Source of the DNA: Lachnospiraceae bacterium
GTDB taxonomy: Bacteria > Bacillota > Clostridia > Lachnospirales > Lachnospiraceae
Direction of reading: 5' to 3'
Length of the DNA: 64,000 nt
NCBI GenBank assembly: GCA_017521605.1
Contig: JAFXCD010000015.1
Span: forward strand, 32,062-96,061
Under the pieces are notes generated by a model, which was not told the DNA's origin, did no database searches, and was given only the letters and a program-made list of their open reading frames with translations. Below, piece by piece: positions 1 to 64,000 of this stretch (position 1 is its first letter; the number at the start of each line of letters is the position of its first letter). The position numbers and the translations under genes are program-made.

Positions 1-853
1 CCACTAGCTTAAGCTCCATATGCCTGTCCGCATTCTTGAAACTGCCTCGACAGTTTTGAATACGTAGTACACCATCCTGATATCCCAAAGCGGTAATCTC
101 AAGCTTATCCACATTGGTACTGCCATAAGAACCCTGCATTACCTGTGCACCATGGCGCCAAGGCTCCTCTATACTTTTTCCTAAATACTTCTCTATACGG
201 CTATCCAAAGAACCACCGGCACCATTTAAAGCTACCTCCTTTAATATAGGGCTTCTGTCCAATTCCTTCAAATCCACCACCTGTGTCTCTTCCACACAAT
301 TTGTCAGAAGCATCCCAACATGAAAACGAAACTTTCCTTTATCAAAAATATCCCAGCTACTCAAATCTATCTTGAAATATGCCTTGTCCTCTGCCTCATC
401 ATATTCTAAAAAGCTACATCCACCCACATTACTTTCACCACTATAGCAAGTAAGATTGTAGCTGTCATACATATCTACTTCACCATGAATATAATCAAAA
501 CCCGGTTCATCGGTAAAGGATACCAGCACCTCTGCATTCTTCTCCTCTACATGAATGGCTTCAACCTGCATCTTGATACCATTTATGCTACTGCTAAGTT
601 CCTGTGGTAATACATACTCCGCAAGACCCGGTGCATATTTCTCTACGATTCTGTAAGCAAAGGGAAACTCCCTGGCTAATATGGGAGTCGCTACTCCTCC
701 ACAAATAAACAGTACCGCCAATGTAGCCACCACCGATTTAAATATCGCCCAAACTTCATGCTTATTGCAAAATCTTTGTTCTTCTATTTTTTGAAGCAGG
801 TCCCCAGAAGGTACCTTGCTGTCATACGCTTTTTTATAAGCCTCCTGAAACAT
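1..853 (-). CDS. DUF4179-type anti-sigma factor (partial, C-terminus outside window)
   Basis: Probable membrane-bound anti-sigma factor for the ECF sigma factor just upstream. The frame runs off the left edge. The start chosen is the ATG at 853, which begins MFQEAYKKAY and has an AGGAGG six bases upstream; that start lies inside the last codons of the sigma gene (20-base overlap), so the two are translationally coupled. A short cytoplasmic N-terminus with charged residues is followed by one hydrophobic segment (about residues 29-46) and a long beta-rich extracellular part. This matches the DUF4179 architecture usually found next to sigma factors of this kind. Family assignment rests on layout and general similarity, not on a search. 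Confidence 0.7.
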   Translation of the reverse strand, partial: MFQEAYKKAYDSKVPSGDLLQKIEEQRFCNKHEVWAIFKSVVATLAVLFICGGVATPILAREFPFAYRIVEKYAPGLAEYVLPQELSSSINGIKMQVEAIHVEEKNAEVLVSFTDEPGFDYIHGEVDMYDSYNLTCYSGESNVGGCSFLEYDEAEDKAYFKIDLSSWDIFDKGKFRFHVGMLLTNCVEETQVVDLKELDRSPILKEVALNGAGGSLDSRIEKYLGKSIEEPWRHGAQVMQGSYGSTNVDKLEITALGYQDGVLRIQNCRGSFKNADRHMELKLV

Positions 854-1337
854 ATTCATCCTCCTTTAACAGTTCTTTAAGTCTTTTTCTGGCTCTGGTT
901 AGGCGGGTTCTTACTGTGGACGGTTTTGCTCTTAATATGTTTGCAATCTCCTCCAGACTATATTCCTCATAATAAAACAGATGTACTACCGTACGATACT
1001 TTTGAGGAAGTCGCTTCACGATTTCTATCAGCTTGTCCTCTTCCTGCTGTGCCTCTGTTTCTTCCCTGTCCACTTCTCCCAGACCTACTACCTTTTGTCG
1101 CCAGGCTGTTTTCCACAAATTCTTCGCCAAATTAATGGTTACTCTTAAAAACCACGCCTTGGCATGTTCTTCACCTTCAAACTCCGGTCTTTTTGCCAGA
1201 TATTTCAAAAATACTTCCTGATGAATATCCTCCGCATCCTGTGTATTTTTTACCATAGAATAGGCCATGCGATACACCACGGGAGAATACTTCTCAATCA
1301 GTAAACAATCCTCTGCGCGCAATGAATTTTCTTTCAC
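834..1337 (-). CDS. ECF-type RNA polymerase sigma factor
   Basis: Sigma-70 family, ECF subgroup. Region 2 is seen near residues 12-70 (VVYRMAYSMVKNTQDAEDI then HQEVFLKYL), and region 4 at the C-terminus shows YEEYSLEEIANIL followed by a recognition helix with STVRTRLTRARKRL. I start it at the GTG at 1337, preceded by a GGTGG/GAGG-rich stretch; a GTG at 1355 would add six residues but has no convincing RBS. The gene overlaps the start of its probable anti-sigma partner and is transcribed away from a second ECF sigma gene that begins 128 bp off. It presumably responds to cell-envelope stress, but no signal can be named from sequence. Confidence 0.9.
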   Translation of the reverse strand: MKENSLRAEDCLLIEKYSPVVYRMAYSMVKNTQDAEDIHQEVFLKYLAKRPEFEGEEHAKAWFLRVTINLAKNLWKTAWRQKVVGLGEVDREETEAQQEEDKLIEIVKRLPQKYRTVVHLFYYEEYSLEEIANILRAKPSTVRTRLTRARKRLKELLKEDEYVSGGL

Positions 1338-1355
1338 TTCCTCACCACCTTTCAC

Positions 1356-1464
1356 CCATAATACAATTTACCCTCACTAAATGCTACAAAATATGCTAAA
1401 ATTTTGTAATAAATATTCTTTTCCTGTGTCTATTGTATAGAAAGGCAGAAAGGAGGTGCCCGCC
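1356..1464. promoter_or_regulatory. Divergent promoter region of two ECF sigma genes
   Basis: 109-127 bp, AT-rich, must contain both promoters; the tail TATTGTATAG near 1431-1440 resembles a -10. No clear -35 pair was identified. Confidence 0.4.
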
Positions 1465-1980
1465 ATGGATTCGTTATATAAGGAAATCAACATTATATAT
1501 CAATGCTATTATAAGGATGTTTATAGATTCTGCTATGAACTTTGCAATCAGGATGCTCACCTGGCGGAAGAACTGACTCAGAATACCTTTTACAAAGCCA
1601 TTCTTGCTGCTGATTCCTTTAAGGGTAATTGTGAAATCAAAACCTGGCTCTGCCGGATTGCGCGCAATGATTACCTGAATTACCTACGGAAAGAAAAACG
1701 TTTATCAAAAACTCAAGCATCCGAGCAACTTCTGGAAGATATCCCGGACATCCGTCCCTCCGTACTCCAACAGATAGAAGATTCGGAAAGTACTATGGAA
1801 ATCCTGCGAGTATTAGATGCTCTGGAGCCTCCCTACGCCGAAGTTTTCCGCTTGAAAATTATAAATGATATGGAATATAAGGAAATTGCCGAACTCTATG
1901 GGAAAACCGAGAATTGGGTCAGAGTTACCTACTATCGTGCAAAGCAAAAGATTATCGAAGCATTAAAACAGAAAGGATGA
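1465..1980 (+). CDS. ECF-type RNA polymerase sigma factor
   Basis: Second ECF sigma factor, divergent from the first. Region 2 carries the motif AEELTQNTFYKAI with KTWLCRIARNDYLNYLR. Region 4 near the end carries MEYKEIAELYGKTENWVRVTYYRAKQKI, typical of the DNA-contacting helix-turn-helix (split here: MEYKEIAELYGK then TENWVRVTYYRAKQKI). The ATG at 1465 is used because AAGGAGG lies eight bases upstream; a GTG three codons earlier is less likely. The stop is four bases before the next gene, an anti-sigma factor, giving a standard sigma/anti-sigma pair. Confidence 0.9.
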   Translation: MDSLYKEINIIYQCYYKDVYRFCYELCNQDAHLAEELTQNTFYKAILAADSFKGNCEIKTWLCRIARNDYLNYLRKEKRLSKTQASEQLLEDIPDIRPSVLQQIEDSESTMEILRVLDALEPPYAEVFRLKIINDMEYKEIAELYGKTENWVRVTYYRAKQKIIEALKQKG

Positions 1981-1984
1981 TTTC

Positions 1985-2629
1985 ATGAATACAGAAAAAG
2001 TAAGCTGTGAAATAATAAAGGATTTGCTCCCACTATATGTAGATGATTTATTATCTGCGGAGAGTAAGAAAGTTGTAGAAAAACACTTACATACCTGCCC
2101 ACAATGCCACCAAGTGGCGGAAGGGCTCAGCACTCCCATGCCCACAAATCAAACATTTCCGGACACCGAAAATGTTTTTTTCAGGAATTTAAAGAAAAAA
2201 TTTCAAAGACTATCCCTAATCAGAATCATACTGATCCTATTGGTAGTTTTCACTCTCTGGATTGTAGCTAACACTTATCTTGCAATCCATTATAGCCCTA
2301 TCAACCCCAAAGCATTGCCGGAATACATTGATGAATGTCTGAATGTGGTTCTTATAGACGATGAATACTATTTGCACCAAACCGACTCTTTTGCCCAAGG
2401 GGAAATCGTACTTTTGATTTGTGAAAACGGCGAAATTAATTTCTATATCGGAGAAAATGGTATACGTAGCTTAGGTCTCGTCAGAAGCTGGGTTATTACC
2501 CCCAAATACCAACGACTGATTGACCCTGAGATTATGCAGGAGGTAAAAACCATCAATTATTGTAAACCGGACGGAACGATTCTGGTAACACTTTGGAAAG
2601 AAGGGGATGAAATCCTACAACTCAAATAA
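1985..2629 (+). CDS. zf-HC2-type transmembrane anti-sigma factor
   Basis: Anti-sigma factor of 214 residues, partner of the sigma gene four bases upstream. The N-terminus holds the zinc-finger-like signature: a conserved Cys near residue 8, DLLPLYVDDLLS, then HLHTCPQCH (His-x3-Cys-x2-Cys) near residues 34-42. One transmembrane helix follows at about 77-97, and the rest is extracytoplasmic. In this family the HC2 fold binds the sigma factor in the cytoplasm and releases it on an envelope signal. A strong terminator follows directly. Confidence 0.85.
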   Translation: MNTEKVSCEIIKDLLPLYVDDLLSAESKKVVEKHLHTCPQCHQVAEGLSTPMPTNQTFPDTENVFFRNLKKKFQRLSLIRIILILLVVFTLWIVANTYLAIHYSPINPKALPEYIDECLNVVLIDDEYYLHQTDSFAQGEIVLLICENGEINFYIGENGIRSLGLVRSWVITPKYQRLIDPEIMQEVKTINYCKPDGTILVTLWKEGDEILQLK

Positions 2630-2635
2630 CCTTGC

Positions 2636-2676
2636 AAAAGCCCGACCATTCTTCAAAAGAATGATCGGGCCTTTTA
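2636..2676. terminator. Bidirectional intrinsic terminator
   Basis: An inverted repeat pairs AAAAGCCCGACCATTCTT with its complement around a short CAAA loop; flanking A and T runs let it serve both the anti-sigma gene on the plus strand and the surface-protein gene that ends at 2694 on the minus strand. Confidence 0.85.
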
Positions 2677-2693
2677 GGGTTATCTGAGAAGTT

Positions 2694-5600
2694 CTATTTT
2701 CTCTTTCTCTTGTATGCCATGAGTACTACTGCACCACCGCTTAATAATGCAATACATCCCCATAATAAGAATGAATAATTATCTCCTGTTTCCGGACTCA
2801 AATCATCGGTATCAACAGGTACTGTAATGATTTCCGGTGTAGCAGTAGATGCCGGCGCCGAAGTCACTACAGGTGCTGTGGTTACAGACGGTGTGGATGT
2901 TACCACAGGAGCTGTTGTAGGTGCTTGTGTGGATATAGGAGCAGTTGTCTGTTCAGGTGCCTGTGTGGGCGTGTCCGTAGGGGCTACACTAGGTGTAGCA
3001 GAAGGTATCACCGGTGATTCCGTAGGCTTTATTGTGGGAGGCGGTGTAGGTGCTACAGGTGTCGGAGTAGGTTTTTCTGTTGCTTGCTTCTCCTTCACAG
3101 TAAAATCTGCCATCATTTCACTTCTGTAGCCTATATCGTTCCACTTACCATTTAAGTATACCTGCTCAGCAAACTGAACTGTCAGAGTATAGTCTCCTGC
3201 TTTATTAATACTGAATTCTGCTGTATAGGGCGCTTTATCCCAGCTTCCTTCCGGATTTACCTTCCAGCTAACCGGTACAAAACGACGGGCATACTCTGTT
3301 GCTGTAATATCCATGCAATCACCGGAAGCGCTAAAGCTTATCGTGTCTCCCACATAATAAGTTGCGCCTATTCCAATACCTATAATGGCATTCTTTCCCG
3401 CATCTATGGAATTACCCTTGATAGCATCTACATAACTATCCGTATAAGTATCTTTACATACACTACAGGTATGCTCTGTATACCCTCTGGTAGTATCCGT
3501 AGGCTTAACTACCTTATCCATATACTTATGACCCTTTGCCGGTATAATGTCTGTATAACTTTCTTCACAGATACTACAGGTATGATTCAAAATACCTTCT
3601 GTCATACAGCCGGCTTCTGTCTCTACAGTATCCACATACTTATGACTACATTCATATTTTACCGGTTCTGAAGTAATGAAGGACAAATCGCATTCACTAC
3701 AGGAACGCAAGGTACTACCATCTGGCATTACCTTATCCCAGAAGATATGTCCTTGAGCCTTCAGCATCTCTTCATACTCATGTCCGCAAATACTACAAGT
3801 ATGTCTTACCATGCCATCTTTGGTACAGGTAGTATCTCTGGTTATCTCGTCCGTATAAGCATGGATACATGCGTTAGGAGTTGTTGGTTCATATTCAAAC
3901 TGTACACTATTCAGCCAGGTTTTATCACCGTTCCAGATACCAAAAATCTTGTTATCCCCTTGCACATCAAAGGTACCAATCCACACCTTTCTGGTGGTTG
4001 CCTTTAATGGAGGATTATAAGCAGTATCTTCACCTATATTGGAGAAATCAAAGGTTGCATAAACAGACACTGTCCCATAATCATCATTGTATTCACAGGT
4101 CAAATCCACACCAAGTACTACAGAATCATACTTATAAACATTTCCCTCAAACATAGGAATCTCTGTATAATCACCCAGCACCGTCTTTGATTGCTCTCCC
4201 TTTATAGGACGTGTGATTCCACTGAACAGGTCTATGTGAGACAAATCGTTTCTATTGTTCTTTGTATTGGAAAGACCCGACTGTGTATAATCCAAAAATT
4301 TTTTCTTTCCATCAATAAAGTGATTAAAAAAGTCCTTTTCATAACTGGAGACTGCTGTATAAATACCAAGATCACCACTGGAATAGCCTAAGACAATACC
4401 ATAATACTTTTCAGCATCCTCGGACAGAATAATAAATATAGGTCTCTGACCCTGCCACGCATAGGATAATTCAAAATCATAGTAGAAGCTGGTATTTACA
4501 CTTTGCAGACTATCCCCCGAAATATTCTCATCCCTAAATACGACAGCGTATGCGGGTTTGTTCTCCACATTATTGTTTCCACCGCCGGTATCATCCGTTT
4601 TTGCTCTGGATCCATCCATAAGGAAAGCATCACCCATGCTGACACTCTGCACCGGACCGTATTGAATTGTCTGTTCAAAAATATTATGTCGCTCTTCCTT
4701 GGAAAGATCCTTAATATCATTGTAACCAAAGCTCTTTTCTTCTCCGCCGATAACAGCCTTATTGTACTGAGAATTTTGATAATTCGCTATTGTCGTATTA
4801 TCAATATAACCCACCATCTTTTCTGTCAAAGCCTGGGTTTCTTCCGGAGTTCTGTTTTTGAAATCATACAACAAATATTCCGTTTTAGTTCCCTCACCCA
4901 ACCATGCATTAGGTATATCATATATCTTATCCTGAGGGGGCTGTGGCTTTACAATCTGTTCCAGATTTTGTGCAGGTTTAGTGGATTCTTTTACCTCCAC
5001 ATATTCCCCATTTACATAGGTCTTCACACCGGGAACTGACCAGCTGATTACTTCCTCCTTGGTGATGGTAAAGGGCTCCTCTACCTCTTCCGTTTCCGGA
5101 TCATCTACCTGATCTTTCAGGTACCAGGAATGCAGAAGTATCTCATTATTCTTACAATTCTCAAATACTGTATTATCCGCTTTTCCGAAAGGCATCAAAG
5201 GGATGTTTTGCTTATATTCACCTTCCGTTTCTGTATATACCACATTTCCGGCTACACGTACATTGGAAACAGATACTACTGTATTGCCATTTGCATCCTT
5301 ATAACGGATACTTGGACTATCAAGTTCAATGAAGTGAGTCTGTGGATTCATGGCACCCAAATTGGTATTACCAATAAGACGCAAGCCATCATTTATGTGA
5401 TACATAATCATAGGCTTATTTGTCAAAGCATCCGGCTTATCAATAGGGAAATTCGAATGTTCCATATGATTTACTATGGAACCATAACTTGCTCTGGTCA
5501 TGGTATTTCCGCAAACCACGTCATTTTTACCAAAGCTATAATTATAAGTATAGTCAATAATATTTCCACGGTAAACGCTGTTTCCGGCACCGGTCAGGGT

Positions 5601-8099
5601 CTTACCATTGGAGAACTGACCGAATTCCAACCAACAGCCTCTCCATGTGGAATTGGTAAAGTCTGAGGAAGAGATAAAGTATTTATAGTTGATATCACCG
5701 GGTGTATATCCATCCTCGCCTTCCACACCGGTACTTGCCGTACCGTATACATTTTTTACAAGCACATTATCGGTCACGGTTTTATAAAAAAATCCATAAT
5801 CATTATACTGAATCTGACCTTCATGAAGTACAGTGTTGTTCAGCTTACAATTGGTAAATGCTCCTACACCACGGGCAATGCTGCCAACCTTTATATAGAA
5901 ATTATTCATATTCACATTAAAGAAACCGCTGGCATTACAATTATGCATATAAAGGTCAGGATTTATAAAATAACCGCTTATGGGTGCATTATCATCACCA
6001 CTCATTACAAAAATACCGGCACCGTTCATATCGGCTGTTTTGTGGCTTCGTATGGTACCCTTAAATACCACACGGTAAGTGGCTCCGCCACGCAGTACAA
6101 TAGGCTTGTCCGTATAATAAGTACCGCTCTCAATATAAAGAATCGCATCATGGGTTGCTACATAGTCAAAAGCCTCCTGAAGCCTTTCGTAATTGCTACC
6201 GCTGTTCCAGCCCATTCCACCGAAATCTTCTGTGAAAGATACTACTTCATACTTACCGGATTGCATGTCCTTATAATACCTGTCCTCCAGACCGGCATCC
6301 CAAAGTCCCTGCTCATCTGCACCTACATCACCTAATGCAGCATAACCTGCCGTGGACTTATTTTTGTCCAAAAATGCGGACAAATCGATGTAACGCTCCA
6401 AATCTATGGATACATAAACACCATCCTTCAGCCAGCACACGGGTTCCGGTCCCTCTGCACCGACCCAGCCCATGGCAGGAGTGCCATCTGCATTATTCCA
6501 ACCTCTTTCACCCCAAACGATGATGGTATTATCATGCCAGCCTTCCGTATAGGGTTTGCCACCTCTCCAGTCATCCACCATCAGGTTCCCATAATCCCAC
6601 TCACGGATTTCAAAGGCATTGTCCGAAAACTGCAAGTTGGTTGCATTACGACGGGCTTCATATCTGGAAGACCACTCTGAATCCGTTAACCGCACCAAAG
6701 TCGTCCAGTCCAAAGAATCACACTGAATCTTATTCTGGGTAAAGGCAATACCACTATGTAATTGAATCATGGTCAGCTTCTGTCCGTCCCAGTGGTTGGC
6801 ACTGTGTTTTCTGTCGTAGGCATTGTCTCCCACTATATTGTCACGAATCACGTAACCGGTACCCGGGTATACCCATTTCTTCTCGGTATGGTCGTAATAT
6901 CTGGTATCATGGTCATATGGCTTTAATCCTTGAGACTCAAAATATTTCTTAATATCATTGTATGCACCATCTTTGAATAAGCATCCGCTGACAGAAGAGG
7001 AAACTGTTGTGGTATCCATAACAAAATTACATACTCTCTCCAATGTCAGATTGGAATAGGTGGTATGGGGACACCAGCACCCTGCACCACTACGGGAGAA
7101 GTAATAATTCCCCAGATAAGAATTGGCAAACACCGTAGTACCCATACTAAAATTTATCTGGAAAATAGGTATTTCATGTAAATCATCCTCCGTAAAATAT
7201 CCGCCATAATAATAACAATCATAGAAAAATGCATCATTGGTCTGTACACCATGGTAAACCAATCTGGTAGGTCCTACCGTGACACTGGTTACGCGGGTTA
7301 ACATATCTGTAAAGGTCCAGCGCATAAATGCATGAAATCCACTGAGAGCAATATTATCTACAGCAGCATATTTCATACGAATACGATAAAACAATTCAAA
7401 ATCCTTTACTGCATTTACCTGATCACTACAGAGATTATCCATAATGGTCTGTACCGAACTGGTGGGTTTAAAGCTCTCATGAGCACCTTCCACAACGAAC
7501 ACAATATCGCTGATTCTGCCCTGATACCACAAATAGGTTTCGTTCAAATTAGGATTGGTAAAGAAACCGGTCACCTCCACCGGATTTCCATCCTTGTCCT
7601 GATAATTAGGCTTAATGACAAAGGCAGTCTCACCGGCCACGGCATTGAGATTGGTTCCGTCATTTAAATAAACCGATTTGGTAAAATAATACACACCCTT
7701 CTTTACAAAGATGTCTGCATTATTCATGCTTTTGGACTTCTTCATCGCCTGATTCAGCATATCCGAATAATCGTAATATGCATTATTCGGATCATAATCC
7801 GGGAATAGCAGATTTCCATTTGCATCCTTTTCATTGATAATATCATCCGGGAAATAAATAACATTATCATTCTTTTCATAGATGTTATTAATGTCGTTTT
7901 CCGGTCTGAAACCTACTTCCCCGGAATGACCGTAATGAATCTTACCATCATTGGGGTCATAGTTAACAGGAAATGGTGTGGACGTGATCTGATCCGCATC
8001 CGGTGCCACTGCAAGTGCCTCCATTGGTATCATCTGCAGTAATAGACACAACATTATAATGAAGCTCAGTCCTTTTACAAATGTATTTTTCTTTTTCAT
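2694..8099 (-). CDS. Giant cell-wall-anchored protein with two beta-helix regions
   Basis: Secreted, sortase-anchored protein of about 1801 residues, last gene of a three-gene operon. The ATG at 8099 is chosen because GGAGG lies just before it; a signal peptide covers roughly residues 1-30. Two right-handed beta-helix (pectate-lyase-like) regions begin near residues 45 and 620, each opening with the usual DY/MLNQAM or LQEAFDYV helix and a TYY/VYYF strand. Residues 1406-1556 hold three repeats with HTCSIC or HTCSVC CxxC pairs. Residues 1570-1668 are the module shared with the two upstream proteins. A Pro/Thr/Ala stalk, SPETG at 1768-1772, a hydrophobic helix and KRKRK complete the wall-sorting signal. 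Glycan binding or cleavage is plausible, but no catalytic residues were identified. Confidence 0.85.
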   Translation of the reverse strand: MKKKNTFVKGLSFIIMLCLLLQMIPMEALAVAPDADQITSTPFPVNYDPNDGKIHYGHSGEVGFRPENDINNIYEKNDNVIYFPDDIINEKDANGNLLFPDYDPNNAYYDYSDMLNQAMKKSKSMNNADIFVKKGVYYFTKSVYLNDGTNLNAVAGETAFVIKPNYQDKDGNPVEVTGFFTNPNLNETYLWYQGRISDIVFVVEGAHESFKPTSSVQTIMDNLCSDQVNAVKDFELFYRIRMKYAAVDNIALSGFHAFMRWTFTDMLTRVTSVTVGPTRLVYHGVQTNDAFFYDCYYYGGYFTEDDLHEIPIFQINFSMGTTVFANSYLGNYYFSRSGAGCWCPHTTYSNLTLERVCNFVMDTTTVSSSVSGCLFKDGAYNDIKKYFESQGLKPYDHDTRYYDHTEKKWVYPGTGYVIRDNIVGDNAYDRKHSANHWDGQKLTMIQLHSGIAFTQNKIQCDSLDWTTLVRLTDSEWSSRYEARRNATNLQFSDNAFEIREWDYGNLMVDDWRGGKPYTEGWHDNTIIVWGERGWNNADGTPAMGWVGAEGPEPVCWLKDGVYVSIDLERYIDLSAFLDKNKSTAGYAALGDVGADEQGLWDAGLEDRYYKDMQSGKYEVVSFTEDFGGMGWNSGSNYERLQEAFDYVATHDAILYIESGTYYTDKPIVLRGGATYRVVFKGTIRSHKTADMNGAGIFVMSGDDNAPISGYFINPDLYMHNCNASGFFNVNMNNFYIKVGSIARGVGAFTNCKLNNTVLHEGQIQYNDYGFFYKTVTDNVLVKNVYGTASTGVEGEDGYTPGDINYKYFISSSDFTNSTWRGCWLEFGQFSNGKTLTGAGNSVYRGNIIDYTYNYSFGKNDVVCGNTMTRASYGSIVNHMEHSNFPIDKPDALTNKPMIMYHINDGLRLIGNTNLGAMNPQTHFIELDSPSIRYKDANGNTVVSVSNVRVAGNVVYTETEGEYKQNIPLMPFGKADNTVFENCKNNEILLHSWYLKDQVDDPETEEVEEPFTITKEEVISWSVPGVKTYVNGEYVEVKESTKPAQNLEQIVKPQPPQDKIYDIPNAWLGEGTKTEYLLYDFKNRTPEETQALTEKMVGYIDNTTIANYQNSQYNKAVIGGEEKSFGYNDIKDLSKEERHNIFEQTIQYGPVQSVSMGDAFLMDGSRAKTDDTGGGNNNVENKPAYAVVFRDENISGDSLQSVNTSFYYDFELSYAWQGQRPIFIILSEDAEKYYGIVLGYSSGDLGIYTAVSSYEKDFFNHFIDGKKKFLDYTQSGLSNTKNNRNDLSHIDLFSGITRPIKGEQSKTVLGDYTEIPMFEGNVYKYDSVVLGVDLTCEYNDDYGTVSVYATFDFSNIGEDTAYNPPLKATTRKVWIGTFDVQGDNKIFGIWNGDKTWLNSVQFEYEPTTPNACIHAYTDEITRDTTCTKDGMVRHTCSICGHEYEEMLKAQGHIFWDKVMPDGSTLRSCSECDLSFITSEPVKYECSHKYVDTVETEAGCMTEGILNHTCSICEESYTDIIPAKGHKYMDKVVKPTDTTRGYTEHTCSVCKDTYTDSYVDAIKGNSIDAGKNAIIGIGIGATYYVGDTISFSASGDCMDITATEYARRFVPVSWKVNPEGSWDKAPYTAEFSINKAGDYTLTVQFAEQVYLNGKWNDIGYRSEMMADFTVKEKQATEKPTPTPVAPTPPPTIKPTESPVIPSATPSVAPTDTPTQAPEQTTAPISTQAPTTAPVVTSTPSVTTAPVVTSAPASTATPEIITVPVDTDDLSPETGDNYSFLLWGCIALLSGGAVVLMAYKRKRK

Positions 8100-8122
8100 A
8101 TAGTCCTCCATAATTTTATGGT

Positions 8123-11100
8123 TTATCTCCGTCTCCTCTTAAAGAAGAGTACTCCTCCTAAACTACCACTCACTAAAAGTATCACACTATACCATACCCA
8201 TATCATAGCATTCTCACCTGTTTGGGGGCTATTATCTTCAGTATCAACAGATACTGTAGCAATTTCCGGTGTGGCGGTTGGTACAGGTGTTTCTGTTACT
8301 GTAGGGGCTTCTGTTACTGAAGGAGCAGCCGTTACCACAGGTGCTTCTTCCGGTGCACTTGTAGGTGCATCTGTAGGATTTGCCGGTGCCTGTGTAGGTG
8401 TCGGTGAAGTAGTTTCGACCGGCTCTGCTGCAGGGGTTGCAGTGGGCGTTGCCGTAGGTGCTGCAGTAGGTTCAACAGGCTTTTCTTTCACATTAAACTC
8501 CACGCTTGTCACTTCTGTCTTACCCGTATCGTTCCACTTACCGCCTAAGTATTCCTGCTCCTTGAAGGTTACCTTCAAGGTATAGATTCCGGGCTTTTCT
8601 ATGGTAAAACTTGCGACATAAGGTGCACTGTCCCATGTGCCGGAAGGATTCACGCTCCAGCTTGCCGGTACATAACGACGGGCATGGTCTGTAGGTGTTA
8701 TATCCATGTTGAAACCAATTGCAGTAAACTCCATGGTATCCCCCGCAAAGGAAACTTCTCCAACCTCAATGCCGGTAATATGATTCTTGCTGGTTTCTGG
8801 TTCCTCTGTCGGTTCTTCTGTCGGGGCACTTGTTGGAGCTTCTGTTGGTGCACCGGTGGGTTCACTCGTAGGTCCTTCCGTCGGTGCACTGGTAGGTTCA
8901 CTCGTAGGTGCTTCTGTCGGTGCATTGGTGGGTTCACTCGTAGGTGCTTCTGTCGGTGCATTGGTGGGTTCATCTGTAGGTGGCAGAGTAATCTCCGGAA
9001 GTTCTCTCTCATATCCACATGCATAGCATGCTATATCCCTATTGCTTGCATATTTGTGTGCTTCCGTTTCACTATCAGTAAAACACTCTGTACATGTTGT
9101 CCAATGTCCCTCGTCGTTCTTTTCATAGCCGGTGCCCCAACTGTGGTAGGCCGATATTACATCGCCTTCTTCTATATTTCCGCAAACTGCACAAATAACA
9201 TCTCCCGTATAACCATCTTCTGTACAGGTAGCCGTACTACGATTCTGTAATACTGCACCTTCATGGATACATGCACTACGGGTAACCGTAACCTCTACTG
9301 CATTATTTGTATAAAACTCAGCATCATCCCCGGTATATACAGCAGTTGCCGTAACAGGTGTTCCGGGTGTCAGTTCTGTCTGTACATCTGTACCGTCCTG
9401 CCACTTCCAATTGGGAGCAAGGGGCACATCTGCCAGATTCTTATATCTGTAGGGTAGGATCATCTCCTCTCCGGGCATATGAATATCATTTGGCTTCGCC
9501 GTTACATTCACCCAAATTTTTGACTCTACACATTCATAATTCATCGTGTTTTCCGGTATAAATACTACTTCATACTCTCCGCTTTCATCTGGTGTGAGGA
9601 GACGGTCCGGTTCCGCCCATTGTAAGGTTCCGGGCACTTCCACTTCTTCACCATCCTCCATTGATCTGGCCGTCACATCTAAGGGAATATCTCCCAACGC
9701 TTTGCCATAAGGAATCTCCAAATAATCTTCATGCTCTAACTTCGGAATAGCAGGCAGTACATCCAACCTCATCCCGAACCAAATATCAGGATCCGGAATA
9801 TACTCTACTTTATATCCCCACATATCACCTATTTCAAGCATAGCCTCATAACCCCATCTCCAATTCGTATCAGAGAGTTCTATTTCACTTAAAAGCATGC
9901 CATAATAACACGGTTCGGTTACCTCAGGTAGCGCTAAATCTTCGGGTGAATAAACAAAAATATATCTTGCAATTCCCCTTGCATACGATACCTTACTATC
10001 TATAACAGGAGCCACTTCATAGTAATACGTTTTGTTATTAATAAGTCCTTCCACGCTATATTCTGTTTCTGTTATTACCTCATTAGTAATCTCATTACCG
10101 TCCGTCCAATTGCTTATTAACACTTGATACCCTGTAGCTCCCTCCAGCGAATCCCAAGAGAGACTTATCTTTCCATCATCCGCAATGACTTGAAAATTTT
10201 GCAGAGTATTGTCGGTGAGATATATCTGTTCACTGTGTGAACATGGCTGATTCCGATATGCTTCCTCTTCTTCGTTCCGAAGATAAGACACGGTAGCTTT
10301 CAAAGGGGAGTAAATACCATATACTGTATATGTATTTACTTCCCCGGCACTAATAGAAACATCGATACTATCATATACCTCTCCATTTTCCCTATATATA
10401 TCCACCCGATATGTTGCATCTTCCTGGGTCACTCCATCCCAAGTAAGGATACAATTTACTCCATCCATACTCGCTTTCAAATTTGGGGGTATCAGACAGC
10501 CTTCCGCTTTCTGGGTCACAGTATTACTCAAAAAGCTTTCTACACTGTCTGTAATGGCACTGATATTGAAGCTATAGGTTTGTCCCGCATTCAGTCCATC
10601 AATGGTACAATGTTTCTTATCCGTCCATAACACAGGCTCGCCATCCATATAAACGCGGTAAGCAGAAGCATCTTCCACTTCATCCCACTCCAAATAGAAT
10701 CCATTGCCTTTTTCCAATAGGATTACCGTACTCAGATGAACAGGATATGTATTAACCTTTATGGTTTTAGAAGCCGGTCCTATATTTTTATCATAATAAG
10801 CTCTTACATATATATTATGGGATGGCTCCGGAAATAGGGATACATCAGAAAAAATATGGGAGTTTTCTTTGGTTTCAATCACCTTCACTTCCGTACCGTC
10901 TGCTTGTAAATAATAGATTCCATATCCTACAGCATCATCTACTTCATCCCATGATAAAGTAAATGATGTCTTACCATACTCCACTTTCAGATTCTTTGGT
11001 GCACTGATTGAGATATTGTTGAAGGCTTTGATGGAGCAGTTATAATCCCTAACAATACAATCCTCCCACTCCCCGTTTAACAACTCAAAAGAGGTTCCGG

Positions 11101-12442
11101 GGGCATAGCAGTGATTATCATGGCCGATATAACACTCTGTTTCCAGCACTACGGAGTAATACTCTCCTTCTTTCACGGCCACCTTGTGATTAAGGGGAAT
11201 TGTATAATAGCCGGCATCCGGGAAACGGCCGGTTACAGTTTCCACCAGTTCTCCTGCTGTAGGGTTGGTATTGTCCGGAAGATTTTTATATACCTTGATG
11301 GTATAGTTATATGTGGAATCATCTTCCCTGTTCCTGTTCAAGAGAATAAATGTACCCACAGCACAGATTTCTTCATCCTGAGTTGCCCGGAATATATTTG
11401 CTGCTGCGCCGGTATAAGAAGCTCCCATGATGGAACCGTCATATTGATTATTGTAGTCATAGTTATTTTTGTCTTCAAAACGAAGACCAATTATATTCTC
11501 GATTCTTGAATAATCATAGGGAATCCAAAAGTATCCCTTTCTTCCATAGGTGGTTCCGTAGCTGTTTTTAATCAACCAGGCACCTTTGCCAAGAAAGCTG
11601 TCATCCCATCCTACAATGGTAACCATATGTGAGGTTCCTACCCTTGTTGCCGGCGGAAGATAATAGTCATATGTATTATCCGGTAACTTAAAGTACGTAG
11701 GTTTATGAGTATCATGCTGATAGCTTAACAAGACTGCTCCATTTTCCATAATGAATTGTTTGATAGCATCCCTGTCCTTCAAGGAAAAATATCTGGCCTC
11801 CTGCAAATGTGCTTCTGACTGATATCGCATTTCCTCCGAAGGTGCACCACCATCCCATGGTACCATTTCCTCATTTACCGGACCGGACCAGGACATCAAT
11901 TGGGAAATATACTCAAATGGATATGCACGTCCCCTTGAAGTCCAATTATCCCCTTGTGGCATTTCGGACCTATCTCCATACAGAGTATTATAGGGGTCTG
12001 CCTTATTTTCGCGTTTAACAAAATGTGCCAAATGCTTTTCAGCAAAATCAATATCTGAAGAAGCCCCATACTTTTTAATCATATTCGCTTCTGCAACAGC
12101 ATTACTGGCAAAGCTCCAACAGTAATTGGTATCCTCCTGATCCTTTACAGATGTAATATATCCCTCTTCCACAGAACTATATGCTGAAGGCAGAACCACA
12201 TCTTCCCCCAAATCGCTTATAACTGTATCAATAAAGTTTTTTTCTTCATAGGCGTTACTATTTGAACTCAAATATAATCCCCCTAAGTTGGAATATGTTA
12301 AATACTCCGGAGTAATGATTGCTTCACTGTTTTCTCCGGTTGCCTGCACAGGAAGTGCAGGCAACTGAACAGTATTCAATATCATTAAACTCGCCAAAAT
12401 TAAACACTTGATTTTATTTAAATTACTGCTTTGCTTTTTCAT
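8123..12442 (-). CDS. Cell-wall-anchored papain-like (C1 family) cysteine peptidase
   Basis: Secreted peptidase of 1439 residues, middle gene of the operon. A signal peptide lies at about 1-35. The papain catalytic set is complete: Gln102 in VKDQ, Cys108 in NYCWSF, His272 in SHMVTIVGWDD and Asn293 in LIKNSYG. A lectin-like domain follows (around 320-440, with YTIKVYKNL and GYYTIPL), as in the C1 peptidase/lectin-like family. Three to four fibronectin-III-like repeats come next, then one CxxC repeat, a PTEAPTSEPT-type stalk, the ~95-residue module shared by all three operon proteins, and the anchor SPQTG at 1406-1410. The gap to the next start is 23 bp. It probably degrades or processes external proteins; the substrate is unknown. 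Confidence 0.9.
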   Translation of the reverse strand: MKKQSSNLNKIKCLILASLMILNTVQLPALPVQATGENSEAIITPEYLTYSNLGGLYLSSNSNAYEEKNFIDTVISDLGEDVVLPSAYSSVEEGYITSVKDQEDTNYCWSFASNAVAEANMIKKYGASSDIDFAEKHLAHFVKRENKADPYNTLYGDRSEMPQGDNWTSRGRAYPFEYISQLMSWSGPVNEEMVPWDGGAPSEEMRYQSEAHLQEARYFSLKDRDAIKQFIMENGAVLLSYQHDTHKPTYFKLPDNTYDYYLPPATRVGTSHMVTIVGWDDSFLGKGAWLIKNSYGTTYGRKGYFWIPYDYSRIENIIGLRFEDKNNYDYNNQYDGSIMGASYTGAAANIFRATQDEEICAVGTFILLNRNREDDSTYNYTIKVYKNLPDNTNPTAGELVETVTGRFPDAGYYTIPLNHKVAVKEGEYYSVVLETECYIGHDNHCYAPGTSFELLNGEWEDCIVRDYNCSIKAFNNISISAPKNLKVEYGKTSFTLSWDEVDDAVGYGIYYLQADGTEVKVIETKENSHIFSDVSLFPEPSHNIYVRAYYDKNIGPASKTIKVNTYPVHLSTVILLEKGNGFYLEWDEVEDASAYRVYMDGEPVLWTDKKHCTIDGLNAGQTYSFNISAITDSVESFLSNTVTQKAEGCLIPPNLKASMDGVNCILTWDGVTQEDATYRVDIYRENGEVYDSIDVSISAGEVNTYTVYGIYSPLKATVSYLRNEEEEAYRNQPCSHSEQIYLTDNTLQNFQVIADDGKISLSWDSLEGATGYQVLISNWTDGNEITNEVITETEYSVEGLINNKTYYYEVAPVIDSKVSYARGIARYIFVYSPEDLALPEVTEPCYYGMLLSEIELSDTNWRWGYEAMLEIGDMWGYKVEYIPDPDIWFGMRLDVLPAIPKLEHEDYLEIPYGKALGDIPLDVTARSMEDGEEVEVPGTLQWAEPDRLLTPDESGEYEVVFIPENTMNYECVESKIWVNVTAKPNDIHMPGEEMILPYRYKNLADVPLAPNWKWQDGTDVQTELTPGTPVTATAVYTGDDAEFYTNNAVEVTVTRSACIHEGAVLQNRSTATCTEDGYTGDVICAVCGNIEEGDVISAYHSWGTGYEKNDEGHWTTCTECFTDSETEAHKYASNRDIACYACGYERELPEITLPPTDEPTNAPTEAPTSEPTNAPTEAPTSEPTSAPTEGPTSEPTGAPTEAPTSAPTEEPTEEPETSKNHITGIEVGEVSFAGDTMEFTAIGFNMDITPTDHARRYVPASWSVNPSGTWDSAPYVASFTIEKPGIYTLKVTFKEQEYLGGKWNDTGKTEVTSVEFNVKEKPVEPTAAPTATPTATPAAEPVETTSPTPTQAPANPTDAPTSAPEEAPVVTAAPSVTEAPTVTETPVPTATPEIATVSVDTEDNSPQTGENAMIWVWYSVILLVSGSLGGVLFFKRRRR
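8128..8232. repeat. Near-identical 3'-end segment, copy 1
   Basis: The last ~105 bases of the C1 peptidase gene, coding for the membrane helix and anchor, match 12484-12588 with only a few differences. The rest of the two genes is far more divergent, which points to recent recombination or gene conversion. Confidence 0.8.
8787..8985 (-). repeat. In-frame Pro/Thr stalk repeats
   Basis: Tandem coding repeat giving units such as EAPTSEPT and NAPTEAPT in the C1 peptidase. Such stalks span the cell wall in sortase-anchored proteins. The DNA repeat leaves long open frames on the plus strand that are artefacts. Confidence 0.75.
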
Positions 12443-12478
12443 TTTGTTCCTTCCTTAACCCATAGAGTATTCTAATCT

Positions 12479-15400
12479 CTATCTCTGTCTCCTCTTAAAG
12501 AAGAGTACTCCTCCTAAACTACCACTCACTATAAGTATCACACTATACCATACCCATATCATAGCATTCTCACCTGTTTTGGGGCTATTATCTCCGATAT
12601 CTACGGGCACTGTAATAATTTCCGGGGTTGCGGTTGGTGCAGGAGCTTCTGTCACTACCGGCGTTGCAGTTGTTTCCTGTGCCGGAGCTTGTGTTGGTCC
12701 TACTGCAGGTAATTGGGTAGGTGTTACTGTAGGTTCTGCCGTGGGGGCTTCTGTAGGCACTGATGTGGGGGCTGCCGTGGGGGCTGCAGTAGGTTCCTCT
12801 GTTGGCTCTACCGCCTTTTCCTTCACGGTAAATTCCACACCGGTTACTTCAGTCTTACCTGTATCGTTCCACTTTTCATTTAAATATTCCTGCTCCTTAA
12901 AGGTAACGTACAAAGTATAAGTACCCGGCTTAGTTATATTAAAGCTTGCTGTATAAGGTGCATGCTCCCATGTACCGGATGGATTTACCTTCCAGCTGGC
13001 AGGTACATAGCGAAGGGCATGCTCCACAGATACTATGTCCATACCATCGCCGATAGCGGTGAAACTAATGGTATTGCCCACATAAAATTCCTCACCAACT
13101 TTAATACCGATGATTGCATTTTCACCTGCATCCGGTGTTACTACTGGCGCCGGTGTCTCGGTCGGTGCTACGGTTGGGGCTTCAGTGGGTGCCGTTGTAG
13201 GTGTTGCTGTTGGCTCTTGTGTTGGTGCTTCTGTCGGTACCGCAGTTGCTTCTGCCGTTGGAGTAGGCGTGGGTACAAGCTTGTCTGTATAATTCATCTT
13301 CTCTATATGACCACATACTGTACAGGTGCATAAGGTATATCCCTGTGCATCATAAGTAGGTGCAATAATCTCCTCCGTAAAATCATGAGCCGCCTTTAAT
13401 TCCACATAGGACAAGGTGATTTTACAATTACTGCAAATATAAGAATCATAACCATCTGTGGTACAGGTAGGCTTCACACGGATATATTCCGTAAAAGGAT
13501 GTGTACAGGTTTCTTCCTTTTCCTCTCCCGGATTAATCTCTGTTACCATATCACGGTCAAATTCCTGATTAATGGTATAAGAAATCTTCTCAATCCATGC
13601 ATCCGCAAAAAACATAATTCCCGGCAATGCATCCAAATTCTTGATAGAGAAAGCTCCCAGGGAAATCTTTCTTTCTGTCAGTTTCTTCGTAGTATCATTG
13701 GGTACATAGGAAGCACCAAAATCAAATACCACGAATATTTCTACTACATTCTGGGTGTAGCCGTAATTACACTCCACCTTCATACCCAGCACGGGAGTAT
13801 TCAAATTTGTAGGATCATAGTTAACAATTGTGGTGTTATCCTTGGTGGCTTCTTCATTCAAGCCATCAAAATACACATTACCGTTTACATTATTTCCTGA
13901 CTTTCCGGTACCTACTGCAGAGATGTCTATGGAGGTTGCTTTATTCATTGTTCCCCTATCACAAGGCAACACACCTCCGTTATTATTGTTGGTACCGTGA
14001 ATCTTGCCATTTTCGCTCTTCGCTATCTTGAAGCTACCTGCACGTAGTGCATAGCTGTTCTGCAACCCCGGTATCACCCCATAATAATAAGTGTCATCCT
14101 CTCCATAAATAATCGCCGGATATCCCCCCACCGGGTTACTTCCCAGGGGTGCCGTAAAGTCTGCTGTAAAAGTGATATACTTATCTTTATGCTCCTCATC
14201 TGCAAACAGATAAACGGGAGGAAGGGTACTTAAGCCTTTATTGTCATTGGGTTCGCTGTTCAAATAAGCGGTTTCTGAATAGAGTACTTGTTCCGTACCG
14301 TTAATTGGGTTATCTCCACCTGAAACAAAGCCAACCACCGGCTCCGTATAGGTTTCATTAAAGGGAGAAACAAATGCTGTTCTGTCCTTATAAGAGCTAA
14401 CCACATCTTTGTCTTCTTTCGTCTGATTACCGCTCTTGTCCGTGATTACAAGCTGATCGTTGTTCACAAAATCATATTCATAAGTTGTCCATTCACCGCT
14501 TTGATTACCACCGGTATTTTCCAATTTATAACTCAAATCAAACTCAAGTGTTTTGCGGGGCTGTGCCTGTAAGTTCTTAGGTGTCCCCTCTTCTCCATAA
14601 TAGTAAAGGGCCGAATCCTCACTTCCCCAAAGCCAAAGCAAGGTACCGGGAATCATAGCTTCTTTAAAGTTATCGGGGCTGTAGACATAGGTCTGTGTAT
14701 CAGGTATGTACTTCTTACTTTTCGCCATAGTGGTCAAATCAATCTGATTATTTCGGCAATTTTCTTTCACCAGAGTGTCCGCACATAATACTTGAACCAT
14801 CTCCTTGGCATTTGCCGCACCACCGGTCAGGTTGCCGGCGATTCTTGCATTGGAAATAGAGGTGGCCGGCTTTCCTCCATTGTCATAAACTGAGGTACGT
14901 CCGTCAAAATTAAAGTATGTAGTATACTGACTGCTTCCGTCACTGAATACATTACCCACTATCTTTACCCCATCAGAAACATGCATACTTGTAATATTTC
15001 CTGCTCTGATTTCCGATGTCCATTTATCACGAGTCACATTATCCGGACCAGACAGGTGATTGGTAACACTTGTGGTGGCATTATGAGTCAGATTATTGCC
15101 TGTGAATATGTCATTACATCCAAACTGAAAATTCCATACATAGTCCCATATATTGCCGGTATAGAGGGAATTGCCATCCCCATTAAAGCGGAAACCATTG
15201 GTCATCTGGGAGAATTCCACCCAGTTACCACGCATGGTGGACTGTACAAAATCTGTGTCTTTCAGGAAGTATGCATAAGTATATCCAATACCATAATCAC
15301 ACAAGCTTCCTGTGTAATAAGTATGTCTTAAAACAGAAGACTCAAAAATACATCTGTTCATCAAACCGGAAGGATTATATTGGCTGTATCCACCTTCAAC

Positions 15401-17674
15401 AATAGAATTCGTAAAGGTACATTCCTCAAAAACTGTTTCCATATATCCCATACGATAGTCCGTGAAAAGCATTTTATCAAAGCGCACCTGATAAAATGCT
15501 GTACCTGTACGTTCGATACACTTAAGACCCTGTCCAATATTATTAGGGTTCATGTTAACGTTTAAAAAGTATCCGCTTACCTTTCCGATATCATCCTTAT
15601 CCTGTACAAAAGCTCCGGTCTTGACCAATGTAGCGTCCTGTACATTCAAACAGAATCCTCCTGCCAGTTGCTCTTTATTCTGACTTTCCTTTCCACCATT
15701 GCCTACTACACGATAGGTTTTTCCACCACGAAGCAAAATAGGGGTAGTTATATTATAGGTTCCTTCTACCACCAGAACATCTCCCGTTTCTGCAATGGTA
15801 TCAAAAGCCTTTTGAATATTCATACTGTCACTGACACCATCGTCTGCAGTGGCACCAAAATCAGACAGGTATACTACATTTCTGCCTGTCTTGATATCAT
15901 TATAGTATTGCTGTGCTACCATATTGTTAAGGGTCGCTTCATCCGCACCCACCTTACTTGCCAAAGCCTTATAGCCTAGTGTCTCGTTGTTGTCCGGATC
16001 AAAGAAGCAGGACATATCAATCTTAATACATCCATCCGGACTATAGTAAATACATGCTTCCTTAGAGGTTTTCTTGGAAAGGAAATACTTGGTGTCCCAC
16101 TCAGATTTCAAGCCATTATTCTTTAGATTGATATTGTCTCTGAATATATCATCCTTCTGATAAGATCCTATTTCATAAGCATTATCCAGTATTTGGGTTC
16201 CGGTGCTACCTTTATCTCTTCCGGCATTGTTCATATAGCCGAATCGGAACATCTCCGTATCTGTCATATCCGCTTCTTCAAATTTACACTGGGTAATGGT
16301 AGTACCACCGGCTAAGTCAATAACATAGGCTTTATTATCTGCTTGCACTTTATTAAATGACTTTCCACTAATATTATCATTGTGGTCATAGGAAAGAGCG
16401 TGAATAACATAGGCATTTTCACCTGTATTTTCAGAAGTGTATGGTGTATAACCCAATCTTTCGAAGAATGAAGCAATATCCTTATAGGTATTGTTCTTAA
16501 ATAAGCATTGAGAAACTGGATTTGTGGAATCACCTGCCGTAAAAAACTCAATACCGTAAACATGGTCATAAGTATTATTGGTATAGGCTACACCGTAAGT
16601 ATCGGACTCACCCTTCCCATAGAAAAAGTTCTCGATATAATTGTTATTGATAGTAGTTAAATTAGGGCCGATACCGGTGGTAAACAGAGGTAAATCCATA
16701 TGCTTGTCCACATCCTCCTTGGGATTAGTATCCCGAAGAATGGCTGTACCCATGAAGTAATTGTCATAAATAAAGCAATCAATAAAGTGTAAACCCTGCA
16801 AAGCCACGATACAGGGACCAAAAGTGTTTTTCTGAATACGGGAACACATATGTCCCTTTACACCTGACAAGGGAGATGCAAAACCGGAAATCGTACAGTT
16901 CTTAATGGTTGACCAGGATATGTTCATTCCCTGAAAACAGTTATAGTCTTCTACCGGGTCGATTCTTAAATCCAATGTGTTACCATGAATTTCCGCAGCG
17001 GACTTTTGGGGTTCAAAGCTTTCATGGGCTCCCTTTGCTACAAAAGTAATATCAGTGATACTGACACCCTGATAATAGGTATTGCTTGTTGCTGCTTTGA
17101 ACAAAGCTCCCTCTGCATTTTTATCACAAACAAATACAGTCTTTCCATATACACCATTTAGGCTAAACTGACCCCATACCTTCAGGGCTCCTGCAAAGTA
17201 ATATACACCTTCCTCAATGCGGATTTCATAAGACTCCCTACCGGCAGCATTATTATTTGCCTCTTGATCAATAGCATAGGTTAACATATCCGTATAGTCA
17301 TATCCTGGCTCATTACATCCCGGAAACATAAGACTTCCATCTGTATTAGTCAGATTTTCATAATCAGAAGGGAATTTTTTGAACTTACTTCCTCTATATA
17401 TTTCATTGTTGGTGTCATTTTCCTCGCAAGCCCCAACTTTGCCTACTGTACCATAGGTTATAACACCTTCATTAGGGTCGTAGTTGATAGAATATACCTT
17501 CTCGTCCTTCACCACGGCATCCATGGATGTATCATCTGCTGTACCCACTGGATACTCTATGGTATTATCCGGAAGCATTACACTTGCGGAAACTCCCAGA
17601 GACATATTGGCAAGCAAAATTGCCACCAAAATCATGTATGTCAGACATTTCATAATTCTACGATTCTTTTTCAT
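12479..17674 (-). CDS. Giant cell-wall-anchored beta-helix protein
   Basis: First gene of the surface operon, about 1731 residues. I use the ATG at 17674, six codons inside the longest frame, because AGGAGA lies just upstream. A signal peptide is followed by a beta-helix region (SYEIRIEEGVYYFAGAL) and a second one starting near residue 601 with the classic VVYLSDFGATADDGVSDS opening of pectate-lyase-type folds. CxxC repeats (YICSNC, CTCTVCGH) lie at about 1385-1458, the shared module at about 1518-1620 within a split Pro/Thr stalk, and the sorting signal SPKTG at 1698-1702. It resembles the 2694-8099 protein over its whole length, so the two are probably ancient duplicates. Confidence 0.85.
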   Translation of the reverse strand: MKKNRRIMKCLTYMILVAILLANMSLGVSASVMLPDNTIEYPVGTADDTSMDAVVKDEKVYSINYDPNEGVITYGTVGKVGACEENDTNNEIYRGSKFKKFPSDYENLTNTDGSLMFPGCNEPGYDYTDMLTYAIDQEANNNAAGRESYEIRIEEGVYYFAGALKVWGQFSLNGVYGKTVFVCDKNAEGALFKAATSNTYYQGVSITDITFVAKGAHESFEPQKSAAEIHGNTLDLRIDPVEDYNCFQGMNISWSTIKNCTISGFASPLSGVKGHMCSRIQKNTFGPCIVALQGLHFIDCFIYDNYFMGTAILRDTNPKEDVDKHMDLPLFTTGIGPNLTTINNNYIENFFYGKGESDTYGVAYTNNTYDHVYGIEFFTAGDSTNPVSQCLFKNNTYKDIASFFERLGYTPYTSENTGENAYVIHALSYDHNDNISGKSFNKVQADNKAYVIDLAGGTTITQCKFEEADMTDTEMFRFGYMNNAGRDKGSTGTQILDNAYEIGSYQKDDIFRDNINLKNNGLKSEWDTKYFLSKKTSKEACIYYSPDGCIKIDMSCFFDPDNNETLGYKALASKVGADEATLNNMVAQQYYNDIKTGRNVVYLSDFGATADDGVSDSMNIQKAFDTIAETGDVLVVEGTYNITTPILLRGGKTYRVVGNGGKESQNKEQLAGGFCLNVQDATLVKTGAFVQDKDDIGKVSGYFLNVNMNPNNIGQGLKCIERTGTAFYQVRFDKMLFTDYRMGYMETVFEECTFTNSIVEGGYSQYNPSGLMNRCIFESSVLRHTYYTGSLCDYGIGYTYAYFLKDTDFVQSTMRGNWVEFSQMTNGFRFNGDGNSLYTGNIWDYVWNFQFGCNDIFTGNNLTHNATTSVTNHLSGPDNVTRDKWTSEIRAGNITSMHVSDGVKIVGNVFSDGSSQYTTYFNFDGRTSVYDNGGKPATSISNARIAGNLTGGAANAKEMVQVLCADTLVKENCRNNQIDLTTMAKSKKYIPDTQTYVYSPDNFKEAMIPGTLLWLWGSEDSALYYYGEEGTPKNLQAQPRKTLEFDLSYKLENTGGNQSGEWTTYEYDFVNNDQLVITDKSGNQTKEDKDVVSSYKDRTAFVSPFNETYTEPVVGFVSGGDNPINGTEQVLYSETAYLNSEPNDNKGLSTLPPVYLFADEEHKDKYITFTADFTAPLGSNPVGGYPAIIYGEDDTYYYGVIPGLQNSYALRAGSFKIAKSENGKIHGTNNNNGGVLPCDRGTMNKATSIDISAVGTGKSGNNVNGNVYFDGLNEEATKDNTTIVNYDPTNLNTPVLGMKVECNYGYTQNVVEIFVVFDFGASYVPNDTTKKLTERKISLGAFSIKNLDALPGIMFFADAWIEKISYTINQEFDRDMVTEINPGEEKEETCTHPFTEYIRVKPTCTTDGYDSYICSNCKITLSYVELKAAHDFTEEIIAPTYDAQGYTLCTCTVCGHIEKMNYTDKLVPTPTPTAEATAVPTEAPTQEPTATPTTAPTEAPTVAPTETPAPVVTPDAGENAIIGIKVGEEFYVGNTISFTAIGDGMDIVSVEHALRYVPASWKVNPSGTWEHAPYTASFNITKPGTYTLYVTFKEQEYLNEKWNDTGKTEVTGVEFTVKEKAVEPTEEPTAAPTAAPTSVPTEAPTAEPTVTPTQLPAVGPTQAPAQETTATPVVTEAPAPTATPEIITVPVDIGDNSPKTGENAMIWVWYSVILIVSGSLGGVLFFKRRQR
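12484..12588. repeat. Near-identical 3'-end segment, copy 2
   Basis: Partner of 8128-8232; encodes the same membrane helix (MIWVWYSVIL, then SGSLGGVLFF) and Arg/Lys tail. The third operon gene has a clearly different end. Confidence 0.8.
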
Positions 17675-17759
17675 TTGTTTTCTCCTTTTCATAAGCAGAA
17701 CACTCTATAAACAGGCAATATTCACGCCATTCTAAATACTATCATCCATAATAACCATA

Positions 17760-17844
17760 CACTAAATATAGTGATTACACAATCACCCTTGCACTAGATG
17801 TAGCATTATCAGTGCAACAAGCCTTTTGGCATGTATATCATGCC
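17760..17844. promoter_or_regulatory. Cluster of inverted repeats between the surface operon and its divergent regulator
   Basis: Three short dyads lie in the 328-bp divergent region: CACTA-N4-TAGTG (17760-17773), TTGCACT-N15-AGTGCAA (17789-17817) and GGCATG-N5-CATGCC (17828-17844). They sit upstream of the surface operon start at 17674 and outside the regulator promoter. They are candidate operators for the divergent regulator; no surface-operon promoter could be fixed with confidence. Confidence 0.45.
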
Positions 17845-17933
17845 GTTTTTAATACATAAAATCCCATTTCTTATTCTTTGAAATTCGCACATCGCATTCG
17901 GCATCTTGTACATATGTCATCAAACAAACAGTA

Positions 17934-17962
17934 TTGACAACATGCCATAAATACACTATAAA
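17934..17962 (+). promoter_or_regulatory. Sigma-A promoter of the LacI-sensor/LytTR regulator
   Basis: TTGACA at 17934-17939 and TATAAA at 17957-17962 with a 17-bp spacer, about 40 bp before the start codon at 18003. Confidence 0.75.
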
Positions 17963-18002
17963 GGAATTAAGGAAACTTACATATAAAAAAGGAGAGGTGC
18001 CC

Positions 18003-19718
18003 ATGAATCCGGTTAAGCGAATCTGCATTATTATGGCCAATATTACAGAGGATTATCGTGACGAGTATATAGTTGGAATCGAAAAGCAAGCCAATAAGCT
18101 GGGGTATCATACTTTTATCTTTTCCATGCCCTTATTGGATGAGATTCATACAAAAAAAGAAGAGGAAATTTATGATCTCATTGATTTTGACCAATATGAT
18201 GGAATAGTGTTTTTTCAAAGCTCCTTCTCTGCACATAAATCTTTGGGAAATATGTTAGAAAATTTTATCCATAAAAACTGCAGGAAACCGGTTATTGTAT
18301 TGGGTGACTCACAGCTTTTTCCGGAAACCTATCAGCCTGATAACCGTAATGGCATAGAAATCCTTACTGACCATGTTATTGAAGAACATGGATGTGAAAC
18401 CCTTTACTTTTTGGGGGGAGAAGCAAACCAGCCTTCGGGAAATGATAAGGGGTTTATAAACTCTTTGGAGAAGCATGGTCTCCCCTGTACGGATGATAAT
18501 TTAATATATGGCGGATACTGGATGGAATGTGGAGAAGCCCTTGCCAAGGATATTGCCTACAATCTGGTGGAAAAACCGGATGCCGTAATCTGTCAGGATG
18601 ATACGGTTGCTTTCTTTTTTATCAAAGCGCTAATCAAGTACGGTATCAGGGTACCTGAAGATATTATAGTTACAGGCTTTGACGCCAGAAGAGACTCTCG
18701 CAATAATATCCTGTCCATTACCACTTATCCAAGCAATGCAGAGTATCATGGCCGCCTAGTCATGGCACGTTTGCATACCCTGATTACCGGTTTTGTGGAG
18801 TCACAAATCACTCCACCCAAATGTAATATTATTACAGGTATGAGCTGTGGTTGTGGAGACCGCAAACCCCAAGATATACGTCTTCAATTAGAGCTCCACG
18901 AAAAGCAGCGCATGTCTGAAATTTATTTTAAGAATAGTGAACTGGAGGAAAAACTTTGTAGCTGCATGGATTTTAAAGAACTCCACCCGGTTATTTTGCA
19001 TTCCTCCTATCTGATACAGGACAAGGGCTTCCTCGCCTTTCATATCCGGGAAAACGAAACCACTTCCCGATGTATTTATGCCAGAAACCATGTGTGGGAA
19101 GACGAACCCATTCTTTTTAGCAGTCGGGATCTTTATCCTAGACATCTACTGAAGAATGAATCCAAGAATCTTCACATTCTGCCCATGACCTTTAACAATC
19201 AATTCATTGGTCATGCCGTAGTAGGATATGATGGTCCCATAGTATATAACGATATAGTAAAACGCTATATTTCCCGACTGGCTATAGCTATTTCCTTAAT
19301 TAATAACCGTAATCAGCTGGTAACCACTCTCCAACAGACAACCGAGCCTGTTGAGGCGATTGCACCTGACACTTCGGTTTCACGTAATAACGAAACAATT
19401 TTTGTTCAAAAGGATAATAGTTTACATAAGGTTCCTCTGGAAAATATACTACTTTTTGAAACAGAAGGCCGTAAAACCATCGCTGTCATGAAATCCGGTC
19501 GTTATGAAATAAGAAGGACACTCTCTCAATTGGAAGAGCTGTATTCAAAAAAGAGCTTTTTACGTGTTTCCAAATCCACACTGGTGAATTTAACAAAGGT
19601 AATAAGTATCACGCCGGATGTGGATCGGACACTTTTGGCTACACTAACCGGAAAAGTAACCGTGCACGTTTCCAGAAAACACGCTAACGAATTTAAAGAA
19701 AGAGTTAATATTATATAA
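18003..19718 (+). CDS. LacI-type sensor domain / LytTR DNA-binding transcriptional regulator
   Basis: Unusual one-component regulator of 571 residues. Start ATG 18003 follows AAAGGAGAGG. It lacks the N-terminal LacI helix-turn-helix and starts directly with the periplasmic-binding-protein-like fold (RICIIMANITEDYRDEY, YDGIVFFQS, PDAVICQDDTVAFFFI, PEDIIVTGFDA) to about residue 280. An SCGCG motif and a linker or GAF-like middle part (about 300-440) follow. The C-terminal ~105 residues form a LytTR domain (IFVQKDNSLHKVPLENILLF, SFLRVSKSTLVNL). The first part should bind a small ligand, probably a sugar. It is divergent from the giant surface-protein operon and 46 bp before PFOR, so either or both could be targets; that is inference. 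Confidence 0.85.
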   Translation: MNPVKRICIIMANITEDYRDEYIVGIEKQANKLGYHTFIFSMPLLDEIHTKKEEEIYDLIDFDQYDGIVFFQSSFSAHKSLGNMLENFIHKNCRKPVIVLGDSQLFPETYQPDNRNGIEILTDHVIEEHGCETLYFLGGEANQPSGNDKGFINSLEKHGLPCTDDNLIYGGYWMECGEALAKDIAYNLVEKPDAVICQDDTVAFFFIKALIKYGIRVPEDIIVTGFDARRDSRNNILSITTYPSNAEYHGRLVMARLHTLITGFVESQITPPKCNIITGMSCGCGDRKPQDIRLQLELHEKQRMSEIYFKNSELEEKLCSCMDFKELHPVILHSSYLIQDKGFLAFHIRENETTSRCIYARNHVWEDEPILFSSRDLYPRHLLKNESKNLHILPMTFNNQFIGHAVVGYDGPIVYNDIVKRYISRLAIAISLINNRNQLVTTLQQTTEPVEAIAPDTSVSRNNETIFVQKDNSLHKVPLENILLFETEGRKTIAVMKSGRYEIRRTLSQLEELYSKKSFLRVSKSTLVNLTKVISITPDVDRTLLATLTGKVTVHVSRKHANEFKERVNII

Positions 19719-19764
19719 GAGATTTGGATAAACTATCCCAGAAGTACTTTTCAGGAGGTTTATC

Positions 19765-22700
19765 ATGCAACGAATTCAAAAAACCATGGACGGCAATCAG
19801 GCTGCTGCCCATGTCGCTTATGCCTATACGGAGGTGGCAGCCATTTACCCTATTACTCCTTCCTCCACTATGGCTGAATATACAGATGAATGGTCCCAGG
19901 AAGGACGTCAGAACATATTCGGACATCCGGTACAGGTTTCCCAGATGCAGTCTGAGGCAGGTGCCGCAGGAGCTTTACACGGCTCTTTAATTACCGGTGC
20001 CCTGTCCACTACGTTTACGGCTTCCCAGGGACTTTTATTAATGATACCAACTCTTTACCGTGTAGCAGGTGAACTGTTACCCGGCGTCTTTCATGTGGCA
20101 GCCCGCACCCTTGCCACCCATGCCCTATCCATTTTCGGAGACCATTCAGACATCTATGCCTGTCGTCAAACCGGTGTTGCTATGCTGGCTACAAGTAGTG
20201 TACAGGAGGTTATGGATTTGTCGCCGATTGCCCATCTGGCAGCCCTAAAAGGACGTGTGCCTTTTATTCACTTCTTTGATGGTTTCCGCACCTCCCATGA
20301 ACAGCAAAAGATTGAAGTATGGGATTATGCCACTTTAAGTGAAATGCTGGACCGGGATGCTCTCCATGCCTTTAGAGAGCGCTCCCTTCACCCCTCCCAT
20401 ATGAAAATGATGGGCTCTGCCCAGAATCCTGATATTTTCTTCCAGAATAGAGAAGCCTGCAATACCTACTATAATAATCTGCCCTCCATCGTAGAAAATT
20501 ACATGATGCAGATAAATGAAAAATTAGGCACCTCCTATGGTCTTTTCAACTATTATGGTGCTCCTGATGCCACCCACGTAATTATTGCCATGGGATCTGT
20601 CTGCGAGACCATACAGGAAACCGTGGATTATGTAAACCGACAAGGCGCAAAAACCGGTGTAATCAAAGTCCATTTATATCGTCCCTTCAGTGCTACTCAC
20701 CTGCTTTCCTGTTTACCTTCAACCGTACAACAAATCACTGTACTGGACCGTACCAAGGAGCCCGGCGCCATGGGTGAGCCCTTGTATCTGGACGTAGTAG
20801 CGGCCCTGAAAAACAGTGCTTTTTCTCAGGTACCTGTATATTCCGGCCGATATGGCCTAAGCTCCAAGGATACTACTCCGGACCAGATTCTGGCCGTACT
20901 AAACAATATGGAGAAATCTGTTTTCACCATAGGTATTAAGGATGATGTGACCCACCTTTCTCTGGATATTGGGGAGAATATTGACCCTTTACCTCAGGAT
21001 ATTTACAACTGTAAATTCTGGGGTCTGGGTGGCGATGGTACCATCAGTGCCAACAAAAACTCCATTAAGATTATTGGTAATCATACCAATAAATACGTGC
21101 AGGCATATTATGATTATGACTCGAAAAAATCCCGCGGCCTTACCGTGTCCCATCTGCGCTTCGGTGACAGTCCCATTCATGCTCCTTATCTGGTACAAAA
21201 AGCAGATTTTGTAGCCTGTCATAATCCGGTCTACCTGCATAAATACAATATGGTACAAGATATAAAAGATGGAGGAACCTTTTTACTAAACTGCTACTGG
21301 CAGGAAAAAGATTTGGAAGAAGCTCTGCCCCCTCAGGTAAAACGCTATCTGGCAGAGCATCATATCCACCTTTATATCATCGATGCCATCCGTATCGGTA
21401 AGGAAATCGGTCTGAATAACAAAACCAGTACCATTTTACAGGCTGCCTTTTTCAAGGTGACCGGGATACTTCCGGTTGAAGAAGCTGCTACTTTGATGAA
21501 GGAAGCTGCCGAGAACAGCTATCGCAAAAAGGGTGAAAAAATCGTAGAAATGAACTTTGCGGCTATAGACAGAGGATTAAACGATGTGTTGGAAGTGCAG
21601 ATTCCTTCTTCCTGGGCTGAGATTACGGAAGAGGAGCCCTTGGATATCAAGACTCTCCCCGACCATACAGAAATCATAGACTATGTGGAGAATGTACAGA
21701 AAAACATCACCCGGCAAGAGGGCAACGACCTGCCGGTATCCGCCTTTTTACCCTATGTGGATGGAGCTTTCCCCCCCGGTACCACTGCCCACGAACGACG
21801 CAATGTAGCCACAGAGGTTCCCCGTTGGATTCCGGAAAACTGCATCCAGTGCAATCGTTGTTCCTATGTATGCCCCCATGCAGTCATTCGTCCTGCAGTA
21901 CTGACAAAGGAAGAAGCGGAAAACGCTCCCAAGGGCATGCAGCTGCTTCCTTTCATGGGAATGCCGGATTATTTCTTCAGCATCACCGTATCCAAGGTGG
22001 ATTGTACCGGCTGTGGCTCCTGCGCCGGTGTCTGCCCGGGCAAGCAAGGTAACAAAGCTCTGGAAATGTGTCCCATCCATGAAATAGAGGAGCACCAGGA
22101 ATATTTTGATTATGGTAAAGCTCTGCCTATGAAACCGGAGCTTCTGGAAAAGTTTAAGAAAAATACCATAAAGGGAAGTCAATTCTGTCAGCCCCTATTA
22201 GAATTCCACGGCGCCTGTGCCGGCTGTGGGGAAACGCCCTATGCCATCCTGGTGACCCAGCTCTTCGGCGAACGCATGTATATCGGCAATGCTACCGGTT
22301 GCTCCTCCATCTGGGCCAACTCTTCTCCTTCCACCGCATACACAGTAAATAAATGTGGTTGCGGTCCTGCCTGGTCCAACTCTCTCTTTGAAGATGGTGC
22401 AGAATTTGGCTATGGTATGCTACTGGCTCAGAAAACCTTGCGCGGCAGATTGAAGGAACTGGTAGAGCGTTTGGAAAGAGGCCTTCTGGGGCATGCGGAC
22501 TATATGGATCTGACGGATGCCTGCCGGTCATGGCTGGATACCTTTGAGAATGGCGATTTGAATAGTGGCGCTACCAACCACCTGATTACTATCGTCCGGG
22601 AATCTATACAAAAGGGGGAGAAGGGCAATCCCAAGGGCTCTACACCCAGACATCTGGAAAGACCCTCCGAAACCAAGGCACAACCGGATACCATCGCACC

Positions 22701-23502
22701 TGCACAGATACTACAGCCTTCTTCCGAACCCGATACTTTGCCGGCAGGCGGAAAAGGTGCCGGAACACTACAGACTTTCCTTCCTACTATGACTGAACTC
22801 CTTGCCTTCAAGGATTATCTGGCCAAAAAGTCTCACTGGGTATTCGGTGGGGACGGATTTGCTTACGACATCGGCTTTGGTGGTCTGGACCATGTACTGG
22901 CCAGTGGAGAAAATATCAATATCCTAATCTTTGATACAGAAGTATACTCCAACACCGGAGGTCAGGCTTCCAAAGCTACTCCCATCGGCTCTACTGCCAA
23001 GTTTGCCTCCGGCGGTAAAGCTACCCGAAAAAAGGACTTAGCCGCCATGGCTATGACTTATCAGGATGTGTATGTAGCACAAATCGCCATGGGCGCAGAC
23101 TACAACCAGACCTTGAAGGCTCTGTGGGAAGCCGAACATTATCCCGGACCTTCCCTGATTATTGCCTACTCCCCTTGCATCAACCATGGCGTAAAAGCAG
23201 GTATGGGCAGTTCCATGCACGAAGAAGCTAAGGCTGTGGAAACCGGTTACTGGCATCTGTTCCGCTACAACCCTGCTTTACGAGATCAAGGGCTGAATCC
23301 CTTCCAGCTGGACAGCAAAGCACCTCACCTGGATTTCGACGATTTTCTGGCAGGGGAAACCCGCTATACAGCTCTGGAAATTATGCGTCCGGAGGATGCC
23401 AAGGAGCTTTTTGCCAAGGCTGAAGAAGATGCCAAGCAACGCTATACCCATCTGTGTAAGCTCCAACGCTTTTATGAACCTGATAATAATATAAACAATT
23501 AA
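19765..23502 (+). CDS. nifJ: Pyruvate:ferredoxin (flavodoxin) oxidoreductase
   Basis: Oxidises pyruvate to acetyl-CoA and CO2, reducing ferredoxin; the core of anaerobic energy metabolism. The ATG follows CAGGAGG. All domains are present: YPITPSSTMAEYTDEW (pyrimidine-binding half), a CoA/domain III part, two [4Fe-4S] sites (CIQCNRCSYVCP near 692 and CTGCGSCAGVCPG near 747), CAGCGETPYA near 817, and the diphosphate-binding GGDGFAYDIGFGG near 1028 with TEVYSNTGGQASKAT. At 1245 residues it is about 70 longer than usual. The excess is mostly a Pro/Ser-rich insert at about 950-1005 just before the GDG motif. Rubredoxin follows. Confidence 0.97.
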   Translation: MQRIQKTMDGNQAAAHVAYAYTEVAAIYPITPSSTMAEYTDEWSQEGRQNIFGHPVQVSQMQSEAGAAGALHGSLITGALSTTFTASQGLLLMIPTLYRVAGELLPGVFHVAARTLATHALSIFGDHSDIYACRQTGVAMLATSSVQEVMDLSPIAHLAALKGRVPFIHFFDGFRTSHEQQKIEVWDYATLSEMLDRDALHAFRERSLHPSHMKMMGSAQNPDIFFQNREACNTYYNNLPSIVENYMMQINEKLGTSYGLFNYYGAPDATHVIIAMGSVCETIQETVDYVNRQGAKTGVIKVHLYRPFSATHLLSCLPSTVQQITVLDRTKEPGAMGEPLYLDVVAALKNSAFSQVPVYSGRYGLSSKDTTPDQILAVLNNMEKSVFTIGIKDDVTHLSLDIGENIDPLPQDIYNCKFWGLGGDGTISANKNSIKIIGNHTNKYVQAYYDYDSKKSRGLTVSHLRFGDSPIHAPYLVQKADFVACHNPVYLHKYNMVQDIKDGGTFLLNCYWQEKDLEEALPPQVKRYLAEHHIHLYIIDAIRIGKEIGLNNKTSTILQAAFFKVTGILPVEEAATLMKEAAENSYRKKGEKIVEMNFAAIDRGLNDVLEVQIPSSWAEITEEEPLDIKTLPDHTEIIDYVENVQKNITRQEGNDLPVSAFLPYVDGAFPPGTTAHERRNVATEVPRWIPENCIQCNRCSYVCPHAVIRPAVLTKEEAENAPKGMQLLPFMGMPDYFFSITVSKVDCTGCGSCAGVCPGKQGNKALEMCPIHEIEEHQEYFDYGKALPMKPELLEKFKKNTIKGSQFCQPLLEFHGACAGCGETPYAILVTQLFGERMYIGNATGCSSIWANSSPSTAYTVNKCGCGPAWSNSLFEDGAEFGYGMLLAQKTLRGRLKELVERLERGLLGHADYMDLTDACRSWLDTFENGDLNSGATNHLITIVRESIQKGEKGNPKGSTPRHLERPSETKAQPDTIAPAQILQPSSEPDTLPAGGKGAGTLQTFLPTMTELLAFKDYLAKKSHWVFGGDGFAYDIGFGGLDHVLASGENINILIFDTEVYSNTGGQASKATPIGSTAKFASGGKATRKKDLAAMAMTYQDVYVAQIAMGADYNQTLKALWEAEHYPGPSLIIAYSPCINHGVKAGMGSSMHEEAKAVETGYWHLFRYNPALRDQGLNPFQLDSKAPHLDFDDFLAGETRYTALEIMRPEDAKELFAKAEEDAKQRYTHLCKLQRFYEPDNNINN

Positions 23503-23544
23503 GTATGGAAAATAATGATAGAAGCATTTGAAAGGAATTTGATT

Positions 23545-23715
23545 ATGGAATATCAGAAATTTATTTGTGAACCCTGTGGCTATATTTACGACCCTCAGCT
23601 GGGCGACCCGGACTCCGGTATCCCTGCCGGCACTCCCTTTGAGGAGTTGCCGGAGGATTGGGTATGTCCCATCTGCGGTTTAGGCAAGGATGTTTTCCTG
23701 CCTATGGTACAGTAG
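23545..23715 (+). CDS. Rubredoxin
   Basis: Small (56-residue) iron electron carrier. The four cysteine ligands sit in [10 protein letters not shown] and CPICG, with the conserved [15 protein letters not shown] between them. The start is the ATG at 23545 after AAAGGAATTTG; an upstream in-frame start would add ten unlikely residues. It lies 42 bp after PFOR on the same strand and probably shares its transcript. In anaerobes rubredoxin often passes electrons to peroxide or oxygen reductases. Confidence 0.95.
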
Positions 23716-23721
23716 TAAGAT

Positions 23722-23755
23722 CGGGCATCTCATGAACTGAGGTGCCCGCCTTAAT
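23722..23755 (+). terminator. Intrinsic terminator after rubredoxin
   Basis: CGGGCATCTCA pairs with TGAGGTGCCCG (one G-T pair) across a 5-base loop; a short T-containing tail follows. It sits immediately before the stop of the converging HTH-Uma2 gene and may serve both. Confidence 0.75.
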
Positions 23756-24571
23756 TTACTCTCCATCCGGATACTCCTGTATCAAATCTGCCAATTTATC
23801 TAAATTAATCTGTAGCTCATCGTCATAAAGAGCCAATCCTGCTTTCCCCTGTAGGGCGCACATATGTGGCAAATAGTCATCCTTCCAATGATAGTACACC
23901 AACACACGCCGTTTGGGATCTATAATCCAGTATTCTTTCACTCCTGCATCGATGTATTTATGGAGCTTCTTGATATAATCCTTCCTGCCGGTGGAAGCAG
24001 ATGTTATTTCCAAACAAAAGTCCGGAGCCCCCAGAACACCCCATCTCTGAATCTTTGACTTATCACATAAGATTAACAAATCAGGCTGTACCATAGTTTT
24101 ATCATCCTCATTCAGCCGCACATCTACCGGTGCCATCATAGGCAGACACTTACCGCCTTTTGAAGAAATGTAATTCTGCACCTCCACAAAAAAGGTCCCC
24201 AATATATGCTGATGTACAAAGGAAGGGGCACTCATATCATAAATCACACCATCTATCAGTTCTACCCGTCTATCCTCAGGCAAGGTATAATAATCCTCCA
24301 GTGTAAACTCTCCCTGTTGCTTCAATCGGTTTATGGTATATCTTGCACCGGGCTCTTCCACCCTACGGGAAAAATCTGGAGATAAATCATACCTTCCATC
24401 ACCCTCCAGTAAGGCTTTCTCCAGAGCTTGTCTGGTGCTATAACGAGGACTCTCCGTCTCTCCGGAAAAAATCTTCTGCAAGGTCCCCAAAGGTACTCCA
24501 CTATACTCTGATAGCTGTGCTAAACTATAACCCTTTTCCTTCTTAATCTGTTTCATCTCTTCCAAGGTCAT
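23756..24571 (-). CDS. HTH (XRE) - Uma2 family endonuclease-like fusion
   Basis: 271 residues in two parts. Residues 1-57 are an XRE-type helix-turn-helix (YSLAQLSEYSGVPLGTLQKI). Residues 90-250 are a Uma2/DUF820 domain of the PD-(D/E)xK nuclease fold: RRVELIDGVIYDM, PDLLIL, DFCLEITSAST and the K..Y..AGVKEYWIID core, with the expected E, D and ExT acidic residues. Uma2 proteins are abundant and of unknown biological role. The RBS AGGAG precedes the ATG. The gene stands alone, converging on rubredoxin. Confidence 0.85.
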   Translation of the reverse strand: MTLEEMKQIKKEKGYSLAQLSEYSGVPLGTLQKIFSGETESPRYSTRQALEKALLEGDGRYDLSPDFSRRVEEPGARYTINRLKQQGEFTLEDYYTLPEDRRVELIDGVIYDMSAPSFVHQHILGTFFVEVQNYISSKGGKCLPMMAPVDVRLNEDDKTMVQPDLLILCDKSKIQRWGVLGAPDFCLEITSASTGRKDYIKKLHKYIDAGVKEYWIIDPKRRVLVYYHWKDDYLPHMCALQGKAGLALYDDELQINLDKLADLIQEYPDGE

Positions 24572-24731
24572 ATGTGTCTCTCCTATCTTAGTCTTTTCTG
24601 CTATTTATGGTATCACTTTGTGCTCCAATTGTCAACCGTTTTGCAACCGTTTCGTTTCCATTATTATTATTTGACCATATTTTTCCAGTACCATGCGCAT
24701 TCGTTCGGTATTATTTTGGTCCATATATGGA
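24572..24731. other. Intergenic stretch with palindromes
   Basis: Region between the HTH-Uma2 gene start and the terminator of the next operon. It holds a CCATATATGG palindrome (24721-24730) and a nearby GACCATATTTTTCC; no gene or firm promoter was recognised. Confidence 0.4.
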
Positions 24732-24772
24732 AAAGGCCGTAGCAGATATTCTTCCCTTCTGCTACAGCCTTT
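24732..24772 (-). terminator. Intrinsic terminator of the YtrA-type operon
   Basis: AAAGGC and GTAGCAGA arms pair with TCTGCTAC and GCCTTT, each strand with a single extra base; the minus-strand transcript ends CCTTTTCC. It lies just after the last operon gene. Confidence 0.75.
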
Positions 24773-24776
24773 ACTC

Positions 24777-26156
24777 TTATTCTGCTTTCATTGCTTCATA
24801 CACCTGCCTGGTTTCTTCATCATCAAATCCGCTGAAATAATAAATCTCATCCTCTGTTTCTACCCGAATAAACAGCCCATTCCGGGGATTCAGAAGCACT
24901 TCGCAAGTAGCACTATCCTCTTTCACTCTATAGTTACCCTCTAGCAGATTATCCAGACTATTTCCATGATTTCGGCTCATCTTAGGTAACTGTGTCAAAA
25001 GCTCTGTTTCTTCCACATCCTCCAGAGCAATATGAAACTTTTCCCGCAAATGGCGAACCACCAAAGTATTCTCCTCCACCTCCATATGAATCGGTGTAAA
25101 TTCTTCCAAGGTTATCCAGATACACATAGCCGGCAGAGAAAGCAAGGTCACAATCAACAAAACCAAAGTTCCTTTTCCTACGGGAGTGGCAAGATTTACA
25201 GTTGTTCCCAAACCTACTCTCTTATTTACCATGGTATGCTTATCCTTGGGATTACAGTAAAACATACCCCAAATCCAATGGGCATCACTGTCTTCCACTC
25301 GAATGTCCATTTTGTCCTCATACCTTTTTTCTATACTTCGATTTTTCTTCCAAACCCATACAGGAAGAACCAAGGTCACTAATAGATACAATCCCAAAAA
25401 CAGCCAGAATATAATGCTAAAATCTTGCCCCTGAGTCAGGAAAAATAACATCCCCACCAAGCAAAGTACGTTGACCCAAATCATAGCCACCCAGAAATTC
25501 TTCCACATGTTTTTGCGGGCTCTGCTATAATTCACATTCACATCGCTGTCCGAGCTGACAATAGCAGTTTTCTCCTTATCCATCCATACTGCTAATCCCC
25601 AAAACAATAAGGTAATACTCCCAAAAGTAACCACTATAATGAGCAGCAATACTTCCCTCCCGTCATGAGGCCGAATCAGTGTCCATACCAGACTTGCCAC
25701 ACTAATTAATATTGGGGCCAGAAAATGATAGCACTTTACTCTGCGAATTTGTGCAGCTTCTTTGATTTCTATAAATCTGGGTGTCTCCTCTCCTGTAGTC
25801 CATCCTCTTTCCAGCTTTAGCTCCTTTAGCTTCTTATTTGCTATTCCGAAGGGTATGAAGAATACCACACAAACTACCAGAAACCAAATGCACCAATAAG
25901 AAATACTCAAAGAAAACCAAGGAAAAAATAGTATTGGCCAAGGCATTAACAAGCTTATCCACAAAAATCCTTTCATCTGTTTCTGATAAGTATTAGTTAT
26001 CTCTGCAAGGGCTTCATCCTTTGCCTGTTCCTTATTGAGAGAAACTCCAAAATAGACCCCTTTCCGCGGTTCATGTCCTTCATTCTTTAAGCAAAAGTAA
26101 AAAACAAAAACAATAGGATACATAACAATTACTAATATCAAATTTAGTATATTCAT
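24777..26156 (-). CDS. DUF1648/DUF5808-like membrane protein
   Basis: 459-residue polytopic membrane protein, last gene of the GntR operon. The N-terminus has a helix then GVYFGVSLNKEQAKDEAL, followed by several helices. The centre carries HWIWGMFYCNPKDKHTMV and VGLGTTVNLATPVGK, the pattern I associate with DUF5808. The C-terminal ~100 residues look like a small soluble beta-rich domain. It is a clear paralogue of the gene three bases upstream (24777-26156 versus 26160-27548). Function is not known; such genes are typically controlled by the YtrA-type regulator encoded with them. Confidence 0.75.
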   Translation of the reverse strand: MNILNLILVIVMYPIVFVFYFCLKNEGHEPRKGVYFGVSLNKEQAKDEALAEITNTYQKQMKGFLWISLLMPWPILFFPWFSLSISYWCIWFLVVCVVFFIPFGIANKKLKELKLERGWTTGEETPRFIEIKEAAQIRRVKCYHFLAPILISVASLVWTLIRPHDGREVLLLIIVVTFGSITLLFWGLAVWMDKEKTAIVSSDSDVNVNYSRARKNMWKNFWVAMIWVNVLCLVGMLFFLTQGQDFSIIFWLFLGLYLLVTLVLPVWVWKKNRSIEKRYEDKMDIRVEDSDAHWIWGMFYCNPKDKHTMVNKRVGLGTTVNLATPVGKGTLVLLIVTLLSLPAMCIWITLEEFTPIHMEVEENTLVVRHLREKFHIALEDVEETELLTQLPKMSRNHGNSLDNLLEGNYRVKEDSATCEVLLNPRNGLFIRVETEDEIYYFSGFDDEETRQVYEAMKAE

Positions 26157-26159
26157 ACA

Positions 26160-27548
26160 CTACCTCCCCTTCCTTATTGCCTCATACACCTGTCTGGTCT
26201 CTTCATCTGTAGCACCGCTGAAAATATAGGTTCCCCAAGAGGTATCAATACGTAAGAATAGGGTATTGTAGTCATAACAAATGACCTCGCAGTCCTTCTT
26301 TTCTTCCTTCAAACGAAAGCTTCCCTTTACCAGGGTATCTGTATTCCAGCCGTGATTTCGGGTCATTTCCGGTCTCTCTCTCTCCGTCAATAACTGTACT
26401 TCCTTTACACTATATAGGGCGATACGGTACTCTTCCTTGGTATGGCTGGCTACCACGTAACCCTCCTCTATCTGTAAATGGATGGGGGTAAACTCTTCTA
26501 CCACTGTACTAAAGCATAGTATCAATATGTGAAGTGCTATGGCTACGATAAGGATTACCACACCCTTACCCACCGGAGTGGCCAGATTGGTGTCCGTACC
26601 AATACCATTTCGACTCTCCACCATGGAGTGCTTATCATGAGGATTGTAGTAAATCAGACCCCAGAGATAGTAATCATCCGCATCCTGCCGAAGAATATCC
26701 ATTTTGTCCGCATACCTCTTATCAACTCCGGCTTTTTTGTGTAGCATCCAAAACAGTAATACCAAAGTAGCCACGGTATACAGAATTGCCAACACCCAAA
26801 TACTAAGGGTAATCTTACTCCTTTTCAGTAAGAAGTATCCCTGAACCACTATATAGACTACATTCATCCAGGAACAACCCACCCAGAAATTCTTCCAAAG
26901 ATTCTTCTTGGCCCGGGCGAAATTGACATTCACATCGCTATCTGTACTGACTGCCACGGTTTTCTGCCGGTCCATCCAAATGGCTACCAACCAATAAAGG
27001 AAGGTAATACAACCGAATATCCCTGTCATCAGAAACAATAGCTGATTCTCCTGCTGTTTATGAAGCAAAAATGTTGCTACAATAGCTGCCACACTTAAGA
27101 ACGTTTGAGGAGCAAAGTGGAACCACTTCACTCTACGGATAGCCCCCGCCTGCTTTAACTCTGCGTAAATCACCGGCTCTGTATTGGTCATAAAGCCCTG
27201 TTCCAGCTTCCAGGTCTTCAACCTATGATTGGCTACCCCGAAAGGAATGAAATAAACTACGAAGGACATTCCCAGCCAAAACAGAGAATACAATGTCCAT
27301 ATGGATACCCATGGAATCAGAAACATAGGAAAGGGCATCAAAAGTATTACTAACAACCACTTTTTCATCTCTTTATAATAGCTTTCCGTAACCTCTTTCA
27401 CCTTCTGCTCCCTAGCCTGTTCTGCAGTTAAGGTAACACCAAAATAAACTCCTTTTTTCGGCTCAGCACCCATTTTCACAAAGAGATATACAAACAATAT
27501 CATGGGATACATGATACATATAAATAAAAGTGTTATTCCTAAATTCAT
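26160..27548 (-). CDS. DUF1648/DUF5808-like membrane protein
   Basis: Paralogue of the following gene, about 462 residues. I start it at the ATG at 27548 (MNLGITLLFICIMYP), ten bases after AGGAGG, rather than 14 codons earlier. It carries GVYFGVTLTAEQAREQ near the N-terminus, several membrane helices, YYLWGLIYYNPHDKHSM and GIGTDTNLATPVGK in the middle, and a soluble C-terminal part ending in TRQVYEAIRKG. Its stop is three bases before the next start, so the two are almost certainly co-translated and may work as a heteromeric pair. Confidence 0.75.
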   Translation of the reverse strand: MNLGITLLFICIMYPMILFVYLFVKMGAEPKKGVYFGVTLTAEQAREQKVKEVTESYYKEMKKWLLVILLMPFPMFLIPWVSIWTLYSLFWLGMSFVVYFIPFGVANHRLKTWKLEQGFMTNTEPVIYAELKQAGAIRRVKWFHFAPQTFLSVAAIVATFLLHKQQENQLLFLMTGIFGCITFLYWLVAIWMDRQKTVAVSTDSDVNVNFARAKKNLWKNFWVGCSWMNVVYIVVQGYFLLKRSKITLSIWVLAILYTVATLVLLFWMLHKKAGVDKRYADKMDILRQDADDYYLWGLIYYNPHDKHSMVESRNGIGTDTNLATPVGKGVVILIVAIALHILILCFSTVVEEFTPIHLQIEEGYVVASHTKEEYRIALYSVKEVQLLTERERPEMTRNHGWNTDTLVKGSFRLKEEKKDCEVICYDYNTLFLRIDTSWGTYIFSGATDEETRQVYEAIRKGR

Positions 27549-27613
27549 CCGGTACACACCTCCTATTCTGTCACTATCAACTACCAACAAATGTCGGTCT
27601 CTCTAAGCGGACA

Positions 27614-27988
27614 TCACCCTTGTCCGGCACTAAAATACTCCTCCACCAGTGCCATAAATTCCTCTCTGCTCACACCACGCACCCGGGCCTCGGACACCAG
27701 CTGCTTCAGTTGCTCCTTGGACTCCAAAGGAAGCTCCGGTATCATACGAAAGCTTTCCCTCACCCTCACACCATTACGTCGGTCCGTCATAATATAGCCC
27801 TCCTGCTTTAGTAACTGATAGGCTTTATTCACTGTCATGGAGTTGATACCTATTTCCTCCGCCAGTGCTCTGACCGTAGGCAACTTCTCGCCGGGCTGTA
27901 ATCGACCATCTGATATGCCCATTACAATCTGATTCCTGATTTGTTTAAATACCGGCACTTCCGAGCCGTCCTGTAGCATAATAACCAT
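27614..27988 (-). CDS. GntR family (YtrA subfamily) transcriptional regulator
   Basis: 124 residues, the usual size for the YtrA subfamily: an N-terminal winged helix-turn-helix (PVFKQIRNQIVMGISDGRLQ, LPTVRALAEEIGINSMTVNK, GYIMTDRRNGVRV) followed by a short dimerisation tail rather than a full effector domain. The ATG at 27988 follows GGAG by six bases. It is the first gene of an operon with two membrane proteins and probably represses its own operon through the 23-bp dyad upstream. Confidence 0.92.
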   Translation of the reverse strand: MVIMLQDGSEVPVFKQIRNQIVMGISDGRLQPGEKLPTVRALAEEIGINSMTVNKAYQLLKQEGYIMTDRRNGVRVRESFRMIPELPLESKEQLKQLVSEARVRGVSREEFMALVEEYFSAGQG

Positions 27989-28038
27989 GGTTTTCTCCTG
28001 TGAATAATTTTACGGACTATAGTCAGCCCGAAAGATAT

Positions 28039-28081
28039 ATAATAGTACAAATGCGCTTTTGTATTACTTAGCATAATACAA
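28039..28081 (-). promoter_or_regulatory. GntR operon promoter with 23-bp operator
   Basis: A perfect dyad TTGTATTA-N7-TAATACAA lies at 28059-28081. On the minus strand a TATTAT -10 is at 28044-28039, so the dyad covers the expected -35 position, about 75-95 bp before the GntR start codon. The layout fits autorepression. Confidence 0.7.
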
Positions 28082-28089
28082 ACAATACA

Positions 28090-28419
28090 AAAATGCAAGT
28101 AAATTTTTACCAAAAAACCTAAATCCATGTAATCAGATTCCTGTAAGAGTATTTTTTTCCAGTTGCTTTCTTCACTTAATACTCTCAAAACGTAAATTTT
28201 ACTTTGGGATTCATCAATGATATAAAAGATAATTGAAGGTAAGAATAATTTTTTATAAACAAACAGATTCTTGATAATTATAGATGTTTTCCCTAAGATA
28301 CCACCCAAATATTCTAAAGATTTGATTTGATTACGGATATCCCCTTGAAAATGGTCCGCACGTTCTTTTCCGAATTGTATTTCTATATATTCTGCACGTC
28401 AATACGATTTGCCTATAAT
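28090..28419. other. Intergenic stretch, no gene recognised
   Basis: AT-rich sequence between the GntR promoter and the MFS terminator. A 128-residue minus-strand frame crosses it but has no RBS, odd composition and overlaps the GntR start, so I do not call it. Confidence 0.5.
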
Positions 28420-28458
28420 GAAAAGGGAAAAAGGATTCCAACATCCCTTTCCCCTTTC
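28420..28458 (-). terminator. Intrinsic terminator of the MFS gene
   Basis: A long purine/pyrimidine hairpin (AAAGGGGAAAGGGAT with its near complement, loop GTTGGA) just after the MFS stop. Confidence 0.6.
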
Positions 28459-28468
28459 TCTAAATATA

Positions 28469-29761
28469 TTATTCTTCCAACTTCCAAATCGCCTTATTTC
28501 TTCTAAAATACAAACAAACACCTATGCCGCAAAACGCCAGTACAAAGTACAACAGTGCCGCGCCGGAGCCCTTGCCTTCTCCAAACATCCGAGTCAACAG
28601 GCCCGACGAATCCTGTCCTGCCATAAAGGGTTCAAACACCTGATCCACTAACAGTCCACCCAGCAAATACCCGATGGGTATGGTGAAAAACTGTAGCGAA
28701 TTACGCACCGCAAACACCCTTCCCTGCATGGTATCGGGGATATGTAGCCGAAGTATGGCTTCCAAATTGGTACTCATCAGAGGTATGGCTATCCAGCCTA
28801 AAAATGCACCCATGCACCACACAAAAGGTGTCCTACCGAAGGCCAGCAGAAAGTTTTCCGTACACATGGAAAACAGCAGGCAATTGCAAATCAACCGTAC
28901 TCTGCTTTTAGGCTCCTTGAGGAAAAAGGATAGGATGCTACCCAGTAAAGTGGTTACTCCTACTGTAGCATTCACCAGTCCCAGTACCTTTTCACTCCCT
29001 CTCTCTCTAGATAGAATCATGGCAGGCAATGCTGCCTCATACACAGATGCCACCAAATTGATAGCCGCCAGGAATAGAATCAGTCCTAAAATGCCCCTTT
29101 GCTCCTTTAAAAAGCGGATACCTTCTTCGGCAGCCTGTAGCAGGCCTTCCTTCCTCGTACATTCCTCTTCTCCCTTAGGAATCCTGATTAAGACCGCCAG
29201 CACCAGAAATGCCACTGTAAAGCTCACCAAATCAAAAGCAATCACAGCCTCCATTCCCGCCAGTCCTAATATGGCTGTGGCAATGACCGGTGTCAGAATC
29301 GAATTCACAGACCGGGAAAAATAGTTCAATCCTCCCACTTTCTGATAGTACTTCTTAGGTAACAATCGGCTCACTGCCACATCTGAAGCAGGCCTTTGTA
29401 CCGTATTCATGATACCGTTCACCATGTTTATCACATATAGCTGCCAAATCCGAAGCTGCCCCTGCTTAAACAGCACCAGTGTAACCACTGTACAAGCTGC
29501 TGCCATCGCATCACATACTAACATTGTCCTTTTCTTATCCCATCGGTCACTTAAGGCTCCTGCAAAAATGCTCAGCACCACATAGGGGGCGTAAGAGCTT
29601 ACCATAAGCAAGGCTGTCTTCAGGGCAGACCCCTCCTGTGTATAGGACCAGATGACCAGGGCATAAGCGGTCATGGCACTTCCCAGACCGGAAAACATCT
29701 GACTGGCCCAAAGTATCAGATAGGTTCTCATTTCGTATAAAGTTTTTCTATATTTTTTCAT
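28469..29761 (-). CDS. MFS transporter (macrolide-efflux-like, MFS_3 type)
   Basis: 430 residues with twelve predicted membrane helices. The motif between helices 2 and 3 is GALSDRWDKKRTML, the standard MFS motif A. The N-terminus (LWASQMFSGLGSAMTAYAL) and PASDVAVSRLLPKKYY resemble Mef-type and related drug/proton antiporters. The ATG follows GGAGCAAAT. It stands alone with its own terminator. The substrate cannot be predicted; efflux of antibiotics or peptides is the family norm. Confidence 0.85.
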   Translation of the reverse strand: MKKYRKTLYEMRTYLILWASQMFSGLGSAMTAYALVIWSYTQEGSALKTALLMVSSYAPYVVLSIFAGALSDRWDKKRTMLVCDAMAAACTVVTLVLFKQGQLRIWQLYVINMVNGIMNTVQRPASDVAVSRLLPKKYYQKVGGLNYFSRSVNSILTPVIATAILGLAGMEAVIAFDLVSFTVAFLVLAVLIRIPKGEEECTRKEGLLQAAEEGIRFLKEQRGILGLILFLAAINLVASVYEAALPAMILSRERGSEKVLGLVNATVGVTTLLGSILSFFLKEPKSRVRLICNCLLFSMCTENFLLAFGRTPFVWCMGAFLGWIAIPLMSTNLEAILRLHIPDTMQGRVFAVRNSLQFFTIPIGYLLGGLLVDQVFEPFMAGQDSSGLLTRMFGEGKGSGAALLYFVLAFCGIGVCLYFRRNKAIWKLEE

Positions 29762-29849
29762 ATTTGCTCCATGCTCTCCTTCTAATTAATTTTGCATGGA
29801 GCTGAAGCAATGCACAGAATCACCTTTGTGTCCTTCCTTTCCTACTCTA

Positions 29850-30566
29850 CTATAAAAGCAGCGCCTTTACTTCCTCCCAGCTCTTCACGGTTATAAGTCC
29901 TTCCTTGGGCTCTTGAGGCTTTTCCGTAGCTCCCAGATACCACACCGGGAAAAGGCCTGCATTTCGGGCACCTTCTATGTCGCACTCGTAATTATCCCCT
30001 ATATACCAGACCTCCTCTGGCTCAAGCTCTGCCTTGTCCAAGGCAAATTCAAAGATACGTCGATGGGGCTTGCGATACATATACTCGCTGGTAGCCAGGA
30101 TGAATTCAAACTCGTGGTTCGGCAAAACTTCTTGCAGACGGTTTTTCAAAGCTTCCCCACAGTAAGTAATATTGCTTAATACTGCGGTACGAATTCCTTG
30201 CTCCTTTAGAAAGCTTAGGAAATCCTCCACACCTATCGTAGGTACTCCCGGGGATGCTGCATCCCAGAATACCTTGTCCCGCTTGGCTCCTTTGATGGAA
30301 AGCTCCACACCCTGGGACTCATACAAGTACCCGCAGAACATATCGTTAGGGATCTCCACCTGTATAAGATGCCTTCTGGCCGGGTCGAATCGGCCCAGCT
30401 CTCCGTTCATTTCATCCGCCACTGCCTGTATTTCAGCGGCAGTACGGTTGTATTTGTTCTTGGTTGCATACTGAAGCACAGCTTCCGTACCTTTTACACC
30501 ATCAAATTTCGCTTCGTTTACCAATGTCTGACCATAGTCAAACAATATCATCTTGGGTTTAGTCAT
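29850..30566 (-). CDS. HAD family hydrolase
   Basis: 238-residue phosphatase-type enzyme of the haloacid dehalogenase superfamily. Motif I is seen as ILFDYGQT, motif II as AVLSN, the motif III lysine in RKPHRRIF, and motif IV as WYIGDNYECDIEGARNAG. An alpha-helical cap lies between motifs I and II, as in YjjG/Gph-like members. It is the last gene of a five-gene same-strand run, 24 bp after the deacetylase-like gene. Substrate unknown. Confidence 0.9.
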   Translation of the reverse strand: MTKPKMILFDYGQTLVNEAKFDGVKGTEAVLQYATKNKYNRTAAEIQAVADEMNGELGRFDPARRHLIQVEIPNDMFCGYLYESQGVELSIKGAKRDKVFWDAASPGVPTIGVEDFLSFLKEQGIRTAVLSNITYCGEALKNRLQEVLPNHEFEFILATSEYMYRKPHRRIFEFALDKAELEPEEVWYIGDNYECDIEGARNAGLFPVWYLGATEKPQEPKEGLITVKSWEEVKALLL

Positions 30567-30589
30567 TATCCTGCCTTTCCTTACTTCTC

Positions 30590-31288
30590 CTACACTAAAA
30601 ACTTGGGTTCATCAAAGGTTATGCCATTCTCCAATAAATGGTCAATAAAAAGCTTATAATACTCCGGTACCATTTCCTCGGTCTCATCATGAGCATGCAT
30701 CAGCAAGAAATGTCTGTTTCCTTCCTCAAATAGAACCGCACCATTTTGAGGATGCTTATTATGCATTTTCTCCCACACGTTCTCCTTGGTAAAGCCGGAA
30801 CCGGGACGAATCATATATTCTTCAAAATCAAAGGTCCAGAAGGTATCTATATCTTTTCTTAGACCAAATTCTGACCACCATGGATAGGGAATATGTCTGT
30901 CATCCACCTTGTGGAAGCCCTTTTCACTAAAATACTCCTGTAGCGCATCCTTATTGGCACCACCCTTGTCACCAAAGGGGAAACGGAATGGTCTGTACAC
31001 TCTTTCCACCCCACTGTCCTGATAAAGCTTATCCAGTACGGCCTCGCACTTCTCAATATCTTCTATAGCCTCTTCCAGGGTCAGAGTCGAAAAAGCCCTG
31101 TGAGAATAGCTGTGATTACCCACTATCATGCCGCTTTTCACTGCATAAATCGCTTCCTCATAGTAACGCTCCACATTCTCTCCTGCCGCAAAAAGAATGG
31201 CTTTGATGTTCTTTTCCTTCAAATAACCCACGATAGTCGGTGTGTTTTTTGACGCTATATCATCAATGGTTAAAAGTACTGTGTTCAT
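30590..31288 (-). CDS. Polysaccharide deacetylase (NodB-type) family protein
   Basis: 232 residues; the ATG at 31288 (MNTVLLTIDD) is chosen for its AGGAGAGGAG RBS. NodB motifs are visible: LTIDD at the N-terminus (metal-binding/base aspartates), NHSYSH near residue 75 (metal-binding His pair) and YRPFRFPFGD. No signal peptide is seen, so it may act in the cytoplasm, unlike most peptidoglycan or chitin deacetylases. It lies between a DUF6892-like gene and a HAD hydrolase in one operon. Confidence 0.85.
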   Translation of the reverse strand: MNTVLLTIDDIASKNTPTIVGYLKEKNIKAILFAAGENVERYYEEAIYAVKSGMIVGNHSYSHRAFSTLTLEEAIEDIEKCEAVLDKLYQDSGVERVYRPFRFPFGDKGGANKDALQEYFSEKGFHKVDDRHIPYPWWSEFGLRKDIDTFWTFDFEEYMIRPGSGFTKENVWEKMHNKHPQNGAVLFEEGNRHFLLMHAHDETEEMVPEYYKLFIDHLLENGITFDEPKFLV

Positions 31289-31310
31289 GCTTTCTCCTCT
31301 CCTGTTCCAT

Positions 31311-32246
31311 TTACAATTCTTCCACTTCAATCCCAAGATTTTCAAAAACCTTGGAAACTTCTTTATAGTTACTGCTCATAAGAGTAGCCTTCTTCAAATT
31401 GGAAAATTGCTTCAGCTCCTTTTCACTTACGGTATTTAAAGCAAAGAAGTCATCCTCACCATCCCACATGGGGAAAATATTGGCATATATTTCATTTCCT
31501 CCATCCATAACAATTTCTTCTACCTGCAGTGCCAAGCTTTTCGGAACCGGTAATTTTGAAAAAAAATTGAGAACCGGTTTAGATACCTTAAAGCTATCTG
31601 TATCAATTTCCTTTCCGGTATACTGCATAGCAAAATCAAAGATATCAAAATAGGGCTCCAGAACCTCCAGATCATACATCAGCACCTGTACAACAGCCAG
31701 TTTAAAATTGAAATTGTCAAATTCCAACACCTCTTCCTTGCACTTTTTGATCTTATAATTGGCAGGCTCCCGTTCTCTCTTGGGACAATAAGAAATGGTC
31801 AGAGGTGCAGAAATGTTTTCTGCTTTACCTGTGAGACTATGCCCATACTCTGTCCAACAAATCATATGCAACTCTTCTGTTTCTGCCCTATCACTAATAA
31901 ACCATAGGGGACCTCCCTTTTGAGTCACCTTTGCTTTACAGGTTTTTTGCGGTAATGCTTTTTCATCAAACATGGCTCTTACCCTGTCTCCACAGTACAG
32001 GGACAGTCCGGTAATATTGTGCGCCGCATCTGTTACAACTTTTCGATACTTAAACCATTTATCGTCGTTTACACGAGCTTCAAATATCATACCCAACTCA
32101 TGATAAATGTACAACATTTTATGCTCTCCATCGGGCACTACTCTGTCCGGCTTACCCAAAGCAGCTTCTACTTCCTCCAAAGCAATGGGGAATGTTAACT
32201 CAACACTATCCAGCATTATACTATTGTCTTTGATATCAATTATCAT
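31311..32246 (-). CDS. DUF7738/DUF6892-like protein
   Basis: 311 residues, soluble, no signal peptide. The N-terminal half (LPLIALEEVEAALG-like segment, then YIYHELGMIFEARV) resembles DUF7738. The C-terminal half (FNFKLAVVQVLMYD, DGGNEIYANIFPMWDGEDDF, then NLKKATL) resembles DUF6892. Such pairs occur near or fused to immunity-type proteins of polymorphic toxin systems, but no toxin is nearby. The call is from recall of motif patterns and should be treated as tentative. Confidence 0.55.
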   Translation of the reverse strand: MIIDIKDNSIMLDSVELTFPIALEEVEAALGKPDRVVPDGEHKMLYIYHELGMIFEARVNDDKWFKYRKVVTDAAHNITGLSLYCGDRVRAMFDEKALPQKTCKAKVTQKGGPLWFISDRAETEELHMICWTEYGHSLTGKAENISAPLTISYCPKREREPANYKIKKCKEEVLEFDNFNFKLAVVQVLMYDLEVLEPYFDIFDFAMQYTGKEIDTDSFKVSKPVLNFFSKLPVPKSLALQVEEIVMDGGNEIYANIFPMWDGEDDFFALNTVSEKELKQFSNLKKATLMSSNYKEVSKVFENLGIEVEEL

Positions 32247-32262
32247 AAACTTTCCTCACATC

Positions 32263-33183
32263 TTACGGTAAAATATGTCCTGCTGCCAGAAACAGTCGAT
32301 ACCACTCCTGTCTGGTTAATTGCACCTTTTCAGCTTCAATAATTTCTGCCAAACGTTTTTCACTGGCGGTACCTGTCACCACCTGCATACCTGCAGGATG
32401 ACGCAGAATCCAGGCTGTAGCAATGCATGTTTTGCTAACACCGTACTGCTCTCCCAACTCCTGAAGCACCTGATTCAACTGGGGATACTTCTCGCTATCA
32501 ATAAAGCACCCCTGCCAATTGGGCATCTGAAAAGGGGACCAGGCCTGAATGGTCATATCATGCAGTCTGGAGTAATCCAATACACTACCGTCTCTTTCAA
32601 AAGCACCATCCGAAGTCATATTTACTTCCAAACCGTTGGCCACCATATTGGACACCGGTAAACTGAACTGTAATTGGTTGATAATCAACGGTTGTTTTAC
32701 ATACCTCTTCAACAGTTCTATTTGCATGGGCTTGTGATTAGATACACCGAAATACCGTACCTTCCCCTTGTTATACAGATCCTCAAAAGCTTCTGCCACT
32801 TCCTCCGGCTCCACCAATGCATCCGGTCTGTGAAGCAACAGGGCATCCAGATAGTCCGTCTGTAAACGCTTCAAAATACCATCCACAGAGGTTAATATAT
32901 GTTCCTTGGAAAAATCAAAATACCCCTGTCGGATACCACATTTGGACTGCAAAAACAGTTCTTCTCGTTTAATGGACGAATCTTTTGCCATAGCCTCACC
33001 AAAGATGGTTTCACTCTGTCCCCCACCATAAATATCCGCGTGGTCAAAAAAGTAAGCCCCCTGCTCCAAAGCCGTATGCAAAAAGCTCTGCATCTCGCTT
33101 ACGCTTTTGTCTGCCAGCCTCATGCAACCCACCACAATGGCCGGCATCTTCCTTCCTGTAGATCCTAATATGATTTCTTTCAT
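32263..33183 (-). CDS. Aldo/keto reductase
   Basis: 306-residue NADPH-dependent oxidoreductase with the TIM-barrel signature. FFDHADIYGGG holds the conserved Asp and catalytic Tyr, FLQSKCGI the Lys, and LLHRPD the His. The overall pattern is that of the YdhF-like subgroup. Its ATG overlaps the stop of the upstream lipoprotein gene (TAATG), so the two are translationally coupled. Substrate unknown. Confidence 0.93.
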   Translation of the reverse strand: MKEIILGSTGRKMPAIVVGCMRLADKSVSEMQSFLHTALEQGAYFFDHADIYGGGQSETIFGEAMAKDSSIKREELFLQSKCGIRQGYFDFSKEHILTSVDGILKRLQTDYLDALLLHRPDALVEPEEVAEAFEDLYNKGKVRYFGVSNHKPMQIELLKRYVKQPLIINQLQFSLPVSNMVANGLEVNMTSDGAFERDGSVLDYSRLHDMTIQAWSPFQMPNWQGCFIDSEKYPQLNQVLQELGEQYGVSKTCIATAWILRHPAGMQVVTGTASEKRLAEIIEAEKVQLTRQEWYRLFLAAGHILP

Positions 33184-34025
33184 TACTTCAACTTTCCTTC
33201 TCTTTCTGTAAGAATTGCTATGTTATCCAGCTCTATTTGTGACAATACTCCTTCATCAAATGCTGCTGCCTCTACTGTAGGTGTATACCAGCTGCAAGCC
33301 GTAAAATGCTCATTTAAGTCTTCTTCCTCAAAAATAACACCATATCTTGCATAAATTTCACTTCTGGCAATCCGCACTTCTTGCTTATCCAAGCAATAAA
33401 GGTACTCTGAAGGAATCTCTTTTACTCCACTAAGCGGTAAACAAAACTCTTTCGCATCATAACGGGCACTTTCAGAATTTATGGTTACTGCCTTCGACAA
33501 ATTCCGATACCCCTTCATTGTAGAATATTCCTGCTTAATTCCGGCATCTTCCGGAAGAGCAGTAACATCCGTAGGAAATAAGATATAATAAATATACTGA
33601 TCTGTATATCCAATCACTTCAGCAGATGGATAATCGAACATGTTCTCATTTCGTACAATACTGCACAATTGACCATATCCTGTTTCTTTCTCATAAGAAG
33701 CCTTCTGATAAAAAACAAGTCCTCTGGATGTTTCTTGCACAAAATACTTATCCCTCCATGCTTCGGGAATGGTAACTGAAATCTCTTCCCAGGAATATAC
33801 CTCCGCTTCTTCCTGTTGTAGTGTTTCCTGCTCTACTTCTTCTGCTTCCTCTGAGTGGCTTTCTGTACTTTCGGCACCGGATTCTTCTGCTACTATACTT
33901 TCAGACTCTTCTACCTTAGTCACTTTACTTTCTTTTGTCTCATTGTCTCCTGCTTTTTCAGACGAACAGGCACACATTCCTAACATCATTCCAATCATTG
34001 CTATAAATACTACTACTTTTTTCAT
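33183..34025 (-). CDS. YARHG-domain lipoprotein
   Basis: 280 residues. A lipoprotein signal peptide ends in LGMCAC (lipidation at Cys 18 or 20), followed by a Glu/Ser-rich linker (about 25-75) and a globular part. The C-terminal ~75 residues form a YARHG domain (RSEIYARYGVIFEEEDL ... CSWYTP). YARHG domains are extracellular and thought to bind the wall or ligands. It heads or follows the Nudix gene in a probable operon that continues with the aldo/keto reductase. Confidence 0.85.
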   Translation of the reverse strand: MKKVVVFIAMIGMMLGMCACSSEKAGDNETKESKVTKVEESESIVAEESGAESTESHSEEAEEVEQETLQQEEAEVYSWEEISVTIPEAWRDKYFVQETSRGLVFYQKASYEKETGYGQLCSIVRNENMFDYPSAEVIGYTDQYIYYILFPTDVTALPEDAGIKQEYSTMKGYRNLSKAVTINSESARYDAKEFCLPLSGVKEIPSEYLYCLDKQEVRIARSEIYARYGVIFEEEDLNEHFTACSWYTPTVEAAAFDEGVLSQIELDNIAILTEREGKLK

Positions 34026-34101
34026 TTCTTTCTTGATCTCCTTTTGTTTCAGTACTTTTCAATTATTCTTGCTTGACTTTCCCCCAATAAAACAATCCTT
34101 C

Positions 34102-34584
34102 CTACGTCTCCTCAAGCTCCACAAAGGTCATTCCCTTGCTGGTGGTAATTCCTGCATACATGGCAGTGGTGAACCTGCCAACCTTCACATAATGCTCCAT
34201 CATCAACTGGGCAGAAAGAGGCATCTCCAACTCACAAACAGTTTCCAGATCATACCATTCCAATCTGCCTTCAGCACTGGTAAGCTCCTTATCTCCAGCA
34301 TTCCATTCCGCAAAGAAATAATAGTTCTGGCGGATTTCTCCGTCCTTCAGACGTTTGGTGGCATAACGCATGGTCAGATTTTTAATTTCCTCCGGCTCCA
34401 GACCACACTCCTCCTTCAGCTCCCGCAGTACACAGGCCTTGGGGTCATTAACCTCCTCCGGTTCGAAATGTCCACCTGCTGTTCCCACATACACATTATT
34501 CACTACCTTGCCGCCCTGACGGTACAGCATCAGGATTTTGTCCTCTTTTAGGATATAAATGGCTGTCATGTTTCGCAATTTCAT
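34102..34584 (-). CDS. Nudix hydrolase
   Basis: 160 residues. The Nudix box is complete: GGHFEPEEV, then RELKEECGL, matching GX5EX7REUXEEXGU. These enzymes cleave nucleoside diphosphates linked to another group; the sequence resembles the MutT/8-oxo-dGTPase-like subgroup of Firmicutes, though the exact substrate is open. It may be the first gene of the run that continues to the HAD hydrolase. Confidence 0.93.
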   Translation of the reverse strand: MKLRNMTAIYILKEDKILMLYRQGGKVVNNVYVGTAGGHFEPEEVNDPKACVLRELKEECGLEPEEIKNLTMRYATKRLKDGEIRQNYYFFAEWNAGDKELTSAEGRLEWYDLETVCELEMPLSAQLMMEHYVKVGRFTTAMYAGITTSKGMTFVELEET

Positions 34585-34668
34585 TTGCCTCGTACCTTCC
34601 TTTCGCTCTATTATCTATTTTAATTCCCTTAAGAATAAAAAACAACTCTATTTACATAAAACTACAAA

Positions 34669-34700
34669 CAGGGCTCCGACACATTACGTGCCAGGCCCTG
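34669..34700 (-). terminator. Probable terminator of the decarboxylase gene
   Basis: CAGGGC and GCCCTG arms close an imperfect hairpin (loop near GTAAT) followed on the minus strand by TTTGTAGTTTT. Confidence 0.6.
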
Positions 34701-34708
34701 CCTAACTT

Positions 34709-35971
34709 TTATATTTCGTACTCACTCAAAATTCTGTCTGCCAGTTCCTCGTAGGAAATCTTCTTCTTGGCAGTCAACAGCTTACCCTGATAAATCAGAT
34801 ACTCTGCCGGCATGGGGCGCAGATTATACTCAGACGCCATGGAGCGGCAGTATGCTCCTGCATTCATAATCGCCAGATAGTCACCGATACGAATTTCCGG
34901 CAGCTCTCTCTGCATAGCAAAGCAGTCACCGGACTCGCAGGTATTACCATACACATCATAAAGCTTCTTCTCGCCCTGAGGATTGGTTAGATTCACTACA
35001 TGATGGTATGCACCGTACAATACCGGACGGATTAAATGAGGGAAACCGGAATCAGTTCCGACAATAAGACGACCCTTATTATTTTTCACGGTATTTACCT
35101 GTACCACCATACAGCCACTGTCTGCTACAGTAAACTTACCGGGCTCGAAATACAGCTTCAGCTTCTTGCCGTATCTGTCGCAGAACTGACTAAACAGCTC
35201 CACAGCCTTCACGCCAAACTTCTCATAATCGATTTCCACTTCGCCGGGCTCGTAAGGCACCTTAAAGCCACCGCCGAAGTCCACGAATTCCAAATCCGGG
35301 AAATCCTGGGGATTGATGATGCCTAAAAGGTTCTGCATGCTTTGGAATACCTTGCCGGTATCCGCAATACCGCTTCCGGTATGCTCATGCAATCCTACAA
35401 TTTTAATATTATTAGCCTTGGCAATTGCCACAGCCTTCTTTACATCCTCCAGCAAAATACCAAACTTACTTAAATCTCCTCCGGTAGCCACGTTAGCGGT
35501 CTCTCCTGCTACTACGTCAGGATTAATACGCAGGCATACCTGGGAACCACTATAGTACTTTCCATAGGTTTCCAGACGAGACAGGGAATCGATATTAAAC
35601 AATACACCCTCTGCCTTAATCACTTCCATATCCTTATCCGTCATATTGTTGGCTGTAAAAAGGATATTCTCACTGGCAAAACCAATTTTCTTGGCCAGAA
35701 TGACTTCTGCCGGACTAACCGTATCCAGACAGAATCCATTTTCCTTCATGATTTTCAGCATCACGGGATTGAAATTAGCCTTCATGGCATAAAACAATCT
35801 TACATTCTCCCAAGGAAAACTGGCCTTTAAACGATTGTACTTCTTGATGATATAATCCATATCGTACACATAAAAAGGGGTCTCGGCATTCTCGGATATC
35901 TCCTGCAGCTTCAAGGACTGCATGCAGTAATCCGTACCATTATAATAAACTGAGTTCTCCAATTCCTTCAT
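34709..35971 (-). CDS. lysA: Diaminopimelate decarboxylase family enzyme
   Basis: 420-residue fold-type III PLP enzyme. YAMKAN holds the PLP lysine (about 63), GLHEHTGSG the conserved His, FVDFGGGF the phosphate-binding glycines, and CESGDCFA the Cys and Asp from the partner subunit. The last step of lysine synthesis (meso-diaminopimelate to lysine) is the expected role; a related carboxynorspermidine or ornithine specificity cannot be fully excluded. It appears to be a single-gene unit. Confidence 0.88.
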   Translation of the reverse strand: MKELENSVYYNGTDYCMQSLKLQEISENAETPFYVYDMDYIIKKYNRLKASFPWENVRLFYAMKANFNPVMLKIMKENGFCLDTVSPAEVILAKKIGFASENILFTANNMTDKDMEVIKAEGVLFNIDSLSRLETYGKYYSGSQVCLRINPDVVAGETANVATGGDLSKFGILLEDVKKAVAIAKANNIKIVGLHEHTGSGIADTGKVFQSMQNLLGIINPQDFPDLEFVDFGGGFKVPYEPGEVEIDYEKFGVKAVELFSQFCDRYGKKLKLYFEPGKFTVADSGCMVVQVNTVKNNKGRLIVGTDSGFPHLIRPVLYGAYHHVVNLTNPQGEKKLYDVYGNTCESGDCFAMQRELPEIRIGDYLAIMNAGAYCRSMASEYNLRPMPAEYLIYQGKLLTAKKKISYEELADRILSEYEI

Positions 35972-36093
35972 CTTTATCCTCCAAGTATACTCTTGTGAAG
36001 CCTTTTCATTTCTCTAATAGGCTGCTTACAAGCACTAAATACGTATATCGTAACCATTCTCCCCAAAATTGTCAACCAATTTTCCTCGACATC

Positions 36094-38790
36094 TTAAGGC
36101 ATTTCAAAATATACATATTCCATACCACTGCCGCTATCCACATCACAAACTATGGCTGCTCTGCACAAATCGCCCTTTTCGGGTTGGACAATATGTAGTA
36201 TTTCCCTGTTAAACTCATCAAAGCTCATAGACAGAATCCGTTCATATTCCTCTTCATCAATATATCCAAAATCTCCGCTTTGCATTTCATCATAAAACGT
36301 CTGAAGCTCCTTTAACAGCTCACTTCCGTCCTGCAACTCCAAATAATAGGTTTCGCCGAAAGCAATTACTACATCATCCGTAAACTCTTCAATCTCTTCA
36401 TAACCAACCAGTGAATCATACCAGATTCCGTCCTTCAGTACTTCTACCCCTTCCATACTTTCAAGTACTGCGTCTTCTTGGTTCCATATATGATTGGTAA
36501 GGGGCAGGCTGACCACGCCCCCCTCCCTTGAAGCTTCCACTTTTTGCGGAAAATAATAACGTTCTTCTGCTTTGACGGGAATCACCTGCGTCGTACACTC
36601 ATACACTTCTCCTTCAGCAACAATTTCCAATCGGTACTCTCCAACTTCAAATCCACCCTTCACATCATGGTCAGGAATTGCCAGAGACTTTGTTTCTCCA
36701 CCGTTTAATCGTTCCACTTGGTCGATACGCACATCACAGAGCTTTTCTTCTCCCCTATATAGGGCCGCTTCGGAAAGATACTTGGCCGATAAACCTATAT
36801 TGGTTACATCAAAGCTTAGTAACAGAGTGTAATCAGGATGTTCTTCTGACGTAATGTCCAGCTCTCCACTACTTTCCATACCATAATAAAAGCCACCATA
36901 AACCGGTACATCTCCTACATAGGTTTTTACCCGATACAAGGCCATTTCCTGAGAAGGAATACCTGTAATATCAAAGGAAAGCTCCCCAGACTCATAACCC
37001 TTTATGGTTACCTCCTCCATGGTACCGGTCTCTACACTTTCCCAAATCTCTCCGTTTTTCCTCTGGATTTCATATTCCTTCTGAAGGGTCACATCCTTGC
37101 CTGTATTGTTCCAGAAATAGCAGATTACTTCTTCATCCTCTGCACTGTAGAGGCGCAATCCCTCAGGCAAATAGAACTTCTGGGAATACATCCGATAGTC
37201 ATCCAAGGGTTCATCAGTAACATCAGGATGTGTGGCTTTACTCTTATCTTCAAAGAGCCATTGCTCTTTAAAAATAATTCTGCCGTCACCATCCTCTATA
37301 GGCATAAGGATACTGTTACCATTATAGACCTGCAAACGGATGCTTTCCTCAAAGGCACCATAAATATAGATCTCCCTGTCATCCTCCCAAGGGGTACCAT
37401 TTATATCCATGCAACGTACATCATAGGTAGAACCCTTATCATCCGAAGAAATCCGTAAGCAAAAGTCCGGATTTCCGTCATGATTATAATCATCATAAAC
37501 CACAGGGAATCCTTCCCGATAGGTCATCACCACTGCTCCCTGTCCATCAATAAAATCCACCGGGGAACTGTACTTTTCATCACCCTCCGCATCATAATAA
37601 TACTGACCCATATCCGTGGTAACCATATCCCCATCGTATTCCGGTCTGCTACTGTTGCCAATATCCATAAATATGACCTTACCATTAGCAAGCATCATCA
37701 CATTGTGCGACACACGGTAACTACAAAGTCTGCTTCGATATTCCTGCTCCAACCACTGCGATACATTTTCAGTATCATTCATAAAATCATAAAAAGTCTT
37801 ATACTCAGACTCCTCCTCACTGATACCATAAAGCCCGTCTTTCAAACGGTCTGATGTTAGCATGGCAAAAGCCTCATCATAATCTGTCAATGTGCAAACG
37901 CCGCCCTCCCATCGGAAACGTGCCAGAATTCCGGGGCCAAAATAATAATGGTAAAAGGTATCATAAGTGCCTTCCGCAAAAAAAACGGTATCCTCCTCTT
38001 CCTTAGTGGTCTCAAACCCCACATAGCATACAAACTCTCTGCCTCCGTTTACCATACCATCCCCATGAAACTCCCTATTTTCTGCCAGCCTGTCCGTAAA
38101 TGTATAGGAAGGCAATCTATATTCATCCGTTCTTTCCTGCAAACTATCCAACCAGGGTTTTACCACCGCTCTTGCAGTGTTTAGATACTCCTCATGATTC
38201 TTAGGTTCCTCACATGCCATGGACAAACCAATCAGTTCCTCCTCAGGATTCTCGTAGGTAACTACAGACCCACTTGTAACCTCTTTCCCAGCATAATAAG
38301 TTGTAAATAGTTCTCTCATACTGTCTGTATAAGGGTATTCTGCTCCACCTTCCAACGAAACATAAGTCTCATTCCTATCCCGAACTAATTGAATGTAATG
38401 CTCCTTCCCATCCAGTTCAAGAGTGAAGGATCCGTAATCCCATACATTTCCCAGTTCTTTTGGTTTTGCAGGCTCCTCTTTCTGTAAATCTGCCCATGCA
38501 GTAAGTACCTTGTTCCATTCTGCATCAGTCAGCTCCACTTCTTCACCATTGACAGCAAAGGTTTTATATGTATAATCTGGTGCATCTTGGTCGGTCTTCT
38601 CTTCCACCACTTCTGACTGTTGTGGTATGGAATCAGACTCTTTTTCTACTATTTCCTGCTGAGTTTCCTCCTTTTCCCTTTCTATCCGGCTGACATCCTC
38701 TACATCTATTTCACTGTCTGCCGGCTCATTCACCTTACCGCAACCGGTTAAAAGCAATATCATACCTAAAAAAACAAGCTTTCTTTTCAC
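36094..38790 (-). CDS. Large uncharacterised lipoprotein
   Basis: 898 residues. The GTG start at 38790 follows a run of seven G residues that serves as RBS. The signal peptide ends in LLTGCG, so the protein should be lipid-anchored outside the membrane. A Glu-rich linker follows to about residue 80. Around residue 430, DDYNHDGNPDFCLRIS is a calcium-loop-like stretch seen in VCBS/FG-GAP-type repeats. The C-terminal half looks like immunoglobulin-like beta modules (about 560-800). No enzyme motif was recognised and no neighbour suggests a function. Confidence 0.75.
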   Translation of the reverse strand: MKRKLVFLGMILLLTGCGKVNEPADSEIDVEDVSRIEREKEETQQEIVEKESDSIPQQSEVVEEKTDQDAPDYTYKTFAVNGEEVELTDAEWNKVLTAWADLQKEEPAKPKELGNVWDYGSFTLELDGKEHYIQLVRDRNETYVSLEGGAEYPYTDSMRELFTTYYAGKEVTSGSVVTYENPEEELIGLSMACEEPKNHEEYLNTARAVVKPWLDSLQERTDEYRLPSYTFTDRLAENREFHGDGMVNGGREFVCYVGFETTKEEEDTVFFAEGTYDTFYHYYFGPGILARFRWEGGVCTLTDYDEAFAMLTSDRLKDGLYGISEEESEYKTFYDFMNDTENVSQWLEQEYRSRLCSYRVSHNVMMLANGKVIFMDIGNSSRPEYDGDMVTTDMGQYYYDAEGDEKYSSPVDFIDGQGAVVMTYREGFPVVYDDYNHDGNPDFCLRISSDDKGSTYDVRCMDINGTPWEDDREIYIYGAFEESIRLQVYNGNSILMPIEDGDGRIIFKEQWLFEDKSKATHPDVTDEPLDDYRMYSQKFYLPEGLRLYSAEDEEVICYFWNNTGKDVTLQKEYEIQRKNGEIWESVETGTMEEVTIKGYESGELSFDITGIPSQEMALYRVKTYVGDVPVYGGFYYGMESSGELDITSEEHPDYTLLLSFDVTNIGLSAKYLSEAALYRGEEKLCDVRIDQVERLNGGETKSLAIPDHDVKGGFEVGEYRLEIVAEGEVYECTTQVIPVKAEERYYFPQKVEASREGGVVSLPLTNHIWNQEDAVLESMEGVEVLKDGIWYDSLVGYEEIEEFTDDVVIAFGETYYLELQDGSELLKELQTFYDEMQSGDFGYIDEEEYERILSMSFDEFNREILHIVQPEKGDLCRAAIVCDVDSGSGMEYVYFEMP

Positions 38791-38879
38791 ATTATCCCCC
38801 CCATAATCATCTTGTATTGCTACCGACCATTATACCGCTATTTCCATCCTATGGCAAATAATTCCTAAGTTTCTCCTTC

Positions 38880-40019
38880 TTAGTCACTACCCCCTGCCTT
38901 AAAATTGTAAATAGGCTTTATCACCTTGTCAATTTCCACAGTATCTCCGATAACCTCCAGCATGTCCTCAATTTGTCGATAAGCAAAAGGGGACTCGTCC
39001 AAGGTATCCTTATTCACACATATGGAGTGAATTCCCTTCATGGACTCCTTAAACTCTGCCACGGTATGATGCTCCTTAACCTCGGAGCGTCTGTAAATCC
39101 GTCCCGAACCGTGAGGTGCAGAACAATTCCAGTCCTCATTCCCCTTTCCGGTACCCAGGATAATACCATCCCGCATATTAATAGGGATAATCACCTGTTC
39201 TCCTTCTAACGCTCGTATTGCGCCCTTTCGCAAAATGGGCACCTCTTTGGAAAAATCCACATAATTGTGAATGCAGGAATAGCTTTCCAATACCTTCCAC
39301 TTCATGCCGCTTACAATTTCCTCAATCATAGCTTCTCTGTTTAGCGCTGCATACTCTTGCACCAACGCCAAATCGTGCAGATAGTCCTGTAACAGTCCAC
39401 CGCTTAAGCAGGTCATAAGATAAGGAGCGTGCCCTCCCTGCTTCTTTTCCTGCTGCTTACTCTGACCGGCCCGCAAGTAATAATCCGTTACCTCCATTCC
39501 TAAATGCCTGCTGCCGGAATGAATCACCAGATAAATATTTCCTTCTTCATCCTTATCCACTTCGATGAAATGATTACCTCCCCCAAGAGTACCTATGCTC
39601 TTTTCCGCTTTGGCAGAATCTATGGCTTTGTAGCATTTCAATTCCCTCAGGTCAATTCTTTCAGCGAATTTATGGATTTTCTTCCGCACATTGCCTCCTA
39701 CGGGCACCTGCTCGCGAATCACTGTATCCAACTTCTGACATTCCACATTTTTGGCTTTTACCTTGGCCAAAGTCATACCACAGCCCATATCTACTCCTAC
39801 CAGACTGGGCAGCAGGCTTTCTCCCACTGTCATAGTCAGACCGATAGTTCCCACCTTACCCGGATGTACATCCGGCATGACACGGATTTTACTTCCTCGT
39901 GCACTTGGATGATCACAAATCATCTGTAGCTGTTTTCTGGCATAGTCATCTATTGCATACTCTTCTCTATTTGTTGTATAAACTATTGCATTTGTATATT
40001 TGCCGTAAATTGTTATCAT
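38880..40019 (-). CDS. rtcB: RtcB family RNA ligase
   Basis: 379 residues. RtcB joins 2',3'-cyclic phosphate (or 3'-phosphate) and 5'-OH RNA ends using Mn2+ and GTP, acting in RNA repair. Visible motifs: PDVHPGKVG, GVDMGCG near 72-78 (metal-binding Asp and Cys), GGGNHFIEV, HSGSRHLG, IHNYVDF and APHGSGR, the last carrying the histidine guanylylated in this family. It is shorter than the ~408-residue E. coli type, as is common for clostridial members. The RBS AAGGAAG lies between the start codon and a large structured element at 40046-40200. No RtcA or Ro60-like gene is nearby. Confidence 0.93.
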   Translation of the reverse strand: MITIYGKYTNAIVYTTNREEYAIDDYARKQLQMICDHPSARGSKIRVMPDVHPGKVGTIGLTMTVGESLLPSLVGVDMGCGMTLAKVKAKNVECQKLDTVIREQVPVGGNVRKKIHKFAERIDLRELKCYKAIDSAKAEKSIGTLGGGNHFIEVDKDEEGNIYLVIHSGSRHLGMEVTDYYLRAGQSKQQEKKQGGHAPYLMTCLSGGLLQDYLHDLALVQEYAALNREAMIEEIVSGMKWKVLESYSCIHNYVDFSKEVPILRKGAIRALEGEQVIIPINMRDGIILGTGKGNEDWNCSAPHGSGRIYRRSEVKEHHTVAEFKESMKGIHSICVNKDTLDESPFAYRQIEDMLEVIGDTVEIDKVIKPIYNFKAGGSD

Positions 40020-40045
40020 ATAAATCTTCCTTTCTTCTTTTAAAT

Positions 40046-40200
40046 GTACCTATTCAGCGCATACATTCGCAAAATCGCCTTTACAAGGCTTTCCTTTTGC
40101 TCATGTATAGCTTCTCGCCATATAAATCTACAAAATCAGTCCTTTACAAGCAAGCTTGTACGGCCTGTATTTGTAGATTTGCATGGCTCTGAATAGGTAC
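40046..40200 (-). ncRNA. Candidate structured RNA / rtcB leader element (three-way junction)
   Basis: On the minus strand this 155-nt stretch folds into a clean three-way junction. P1 is a perfect 12-bp stem, 40189-40200 with 40046-40057. P2 pairs 40183-40187 with 40117-40121 and 40170-40180 with 40124-40134 around a 2x2 internal loop, topped by a TACAAG/CTTGTA hairpin (40155-40160 with 40145-40150). P3 pairs 40103-40108 with 40061-40066 and 40095-40099 with 40070-40074 around a 3x3 purine-rich loop, topped by GCCTT/AAGGC (40085-40089 with 40077-40081). It ends 26 nt before the rtcB start codon. It has no recognised Rfam-type motif; a small mobile repeat is the main alternative. Confidence 0.6.
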
Positions 40201-40225
40201 AAAAAAACACCTTATTCCAGGTGCT
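40201..40225 (-). terminator. Intrinsic terminator inside the rtcB leader
   Basis: Minus strand: AGCACCT pairs with AGGTGTT (one G-T) across GGAATA, followed by seven T residues (40207-40201). It lies between the small reading frame and the structured element, so it either ends a short upstream transcript or acts as an attenuator for rtcB. Confidence 0.7.
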
Positions 40226-40276
40226 GATTGTCGACAAATATATATGCTTAATAAAGTGAGGTTCCAAACACTCCCA

Positions 40277-40348
40277 CTATCTATTTGCAAGGACAACCAG
40301 CCCCTGATTACATCGTATGAAATTATTGCTTATAATACTCTGCTGCAT
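40277..40348 (-). CDS. Possible 23-residue leader peptide
   Basis: Frame MQQSIISNNFIRCNQGLVVL plus ANR, stop TAG. Its support is an excellent RBS, AAGGAGG five bases before the ATG, and its place between a consensus promoter and an intrinsic terminator. The RBS could be masked by pairing of GGACAA with a TTGTCC inside the frame. It is too short for homology reasoning; the ~210-nt transcript could also be a non-coding RNA. Confidence 0.35.
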   Translation of the reverse strand: MQQSIISNNFIRCNQGLVVLANR

Positions 40349-40382
40349 CTTGTCCTCCTTATCGAGCTTGGTTAACAGTTAC

Positions 40383-40446
40383 ATATACTAAGGGTCGTGC
40401 TCCCTTTACTGACCCTTAGTATATCGACTGATTCACAAAAAGTCAA
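40383..40446 (-). promoter_or_regulatory. Promoter and 14-bp dyad operator of the rtcB leader
   Basis: TTGACT (40446-40441), a 17-bp spacer and TATACT (40423-40418) form a near-consensus sigma-A promoter on the minus strand. A perfect inverted repeat, ATATACTAAGGGTC-N14-GACCCTTAGTATAT (40383-40396 and 40411-40424), covers the -10 and start site with one arm. That position and the lack of a T run suggest a repressor operator, not a terminator. Confidence 0.65.
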
Positions 40447-40479
40447 TAGCCTTTCCTCTTAATTTCTACCAGGGACTAA

Positions 40480-42303
40480 CTAACCTTTCTCTACATACCA
40501 GCCTGCCTGCGTCTGAAACATCTCAGCATAAATTCCGTTCAAGGCCAGCAGTTCCTCATGAGTTCCTGTTTCCAGTATGGTATTTTCTCCCAAAACAATA
40601 ATCTTGTCACAGAATTTGCAGGAAGATAATCTATGAGAAATATAAATAGCCGTTTTATTTTGAATTAATTGATTGAAATGATTATATATCTCAAATTCTG
40701 CTACCGGGTCAAGAGCTGCTGTAGGTTCATCCAAAATCACCAACGGTGCATCACAATACAGTGCTCTTGCAATAGCAATTTTTTGTGCCTGTCCCCCGGA
40801 AGGCTCCACACCCTCTTCATCGAATGCCTTACTCATCAGTGTATTTCCTTTGTTCTTTAATGTGCTTACCCATTGAGAAATACCACTCATATCATATATG
40901 TCTTGCAAATGACCTTCTGTTTTCTCTTCTCCTTCTAAATGATTCTCTGCTTCTCCAACTTGGATATTCTCATCCAAAGAATATCCAAACAGCTTAAAGT
41001 CCTGAAAGACAACTGACAACAGACGGACATACTCTTCATACTGATATTCCCTTATACTTTTGCCATTTACCTGTATCTCCCCTTCTGTCACATCATATAA
41101 ACCGCAAAGCAGCTTTACCAGTGTGGATTTTCCTGCACCGTTTAATCCCACAATAGATATTCTTTCTTCCTTATGTATTGTCAAATCAATATCTTTTAGT
41201 GTATATTTGTCCGCTCCCGGATACTTAAAGGATACTTTGTTAAAACGGATTTCCTCAAAATCTTCTCTTTTTATTGTCTGTGTTCCCTCTTTTTTATCAT
41301 TATCCAACGACATATACTCTATAAAGGCATGCATAAAATTACATTTCAGCATGAGTTGTTGGGAATGATTGATAATGGACAACAGACAACCGTTTGTAAA
41401 GGTTTCAATTGCTGTAATACACATAACAAACTCACCTATGGTCAATTGCTTTTGCAAAACCATAGCCCCCAAATAGCAATAGGAAAATGAATAACTTATT
41501 GTGGAAGCAAACACTCCTGGTATTCCCCAGGCAAACTGTTTTAATGCACATTCATTATCCATCTTATTCAGTTCCTTTGCATTGTGAATAGCCTTTTTCT
41601 CTACCAGCTGTGTTCCATCATATAAACGCAACTCTTTCGCATACTCACGGTTTGTAATTCTGGTATAAATATAGGAGTAAAATTTGTTAATTGCCGGTGT
41701 TTTCTCAAACACCTCCTGGGAAGCCTGATTGATTTTAGATGTACAAAAAGCCTCCACAACTACCGCCAAAAGTGCAGCCAGCAGTAGCCATAGGGATATT
41801 CTTGAAACTACCCATACCACTCCCAAAAACGTCACTATTGCAGAACAAATTCCAATGATACAATCGGATAATCCTCTTATTCCCCCTGAATACCATGACA
41901 TTCCTATTTCTGCCTTTTGTTCTGCATCCAATACACTTTCCATTTCCATGTCTTCATATTTCATTTTCATGGACTTTTCCGACATCTTTAAATCAAACAT
42001 TCTGGAAATCCAGTCTTCTTTCTTGGACCTTTCTTCCTGAAATATTTTATGTAAAACAGCAATGCAATAGTTTCCGACTACAATAAACAATACATAGATA
42101 ACTATATTTCTAATATTTTGATTCCCCATTATCTCTTCGATAATATACTTCGGAATTAATATATTAATGAAAGGAGCTACCGCCGTCATAACAACCAGTA
42201 AAAAAATCAATAGAAGATAACTACGCCTTTCCTTTCCGGCCATCCCATAAAAATAGGCACTGGTAGTAATGCATTTTGCTAATTTCGTCTTAGATTGCCT
42301 CAT
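40480..42303 (-). CDS. ABC exporter subunit (fused permease-ATPase)
   Basis: 607 residues from the ATG at 42303, chosen for the GGAGG upstream; it overlaps the previous gene by 14 bases. Six membrane helices are followed by an ATPase with Walker A GLNGAGKST, signature PSGGQAQK (LSGGQ with Pro for Leu), Walker B LVILDEPTAALD and the H-loop YISHR. With the upstream gene it should form a heterodimeric exporter of peptides, lipids or drugs. The altered signature motif suggests one of the two ATP sites may be weaker. Confidence 0.88.
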   Translation of the reverse strand: MRQSKTKLAKCITTSAYFYGMAGKERRSYLLLIFLLVVMTAVAPFINILIPKYIIEEIMGNQNIRNIVIYVLFIVVGNYCIAVLHKIFQEERSKKEDWISRMFDLKMSEKSMKMKYEDMEMESVLDAEQKAEIGMSWYSGGIRGLSDCIIGICSAIVTFLGVVWVVSRISLWLLLAALLAVVVEAFCTSKINQASQEVFEKTPAINKFYSYIYTRITNREYAKELRLYDGTQLVEKKAIHNAKELNKMDNECALKQFAWGIPGVFASTISYSFSYCYLGAMVLQKQLTIGEFVMCITAIETFTNGCLLSIINHSQQLMLKCNFMHAFIEYMSLDNDKKEGTQTIKREDFEEIRFNKVSFKYPGADKYTLKDIDLTIHKEERISIVGLNGAGKSTLVKLLCGLYDVTEGEIQVNGKSIREYQYEEYVRLLSVVFQDFKLFGYSLDENIQVGEAENHLEGEEKTEGHLQDIYDMSGISQWVSTLKNKGNTLMSKAFDEEGVEPSGGQAQKIAIARALYCDAPLVILDEPTAALDPVAEFEIYNHFNQLIQNKTAIYISHRLSSCKFCDKIIVLGENTILETGTHEELLALNGIYAEMFQTQAGWYVEKG

Positions 42304-44113
42304 TATCCTGTCCCTCCATATAATAATGTGCCTGCATATCAAACAATTGTGCATACTTTCCATTACGTTCCATTAATTGTTTATGTGTTCCATATTCAGT
42401 TATCCCACCGGCTTCAAACATAGCGATAACGTCACAAAATCTTGTACTTGCCAGCCGATGAGAAATATATACCGCAATTTTCCCATGCACCAACCGGTTA
42501 AACTCCTCATACATCCTGCTTTCTGCCATGGCATCCAAGGCTGCAGTGGGTTCATCCAAAACCACAATTGGTGCATCTTTGTATAAGGCTCTTGCAAGGG
42601 CCATCTTCTGCTTTTCACCACCGGATAAAACCACTCCATCATTATGCAATATTTTTAACAACGGGGTATCCACTCCTCTACTCCATTCCTTCAGTCTATT
42701 TTCCAAACCGGCCTGTTTCAAGCAGTTCTCCACCTTCTTCTTATCAGTCAGTTCCTCCGGTTTTAAGGATACATTCTCCGCTAATGAAAAGGCATAGCAT
42801 TCCATATCCTGAAATACCGGAGCAAATAGTTGATAATAGGTCTCTCTGCCATATTCCTTAATATCCACACCATTCAGATAAATATGCCCTTCTGTAGGTT
42901 CATATAATTTCATAAGTAACTTAATAAAGGTGGTTTTACCTGCTCCGTTTAACCCTACTATTGCCAGCTTTTGTTTTGGTGTAATGGTTATATTTATGTC
43001 CTTTAATGCATATTCCTTTGTCCCCGGATAACAAAAGGATACATGGTCAAAACGAATCTCATAATCTTTATCAGGCTTTACCTCTATACCTTCATTTTCC
43101 TGCTTATCACAAAATTCATTCAGTGAACGATAATCATTTACCTCCCTGCTACATTTTCTAAGCTTTGTAAAAATATCCATAAGATTATGAAAAGTAGATG
43201 CCAAATTTCCCACACATCCTACATAAACTGTAAAATCACCAATACCAAGACCCTTCTGCAAGATAGAATAGATTAAACTAACATACATAATTCCTTCCCG
43301 CAACATATCCAGTGAACTAGTGAAGATACCACTTTTCATCCATCCGTTTCTGGCTTTTTTCACATTCGTATGTAACTCCTTCTGTAAATCACTCTGGGTT
43401 GTCAATATTTTTTCGCCCACCTGAAATAAACGTATATCTTTTGCATAAGAAAAATCCTTGCTGATTTTTTTGAAATACTCTTTTTTCCTTTCCTGATAGG
43501 AGACACTGTCATTAGTCAGATATTTTTCCTGTTTTGATGCATGGCTTATGGAAAAATAGGACAATATTCCAAATCCAATTACTACACCTATCATCAAAAT
43601 ACTGATTCTGCCAAGAATCAATATGGCCACAATACAGGTAAAAAGGTCCGAACAAAAGACTAGAGTAAAACGTATGATGCCTTCTATTCCGCTTTCTGTA
43701 TTGGTAGTTGACTTTCTGGATTTCTGAAGTGCATCCAAGACTTCATTGTGCTCCAAATTTTCATAAGACATATTGATTATCTTTTTATTTCGATCCAGCA
43801 TAAACATAGGTCTCACATAAAATGCAGCAGGCTCTTTTCCGAAATTAACGGCATTCCTGCCCAACGCACAAACTACGTTTGCAAATGCCAGTCCCAATAC
43901 TATCTGAAACAACTCTCTAATACTCATACTGCCTATGCCAATATACTCAATAATATACTTACTTAAAAACAACCATATAAATCTATGCCCAACTGAACAG
44001 ATAATTGAAACCACCAACAAGCCAATTAAATAAGGCTTATGCAACGCTACACCTTTGTAAACATAGATAATATTACTCAATAAACTATACTTTTTTTCCT
44101 CTACCTTGCTCAT
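42290..44113 (-). CDS. ABC exporter subunit (fused permease-ATPase)
   Basis: 607 residues, first gene of the exporter pair; the ATG follows AAGGAGGAAACAG. Membrane helices occupy about 1-310. The ATPase has Walker A GLNGAGKTT, signature LSGGEKQK, Walker B IVVLDEPTAALD and YISHRLAST. It is co-translated with the next gene. The regions around the pair hold no obvious export substrate other than the putative 23-residue peptide downstream. Confidence 0.9.
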   Translation of the reverse strand: MSKVEEKKYSLLSNIIYVYKGVALHKPYLIGLLVVSIICSVGHRFIWLFLSKYIIEYIGIGSMSIRELFQIVLGLAFANVVCALGRNAVNFGKEPAAFYVRPMFMLDRNKKIINMSYENLEHNEVLDALQKSRKSTTNTESGIEGIIRFTLVFCSDLFTCIVAILILGRISILMIGVVIGFGILSYFSISHASKQEKYLTNDSVSYQERKKEYFKKISKDFSYAKDIRLFQVGEKILTTQSDLQKELHTNVKKARNGWMKSGIFTSSLDMLREGIMYVSLIYSILQKGLGIGDFTVYVGCVGNLASTFHNLMDIFTKLRKCSREVNDYRSLNEFCDKQENEGIEVKPDKDYEIRFDHVSFCYPGTKEYALKDINITITPKQKLAIVGLNGAGKTTFIKLLMKLYEPTEGHIYLNGVDIKEYGRETYYQLFAPVFQDMECYAFSLAENVSLKPEELTDKKKVENCLKQAGLENRLKEWSRGVDTPLLKILHNDGVVLSGGEKQKMALARALYKDAPIVVLDEPTAALDAMAESRMYEEFNRLVHGKIAVYISHRLASTRFCDVIAMFEAGGITEYGTHKQLMERNGKYAQLFDMQAHYYMEGQDNEAI

Positions 44114-44212
44114 AATTCTGTTTCCTCCTTCTTTGGATTTATTATAGATTTATTTTCAAACCTTTAAAATAACGGTACTAACGACAAAAATTCGCTCAAC
44201 ACGCGAACAAAC

Positions 44213-44236
44213 AAAAAAGACGGCTCTCACCGCCTT
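44213..44236 (-). terminator. Intrinsic terminator of the serine hydrolase gene
   Basis: AAGGCGG pairs with CCGTCTT (one G-T) across TGAGAG, with a T run after it on the minus strand. Confidence 0.75.
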
Positions 44237-44248
44237 TTCTTAATATAT

Positions 44249-45475
44249 CTATTTTATTCCTGACCAGATAATGGATGCAGTTCCCTTGACAGCTCTATGA
44301 GCCCAATCAAATTCCTTTCTAAAGCTTGTCTGAAACATAGCCACAAAATCTTCTTCCTTATCTACCAGCAGAACACTGGTTCCCGCACCTTCATGATATA
44401 TAGTTCCATCTGACAATATTTGTTCCAAATCCATATTCCTGGAATAAATAGGAACCCCTGCACCATAAAGAATAGGTTGGTTATGCCCAAAGGATACATC
44501 CCTTACATTTTTCCCCAGCAAATTGGTGGTAAGTAATGAAAGTGCTTTTTTGCCGATTACTCTGTTACCACGATAATAACCATCCCGCAAAATCATCTCA
44601 CCCAAATGTACCATTTCCCTACAGGTGGACATCTCCCCGCCTGCTGTATCAGGTATTCCGGGATAACAGGGATAGGTTGGGGCAGCTAATGCCCATAGCC
44701 CTTTTGTCTCAAATTCCTTAGCCAGTCTTAAATCGGTTTCATTGGCAATATTATATCGCTTCAACCATTCTGCAGTTGCATTCTTTCTCCAATGGGTTTC
44801 CCACATTTCACAAGGTTCGAAAATGTATTTTTGTGTATATTCTTCCGCTTCCATCCCCGTAGCTCTTTGAATAATCTCACCCAAAATAGAATAACTGATT
44901 ATCGAATAAATCCATTTTTCTCCCGGCTCTGCATGAAGACCGGTCTTCACCACAGCTGAAATCCAGGTTCCCTTAGGGTCATTCCGGTCCATAGCCTCCC
45001 ACCATCTCCGCTCATCCTGAAGGTAACTGCCTTCCAATGCGCAAATTCCGGAGGTATGAGTAAGTAGATGAAAAATGGTAATCTTACTAAAATCCCCTTC
45101 TTCAAATTCCGGAATCCATTCTTTTACCGGCTGTCCCAGATAAAGAACACCATCCTCCATAAGCTTTAAAATAGCTATTGCCGTAATCATCTTGCCGATG
45201 GACTGAATCTCGAATAAGGTATTGGGTAAAATTGCGTTGTTCCCCTGCCACTCACACGCCAAGGTTCCTATAGCCGAATCTGCAAATACCTTCCCATTTC
45301 TCCAAAGACAATAGCTTCCCGACCAAATCAGACCTTCATCAATCATATTCTGTATATGTCGATTGAGTACTTGTATTCTATTACAATCATAATTCACATC
45401 TTCCGGTGAAGCTTCACAATCTGCACTTATGATTTGTGGCTGTAATTTTTGTATCTCTTTCCAATTTCTAAACAT
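44249..45475 (-). CDS. Beta-lactamase-family serine hydrolase
   Basis: 408 residues of the class C beta-lactamase/esterase/DD-peptidase superfamily. SIGK (in FEIQSIGKMITA) supplies the Ser-x-x-Lys pair. HEGAGTSVLL is the third motif. The second motif, normally YxN (often YSN), reads YSI here, so the Asn is absent. There is no signal peptide, pointing to a cytoplasmic esterase-like enzyme, not a drug-resistance beta-lactamase. It sits 19 bp after the HTH-methyltransferase gene and is probably cotranscribed with it. Confidence 0.82.
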   Translation of the reverse strand: MFRNWKEIQKLQPQIISADCEASPEDVNYDCNRIQVLNRHIQNMIDEGLIWSGSYCLWRNGKVFADSAIGTLACEWQGNNAILPNTLFEIQSIGKMITAIAILKLMEDGVLYLGQPVKEWIPEFEEGDFSKITIFHLLTHTSGICALEGSYLQDERRWWEAMDRNDPKGTWISAVVKTGLHAEPGEKWIYSIISYSILGEIIQRATGMEAEEYTQKYIFEPCEMWETHWRKNATAEWLKRYNIANETDLRLAKEFETKGLWALAAPTYPCYPGIPDTAGGEMSTCREMVHLGEMILRDGYYRGNRVIGKKALSLLTTNLLGKNVRDVSFGHNQPILYGAGVPIYSRNMDLEQILSDGTIYHEGAGTSVLLVDKEEDFVAMFQTSFRKEFDWAHRAVKGTASIIWSGIK

Positions 45476-45493
45476 AAAATTCCTCTTCTTTGA

Positions 45494-46579
45494 CTAAATT
45501 GTGGCATATACAAAGTAAATACCGGATGATTTTACTGCTATGGAATCCTCTAACTCGAAATACTCTCTTGTTTTATCATAGTATGCTTTATACTCCGATG
45601 CCTTTTGTAAACTACACCCGCGACTAACAAAATAATTCACACCACTCTGGTAAGTATCCTCATGCTCATATACATATCTGAAAATAGTATTCATCTCATC
45701 TTTTTCCGGATCCGATGGTTCATAGATAATAACCTGATCACTTAATCTTGCCTGTATATGCTTTAATCCACATTTCTTTAAAAGATACGGTAGCTTCGTT
45801 GCCATACGATAATCCCGCTGTTTATGGGCCATCTCATACTCCCATAAAGGAAGGAAATCCGGGCATTTCATTCCGTTTTCCTCCCTTTCCAAGCCGGAAA
45901 AGTAGCCCACCTGTTCTACTTCCAGATTGGCATCTATCAGCAACAACATTCCACCCGGTCTTAAGGATTCCTTCATTTTCTCAATCACCTTCTCCGGTTG
46001 TTGCATATAAGACATGCAGAACAATGCCACTACTAAATCATACTTCTTTTGTGGATGGTATTCATAAATATTTTCCTGAAAAAACTCATGTTTATAACCA
46101 TTTTTCTTAAAATACTTTATCGCTTCCTGTATTTGTCCTTTATCCAATTCAATCCCCGAATAACTGCTACCTTCCGGTAACAAGGGCAATAATTTCCTGC
46201 CCAGAAATCCATACCCACAGCCAAAATCCAAAACATCCAGCGGCCTATCCAGTTTCCATACCTGATATACCAGAAACTCAAAATAATCATCGTTCCAGTA
46301 CATTGTCTTCCACATCTTTATTAACTCTCTGTTCTCATTCCAATATTCGCTACTATCATATCTCGTTTGGCTGAACTTTTTATCAAAGGCTTCTAAGCCC
46401 AAAATCACATCCGCACTTACTCCAAAAACATCCGCTAAACGGGGTAAATGTGTAATATCAGGCAGATTTACCCCTGTCTCCCACTTACTAATGGTCTGAA
46501 AAGACACCTGCATCCTATCTGCCAATTCTTTTTGCGTCATCCCAGTCTGTTCACGCAGCTCTCTGATGTACAATTTCAT
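45494..46579 (-). CDS. XRE HTH - class I methyltransferase fusion
   Basis: 361 residues from the ATG at 46579 (MKLYIRELREQTGMTQKELA); longer starts lack an RBS. Residues 1-62 are a Cro/CI-type helix-turn-helix (VSFQTISKWETG, LADVFGVSADVIL). Residues 80-300 are an S-adenosylmethionine-dependent methyltransferase with motif I VLDFGCGYGFLG, acidic loop SGIELD, and YDLVVALFCMSYM. An HTH joined to a methyltransferase suggests a regulator whose enzymatic half modifies a ligand, or a DNA-targeted enzyme. The motif is not that of a DNA cytosine or adenine methylase. Confidence 0.85.
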   Translation of the reverse strand: MKLYIRELREQTGMTQKELADRMQVSFQTISKWETGVNLPDITHLPRLADVFGVSADVILGLEAFDKKFSQTRYDSSEYWNENRELIKMWKTMYWNDDYFEFLVYQVWKLDRPLDVLDFGCGYGFLGRKLLPLLPEGSSYSGIELDKGQIQEAIKYFKKNGYKHEFFQENIYEYHPQKKYDLVVALFCMSYMQQPEKVIEKMKESLRPGGMLLLIDANLEVEQVGYFSGLEREENGMKCPDFLPLWEYEMAHKQRDYRMATKLPYLLKKCGLKHIQARLSDQVIIYEPSDPEKDEMNTIFRYVYEHEDTYQSGVNYFVSRGCSLQKASEYKAYYDKTREYFELEDSIAVKSSGIYFVYATI

Positions 46580-46708
46580 AATTGTTATCTTCTCCATTTG
46601 TAAAAACATAAATTATTACAAATATTATATCATTACTCTTTTCTTTTTACTACTATTACAAAATCTCTTTCTGTATTAATTACATCAGATAGCTAACTAT
46701 ATAATATT

Positions 46709-47191
46709 CTACTTTATTTCTCCACAAGCCATCTTCTTTCCTGCATTACCGCCAGGCTGCGTAGTGAAATCATCCGGCCCTGAATGTAATATAATCGTCC
46801 GACCAATAATCTCCTCCACTGTAAACCGGTCTGTTAAAAACATCAAAATAGCATAGCCTTTATTACCGAAAAGTGGTGGCATATCTCCAGAATGTGACGG
46901 GTGGGGACAATTTCCCGGATTATAATGCTGTCCCACTGCGGCAAAAGGATCTTCTGCGTTCCCTTGGCACAAACTCCCATCATGAATATGAAAACCAAAC
47001 ACGGAATTGCCGCAAGCCGACTCTGCCACCGGCAACCCAGTCATTTCTGCCAGCACTACCACTCCCTGGTCCGTCTGATAAAAATCCACCCTTCCCTTTA
47101 TATTGGGATATGCTACGCTCCCTCGCACACGGGCATGTGCATGTGGCGCTTTCTGTAAAATCCCTCGCAGACTCATTCCTTGCTCTACCAT
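46709..47191 (-). CDS. sodC: Cu/Zn superoxide dismutase family protein
   Basis: 160 residues. Copper ligands appear in FGFHIHDG and in IILHSGPDDF; QHYNPGNCPHPSHSGD carries the bridging and zinc ligands including the Asp; GGNAGKKMACGEI ends the fold. The usual arginine of GNAGxR is a Lys here, a substitution that should alter superoxide attraction. No signal peptide is present, although most bacterial SodC proteins are exported. The RBS GGTGGAG precedes the ATG at 47191. In a strict anaerobe this is an uncommon gene; activity is likely but unproven. Confidence 0.85.
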   Translation of the reverse strand: MVEQGMSLRGILQKAPHAHARVRGSVAYPNIKGRVDFYQTDQGVVVLAEMTGLPVAESACGNSVFGFHIHDGSLCQGNAEDPFAAVGQHYNPGNCPHPSHSGDMPPLFGNKGYAILMFLTDRFTVEEIIGRTIILHSGPDDFTTQPGGNAGKKMACGEIK

Positions 47192-47339
47192 ATTGTCTCC
47201 ACCTATAACAAGAACCGGTTTTGCTGTTTACGCTAACCTTGTACCATTCCTTTTATTCTTCTTTATGGTAAATTATATGCGTGGATACATATTTCGTTCC
47301 CCTTCTTGTTACACATTGGCTTACGAACAATCAAAAGAA

Positions 47340-47367
47340 TCCCGTCCGCTTGACAAAACGGACGGGA
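47340..47367 (-). terminator. Intrinsic terminator
   Basis: TCCCGTCCG pairs perfectly with CGGACGGGA; followed on the minus strand by ATTCTTTTG. It ends the signal-peptidase cluster. Confidence 0.75.
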
Positions 47368-47372
47368 GAACA

Positions 47373-47675
47373 TTATTCCTCTTCGTATTCTTCTATTTCA
47401 ATTACATGCTCCTCCACGCTCATCTCCATGGTTCCGGAAGATGATAAATTAGCACTGAAAAGCACTGTACCTAAAACCATCAGCAAAATAGACAATCCCA
47501 CGAACACAGCAAAAATTGTCCCGATTGTTTTCCAAATCCTGTGTGCACGACGATTTTTAATCACTAACTGCTCGTTAATACGGGCCAGCTGCTCTACCAC
47601 TTCATCACTCTTCTGCTCACTTACTATCGGTGCTCCCAGTAGCTCCTTGCTGTCTACCTCCAGCATATCCGCCAT
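47373..47675 (-). CDS. Small membrane protein, unknown function
   Basis: 100 residues: a charged N-terminal helix (residues 20-40, possibly coiled coil), one transmembrane helix at about 50-74, and an acidic tail ending IEEYEEE. Last gene of the minus-strand cluster that begins with the SH3-domain protein. No family recognised. Confidence 0.65.
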   Translation of the reverse strand: MADMLEVDSKELLGAPIVSEQKSDEVVEQLARINEQLVIKNRRAHRIWKTIGTIFAVFVGLSILLMVLGTVLFSANLSSSGTMEMSVEEHVIEIEEYEEE

Positions 47676-47758
47676 CTCCTGTTTTTCATAGGCTCATTTT
47701 AAATATATGCTGCTATTTTAACAAGTAATACAAATTAACATTGATCGATAAGCCCTTA

Positions 47759-48016
47759 TTAACGACGAAAACGATATATCTGAACCCCTAACCAAATTGA
47801 AGTAACCACTATTATCACACTCCCCAGCGACACCATCCAATTGGTTCCGTTGGCAATACCAAAACCAATTAATAAACCGCCTCCGCCAAATACGATAAGC
47901 AGAAACAGTGCTGACAAAACTCTTTTCAAAGCACGTGGGATTTTTATTTTAGGAAAAATCTCTACCAGAAATTCTAATACTACTTCCAAAAAAAATTCTA
48001 TAATATCATCCAACAT
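47759..48016 (-). CDS. Small membrane protein, unknown function
   Basis: 85 residues. An amphipathic N-terminal helix (DDIIEFFLEVVLEFLVEIF) is followed by a basic stretch and two membrane helices with a GGGG turn between. It starts two bases after the stop of the upstream gene, which suggests joint function with that membrane protein. Confidence 0.65.
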   Translation of the reverse strand: MLDDIIEFFLEVVLEFLVEIFPKIKIPRALKRVLSALFLLIVFGGGGLLIGFGIANGTNWMVSLGSVIIVVTSIWLGVQIYRFRR

Positions 48017-48018
48017 TT

Positions 48019-48570
48019 CTATTTCAACCTGCTCTGTTCATCTATGGCTTCTTTTTTCTCAATGGTAATAACTCTGTCACGCTCTCCCCTTCTGGTACAG
48101 GAAAGTTCAAACACTTTGGTATTCTCCATAACATTTTCCACGTTATATACGTTTCCGTTTCCGATCAGGTAATAAGAGGTTTCCTCTGAGGTCCAAAGGA
48201 TTTCACTACCCTTCAGCCACCACATGCTTAGAAAAATACCTATAGCTGCTATATAAAAAACACCTTGAATATTAATCAGATTGCTCTTTAACACTACCAG
48301 TCCCACATGGAATACCACCAGTACAAAGATTTGCTTAAACAATCGGTACTCAAACACCTGCATTTTATGGCTTTTGCATTTTGTCATCATATACATCTGC
48401 TGTATCACACTGGCTTCACCCAACGCTATCACTATCACTGCAATGATTCCTGCTACCAGTGTTACGCCCACATCCGCCTTTACATTGGCCTGTTGCCAAT
48501 AATCACAAAGCCGGAATAAGACTACATTCCAAACAAACGTTAGTATTAAAAAATGACCTTTCTTCAGCAT
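48019..48570 (-). CDS. Membrane protein, unknown function
   Basis: 183 residues with four predicted membrane helices and a soluble C-terminal ~55 residues (WTSEETSYYLIGNGNVYNVE...). It lies 15 bp after the signal peptidase gene and two bases before the next membrane-protein gene. No family recognised. Confidence 0.65.
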   Translation of the reverse strand: MLKKGHFLILTFVWNVVLFRLCDYWQQANVKADVGVTLVAGIIAVIVIALGEASVIQQMYMMTKCKSHKMQVFEYRLFKQIFVLVVFHVGLVVLKSNLINIQGVFYIAAIGIFLSMWWLKGSEILWTSEETSYYLIGNGNVYNVENVMENTKVFELSCTRRGERDRVITIEKKEAIDEQSRLK

Positions 48571-48585
48571 CCTTCCATAACCTCT

Positions 48586-49110
48586 CTATTTTAAGATTTT
48601 TAACTCCGGGTAAAACATGATTTTTACTTTTCCCACAATATCTTCCTTTTTTACAAATGCATTTTTCCAATACCTTGAATCCCAGGAATTATTCCGGTTA
48701 TCTCCCAACATAAAATAACAATCCTCAGGCACCACGAAAGGCTTAAAATCCTGTTCCAGTCTTATAGAAGTATAATCCTCTGTTAGCGGCAATCCATTTA
48801 CATAAACCAGACCATCCATCCCCTGAATAGTGTCTCCGGGCACACCCATAACCCGCTTCAGAAAGAGCTGCTTAGGGTCATCCGGCCAGTAAAACGCTAC
48901 AATATCTCCCCTTTCCGGCTCCTCCAGTACATAAGCCAGACGGTTAATCAATATGCGGCTTCCTGTCATAACTGTTTCTTCCATGGATCCCGTAGGCACT
49001 TGGGCTGCTGCCAATACATTTTCTTTTATTATCAGCGCCGCTATCAGTGCAAACAACACTGCTTTTCCCATCTCCCATGCTTCCCGTAAGATTCGCTCCC
49101 TGACTTTCAT
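48586..49110 (-). CDS. lepB: Signal peptidase I
   Basis: 174 residues, family S26. One N-terminal membrane helix, then the nucleophile Ser in VPTGSMEETV, the general-base Lys in FLKRVMGVPGD, and box E GDNRNNSWDSRYW. It removes signal peptides of exported proteins, such as the large surface proteins in this window. RBS GGAGG; it starts three bases after the SH3-protein stop. Confidence 0.95.
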   Translation of the reverse strand: MKVRERILREAWEMGKAVLFALIAALIIKENVLAAAQVPTGSMEETVMTGSRILINRLAYVLEEPERGDIVAFYWPDDPKQLFLKRVMGVPGDTIQGMDGLVYVNGLPLTEDYTSIRLEQDFKPFVVPEDCYFMLGDNRNNSWDSRYWKNAFVKKEDIVGKVKIMFYPELKILK

Positions 49111-49113
49111 AAC

Positions 49114-49926
49114 TTACTCCTCCACTACATATACATAACTGCTGACGCAGTATAAAGTCTGTCCTTCGTATTCTACACGGGACCAGCCTACATCCGTATT
49201 AATGCCGGTCCGTTTTACTACTGTACCATAGGGTAATATGGCTACAACTACAGCTTCCGGATTGGTTACACTGGGTAACTTACGCAGATTTACCTCCATC
49301 TTAGGTGACACCAGCTCCTCACAGGCTGTAAATACTGTCTTAATACCATCATCATCTATGGGTACCGAGGTAGGCACCGGTGTAGGTGGTGTCAAATCCG
49401 TAGTCAGATAATTCGATACTGCATAATACACCTCGCCTTTATATTTTACCTTGGACCAACCACTATCACTGATACCGATACGGGTTGCTGTTTGTCCGTT
49501 CTTTAAGGTCAACATAACCTTACTCTCTACGGACTGACTTGGCATATTTCTTAAATTCGTAGCATCCTTAGCCGTAACGGTTTCTTCTACCTCCCGGAAA
49601 ACATGTCCTTCCTCCACATTGGGCTCCTCTGTCTCGGGTATTATTTCTGAGGGATCCTGTCCCATTCCTGTTGGATTCTCATTCTCTATGGAAGTCTCTG
49701 TCTGTGGTCTGGGTGTAAAAGTAGTTAAGGGTGTTGCTGTTGGTTTGGGAGTCTCTGTGGCTTGGGGCTGCAGGCTTTCTTCGCCAGGTACCTCCTTGTC
49801 ACTTCCAAACAAAAAGTACACACCAGCAAACAGTAGTATACACAGTACCACTGCTGCCACACCCACTAAAACTCTCCCTAATACGGATGGTTCTTCCTCC
49901 AATTCATATTCATCATCCTGCTTCAT
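49114..49926 (-). CDS. Membrane-anchored protein with two SH3 domains
   Basis: 270 residues: a short cytoplasmic start, one transmembrane helix at about 18-40, a Pro/Thr-rich linker to about 95, then two bacterial SH3 domains (TNLRNMPSQSVESKVMLTL..., VNLRKLPSVTNPEAVVVAIL...) that typically bind peptidoglycan. First gene of the cluster with signal peptidase I, so a link between wall sensing and secretion is possible. Confidence 0.85.
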   Translation of the reverse strand: MKQDDEYELEEEPSVLGRVLVGVAAVVLCILLFAGVYFLFGSDKEVPGEESLQPQATETPKPTATPLTTFTPRPQTETSIENENPTGMGQDPSEIIPETEEPNVEEGHVFREVEETVTAKDATNLRNMPSQSVESKVMLTLKNGQTATRIGISDSGWSKVKYKGEVYYAVSNYLTTDLTPPTPVPTSVPIDDDGIKTVFTACEELVSPKMEVNLRKLPSVTNPEAVVVAILPYGTVVKRTGINTDVGWSRVEYEGQTLYCVSSYVYVVEE

Positions 49927-50138
49927 ATGCCATACCTCTTGTTATTTCCGGAAAATCTCTTTTGTTCCCAATACAAAATATCTACATTCCTGTGAGTATC
50001 ATAACACTATTATAACAAAAACACAAAATATTTCTGTTATAGACATACCTGCTTTACAAAAATTTAAGAATATCTTCTTATAAACTTTTTACTTGTATGA
50101 TAAAATATCTATGTAACTTTTGATGAGGAGAATTTATT

Positions 50139-51350
50139 ATGAAACAAATGATATCCCCTAAGCGGTTTCTTATTTTCGTCCCCCTTTTGATTCTTTTGAT
50201 GGCAGCATGCGGAAAAACTTACCACAAAAACAATGCTATCCGGCTTGTCAACACTGTCCCAATAATAGAGAGCCTTTCTCCCGAACCTACTGCTTCCCCG
50301 ATTATAAGTGAAACAATTACAGACGATAGTAGCACAACCACACCTCAAAATGAGACCATCACTACAGTTGAAGAAATATTTTATGATAACCAAACAGATA
50401 CTACTACAAAAATCATCTATGAATACAATGAATCCGGTCATCTTTTACGCGAAATAACTTATATCGCAGATGGCAATACTACAGATGACTTTGCAGTTGG
50501 TAATTATGAACAAGCCGACAACCATGGTATCATTCACTATGATTCAACCACTATAAATCAGCTTACTGATACAGAAATGAAGGAGGTCTTTACAGTTACA
50601 ATAAAAGAGCTTGCCCCTCTATATCAACAGGCACGCGAAATCTATGGGCGCTATGGTGTTGTAATCCTTTTAGCTGACAAGATAATACATATGAATGACC
50701 AGGCTGAATACTGTTATGAATATGACAAAATTCAAGACTCTCTTAATATGATCAGACGTTGCTTAGACTGCTATCCTACAAACTTTTTCAATAGTTTATC
50801 AAATGAATCTGAACAAATAATTCCCTGCATACAATTGGTAGAGTCGGGCACCTTCTCAGGCGTATATTATGGGGGTGATAAATATAAACTAATTCAATTG
50901 GATGTAAATAATTATACACCATACGAAACATATGATGACAAAGGCGAATACTTCTGCTATACACTTCATCATGAAATATCCCATATGATAAGCGATATTC
51001 TTTTAAACAGAGCCAAACATTCCATCTGCTCCTTAACTGAGAAACAATGGAACAGCTTTAATCCCAAGGATTTTGAGTATGCTAATATCTATAATAGTAA
51101 TAAGGAAATTGCTATATATGATACCAATAATTATAAGGAGTATTTTATTAACAGCTATGGTTGCTTAACCCCGGATGAAGACCGTGCCACCATCTTTGGT
51201 GAAGCTATGACTTTTTATCAGGGCTATGAACGGAATCCCTTCACTAAATATACCAAAGCAAAATTAAAATACTATAGTAATTGTATTAAAGCTGAATTTC
51301 ATAATGATAATTGGCCGGATTTTGTCCCTTGGGAATTAATAATCAACTAA
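50139..51350 (+). CDS. Lipoprotein with HExxH metalloprotease signature
   Basis: 403 residues. The signal peptide ends in LLMAACGK (lipobox). After a Thr/Ser-rich linker and a long helical region, LHHEISHMI (about residue 278) gives a zinc-binding HExxH, and DEDRATIFGEAMTF about 65-75 residues later supplies acidic residues that could be the third ligand, as in gluzincins. RBS GAGGAG. A shared terminator follows. I did not assign a MEROPS family; substrate unknown. Confidence 0.7.
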   Translation: MKQMISPKRFLIFVPLLILLMAACGKTYHKNNAIRLVNTVPIIESLSPEPTASPIISETITDDSSTTTPQNETITTVEEIFYDNQTDTTTKIIYEYNESGHLLREITYIADGNTTDDFAVGNYEQADNHGIIHYDSTTINQLTDTEMKEVFTVTIKELAPLYQQAREIYGRYGVVILLADKIIHMNDQAEYCYEYDKIQDSLNMIRRCLDCYPTNFFNSLSNESEQIIPCIQLVESGTFSGVYYGGDKYKLIQLDVNNYTPYETYDDKGEYFCYTLHHEISHMISDILLNRAKHSICSLTEKQWNSFNPKDFEYANIYNSNKEIAIYDTNNYKEYFINSYGCLTPDEDRATIFGEAMTFYQGYERNPFTKYTKAKLKYYSNCIKAEFHNDNWPDFVPWELIIN

Positions 51351-51363
51351 CACATTAAAATAA

Positions 51364-51410
51364 GGATATCTGTACCCATCATCCTCTTTGGCATACAGAT
51401 ATCCCTATTT
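51364..51410. terminator. Bidirectional intrinsic terminator
   Basis: Perfect 11-bp arms GGATATCTGTA (51364-51374) and TACAGATATCC (51394-51404), then CTATTTTTAC on the plus strand; serves the lipoprotein gene and the small gene ending at 51411. Confidence 0.85.
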
Positions 51411-51647
51411 TTACATGGTTTTCGGTCCTTCGTACAAAGAATTAATATTCTTATCCGGTACCAGTTCATCCACAATTTTCTGCATTTCCTTTTTGCTTTT
51501 GGCATCCTTGCATTTCATCAGAATCTCTTCCTTTTCACTTTCTGACATCTCAGAATACCGACGCATGGCGGCCTCATTCTTAATCAGCGCAAAACCGAAA
51601 CCCATGGGCACTTCACGCAAAATATCATCTCTATTGTTGGTTTCCAT
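51411..51647 (-). CDS. Small conserved-looking protein
   Basis: 78 residues from the ATG at 51647 (RBS AAGGAGAG). Highly charged and helical with MGFGFALIKNEAAMRRYSEM and SESEKEEILMKCKDAKS. I recall similar short proteins in Clostridia with the MGFGxAL motif but no function. Confidence 0.7.
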   Translation of the reverse strand: METNNRDDILREVPMGFGFALIKNEAAMRRYSEMSESEKEEILMKCKDAKSKKEMQKIVDELVPDKNINSLYEGPKTM

Positions 51648-51712
51648 CACACACTCTCCTTAATTCCTATATTTTGAGTTAGTATGTGCGGATTTTCAAT
51701 ATTTATCCACAG

Positions 51713-52501
51713 CTATGCTGCCATGTCTCTCTTTTTATACACTACTCCTCCCAAGATAACAACGAATACTGTCACTGCCAGTCCTATCAGCATGAGCCCC
51801 ATTCTGGAATCTCCGCCACTATAGATTTCAGCAGCATTGGCATAGTAAAAAGGGGTGAAAAATTTCAAAAACTCCAAATCCGGCACAATATTGCACATAA
51901 TATCCATGAGATAAAAAAACACTGCCAGACCTAATGCCATACCGATTTGCTTACGCCTGCACACTGCGGAAATCAGGTAGCATATACTTCCCACCTCTAT
52001 CTGCATTACCAATGCAAGTACATGGTACTCCACATATTCTGCCATGGCAATTTCCTCACCAATAACAAGAAAGCCTATGATATCCAACCCAATACAAACC
52101 AGATTAAACACCAGAATCAGTAATAGTAATGCCACATATTTCCACAGATAAATATAGGTACGACTTACCGGCATGGTGTGCAAAAACTCCATAGTGTGTC
52201 CTTCTTCTTCCTTGGACAAAAGCACCGCACCTGTCATTGCTGCAAACATAGCGCCACCTACCAGAAAAATAATGCTGATTTGCGTAGCATAAAAACCTGC
52301 CAATGTAGCAATACTCACCTTATCCATACCAAATGCAGCGGAAAAATTGCCCATCTGCGTAAACATCTGCCCCATTTCCTCCATGCTTTCCGCCACACTT
52401 TCAAACAGTAAAATGCAACCGCTACAACAAAGCCCTACACATAATGTCCAAATCAGCAGAGACTTAAAATTCATTTTCCATTCCTGTTTTAGTAATGTCA
52501 T
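51713..52501 (-). CDS. ABC-2 type permease
   Basis: 262 residues, six membrane helices with LSKEEEGHTMEFLHTMPVSR between helices 2 and 3, a hallmark of ABC-2 permeases. It follows its ATPase by 11 bp and closes the LytTR operon. Probably an efflux pump for an antimicrobial or lipid; no direct evidence of substrate. Confidence 0.88.
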   Translation of the reverse strand: MTLLKQEWKMNFKSLLIWTLCVGLCCSGCILLFESVAESMEEMGQMFTQMGNFSAAFGMDKVSIATLAGFYATQISIIFLVGGAMFAAMTGAVLLSKEEEGHTMEFLHTMPVSRTYIYLWKYVALLLLILVFNLVCIGLDIIGFLVIGEEIAMAEYVEYHVLALVMQIEVGSICYLISAVCRRKQIGMALGLAVFFYLMDIMCNIVPDLEFLKFFTPFYYANAAEIYSGGDSRMGLMLIGLAVTVFVVILGGVVYKKRDMAA

Positions 52502-52512
52502 ACCCTTCCTCC

Positions 52513-53331
52513 TTAATCATAATACTGCATAAAGATCTCCTCCAATGAAGGCTCTTCAATCAATACATCATCCGGTTCCATAGCTGATAGTTTCTGTAAC
52601 AACTCCTTCATAGCTCCATCATGGGTAAAGTGCTCCTCCTTACCATCCTTCCAAGTCTTAACCAGACGTAAGTTTGTATGGGACAAGTTTTCCACTGTAT
52701 CCACTCTTAATATTTTACCCTCCTTAATGATGGCTGCATTGCGACAATATTTCTTTACCTCCGACAACACATGGGAAGACAGGAAACAGGTTGCACCCTT
52801 TTTATTAGCCTCCTGCAGTAGCTGGAAAAAGGTATCCTGCATCAAAGGGTCCAGACCGGAAGTGGGCTCGTCCAGTATAAGCAACTTAGGCTGGTGCTGC
52901 AGGGCACAGACAATGCTTACCTTTTTACGATTTCCCAGTGATAACTCCTGTATCTTCTTGCCGGTATCCACCTGCAGCTTCTCACAGAGCCTGCCAGCCT
53001 CCTCACTACAATCCTTCTTATGCATATCTGCAGCAAAACGTATCACGTCTTTTACCTTCATAGTAGGGTAAAAACAAGTCTCCGAAGGCATATAACCTAC
53101 CTCCTTCAGTATCTCTGTTTTTTGTGTACGGGCATCCATTCCAAGGATGCGGATATCTCCCTCATACTGTAGCATACCCAGCATGGAACGGATGGTGGTA
53201 GACTTGCCGGCACCATTGGGTCCCAGGAAAGCAAAGATATCTCCCTCTTCTACTGCCAAACTGATACCTGCCACCCCTCGGTGCTTTCCGTATGTTTTTG
53301 TTACGTTTTCTATTTCAATAATATGAGCCAT
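52513..53331 (-). CDS. ABC transporter ATP-binding protein
   Basis: 272 residues. Walker A GPNGAGKST, Q-loop GYMPSE, signature LSLGNRKK, Walker B LLILDEPTSGLD and switch His SSHVLSE. Pairs with the permease 11 bp downstream. Resembles antibiotic/bacteriocin-export ATPases of the CcmA type. Confidence 0.93.
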   Translation of the reverse strand: MAHIIEIENVTKTYGKHRGVAGISLAVEEGDIFAFLGPNGAGKSTTIRSMLGMLQYEGDIRILGMDARTQKTEILKEVGYMPSETCFYPTMKVKDVIRFAADMHKKDCSEEAGRLCEKLQVDTGKKIQELSLGNRKKVSIVCALQHQPKLLILDEPTSGLDPLMQDTFFQLLQEANKKGATCFLSSHVLSEVKKYCRNAAIIKEGKILRVDTVENLSHTNLRLVKTWKDGKEEHFTHDGAMKELLQKLSAMEPDDVLIEEPSLEEIFMQYYD

Positions 53332-53357
53332 AGGATACTCCCTTCTTTTGTATGATG

Positions 53358-53804
53358 TTAACTCACTTCCTTGTTTCGCTCCTGAAACTCCTTCAGTTCC
53401 TCATTCAATGCTTTGGAATCCAAATCCCGCTTTACCTTATACACCAGAAAGGCACACACATACACCAAGCACAGATAAAGGGCAAAGAACAGTAAAAGCA
53501 GAGAACTGTCAAACCATTTACAGGCCCACGCCACCAAGGTATAAATACCTACACAAAGCAAAATATAAAAGACCTCCCGCACTCCCAGTTTCTCCCCTTC
53601 GTCAAAATTATTCAGGCAAAATAGCTGAAAATACCCCATGCCATAGGTCAGCAAAATCATCTCCGTCATGTGAAGAATGCTTGCATTCCAATCACCACCA
53701 ACCATCCGGCACACACAATAAAAAAACAAAATACAGAAAAAATACAGGCATGCCTTAAATTCAATACCGATTTCTTTACATAAAGATCGCTCCAAACGTG
53801 TCAT
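53358..53804 (-). CDS. DUF3021-like membrane protein
   Basis: 148 residues from ATG 53804, one base after the LytTR stop codon. Four membrane helices and a charged tail. LytTR-DUF3021 pairs form a common two-gene module in Firmicutes in which the membrane protein may sense or hold back the regulator; here the pair leads an ABC exporter operon. Confidence 0.8.
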   Translation of the reverse strand: MTRLERSLCKEIGIEFKACLYFFCILFFYCVCRMVGGDWNASILHMTEMILLTYGMGYFQLFCLNNFDEGEKLGVREVFYILLCVGIYTLVAWACKWFDSSLLLLFFALYLCLVYVCAFLVYKVKRDLDSKALNEELKEFQERNKEVS

Positions 53805-53805
53805 C

Positions 53806-54243
53806 CTATTCACCTCTCAGTCTCTTTCTGAAATCCGAAGCATAAGTTCTGGAAATCATAATATGCTCCCCATTGATCATAGTGGCGTCAATCCGATTAG
53901 AGGAAAGACTCCGTAGTGCGGCCACCTTATTAATATTCATAATCATAGCCTTACTGCACCGGTAAAAACATTCCCTCTGCAATAAAACCTCTAACTGCTG
54001 GAGTGTGTAATTCAGCCGGAAAACCTCCTGTGTTGTATAGCCAAAGGTTTTCCCTTCCACACTTTCCATATATAGAAACTCCTTTGGTGCAAGAACTACC
54101 TGTTCATTGTCCCTCCAACCTAACAGGCGTCGATTCTCCCGCCCCATAAAGGCCAGCACCTGCTCCACCTCTTCATTCAGTTCCCGATAATTTAGTATAA
54201 GCTCATCCTCACCCTGAGTGATTTGATTTATGGTATATTTCAT
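53806..54243 (-). CDS. LytTR-domain transcriptional regulator
   Basis: 145 residues. The C-terminal ~100 residues are a LytTR DNA-binding domain (FLYMESVEGKTFGYT, FYRCSKAMIMNINKVAALR). No receiver domain. First gene of the operon with DUF3021 and the ABC pump, which it likely autoregulates. Confidence 0.92.
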   Translation of the reverse strand: MKYTINQITQGEDELILNYRELNEEVEQVLAFMGRENRRLLGWRDNEQVVLAPKEFLYMESVEGKTFGYTTQEVFRLNYTLQQLEVLLQRECFYRCSKAMIMNINKVAALRSLSSNRIDATMINGEHIMISRTYASDFRKRLRGE

Positions 54244-54283
54244 GATTTCTCCTGTCTGTGCAGTATCTGCTTTTATTACTTAT

Positions 54284-54312
54284 ATTCTAGCAATCATCTG
54301 TTTTTTCTACAA
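54284..54312 (-). promoter_or_regulatory. Promoter of the LytTR operon
   Basis: TTGTAG (54312-54307), 17-bp spacer, TAGAAT (54289-54284). A TACAA...TTGTA dyad extends upstream of the -35 and could be a LytTR target. Confidence 0.55.
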
Positions 54313-54399
54313 GGGTCAGGATTGTAAGTAGCACTTTTTCAGCTCTATATTGCACAAAATGCCCTATATCATTACCTCTACCTTTTGCCTGTGGCAAAT

Positions 54400-54429
54400 T
54401 TGACAACAATCGTACATATATTGTAATAT
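54400..54429 (+). promoter_or_regulatory. Promoter of the DUF2812-like gene
   Basis: TTGACA (54400-54405), 18-bp spacer, TAATAT (54424-54429), about 45 bp before the chosen start. Confidence 0.6.
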
Positions 54430-54473
54430 GATGTATAAGATTGGTTAAACCACTTATGAGAGGAAATTACATT

Positions 54474-55505
54474 ATGCAAAAGAAAATAAAGATTGATTTT
54501 GACCCCTATGATAAGGAAAAAATAATGCGTATCCTGGAACAGCAGCAAAGCTACGGTTATGGATTAAAGGATGTAGGCGAAGTTTTTGGTATTATGACCT
54601 TTGAGTCCACCTACGAAACCATGCGATATGCTGTCAGAAAGAAAAAAGCTTTTAGAGATTTCTTACCGGATGTGGAAGGCTGGATTTCCAAAGGAGATAT
54701 CGGCCCATACCGTATCTTTTCTACCAACGATGATACAATTGATGACTATCCGGCAGAAGAGCTTAGTGAAAATGACCTACAGAAAAAATCCACTATGCAT
54801 AATCTGCTTTTATTTGTAGTTTATCTTCTATTAGGTGCTTTAACTGTTTGGACCTTTATGTCCAAGTTCTTCAGTTCTACCGCTGCACTGTTTGAAATGC
54901 AGCTTAGCGACGTTATAGAGCCACTTTGTCTGATTTTAAGTGTTTTGCTGATTTTACACAATTTGTTTCATCCTCAAAGGAATATAAAACCCATGCGTAA
55001 TCCTTCTTGGTTCAAGCTTTTTGTCTTACCATGGATATGCATACCCATTATTTTGGGTTTTGTATGTGTATGTACCTTTCTGCTTATTAAATCGGATAAT
55101 CCCTATCCCGCAACAGAGGTTCCCTATCAGGCACCAGTGGAAACTGCCAAAGTATATGATACTCTTTGGGGTCAGATTATTTATGCACCTAATGAGTTTA
55201 TGTATATTACCCACTCTGAGGAAATGACTCTAAAACTATATGAGGAAGCCCAAAACGATAATCATGATGGTCGCTGGTTTTCTCCTTCCTTCTGGAATTT
55301 TAACGTTTATACCGAACTTGACACAACCAGTTACGAAAATATTGATAAAGCTGTACTAATGGATGAAAATGCGAAAGGCTATGACTTGAAGACCTATGGA
55401 ATACTAATTTTGATTGATAACAGACTCTACGGTATTGCCTTTGATAAGGAGACAACTACCGCAGAGGTCATTCTCAACCATTTAAATCTGAAAAATAAGA
55501 ACTAA
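54474..55505 (+). CDS. DUF2812-like membrane protein
   Basis: 343 residues from ATG 54474 (RBS GAGAGG); an earlier in-frame start lacks an RBS. A soluble N-terminal domain (about 1-95, GYRIFS/DDYPAEE-type ending), three membrane helices (about 105-220), and a soluble C-terminal part. The overall plan resembles DUF2812 proteins, which usually accompany PadR regulators, but no PadR gene is adjacent. Function unknown. Confidence 0.6.
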   Translation: MQKKIKIDFDPYDKEKIMRILEQQQSYGYGLKDVGEVFGIMTFESTYETMRYAVRKKKAFRDFLPDVEGWISKGDIGPYRIFSTNDDTIDDYPAEELSENDLQKKSTMHNLLLFVVYLLLGALTVWTFMSKFFSSTAALFEMQLSDVIEPLCLILSVLLILHNLFHPQRNIKPMRNPSWFKLFVLPWICIPIILGFVCVCTFLLIKSDNPYPATEVPYQAPVETAKVYDTLWGQIIYAPNEFMYITHSEEMTLKLYEEAQNDNHDGRWFSPSFWNFNVYTELDTTSYENIDKAVLMDENAKGYDLKTYGILILIDNRLYGIAFDKETTTAEVILNHLNLKNKN

Positions 55506-55532
55506 AAGAATCTACTTTATTCTGTGCAAATA

Positions 55533-55904
55533 TTATGCGCTTTTTTCGCTATGTTCATTGGCCAGATAGAAATACAGTCGGGCAAGGAACTGTGAATTGG
55601 TGGGAACACCCTTATTGGGATTGATACTGTTCCTGAACAGCCTATTAATCTGCTCTTTACTACCATGATTCCAAGCGGTGGCAATGGCATGTCTGATACA
55701 TCTTTCTACGCTGGCAGGAGTCGTATGATATTTCACTGCTATATCGATATACAGCAGCTTTGTAACGTGTCGCAGGTACTCTTCATCCATCAATGCCAGC
55801 TGTTCCGCGTATGTAATATACTGGAATCCAATGAGGCTGGGTGACAGTCCGATGTCAAGCAATAATTCCTGAATTTCTGATACGTTAATTTTTTCGTTTT
55901 GCAT
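55533..55904 (-). CDS. Orphan Spo0A C-terminal-domain protein
   Basis: 123 residues that align over most of their length with the DNA-binding domain of Spo0A: IQELLLDIGLSPSLIGFQYI, YLRHVTKLLYIDIAVKYHTT, PASVERCIRHAIATAWNHG, then INRLFRN and KGVPTNSQFLARL. There is no phospho-receiver domain, so it cannot be controlled by the sporulation phosphorelay in the usual way. RBS AAAGGAG. Divergent from an XRE/S24-like regulator over a 141-bp region. It may bind 0A-box-like sites or antagonise Spo0A; both are inference. Confidence 0.9.
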   Translation of the reverse strand: MQNEKINVSEIQELLLDIGLSPSLIGFQYITYAEQLALMDEEYLRHVTKLLYIDIAVKYHTTPASVERCIRHAIATAWNHGSKEQINRLFRNSINPNKGVPTNSQFLARLYFYLANEHSEKSA

Positions 55905-55961
55905 ACATTTTTCTCCTTTATTTAATCAAATTTGCTTTATAGGCAAATTTTATTTCAAATA

Positions 55962-55990
55962 TTGACAAATAAAAATATTTAAGATAACAT
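55962..55990 (+). promoter_or_regulatory. Promoter of the XRE/S24-like gene
   Basis: TTGACA (55962-55967), 17-bp spacer, TAACAT (55985-55990). Confidence 0.6.
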
Positions 55991-56017
55991 TTTTACCAGA
56001 ATTTCAAATATTTTCGC

Positions 56018-56033
56018 GTGTCAATTTAGACAC
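56018..56033. promoter_or_regulatory. Dyad GTGTC-N6-GACAC before the XRE gene
   Basis: Perfect 5-bp arms, 13 bases before the start codon and downstream of the promoter; a plausible autoregulatory operator, or an RNA hairpin near the RBS. Confidence 0.45.
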
Positions 56034-56045
56034 AGAAGGGATTTT

Positions 56046-56732
56046 ATGCTTTGTGAGAGATTAAGACAGCTAACCAACGAAAAGGGATGGTCCTTACAAC
56101 AGTTGGCGGAGATATCCGACCTCCCACTGGAAACCGTACGTAATATTTACTACGGCAAAACACCAGACCCCAAGATTTCAACTGTATTGAAACTGGCCAA
56201 TTCCTTTAATTTAACTGTGAATTGCCTTATGGGTCAGTGCTCCCATACCCCTCAGGAAAGAGCCATCCTGATTAACTATCGCAACTGTGGCAAACATGGT
56301 AAATCCATTATTGAGTTGATTGCCAAGTACGAAGCCAGCGCCATGAAAAAGGAAAGAGAAAAGGAAGGTCGCCACATGATCCCCTGCATCATCCCCCAAG
56401 GTACGGTATGTCACGGTATCATCTACGACATGTGTGAAACCGTTGAATTGGAAACAGATTCCAAGGATGCCTACATAGCCATCCGTATGGTTTCTAATGA
56501 CCTGGCTCCTACTTATTGTAAAGATGATGTATTATTGTTTGAAAACCGCTTCCCCATGCACGGAGAAAAGGCTGCCTTCTATAAGGGTGACCGAATATAT
56601 ATCCGCAAATTCCTGGAAGAAGGAAATGGGTATCGTTTGAAGTGCTTGCATAATCAGGATGAAGATATCATTTTAAGACGTATGGACGAAGTAGACTACA
56701 TCGGCACCTGTGTAGACGTGGTAAGGGATTAA
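56046..56732 (+). CDS. XRE regulator with S24/LexA-like C-terminal domain
   Basis: 228 residues. Residues 1-65 form a Cro/CI HTH (WSLQQLAEISDLPLETVRNI). Residues 120-225 have the beta-fold of S24/LexA-type domains (AYIAIRMVSNDLAPTYCKDDVLLFE, GDRIYIRKF, LKCLHNQDEDIIL). Where LexA has the GDSM serine, this protein reads SNDL, so self-cleavage is doubtful; a lysine remains in IRKF. It may sense a ligand through the degenerate domain. Divergent from the orphan Spo0A_C gene. Confidence 0.82.
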   Translation: MLCERLRQLTNEKGWSLQQLAEISDLPLETVRNIYYGKTPDPKISTVLKLANSFNLTVNCLMGQCSHTPQERAILINYRNCGKHGKSIIELIAKYEASAMKKEREKEGRHMIPCIIPQGTVCHGIIYDMCETVELETDSKDAYIAIRMVSNDLAPTYCKDDVLLFENRFPMHGEKAAFYKGDRIYIRKFLEEGNGYRLKCLHNQDEDIILRRMDEVDYIGTCVDVVRD

Positions 56733-56792
56733 TTTTTGAAGACTCTATTATAAAAATATATAATTTGTCAAAACCTCATCGACAAAATACAA

Positions 56793-56829
56793 GCCCAATC
56801 GACAATTTCTGTCGGTTGGGCATTTTATT
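56793..56829. terminator. Bidirectional intrinsic terminator
   Basis: GCCCAATCGACA pairs with TGTCGGTTGGGC across ATTTC, followed by ATTTTATT on the plus strand; lies between the XRE gene and the converging LD-carboxypeptidase gene. Confidence 0.85.
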
Positions 56830-57859
56830 ATGGCAAATTTGCCACTCCGCTTTCTAATATGGAAAGTCGTAGATTCTCTATATCCAATTCTGCTTCTGCC
56901 CCATAGGGTAGGATGCAGATAGGGGAAGCATGTCCAAAATTCATTCCATACATAATCGGCATATCCTGCAGGCCATATTTACCGGATACTACTCGGCGGA
57001 TCACTTCTGCATAAGGTGTAAAGGAAGCTTCAGTACACATTTTACCGATGATAACCCCTTTCAACACCTGCAGATAATTATTCTCACCCAGCCAATCAAA
57101 GAAATTCCCCATGTACTCTACATCACAAAACTCCGGAATATCCTCAAAAAACAGGATGGTGTTTGTAAAATCTGCTTTGGATAAGACTATGGAACTTTCA
57201 CTGTCATACTCCATCAAACCTCCATGTCCACCAAAGAGCCTGCCTCTTACCACACCTTTTCCCTGTATACGCTCATACCCTTCGTTAATTCTGTACTGTC
57301 TCATATGTTGGGGATTGGTATAATCATGGACATCATAAGACCAATCGGCAGAAGGAGGTATCTCTCCGATGACTTCCTCCTGAAAGAACACCTTTTGAAA
57401 CCACTCTTTACTGTAAGTGTGCCAATCTCCTGCCTCTGCCACAGTGGTCAGCAGATTGGGACCGTAAAAAGTGGACAATCCTAGTTGATAACAATACAGA
57501 TGCAAATTCATCACGTCCGAATATCCGCAGAAAATCTTAGGATTCTTACGTATGGTCTCCGGATTCAGATAGGGAAGGAGCTTATGGGAATCATTGCCAC
57601 CAATATTGGTGATAATGGCCTTCACCTCTCTATTTTCAAATGCCCACATCACATCCTCTGCTCTGGCTTCCGGATGTTGTGCCAGGTACTCCGTCCCTTT
57701 CAGAGAATTAGGCGCTGTCACCACATGAAGTCCCAGCTCCTCCAGCCGCTTCACGCCCAGCTCATACTTCCAATGTATATCCTCATCCCCGGCACATCCC
57801 CAGGCGGGACTGATGGTGGCGATGGTGTCGCCGATATTTAGTTTTGGTGGTTTGATCAT
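56828..57859 (-). CDS. LD-carboxypeptidase / MccF-like (S66 family)
   Basis: 343 residues from ATG 57859 (RBS AGGAGG). Family S66: the nucleophile Ser in FCGYSDVMNL, NIGGNDSHKLL upstream, and conserved Glu/His in later segments (GRLFGGHGGL, NFGHASP). Members either cleave murein tetrapeptides between L- and D-residues or, as MccF, destroy microcin-C-like toxins. Its place at the end of a run of drug- and metabolite-modifying enzymes favours a self-immunity role, but wall recycling is equally possible. Confidence 0.88.
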   Translation of the reverse strand: MIKPPKLNIGDTIATISPAWGCAGDEDIHWKYELGVKRLEELGLHVVTAPNSLKGTEYLAQHPEARAEDVMWAFENREVKAIITNIGGNDSHKLLPYLNPETIRKNPKIFCGYSDVMNLHLYCYQLGLSTFYGPNLLTTVAEAGDWHTYSKEWFQKVFFQEEVIGEIPPSADWSYDVHDYTNPQHMRQYRINEGYERIQGKGVVRGRLFGGHGGLMEYDSESSIVLSKADFTNTILFFEDIPEFCDVEYMGNFFDWLGENNYLQVLKGVIIGKMCTEASFTPYAEVIRRVVSGKYGLQDMPIMYGMNFGHASPICILPYGAEAELDIENLRLSILESGVANLP

Positions 57860-57957
57860 GGTGGCACCTCCTTTCACATATTTTTAGTGCATGGATTTTG
57901 TAATAATCGATGCAAATGCTAATAATTCGTAGTGGGAGAAGTCTCGTCGCACATTTT

Positions 57958-58044
57958 TGGACATATACACATTTTCTTATTCAAAATGTCCATGATTTTC
58001 CCTGTTTTGTGGACATTTCTGAGACATTTTTGCACAGATGTCCA
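57958..58044. promoter_or_regulatory. Two identical-spacing inverted repeats upstream of the S66 gene
   Basis: TGGACAT-N21-ATGTCCA occurs at 57958-57992 and again at 58010-58044. Both are 35 bp and start exactly 52 bp apart, about five DNA turns. They sit between the acetyltransferase stop and the S66 start and look like a tandem operator. Confidence 0.55.
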
Positions 58045-58064
58045 AAAAGGAAATCTCTAATGGT

Positions 58065-58628
58065 TTATATCCCTTTTAGATACTCATCCCGCAAAATAGA
58101 ATAGTACATCCTTCCCTCATAACCATCATTCATATAAAAATAATCGCGAAGCGTTCCCTCATAGGTAAAGCCGCACTTCTCAATGACCTGCTTGGAAGGG
58201 GTGTTGCTGGGACGGACACAAATCTGTACCTTATGCAAATGGATTTGCTCAAAGCCGTAATCTATGATAGCCTTGGTGGCTTCCGTAGCATACCCTTTGC
58301 GCTGATAATCTACACCGATACAATACTCAATCTCTGCAAAATGGTTCTTACTGTCCACCAGAAAATAAGCGATTTGTCCAATGCATTCACCGGACTCCTT
58401 CTCGATGATAGCCCATCGATAAGTATCCGTTTTTTCATAAGCACCAATGTACTTATCCAGAAGCCCTTTCACCGCTTCCTCGGTAATATATACCGGCTCC
58501 GCATACATAAACTGAACCCTCTCATCTGCCACCCAGTTTTTCAGCATGGATGCACCATCTGCGTAAGCAAAGGGACGCAAAAGTAAGCGCGCTGTTTCTA
58601 TTGTTTGAGTTCCTACATGTGTCAGCAT
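58065..58628 (-). CDS. GNAT family N-acetyltransferase
   Basis: 187 residues from ATG 58628 (RBS AGGAGG; upstream frame overlaps the previous gene). RimJ/RimL-type acetyltransferase: TARLLLRPFAYADG opening, YCIGVDYQRKGYATEA acetyl-CoA loop, HLHKVQICVRPSNTPSKQVIEKCGF. Substrate unknown, often ribosomal protein N-termini or amino compounds. Confidence 0.92.
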   Translation of the reverse strand: MLTHVGTQTIETARLLLRPFAYADGASMLKNWVADERVQFMYAEPVYITEEAVKGLLDKYIGAYEKTDTYRWAIIEKESGECIGQIAYFLVDSKNHFAEIEYCIGVDYQRKGYATEATKAIIDYGFEQIHLHKVQICVRPSNTPSKQVIEKCGFTYEGTLRDYFYMNDGYEGRMYYSILRDEYLKGI

Positions 58629-58656
58629 GGTTATCCTCCTGTGTGCTATATCCACT

Positions 58657-58998
58657 TTAGCCATAAACTGCATCCCGCAGAGGCTTGTCCCAGTAAATAA
58701 CACCGTTCATCTCCTCCGCCAGTGCGTCGGCCACTTCTTTCACCTGCTCCAGCATCAGGGCGTCGCGTTTCTTGGACCGTCTGCCCTTTTCGTTGAAAAT
58801 CTCCTTGCTTGCATAGGCATCGTAGGAAATGCCAAAATCCTCCTCATCCCTGTGGGGAAAGAAGGAAATGCCTACTTCATACATAATATTTCCGCTATCC
58901 GAAGTGGCTGTCAGCGTAACCACCACAGCCTTGCGTTCTACCTCATTATACACGCATTCTCCGCTTAAATATTGTTTGTAAACATCGATTACCTTCAT
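58657..58998 (-). CDS. Uncharacterised small protein
   Basis: 113 residues from ATG 58998 (RBS GGAGG). An alpha/beta protein with IMYEVGISFFPHRDEEDFGI and KKRDALMLEQVKEVADAL. No signal or membrane segment. Lies between two acetyltransferase genes. No family recognised. Confidence 0.7.
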   Translation of the reverse strand: MKVIDVYKQYLSGECVYNEVERKAVVVTLTATSDSGNIMYEVGISFFPHRDEEDFGISYDAYASKEIFNEKGRRSKKRDALMLEQVKEVADALAEEMNGVIYWDKPLRDAVYG

Positions 58999-59052
58999 AT
59001 GGAATCCTCCTTTTCCTAATGCAGGCTCTGCTAGCCCTATTTTCTTACACAC

Positions 59053-59505
59053 CTAAAATTTATATTGCATAAAATTACCGTTCTTCACAAATCCAAAATC
59101 CGTGTACAGCAGTACCCCCATATCGGAGGCGGTAATCTGGACTGCTCCACAGCCGTATTCCTTAGCTTCCTGTACTACTCTGGTAAGAAGCTCCTTGGCG
59201 ATACCTTTTCTTCGATATGCATCGGAAGTATACATGGAGGAAAGCAGACCTATTTTTCCACTGGGGCAGCCAAAATATGGTGGCTTTTCCACAAAAGACA
59301 TACCACTCGTTCCCACAATTTCCTCTCCATCCATGGCAAGCCAGGACACAAAGGTACCGTCTGCCAGGTGCCTGTCATAGTAATCCTTCAATGCCGGCAC
59401 CAAATCCAAATCCTCCGTGGCCCCTTCTTCCCGAAGCTGGCGGATGCGTAGCTCTATAAACTTATCTACTTCTCTTTCGGTTAATTTTTTATAGTAAATA
59501 GACAT
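59053..59505 (-). CDS. GNAT family N-acetyltransferase
   Basis: 150 residues from ATG 59505. GNAT core: LLSSMYTSDAYRRKGIAKEL (acetyl-CoA loop RRKGIA), YGCGAVQITASDMGVLLYTDFGF. Starts just inside the end of the upstream acetyltransferase (7-base spacing relative to its stop). Substrate unknown. Confidence 0.92.
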   Translation of the reverse strand: MSIYYKKLTEREVDKFIELRIRQLREEGATEDLDLVPALKDYYDRHLADGTFVSWLAMDGEEIVGTSGMSFVEKPPYFGCPSGKIGLLSSMYTSDAYRRKGIAKELLTRVVQEAKEYGCGAVQITASDMGVLLYTDFGFVKNGNFMQYKF

Positions 59506-59510
59506 AAATA

Positions 59511-59978
59511 TCACTCCTCGCATTTTGTATGTAATTCCAACACCATAAATACATCCGACCGTACATTCTGATTATACCTCTCTGTATCCACAAAACCAAC
59601 CCTGCTGTATAATCCCAAGGCTTTTGTACTGGTGGATAAGGAGTCTAAGTACATCCGATGATATCCGACTTCTTTTGCAAAACTCACTGCCTTTTCCAAC
59701 ATAGCTTTCCCATATCCTAAACCATGGTATTCCTCCAGTAAATATAAGGACTTTAGCTCACAATTTTCCTCATCCAGCTCTTTTACAGCAACCGTTCCGA
59801 TGATTTTCTCATCTTCAAAAAGGCACCAGAACACCTTAAATTGATTTGCAATATCAAGATAAAAACTGTGTCTGCCCCTGATATCCAAAACTCTGCCAGA
59901 CTGGGGCAGACATTTCTCTAAAAACGTAATTAACGGAAGTTCAAATTTTTTGCTATATTCTACCATTTGCTTTGCCAC
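59511..59978 (-). CDS. GNAT family N-acetyltransferase
   Basis: 155 residues, GTG start after AGGAGG. Core motifs SLYLLEEYHGLGYGKAML and MYLDSLSTSTKALGLYSRVGF. Probably cotranscribed with the neighbouring acetyltransferase. Confidence 0.9.
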   Translation of the reverse strand: MAKQMVEYSKKFELPLITFLEKCLPQSGRVLDIRGRHSFYLDIANQFKVFWCLFEDEKIIGTVAVKELDEENCELKSLYLLEEYHGLGYGKAMLEKAVSFAKEVGYHRMYLDSLSTSTKALGLYSRVGFVDTERYNQNVRSDVFMVLELHTKCEE

Positions 59979-60005
59979 TTATTCTATTCCTCCTGCACCA
60001 CTCTC

Positions 60006-60752
60006 TTACTTCACCGCTCTGGTGGCAATAAAGGTGGGCACATTATATTCTTGAAAAAAGCCGTAGCCGTCCGTATCTTCCATCAAATTGGTCAGACAAA
60101 ATCCGGCTTCCAGCTGGCCGCCAATCTGCTCCTCCAAGGTATGGGAAAACTCGATTGCCCTGTCATTTTTCATGCATTCCTCATAAAGCTCCGGATTTTT
60201 CATTGGGTTAAAGGGCAGCTTGTACTTAATGCTCATATCCGTATCATCAAAGATGAACGCAAAGCCCGTGTCCAAACCGCACATCAGGATTCCACCCTTC
60301 TTCAACACTCTGTAGCACTCCTTAAAAATCGGCTTTACCTCCTCCACATAACAATTGGAGGCGGGGTGAAAAATAATATCAAAGGTTTCGTCCTCAAAAG
60401 GCAACCTCTTGGTCATATCTGCCTGCACGATTTCCACCTGATAGCCTTCTCTCTCTGCCACTATGCGCTCACTCTCGCACTGCTTGGTAGAGTAGTCCAA
60501 CACGGTACACTTGGCACCCAAAGCTGAAAAAACCGGAATCTGCTGACCGCCGCCGCTGGCCAAGCCCAAAAGTTTCTTCCCCTTTAAATCGCCAAACCAC
60601 TCCTTCGGCACCATCTTAGTCGGGGTCAGTAGTACGCCCCATTCTCCCGCCAAAGCTTTTTCATATTCTTCATGGGTAATAGGTTGTCCCCATGTCCATC
60701 CATCCTCACACCAAGAATCAATAATCTTAGAATTTATATCCTGATAACTCAT
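60006..60752 (-). CDS. Class I SAM-dependent methyltransferase
   Basis: 248 residues. Motif I LLGLASGGGQQIPVF, then TVLDYS, DETFDIIFHPASNCYVEEV and LKKGGILMCGLDTG. Small-molecule type methyltransferase; starts 11 bp after the previous methyltransferase stop. Confidence 0.9.
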   Translation of the reverse strand: MSYQDINSKIIDSWCEDGWTWGQPITHEEYEKALAGEWGVLLTPTKMVPKEWFGDLKGKKLLGLASGGGQQIPVFSALGAKCTVLDYSTKQCESERIVAEREGYQVEIVQADMTKRLPFEDETFDIIFHPASNCYVEEVKPIFKECYRVLKKGGILMCGLDTGFAFIFDDTDMSIKYKLPFNPMKNPELYEECMKNDRAIEFSHTLEEQIGGQLEAGFCLTNLMEDTDGYGFFQEYNVPTFIATRAVK

Positions 60753-60763
60753 ATATACTTCCT

Positions 60764-61528
60764 CTATTCTTTCCTTGCCATAAAAAGATACCTTGCCATC
60801 TGACCGGCAAACTCTTCATAATTTTCTGTCGCACAATCTGTTTGAAACAGTAATAAATCAAACCAGTCTTTTTGTTGTTCTTCTAAAAATTCCTTCTCAT
60901 GGGCCAAGGCTGCCTCTCGCTTTTTCTGAAGTAATTCATAGGTTTGCCTGGTGATATCGGTGACTTCGTAGGGTAATCCGTTTTGTTGCAGTGCCTGCGC
61001 CAGTACGGTGGTCTCCGCACTCTCTGTTCTGGGCATCACATCGCCCTCCTGATAGCCCACAAAGAACACGCCCTCCTTCTTCAGCCACTTCTTCACCTGT
61101 GCAACAAAAGCTGACATGTCCTTGGCAAAGTACATGGTATCCATGGAAGTAATCACATCAAAGGAATTCTCCTCATAGTCTACTTCCCCAATGACACCTT
61201 CCCGAAAATCTGCCCGGTCCGTAAACAGCACCTCCGCAGTTTTGATGGCTTCCCCGGAGTAGTCAAAGCCATGAATACAGGCGCCTGTCTTCTGTTGCAG
61301 ATACCCCAGCATCTTGCCGTTTCCGCAACCGATATCCAGGATATGCACATCCCCGCCTGTGGGAATATACTCCAAAATCCTATTAATCTGCGCGATGTCA
61401 CTAAATCCGTCCTGTGAAAAATCCTCCCCAAAGGCATCCTTACAAAAGGCCTGAAAGGCAGGAGAACCTGCTGCCATCCTATAAAATTCTTCGTAGGCAT
61501 CATAAAATAATAAGTCTGATTTATTCAT
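60764..61528 (-). CDS. Class I SAM-dependent methyltransferase
   Basis: 254 residues. Motif I VHILDIGCGNGKMLG, HGFDYSG, SFDVITSMDTMYFAKDM, WLKKEGVFFVGYQEG. Distinct from its neighbour in sequence. Part of the resistance-like run; substrate unknown. Confidence 0.92.
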   Translation of the reverse strand: MNKSDLLFYDAYEEFYRMAAGSPAFQAFCKDAFGEDFSQDGFSDIAQINRILEYIPTGGDVHILDIGCGNGKMLGYLQQKTGACIHGFDYSGEAIKTAEVLFTDRADFREGVIGEVDYEENSFDVITSMDTMYFAKDMSAFVAQVKKWLKKEGVFFVGYQEGDVMPRTESAETTVLAQALQQNGLPYEVTDITRQTYELLQKKREAALAHEKEFLEEQQKDWFDLLLFQTDCATENYEEFAGQMARYLFMARKE

Positions 61529-61548
61529 TTCTGATCCTCTCTGTCAGC

Positions 61549-62331
61549 TTACCGTTCCTTGATCCGTGCCAGCATCTCCTCTGCAAACTGCTTTGCCACT
61601 GTCTCCTCCAGCGTCATCTTCTGTCCCGTGGCGTATTCTTCCAAAGCGTCCCTTATTAGCTTCGCTAATTCGCCTTCCTCGCCTATCCGGTCATCTGCTG
61701 CCAACTGTCCAAGCATCCACTCTCCCCCTTCTTTTTTGGAGAGAATGAGTCCTTCCTCTTTGTAACCCAGCACACGGCACAAATTCAGGATGATATACAT
61801 GGGACTTTCCAAAATATCCTCTGTAGCGCCCTCAATATCGCACCAAATACTGTCCATGTAAGCTTCCCGGCTTACCTCTGCAAATACTTCCCGGATATCC
61901 TTGCCGTAAAGCACCTGTCCCCTATGATAAAGAATGGTGAAATGAGCCGCCAAATCCTTGTCCGTGCCCTTCATCTTGGCTACATAATCCTTCGGATCGG
62001 TCTGATACCAATTCAAATGTGCCACGGAAAAATGTAGCTCAAAGGGCGTCGGATACACAAAGGGCCTGCAGACCGCTTCCCTCACGATGCTCAGCTCCAG
62101 TCCCTTCTCCGGCGCCTGTTTATTCAGCTCCACCACCATATCCATAAACTGCCTCTTGGCAGTGTCATTTACCTCATCCTTCGCTACCAGTATCAGGTCA
62201 ATATCACTTTTCTCCGGGTTGAAACACCCCATCACAGCCGAACCGTGAAGGTAAATACCGGTTAGGTTGGTGCCTAAGATATGGCTGCTTTCTGCCACAA
62301 AATAATCTAATAATCTTTGTATTTTATCCAT
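61549..62331 (-). CDS. Aminoglycoside adenylyltransferase-like nucleotidyltransferase
   Basis: 260 residues. The ANT signature is clear: LHGSAVMGCFNPEKSDIDLILV (GSx10DxD; split as LHGSAVMGCFNPEKSD and IDLILV), with the C-terminal helical DUF4111-type domain (PMYIILNLCRVLGYKEEGLI, KEGGEWML). It resembles ANT(9)/AadA enzymes that adenylate spectinomycin, but low-specificity relatives exist. Its start overlaps the end of the upstream acetyltransferase gene by eight bases. Confidence 0.87.
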   Translation of the reverse strand: MDKIQRLLDYFVAESSHILGTNLTGIYLHGSAVMGCFNPEKSDIDLILVAKDEVNDTAKRQFMDMVVELNKQAPEKGLELSIVREAVCRPFVYPTPFELHFSVAHLNWYQTDPKDYVAKMKGTDKDLAAHFTILYHRGQVLYGKDIREVFAEVSREAYMDSIWCDIEGATEDILESPMYIILNLCRVLGYKEEGLILSKKEGGEWMLGQLAADDRIGEEGELAKLIRDALEEYATGQKMTLEETVAKQFAEEMLARIKER

Positions 62332-62797
62332 AATTTTTCTCCAATGCCATCACATAAATCTGGCAGGGATTGGCCTCGTCCCATAGAGTAGGGAAGACCT
62401 CAAACTCCTGAAAGCCCAGCGACAGATAAAAGTGATTGGTCCTATCGTAATCCTCGTAAACTCCCATCTGCACCGTCTTCACCTGCAGGAATGAATAGCC
62501 CTTTTCATAGGCAATCTGCTTTGCCTGCAAAACCAAATTCCGACCGATACCGCTTCTGTGATACTCCTCCAACACACCCATAACTGCCAGCTCCACCGTG
62601 GCTTTGCCGGTTTCCTTCAGACACAAGAAGCCTATGGGCTTTTCCTCATCATAGGCACAAAGGCAAATCTGCTCTGCACTCTCTCTGATATACTGCTCTC
62701 TGCCCTCTTCCTGCTCAAACCAAGTCGGAAGACTCTCCAATATATAACAAACCACCCGCTTTTTCTCTTCGGGATGTTCTATTTGTGCTATTTTCAT
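62324..62797 (-). CDS. GNAT family N-acetyltransferase
   Basis: 157 residues; ATGA overlap with the upstream gene. Core VMGVLEEYHRSGIGRNLV and FYLSLGFQEFEVFPTLWDEANPC. The C-terminal WDEANPCQIYVMAL pattern recurs in Firmicute acetyltransferases of unknown substrate. Confidence 0.92.
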   Translation of the reverse strand: MKIAQIEHPEEKKRVVCYILESLPTWFEQEEGREQYIRESAEQICLCAYDEEKPIGFLCLKETGKATVELAVMGVLEEYHRSGIGRNLVLQAKQIAYEKGYSFLQVKTVQMGVYEDYDRTNHFYLSLGFQEFEVFPTLWDEANPCQIYVMALEKNYG

Positions 62798-63393
62798 CTA
62801 TTAATTATCTCCTCTGCATCCCTCAATATCTTCTCAAAAATTTCTGTACCCGCCACTTCCGGAAAAGCTTGCGGTGTGGTAGGTTCCTTCTGATAATCGG
62901 TAAGAGCATACTTAAACCACTTCACACCCCACCACTGACCTAATTTGTAGCCTACATTTTCAAAAACACCTACAGTATCAAAGCCATAAGCAGCATGAAA
63001 CGCTTCGCTCTTAGGGTTCGGCGTAGTAACTCCTGCAAATGCAGTATAGTAACCCAGCAGCCTTAAGGTCTCCTCCAACACCTGATACAAAGCCTTAGCA
63101 ATATGCCTTCTGTGGTACTTTTCATCCACATAAATGGACAAATCCGCCGACCACTGATAAGCTGCTCTTTCCCGATGCTTAGAGGCATAAGCATAGCCTG
63201 CCACAACACCATCTATCTCACAAACCAACCAGGGGAAACGTGCCAGTGTATTCTCTATCCTTTGCCCAAAAACCTCGGCTGAGGGTACTTCTGTCTCAAA
63301 AGTAATAGCCGTATTCTCTATGTACCATTTGTAAATATTCAAAAGTGCTGCCCCATCCTTAGGAGTTGCCACTCGGATTCTAACCTTACTCAT
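62794..63393 (-). CDS. Phosphinothricin-type GNAT acetyltransferase
   Basis: 199 residues from ATG 63393. Matches the Pat/MddA pattern: IYKWYIENTAITFETEVP, ADLSIYVDEKYHRRHIAKALY, FAGVTTPNPKSEAFHAAYGF and GVFENVGYKLGQWWGVKW. Family members acetylate phosphinothricin or methionine sulfone/sulfoximine. Confidence 0.93.
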   Translation of the reverse strand: MSKVRIRVATPKDGAALLNIYKWYIENTAITFETEVPSAEVFGQRIENTLARFPWLVCEIDGVVAGYAYASKHRERAAYQWSADLSIYVDEKYHRRHIAKALYQVLEETLRLLGYYTAFAGVTTPNPKSEAFHAAYGFDTVGVFENVGYKLGQWWGVKWFKYALTDYQKEPTTPQAFPEVAGTEIFEKILRDAEEIINR

Positions 63394-63420
63394 CTTTTGC
63401 ACCCCTTCTCTTACTGCTTA

Positions 63421-64000
63421 TTACACAAACGCCATAACCACTGCAACTACGATAGCCGGCAGCAGGTTGGCCACCCGCACCTTTTTGCCCCAGACCAGAT
63501 TTACGCCCACACAGAAGATCAGTATGGAACCTACCATGGACAGATTCACCAACGCAGGCTCTGTCATAATCGGTTTGATAAAACCTGCCAACAATGTCAC
63601 CGTCCCCTGCAAAATCGCCACGGGGATGGCGGAAAAAGCACATCCCTTACCCATGGCACCGGTCATCACCAGAATAATGATTAAGTCCAGCACTGCCTTG
63701 GTGGCCAGGATAGAATAATCCCCGAAGATTCCGTCCTCTATGGCACCCACGATGGCCATGGCGCCGATACAGACCGTCAGGGAGGCGGTCACAAAGGCAT
63801 CCACAAAATTGGCTTCCTTTTCATTGCCGGTCTTTTTCTTCAGCCATTCACCAAAACGTTCAAACTTGTCCTCCAAATTGATGAGTTCGCCCAATAAGCC
63901 ACCCAGTACCAGCGACAACACAATCAGCATGGACTGTCCGCTGACGATTGCTTCCCCTTCCACAGTCAACATTCCTTCCAGTGCCCCTGCTATGCCTAAG
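63421..64000 (-). CDS. DUF554 family membrane protein (partial, N-terminus outside window)
   Basis: At least 192 residues, frame open to the window edge. DUF554 pattern: VLSLVLGGLLGELINLEDK, FVDAFVTASLTVCIGAMAIVGAIEDG, GKGCAFSAIPVAILQG and six or so membrane helices. Putative small-ion or metabolite transporter; role unknown. Confidence 0.92.
   Translation of the reverse strand, partial: LGIAGALEGMLTVEGEAIVSGQSMLIVLSLVLGGLLGELINLEDKFERFGEWLKKKTGNEKEANFVDAFVTASLTVCIGAMAIVGAIEDGIFGDYSILATKAVLDLIIILVMTGAMGKGCAFSAIPVAILQGTVTLLAGFIKPIMTEPALVNLSMVGSILIFCVGVNLVWGKKVRVANLLPAIVVAVVMAFV

Follow-up and report, generated by a model that had tools for sequence, protein, structure and literature searches.

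The locus raises the question of whether a strongly folding RNA element that ends immediately before the RNA ligase gene rtcB belongs to that gene. The window, meaning the whole stretch of 64,000 nucleotides of Lachnospiraceae DNA that was analysed, carries both on the minus strand. An earlier note, made from the letters alone, had described a three-way-junction RNA at this place and proposed that it could be an autoregulatory leader, a sensor of RNA damage or a substrate for ligation or circularisation. In the analysis described here the fold is assigned to a mobile element inserted behind the terminator of a candidate rtcB leader; it is not an rtcB-specific device.

Position and fold of the element

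The coordinates, the minus strand and the gap of 26 nt between the end of the element and the rtcB ATG (40019..40017, minus strand) were all correctly given in the earlier note. The features concerned were as follows.

38880..40019, minus strand: rtcB, RNA ligase, 379 aa (Pfam PF01139, 191.8 bits)
40046..40057, minus strand: 3' strand of P1, the right terminal inverted repeat (from the fold and IS66 transposon ends)
40059..40111, minus strand: P3 arm with the AUGAGC/GCGAAU motif, shared with the Clostridiales-1 model
40117..40187, minus strand: P2 arm, variable in sequence and covarying, with a GCUUGC apical segment (from the fold and covariation)
40189..40200, minus strand: 5' strand of P1, the left terminal inverted repeat (from the fold and the family consensus GTAACTATTCAG)
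40046..40200, minus strand: whole element, highly probable IS66-type MITE with a Clostridiales-1-like RNA (from the fold, the family model and a sub-threshold RF01699 match); ends GTACCTATTCAG...CTGAATAGGTAC

The minimum-free-energy fold was a three-way junction of -68.8 kcal/mol. It reproduced the proposed junction and the 12 perfect pairs of P1, whereas the pair counts given earlier for the other two helices were slightly off: P2 comprised 6 + 11 pairs with an apical part of 3 + 2 + 6, and P3 comprised 2 + 6, 6 and 5 pairs. The claim that such folding is unlikely by chance held, with 200 dinucleotide shuffles of the element giving -33 +/- 3.7 kcal/mol and none folding as well (z -9.73).

Rfam was searched with the whole window, and no family was matched at gathering score. 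At E up to 10, four matches were obtained within 39990-40520, namely RF01699 (Clostridiales-1) and three animal or plant microRNA families. The latter were far under their cut-offs (best E 0.009) and were taken as chance. Y-RNA models gave no match in the window at gathering score and were not among these four matches.

Distribution of the element

A protein search with the window RtcB gave matches in 36 of 138 same-genus genomes, from which 30 loci were fetched. The full-length element stood before rtcB at two of these 30 loci, the window and genome G115, and at the same site in both. Two other same-genus rtcB loci carried weak partial matches (28.5 and 13.3 bits). Further rtcB loci were taken from the best 80 of 439 relatives; one of the 80 had a strong match before rtcB, probably the same record as G115, and three had weak matches of 27-31 bits. 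These three matches were Clostridiales-1-like, came from Eubacterium ruminantium and relatives, and lay upstream of rtcB at L270:1054-1244, L274:1101-1248 and L275:1091-1255; those of L274 and L275 were positioned after a terminator-like hairpin.

When the window's own genome was searched at the DNA level, seven additional strong copies turned up on other contigs (E at most 1e-15), and many copies of the same repeat were found in relatives. A covariance model, R1, was built from an alignment of 25 copies. R1 matched at least 12 times in the own genome, at least once in at least 92 of 138 same-genus genomes, and in at least 183 of 397 genomes and at least 164 of 334 genera of the same family. 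These copy numbers are lower bounds because at most 21 candidates per genome were scored in the genus and at most seven in the family. R1 matches in the fetched loci (144 + 30) were restricted to sense matches above 100 bits, and one repeated place was removed, giving 112 copies with flanks. In phage and plasmid collections no record covered 80% of the element query; the best phage match, an unannotated fecal record, was 72.5% identical across 70% of the query (E 2e-6).

Three other observations were made on the repeat family and its surroundings. A short form on contig C79 of the own genome (L008:1484-1567) keeps both ends and P3 and is without P2. The right flanks of L115, L122, L123 and L127 contain partial tandem repeats of the P3/P1 end (GGCTCTGAATAG and similar), as if the ends had been duplicated. 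A match to Rfam SpF59_sRNA (RF02440; 69.7 bits, cut-off 37.2) was found on contig C16 of the own genome at L005:1708-1759, minus strand.

An rtcB-specific cis-regulatory RNA, whether autoregulatory leader or damage sensor, is largely refuted by this distribution and is considered very unlikely. It is favoured by the 26-nt distance to rtcB and by the same insertion, with its fold kept, in a second species; the full-length element is however present at only two genus rtcB loci, the one strong match elsewhere is probably a duplicate record, and 110 of the 112 collected copies lie elsewhere, as judged by their flanks. The earlier expectation of P1-P3 next to many rtcB genes was therefore not borne out within the genus. 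Dispersal of the same sequence as a transposable repeat, which the earlier note had named as the outcome that would tell against its proposal, was found in the own genome, the genus and the family. From the idea of a regulatory leader there remain a real fold, signs of selection as RNA, the place before rtcB and the same site in a second species; what fell away is the specificity for rtcB.

Terminal repeats, target duplications and an IS66 transposon

The 112 copies were reduced to 103 by dropping eight without the end motif or a 60-base flank and removing one duplicate. The consensus ends of the family were GTAACTATTCAG...CTGAATAGTTAC. Exact 8-bp target duplications flanked 19 of the 103 copies, compared with 0.28 expected when flanks were re-paired randomly (maximum two in 200 trials). 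No target duplication was visible around the window copy (GTTTTTTT vs ATTTAAAA), whose insertion is therefore old or whose flanks have decayed. We infer its insertion from the sibling copies, because its own duplication is absent. Its ends differ from the consensus GTAACTATTCAG by one base per end (GTACC).

A transposon with the same ends was found in the same genus. Genome G006 contains two 1817-bp copies (L197/L198) that are 99.8% identical, have 12-bp ends GTAACTATTCAG identical to the family consensus of the repeat, and are surrounded by perfect 8-bp duplications, ATTTTTAT and AAAAAAAC. Their sole ORF (485 aa) encodes a transposase of the IS66 family, with 146.7 bits for PF03050 (cut-off 23.1) and 263.2 bits for NCBIfam NF033517 (cut-off 180). 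A second IS66 transposase, 63% identical, lies in G003 between the variant ends GTAACTGTTCAG and GTATCTGTTCAG; GTAACTGTTCAG also terminates several elements of G151. GTAA ends together with 8-bp duplications are what we take to be the hallmarks of IS66. The accessible part of PMC8024623 on IS66 gives family names, and the hallmarks were not found in that part. The window's own genome, which may be incomplete, contained no close relative of the G006 transposase at E 1e-100. Close relatives were present in three of the 138 genus genomes, vs the element in at least 92. BLAST between transposon and element gave no local match at E 0.001.

Insertion after terminators was considered as a target rule and rejected, since terminators stood upstream of 10 of 111 copies and downstream of eight, which is no bias.

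We conclude that the element is, with high probability, a non-autonomous IS66-type MITE, about 150 bp long, whose structured RNA is distantly related to Clostridiales-1. An IS66-family transposase would recognise its 12-bp ends in trans (GTAACTATTCAG in the consensus, GTACCTATTCAG in the window copy). The element would insert mostly near gene starts, at A+T-rich sites, and 8 bp of the target would be duplicated. In the sense RNA the two ends would pair as P1 and the interior would form P2 and P3. Within the rtcB leader, the element would be transcribed by read-through of the terminator that abuts it, and its fold may act as a tolerated or stabilising 5' segment and not as an rtcB-specific sensor. 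The closed RNA ends, on which the proposed ligation or circularisation substrate was founded, need no link to ligation because P1 is the pair of transposon ends.

Selection on the fold as RNA

In the 25-copy alignment, covariation was seen as changes on both sides of 31 of 49 predicted pairs. In a sequence-only alignment of 101 copies, 29 of 45 pairs had two or more Watson-Crick types, with each type present in two or more copies. On the sense strand of this alignment G-U occupied 116 cells and A-C 38, with one pair set aside that is G-U in 99 of the 101 copies. Without that pair, a model-fitted alignment of 100 copies gave G-U 130 vs A-C 29. When pairs were instead chosen from the antisense fold, G-U was still in excess (68 vs 28). 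All of these counts ignore the kinship of the copies, and strand-biased mutation may be a partial cause of the excess.

The counts indicate that the fold has probably been selected as RNA, and on the strand that reads in the same direction as rtcB. A purely DNA-level palindrome, serving as a hairpin or cruciform in transposition and having no RNA role, would accord with the strong folding of the opposite strand (-62.7 kcal/mol, z -10.6) and with terminal repeats that are transposon ends. The G-U excess is not expected from DNA-only or other-strand structure, which is therefore disfavoured; it persists over antisense-fold pairs, and covarying internal arms are unnecessary for terminal repeats. 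We regard this explanation as improbable.

The surroundings of the copies were then compared. In the sense direction, 65 of 111 copies had the start of a gene with a Shine-Dalgarno sequence no more than 200 nt downstream (median 33 nt). Upstream, in the antisense direction, a gene start was near 40 of 111 (median 68 nt); 16 copies had a gene start on both sides and 22 on neither. Boxes resembling -10 elements stood just before the element in 36 of the 112 copies, but right ends had them too, in 25 of 112. With stricter promoter-like pairs (score at least 10), 10 of 112 ended just before the element and six of 112 pointed into its right end, vs 0.8 in shuffles. A rule by which the element inserts at promoters was not established, because promoter-like pairs are enriched at both ends.

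These figures also bear on whether the element is a free-standing multicopy small RNA gene, which is how Rfam types Clostridiales-1 (Gene; sRNA). That typing, the selection of the sense strand as RNA and the promoter-like pairs just before the element are in keeping with such a gene. Its ends, however, coincide with transposon ends and target duplications, the promoter-like pairs into the right end are likewise above shuffles, and the closeness of downstream gene starts fits a 5' leader. The small RNA gene is accordingly held to be unlikely, and a MITE whose RNA is under selection is preferred.

The copy shared by two species

The insertion at the rtcB site is common to two species, and its fold is intact in both. 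The window and G115 elements differ at 19 of 161 positions; 53 pairs are the same, four are changed by compensatory and three by consistent substitutions, and none is broken. Nineteen random substitutions broke 10.9 pairs on average and at least two in each of 20,000 trials. Outside the base of P3, which was left out because its change could be one exchange event with another copy, six substitutions broke no pair vs 3.6 expected (P 0.004). Two other same-site pairs among the 112 copies did lose pairs, with five broken in L172/L189 and one broken, by one substitution, in L186/L193. Because no pair was broken, the rtcB copy has kept its fold since the window and G115 lineages parted.

The RNA of this mobile copy may have been domesticated, now stabilising or tuning the rtcB mRNA downstream of the leader terminator. 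Domestication would be a later step on top of the MITE explanation and not an alternative origin. The absence of broken pairs, the compensatory changes, the deficit outside the P3 base and the losses in the other same-site pairs all speak for it; only two species are concerned, and the possible exchange event at the P3 base counts against it. Domestication is thus a real possibility that falls somewhat short of probable.

Relationship to Clostridiales-1 RNA

RF01699 matched the window element at 40051-40195 with 39.1 bits, under its gathering score of 48 (E 3.8e-7 for the 531 bases searched). The element aligned to the full model (1-166) with a matched P1-P3 layout, and the 34 model positions of the fourth helix, before the 3' strand of P1, corresponded to one base. 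By the Rfam cut-off the window copy is not a member of Clostridiales-1. Seven of 20 window-type sibling loci were matched by RF01699 at E up to 0.01, all below cut-off. In the other direction R1, whose E-values are rough, recovered the Rfam-type copy at 11 of 40 loci with E limited to 0.001 (highest score 39 bits, E 4.8e-7). The G006 copies that score highest with RF01699 were not matched by R1 even with the limit raised to E 1. RF01699 was over cut-off in 35 of 138 same-genus genomes and reached E at most 0.001 in 66 of 138; 14 control genomes gave no match.

Twenty Rfam-type copies were read, 18 of G006 and two of G147. Three RF01699 copies of G006 score identically. In 11 of the 20 a script recognised a 3' extension of 26-28 nt ending in an imperfect 18-bp terminal repeat, and these 11 had A+T-rich duplications of about 5 bp, exact in five vs 0.64 expected (maximum four in 500). 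None of the other nine had duplications, and two of them begin with a degenerate form of the extension. Because of the terminal repeats and duplications in the 11 copies, Rfam-type Clostridiales-1 also looks mobile. No transposase for these TGATG elements was recognised, by reading, in long ORFs at the candidate end pairs and single ends fetched from G006.

The window-type and Rfam-type elements appear to be two branches of a single superfamily, with P2, P3 and the AUGAGC/GCGAAU motif in common, by a link that lies at the limit of detection. Clostridiales-1 was published in 2010 (Weinberg et al.), according to the accessible part of PMC2864571 without an assigned function. In the titles and abstract beginnings of the literature searched, neither the mobile nature of a Clostridiales-1-type RNA nor an rtcB leader of the kind set out below is described.

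A candidate rtcB leader upstream of the element

Upstream of the element the window contains the following features.

40418..40446, minus strand: sigma-70-like promoter, TTGACT (40446-40441), 17 nt, TATACT (40423-40418), found by eye in a region conserved in G115
40277..40360, minus strand: leader ORF with Shine-Dalgarno AAGGAGG (40360-40354); 23 codons plus stop at 40348-40277, MQQSIISNNFIRCNQGLVVLANR
40298-40289, minus strand: anti-Shine-Dalgarno GGTTGTCCTT in the leader ORF
40224..40232, minus strand: predicted antiterminator strand GACAATCAG, whose partner in the leader ORF is 40300-40292
40201..40223, minus strand: terminator-like hairpin CACCTGGAATAAGGTG plus seven T, the last of which abuts the mobile element

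The leader ORF has a strong Shine-Dalgarno (AAGGAGGACAAG). An inverted repeat, TATACTAAGGGTC...GACCCTTAGTATA (40383-40423, minus strand), shares bases with the -10 box and in the leader RNA would give a hairpin close to the 5' end; it is conserved in G115 with a length difference of 2 nt.

Leaders were surveyed at 109 rtcB loci, with G115 counted once and three loci having less than 120 nt upstream. An ORF of 20-42 codons with a Shine-Dalgarno was present at 82 of the 109, and a looser definition gave 86 of 109. Complementarity between Shine-Dalgarno and ORF was individually significant in 46 of 86 leaders (p at most 0.05 vs 60 shuffles). Means were calculated over 57 non-redundant leaders, using the best candidate ORF for each. 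The native mean was 18.7 vs 15.9 with leaders swapped (none of 2000 permutations reached native), and shuffled bodies gave 12.5 (maximum 13.4 of 200). The partner of the Shine-Dalgarno lay 44-60 nt after the ATG in 53 of the 57. Six leaders of one subgroup had a complementarity of 10-11, which is shuffle level. Asparagine was the commonest residue after the start of the leader ORFs (10.9%).

In the terminator-like hairpin that first follows the ORF (48 distinct cases), the 5' arm and loop were complementary to AAAGGAGG, with a mean of 12.2 vs 7.4 in 43 control terminators, which have a slightly longer T run, and 9.5 in shuffled arms (maximum 10.3 of 200). Scores of at least 12 were reached by 33 of 48 rtcB leaders vs three of 43 controls. 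The string CACCT, which we take to be part of the 16S anti-Shine-Dalgarno, was present in the terminator arm of 28 of 48 rtcB leaders vs two of 43 controls. A strict pattern of Shine-Dalgarno and anti-Shine-Dalgarno was matched in two of 392 genomes of the order, both times directly before rtcB. At gathering score, Rfam matched only two tRNAs in 20 rtcB loci and nothing in the leader.

Taken as a whole, the window leader folds moderately better than its shuffles (z -2.4). In prediction, an antiterminator CUGGUUGUC:GACAAUCAG removes the terminator (probability 0.02). With a 30S subunit masked on the start site the terminator probability was 0.0001, and with the distal codons of the ORF covered it was 0.997. 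An antiterminator was predicted for both the window and G115 leaders. As a universal feature it was rejected: in simple folding the switch is not general, since the terminator probability dropped by more than 0.3 with a free leader ORF in only 10 of 57 leaders with a terminator. In a different group of rtcB loci (L212-L215, L274 and L275) a short Cys-containing ORF (ATGAAAGACAGA...) was seen by eye between a terminator-like hairpin and rtcB.

The conserved candidate leader upstream of the mobile element is the likelier regulatory device at rtcB. It may be an attenuator in which an ORF with a perfect Shine-Dalgarno has its own anti-Shine-Dalgarno among its distal codons and is followed by a terminator with a 5' arm that copies the 16S anti-Shine-Dalgarno.

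PrfH, RNA repair and ribosome state

A prfH-like gene was found in 49 of 110 rtcB loci, of which 36 have the leader; 46 leaders are at loci without prfH. The prfH-carrying loci include L216, L221, L222, L230, L238, L292, L306 and L310, from related Clostridia. The protein of L221 is identified as release factor H by its 192.4 bits against the TIGR03072 cut-off of 166.65. The window and G115 rtcB loci gave no prfH-like match, and the window RtcB was rejected as a prfH-linked RtcB (TIGR03073), at 105.1 bits being below the cut-off of 271.8.

The cut made by colicin E3 frees the 16S 3' end that carries the anti-Shine-Dalgarno. In the part of PMC9223846 that was accessible, E. coli RtcB2-PrfH is stated to repair the break that colicin E3 makes in 16S rRNA between A1493 and G1494. 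Because RtcB-PrfH repairs cut 16S rRNA and the leader has the Shine-Dalgarno and anti-Shine-Dalgarno features described above, a reading in which the leader measures occupancy by ribosomes with an intact 16S 3' end is an attractive hypothesis. Expression of rtcB would then follow such occupancy of the leader.

Implications

If the MITE reading is true, Clostridiales-1, an RNA family without an assigned function (PMC2864571, as accessible in part), would be placed in a mobile-element context, and a transposase family would be named that can carry one branch of the RNA. Selection would act on the fold and not on DNA ends alone, and a testable case would be available in which an RNA and a DNA transposon occupy one genome-wide niche in gut bacteria. 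The rtcB locus would be re-read, its leader features suggesting that RNA repair is controlled by ribosome state. A wider proposal joins both parts: Clostridiales-1 and the window-type element would form one superfamily of transposon-mobilised, selected RNAs with interchangeable terminal repeats (IS66-type GTAAC here, TGATG elsewhere) that seed ready-made 5' leaders across the gut family, and the rtcB leader would be a new kind of attenuator. This combination is tentative and, judged as a whole, rather doubtful.

Comparison with known systems

The RtcB2-PrfH operon (PMC9223846, as accessible in part) has its likeness in the prfH-like genes of related rtcB loci; the window and G115 loci differ from it in giving no prfH-like match, and the window RtcB in its score under the TIGR03073 cut-off. 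Clostridiales-1 has the same P1-P2-P3 plan, the GCUUGC apical segment and the AUGAGC...GCGAAU motif of P3, and is multicopy like the window element. It differs in its ends, TGATGCC with duplications of about 5 bp vs GTAACTATTCAG with 8 bp in the window type, whereas the window element is without most of the model's fourth helix and scores below gathering. IStrons, which combine a group I intron with an insertion sequence (PMC4227781, as accessible in part), likewise are DNA transposons that carry a structured RNA, but no group I intron model was matched in the window at gathering score and the element is non-autonomous. IS66 transposons and their MITEs resemble the element in their ends: although the element has no transposase and its interior is a conserved RNA fold and not an obvious deletion remnant, its family-consensus 12-bp ends are identical to those of a same-genus IS66 transposon, and both make 8-bp duplications.
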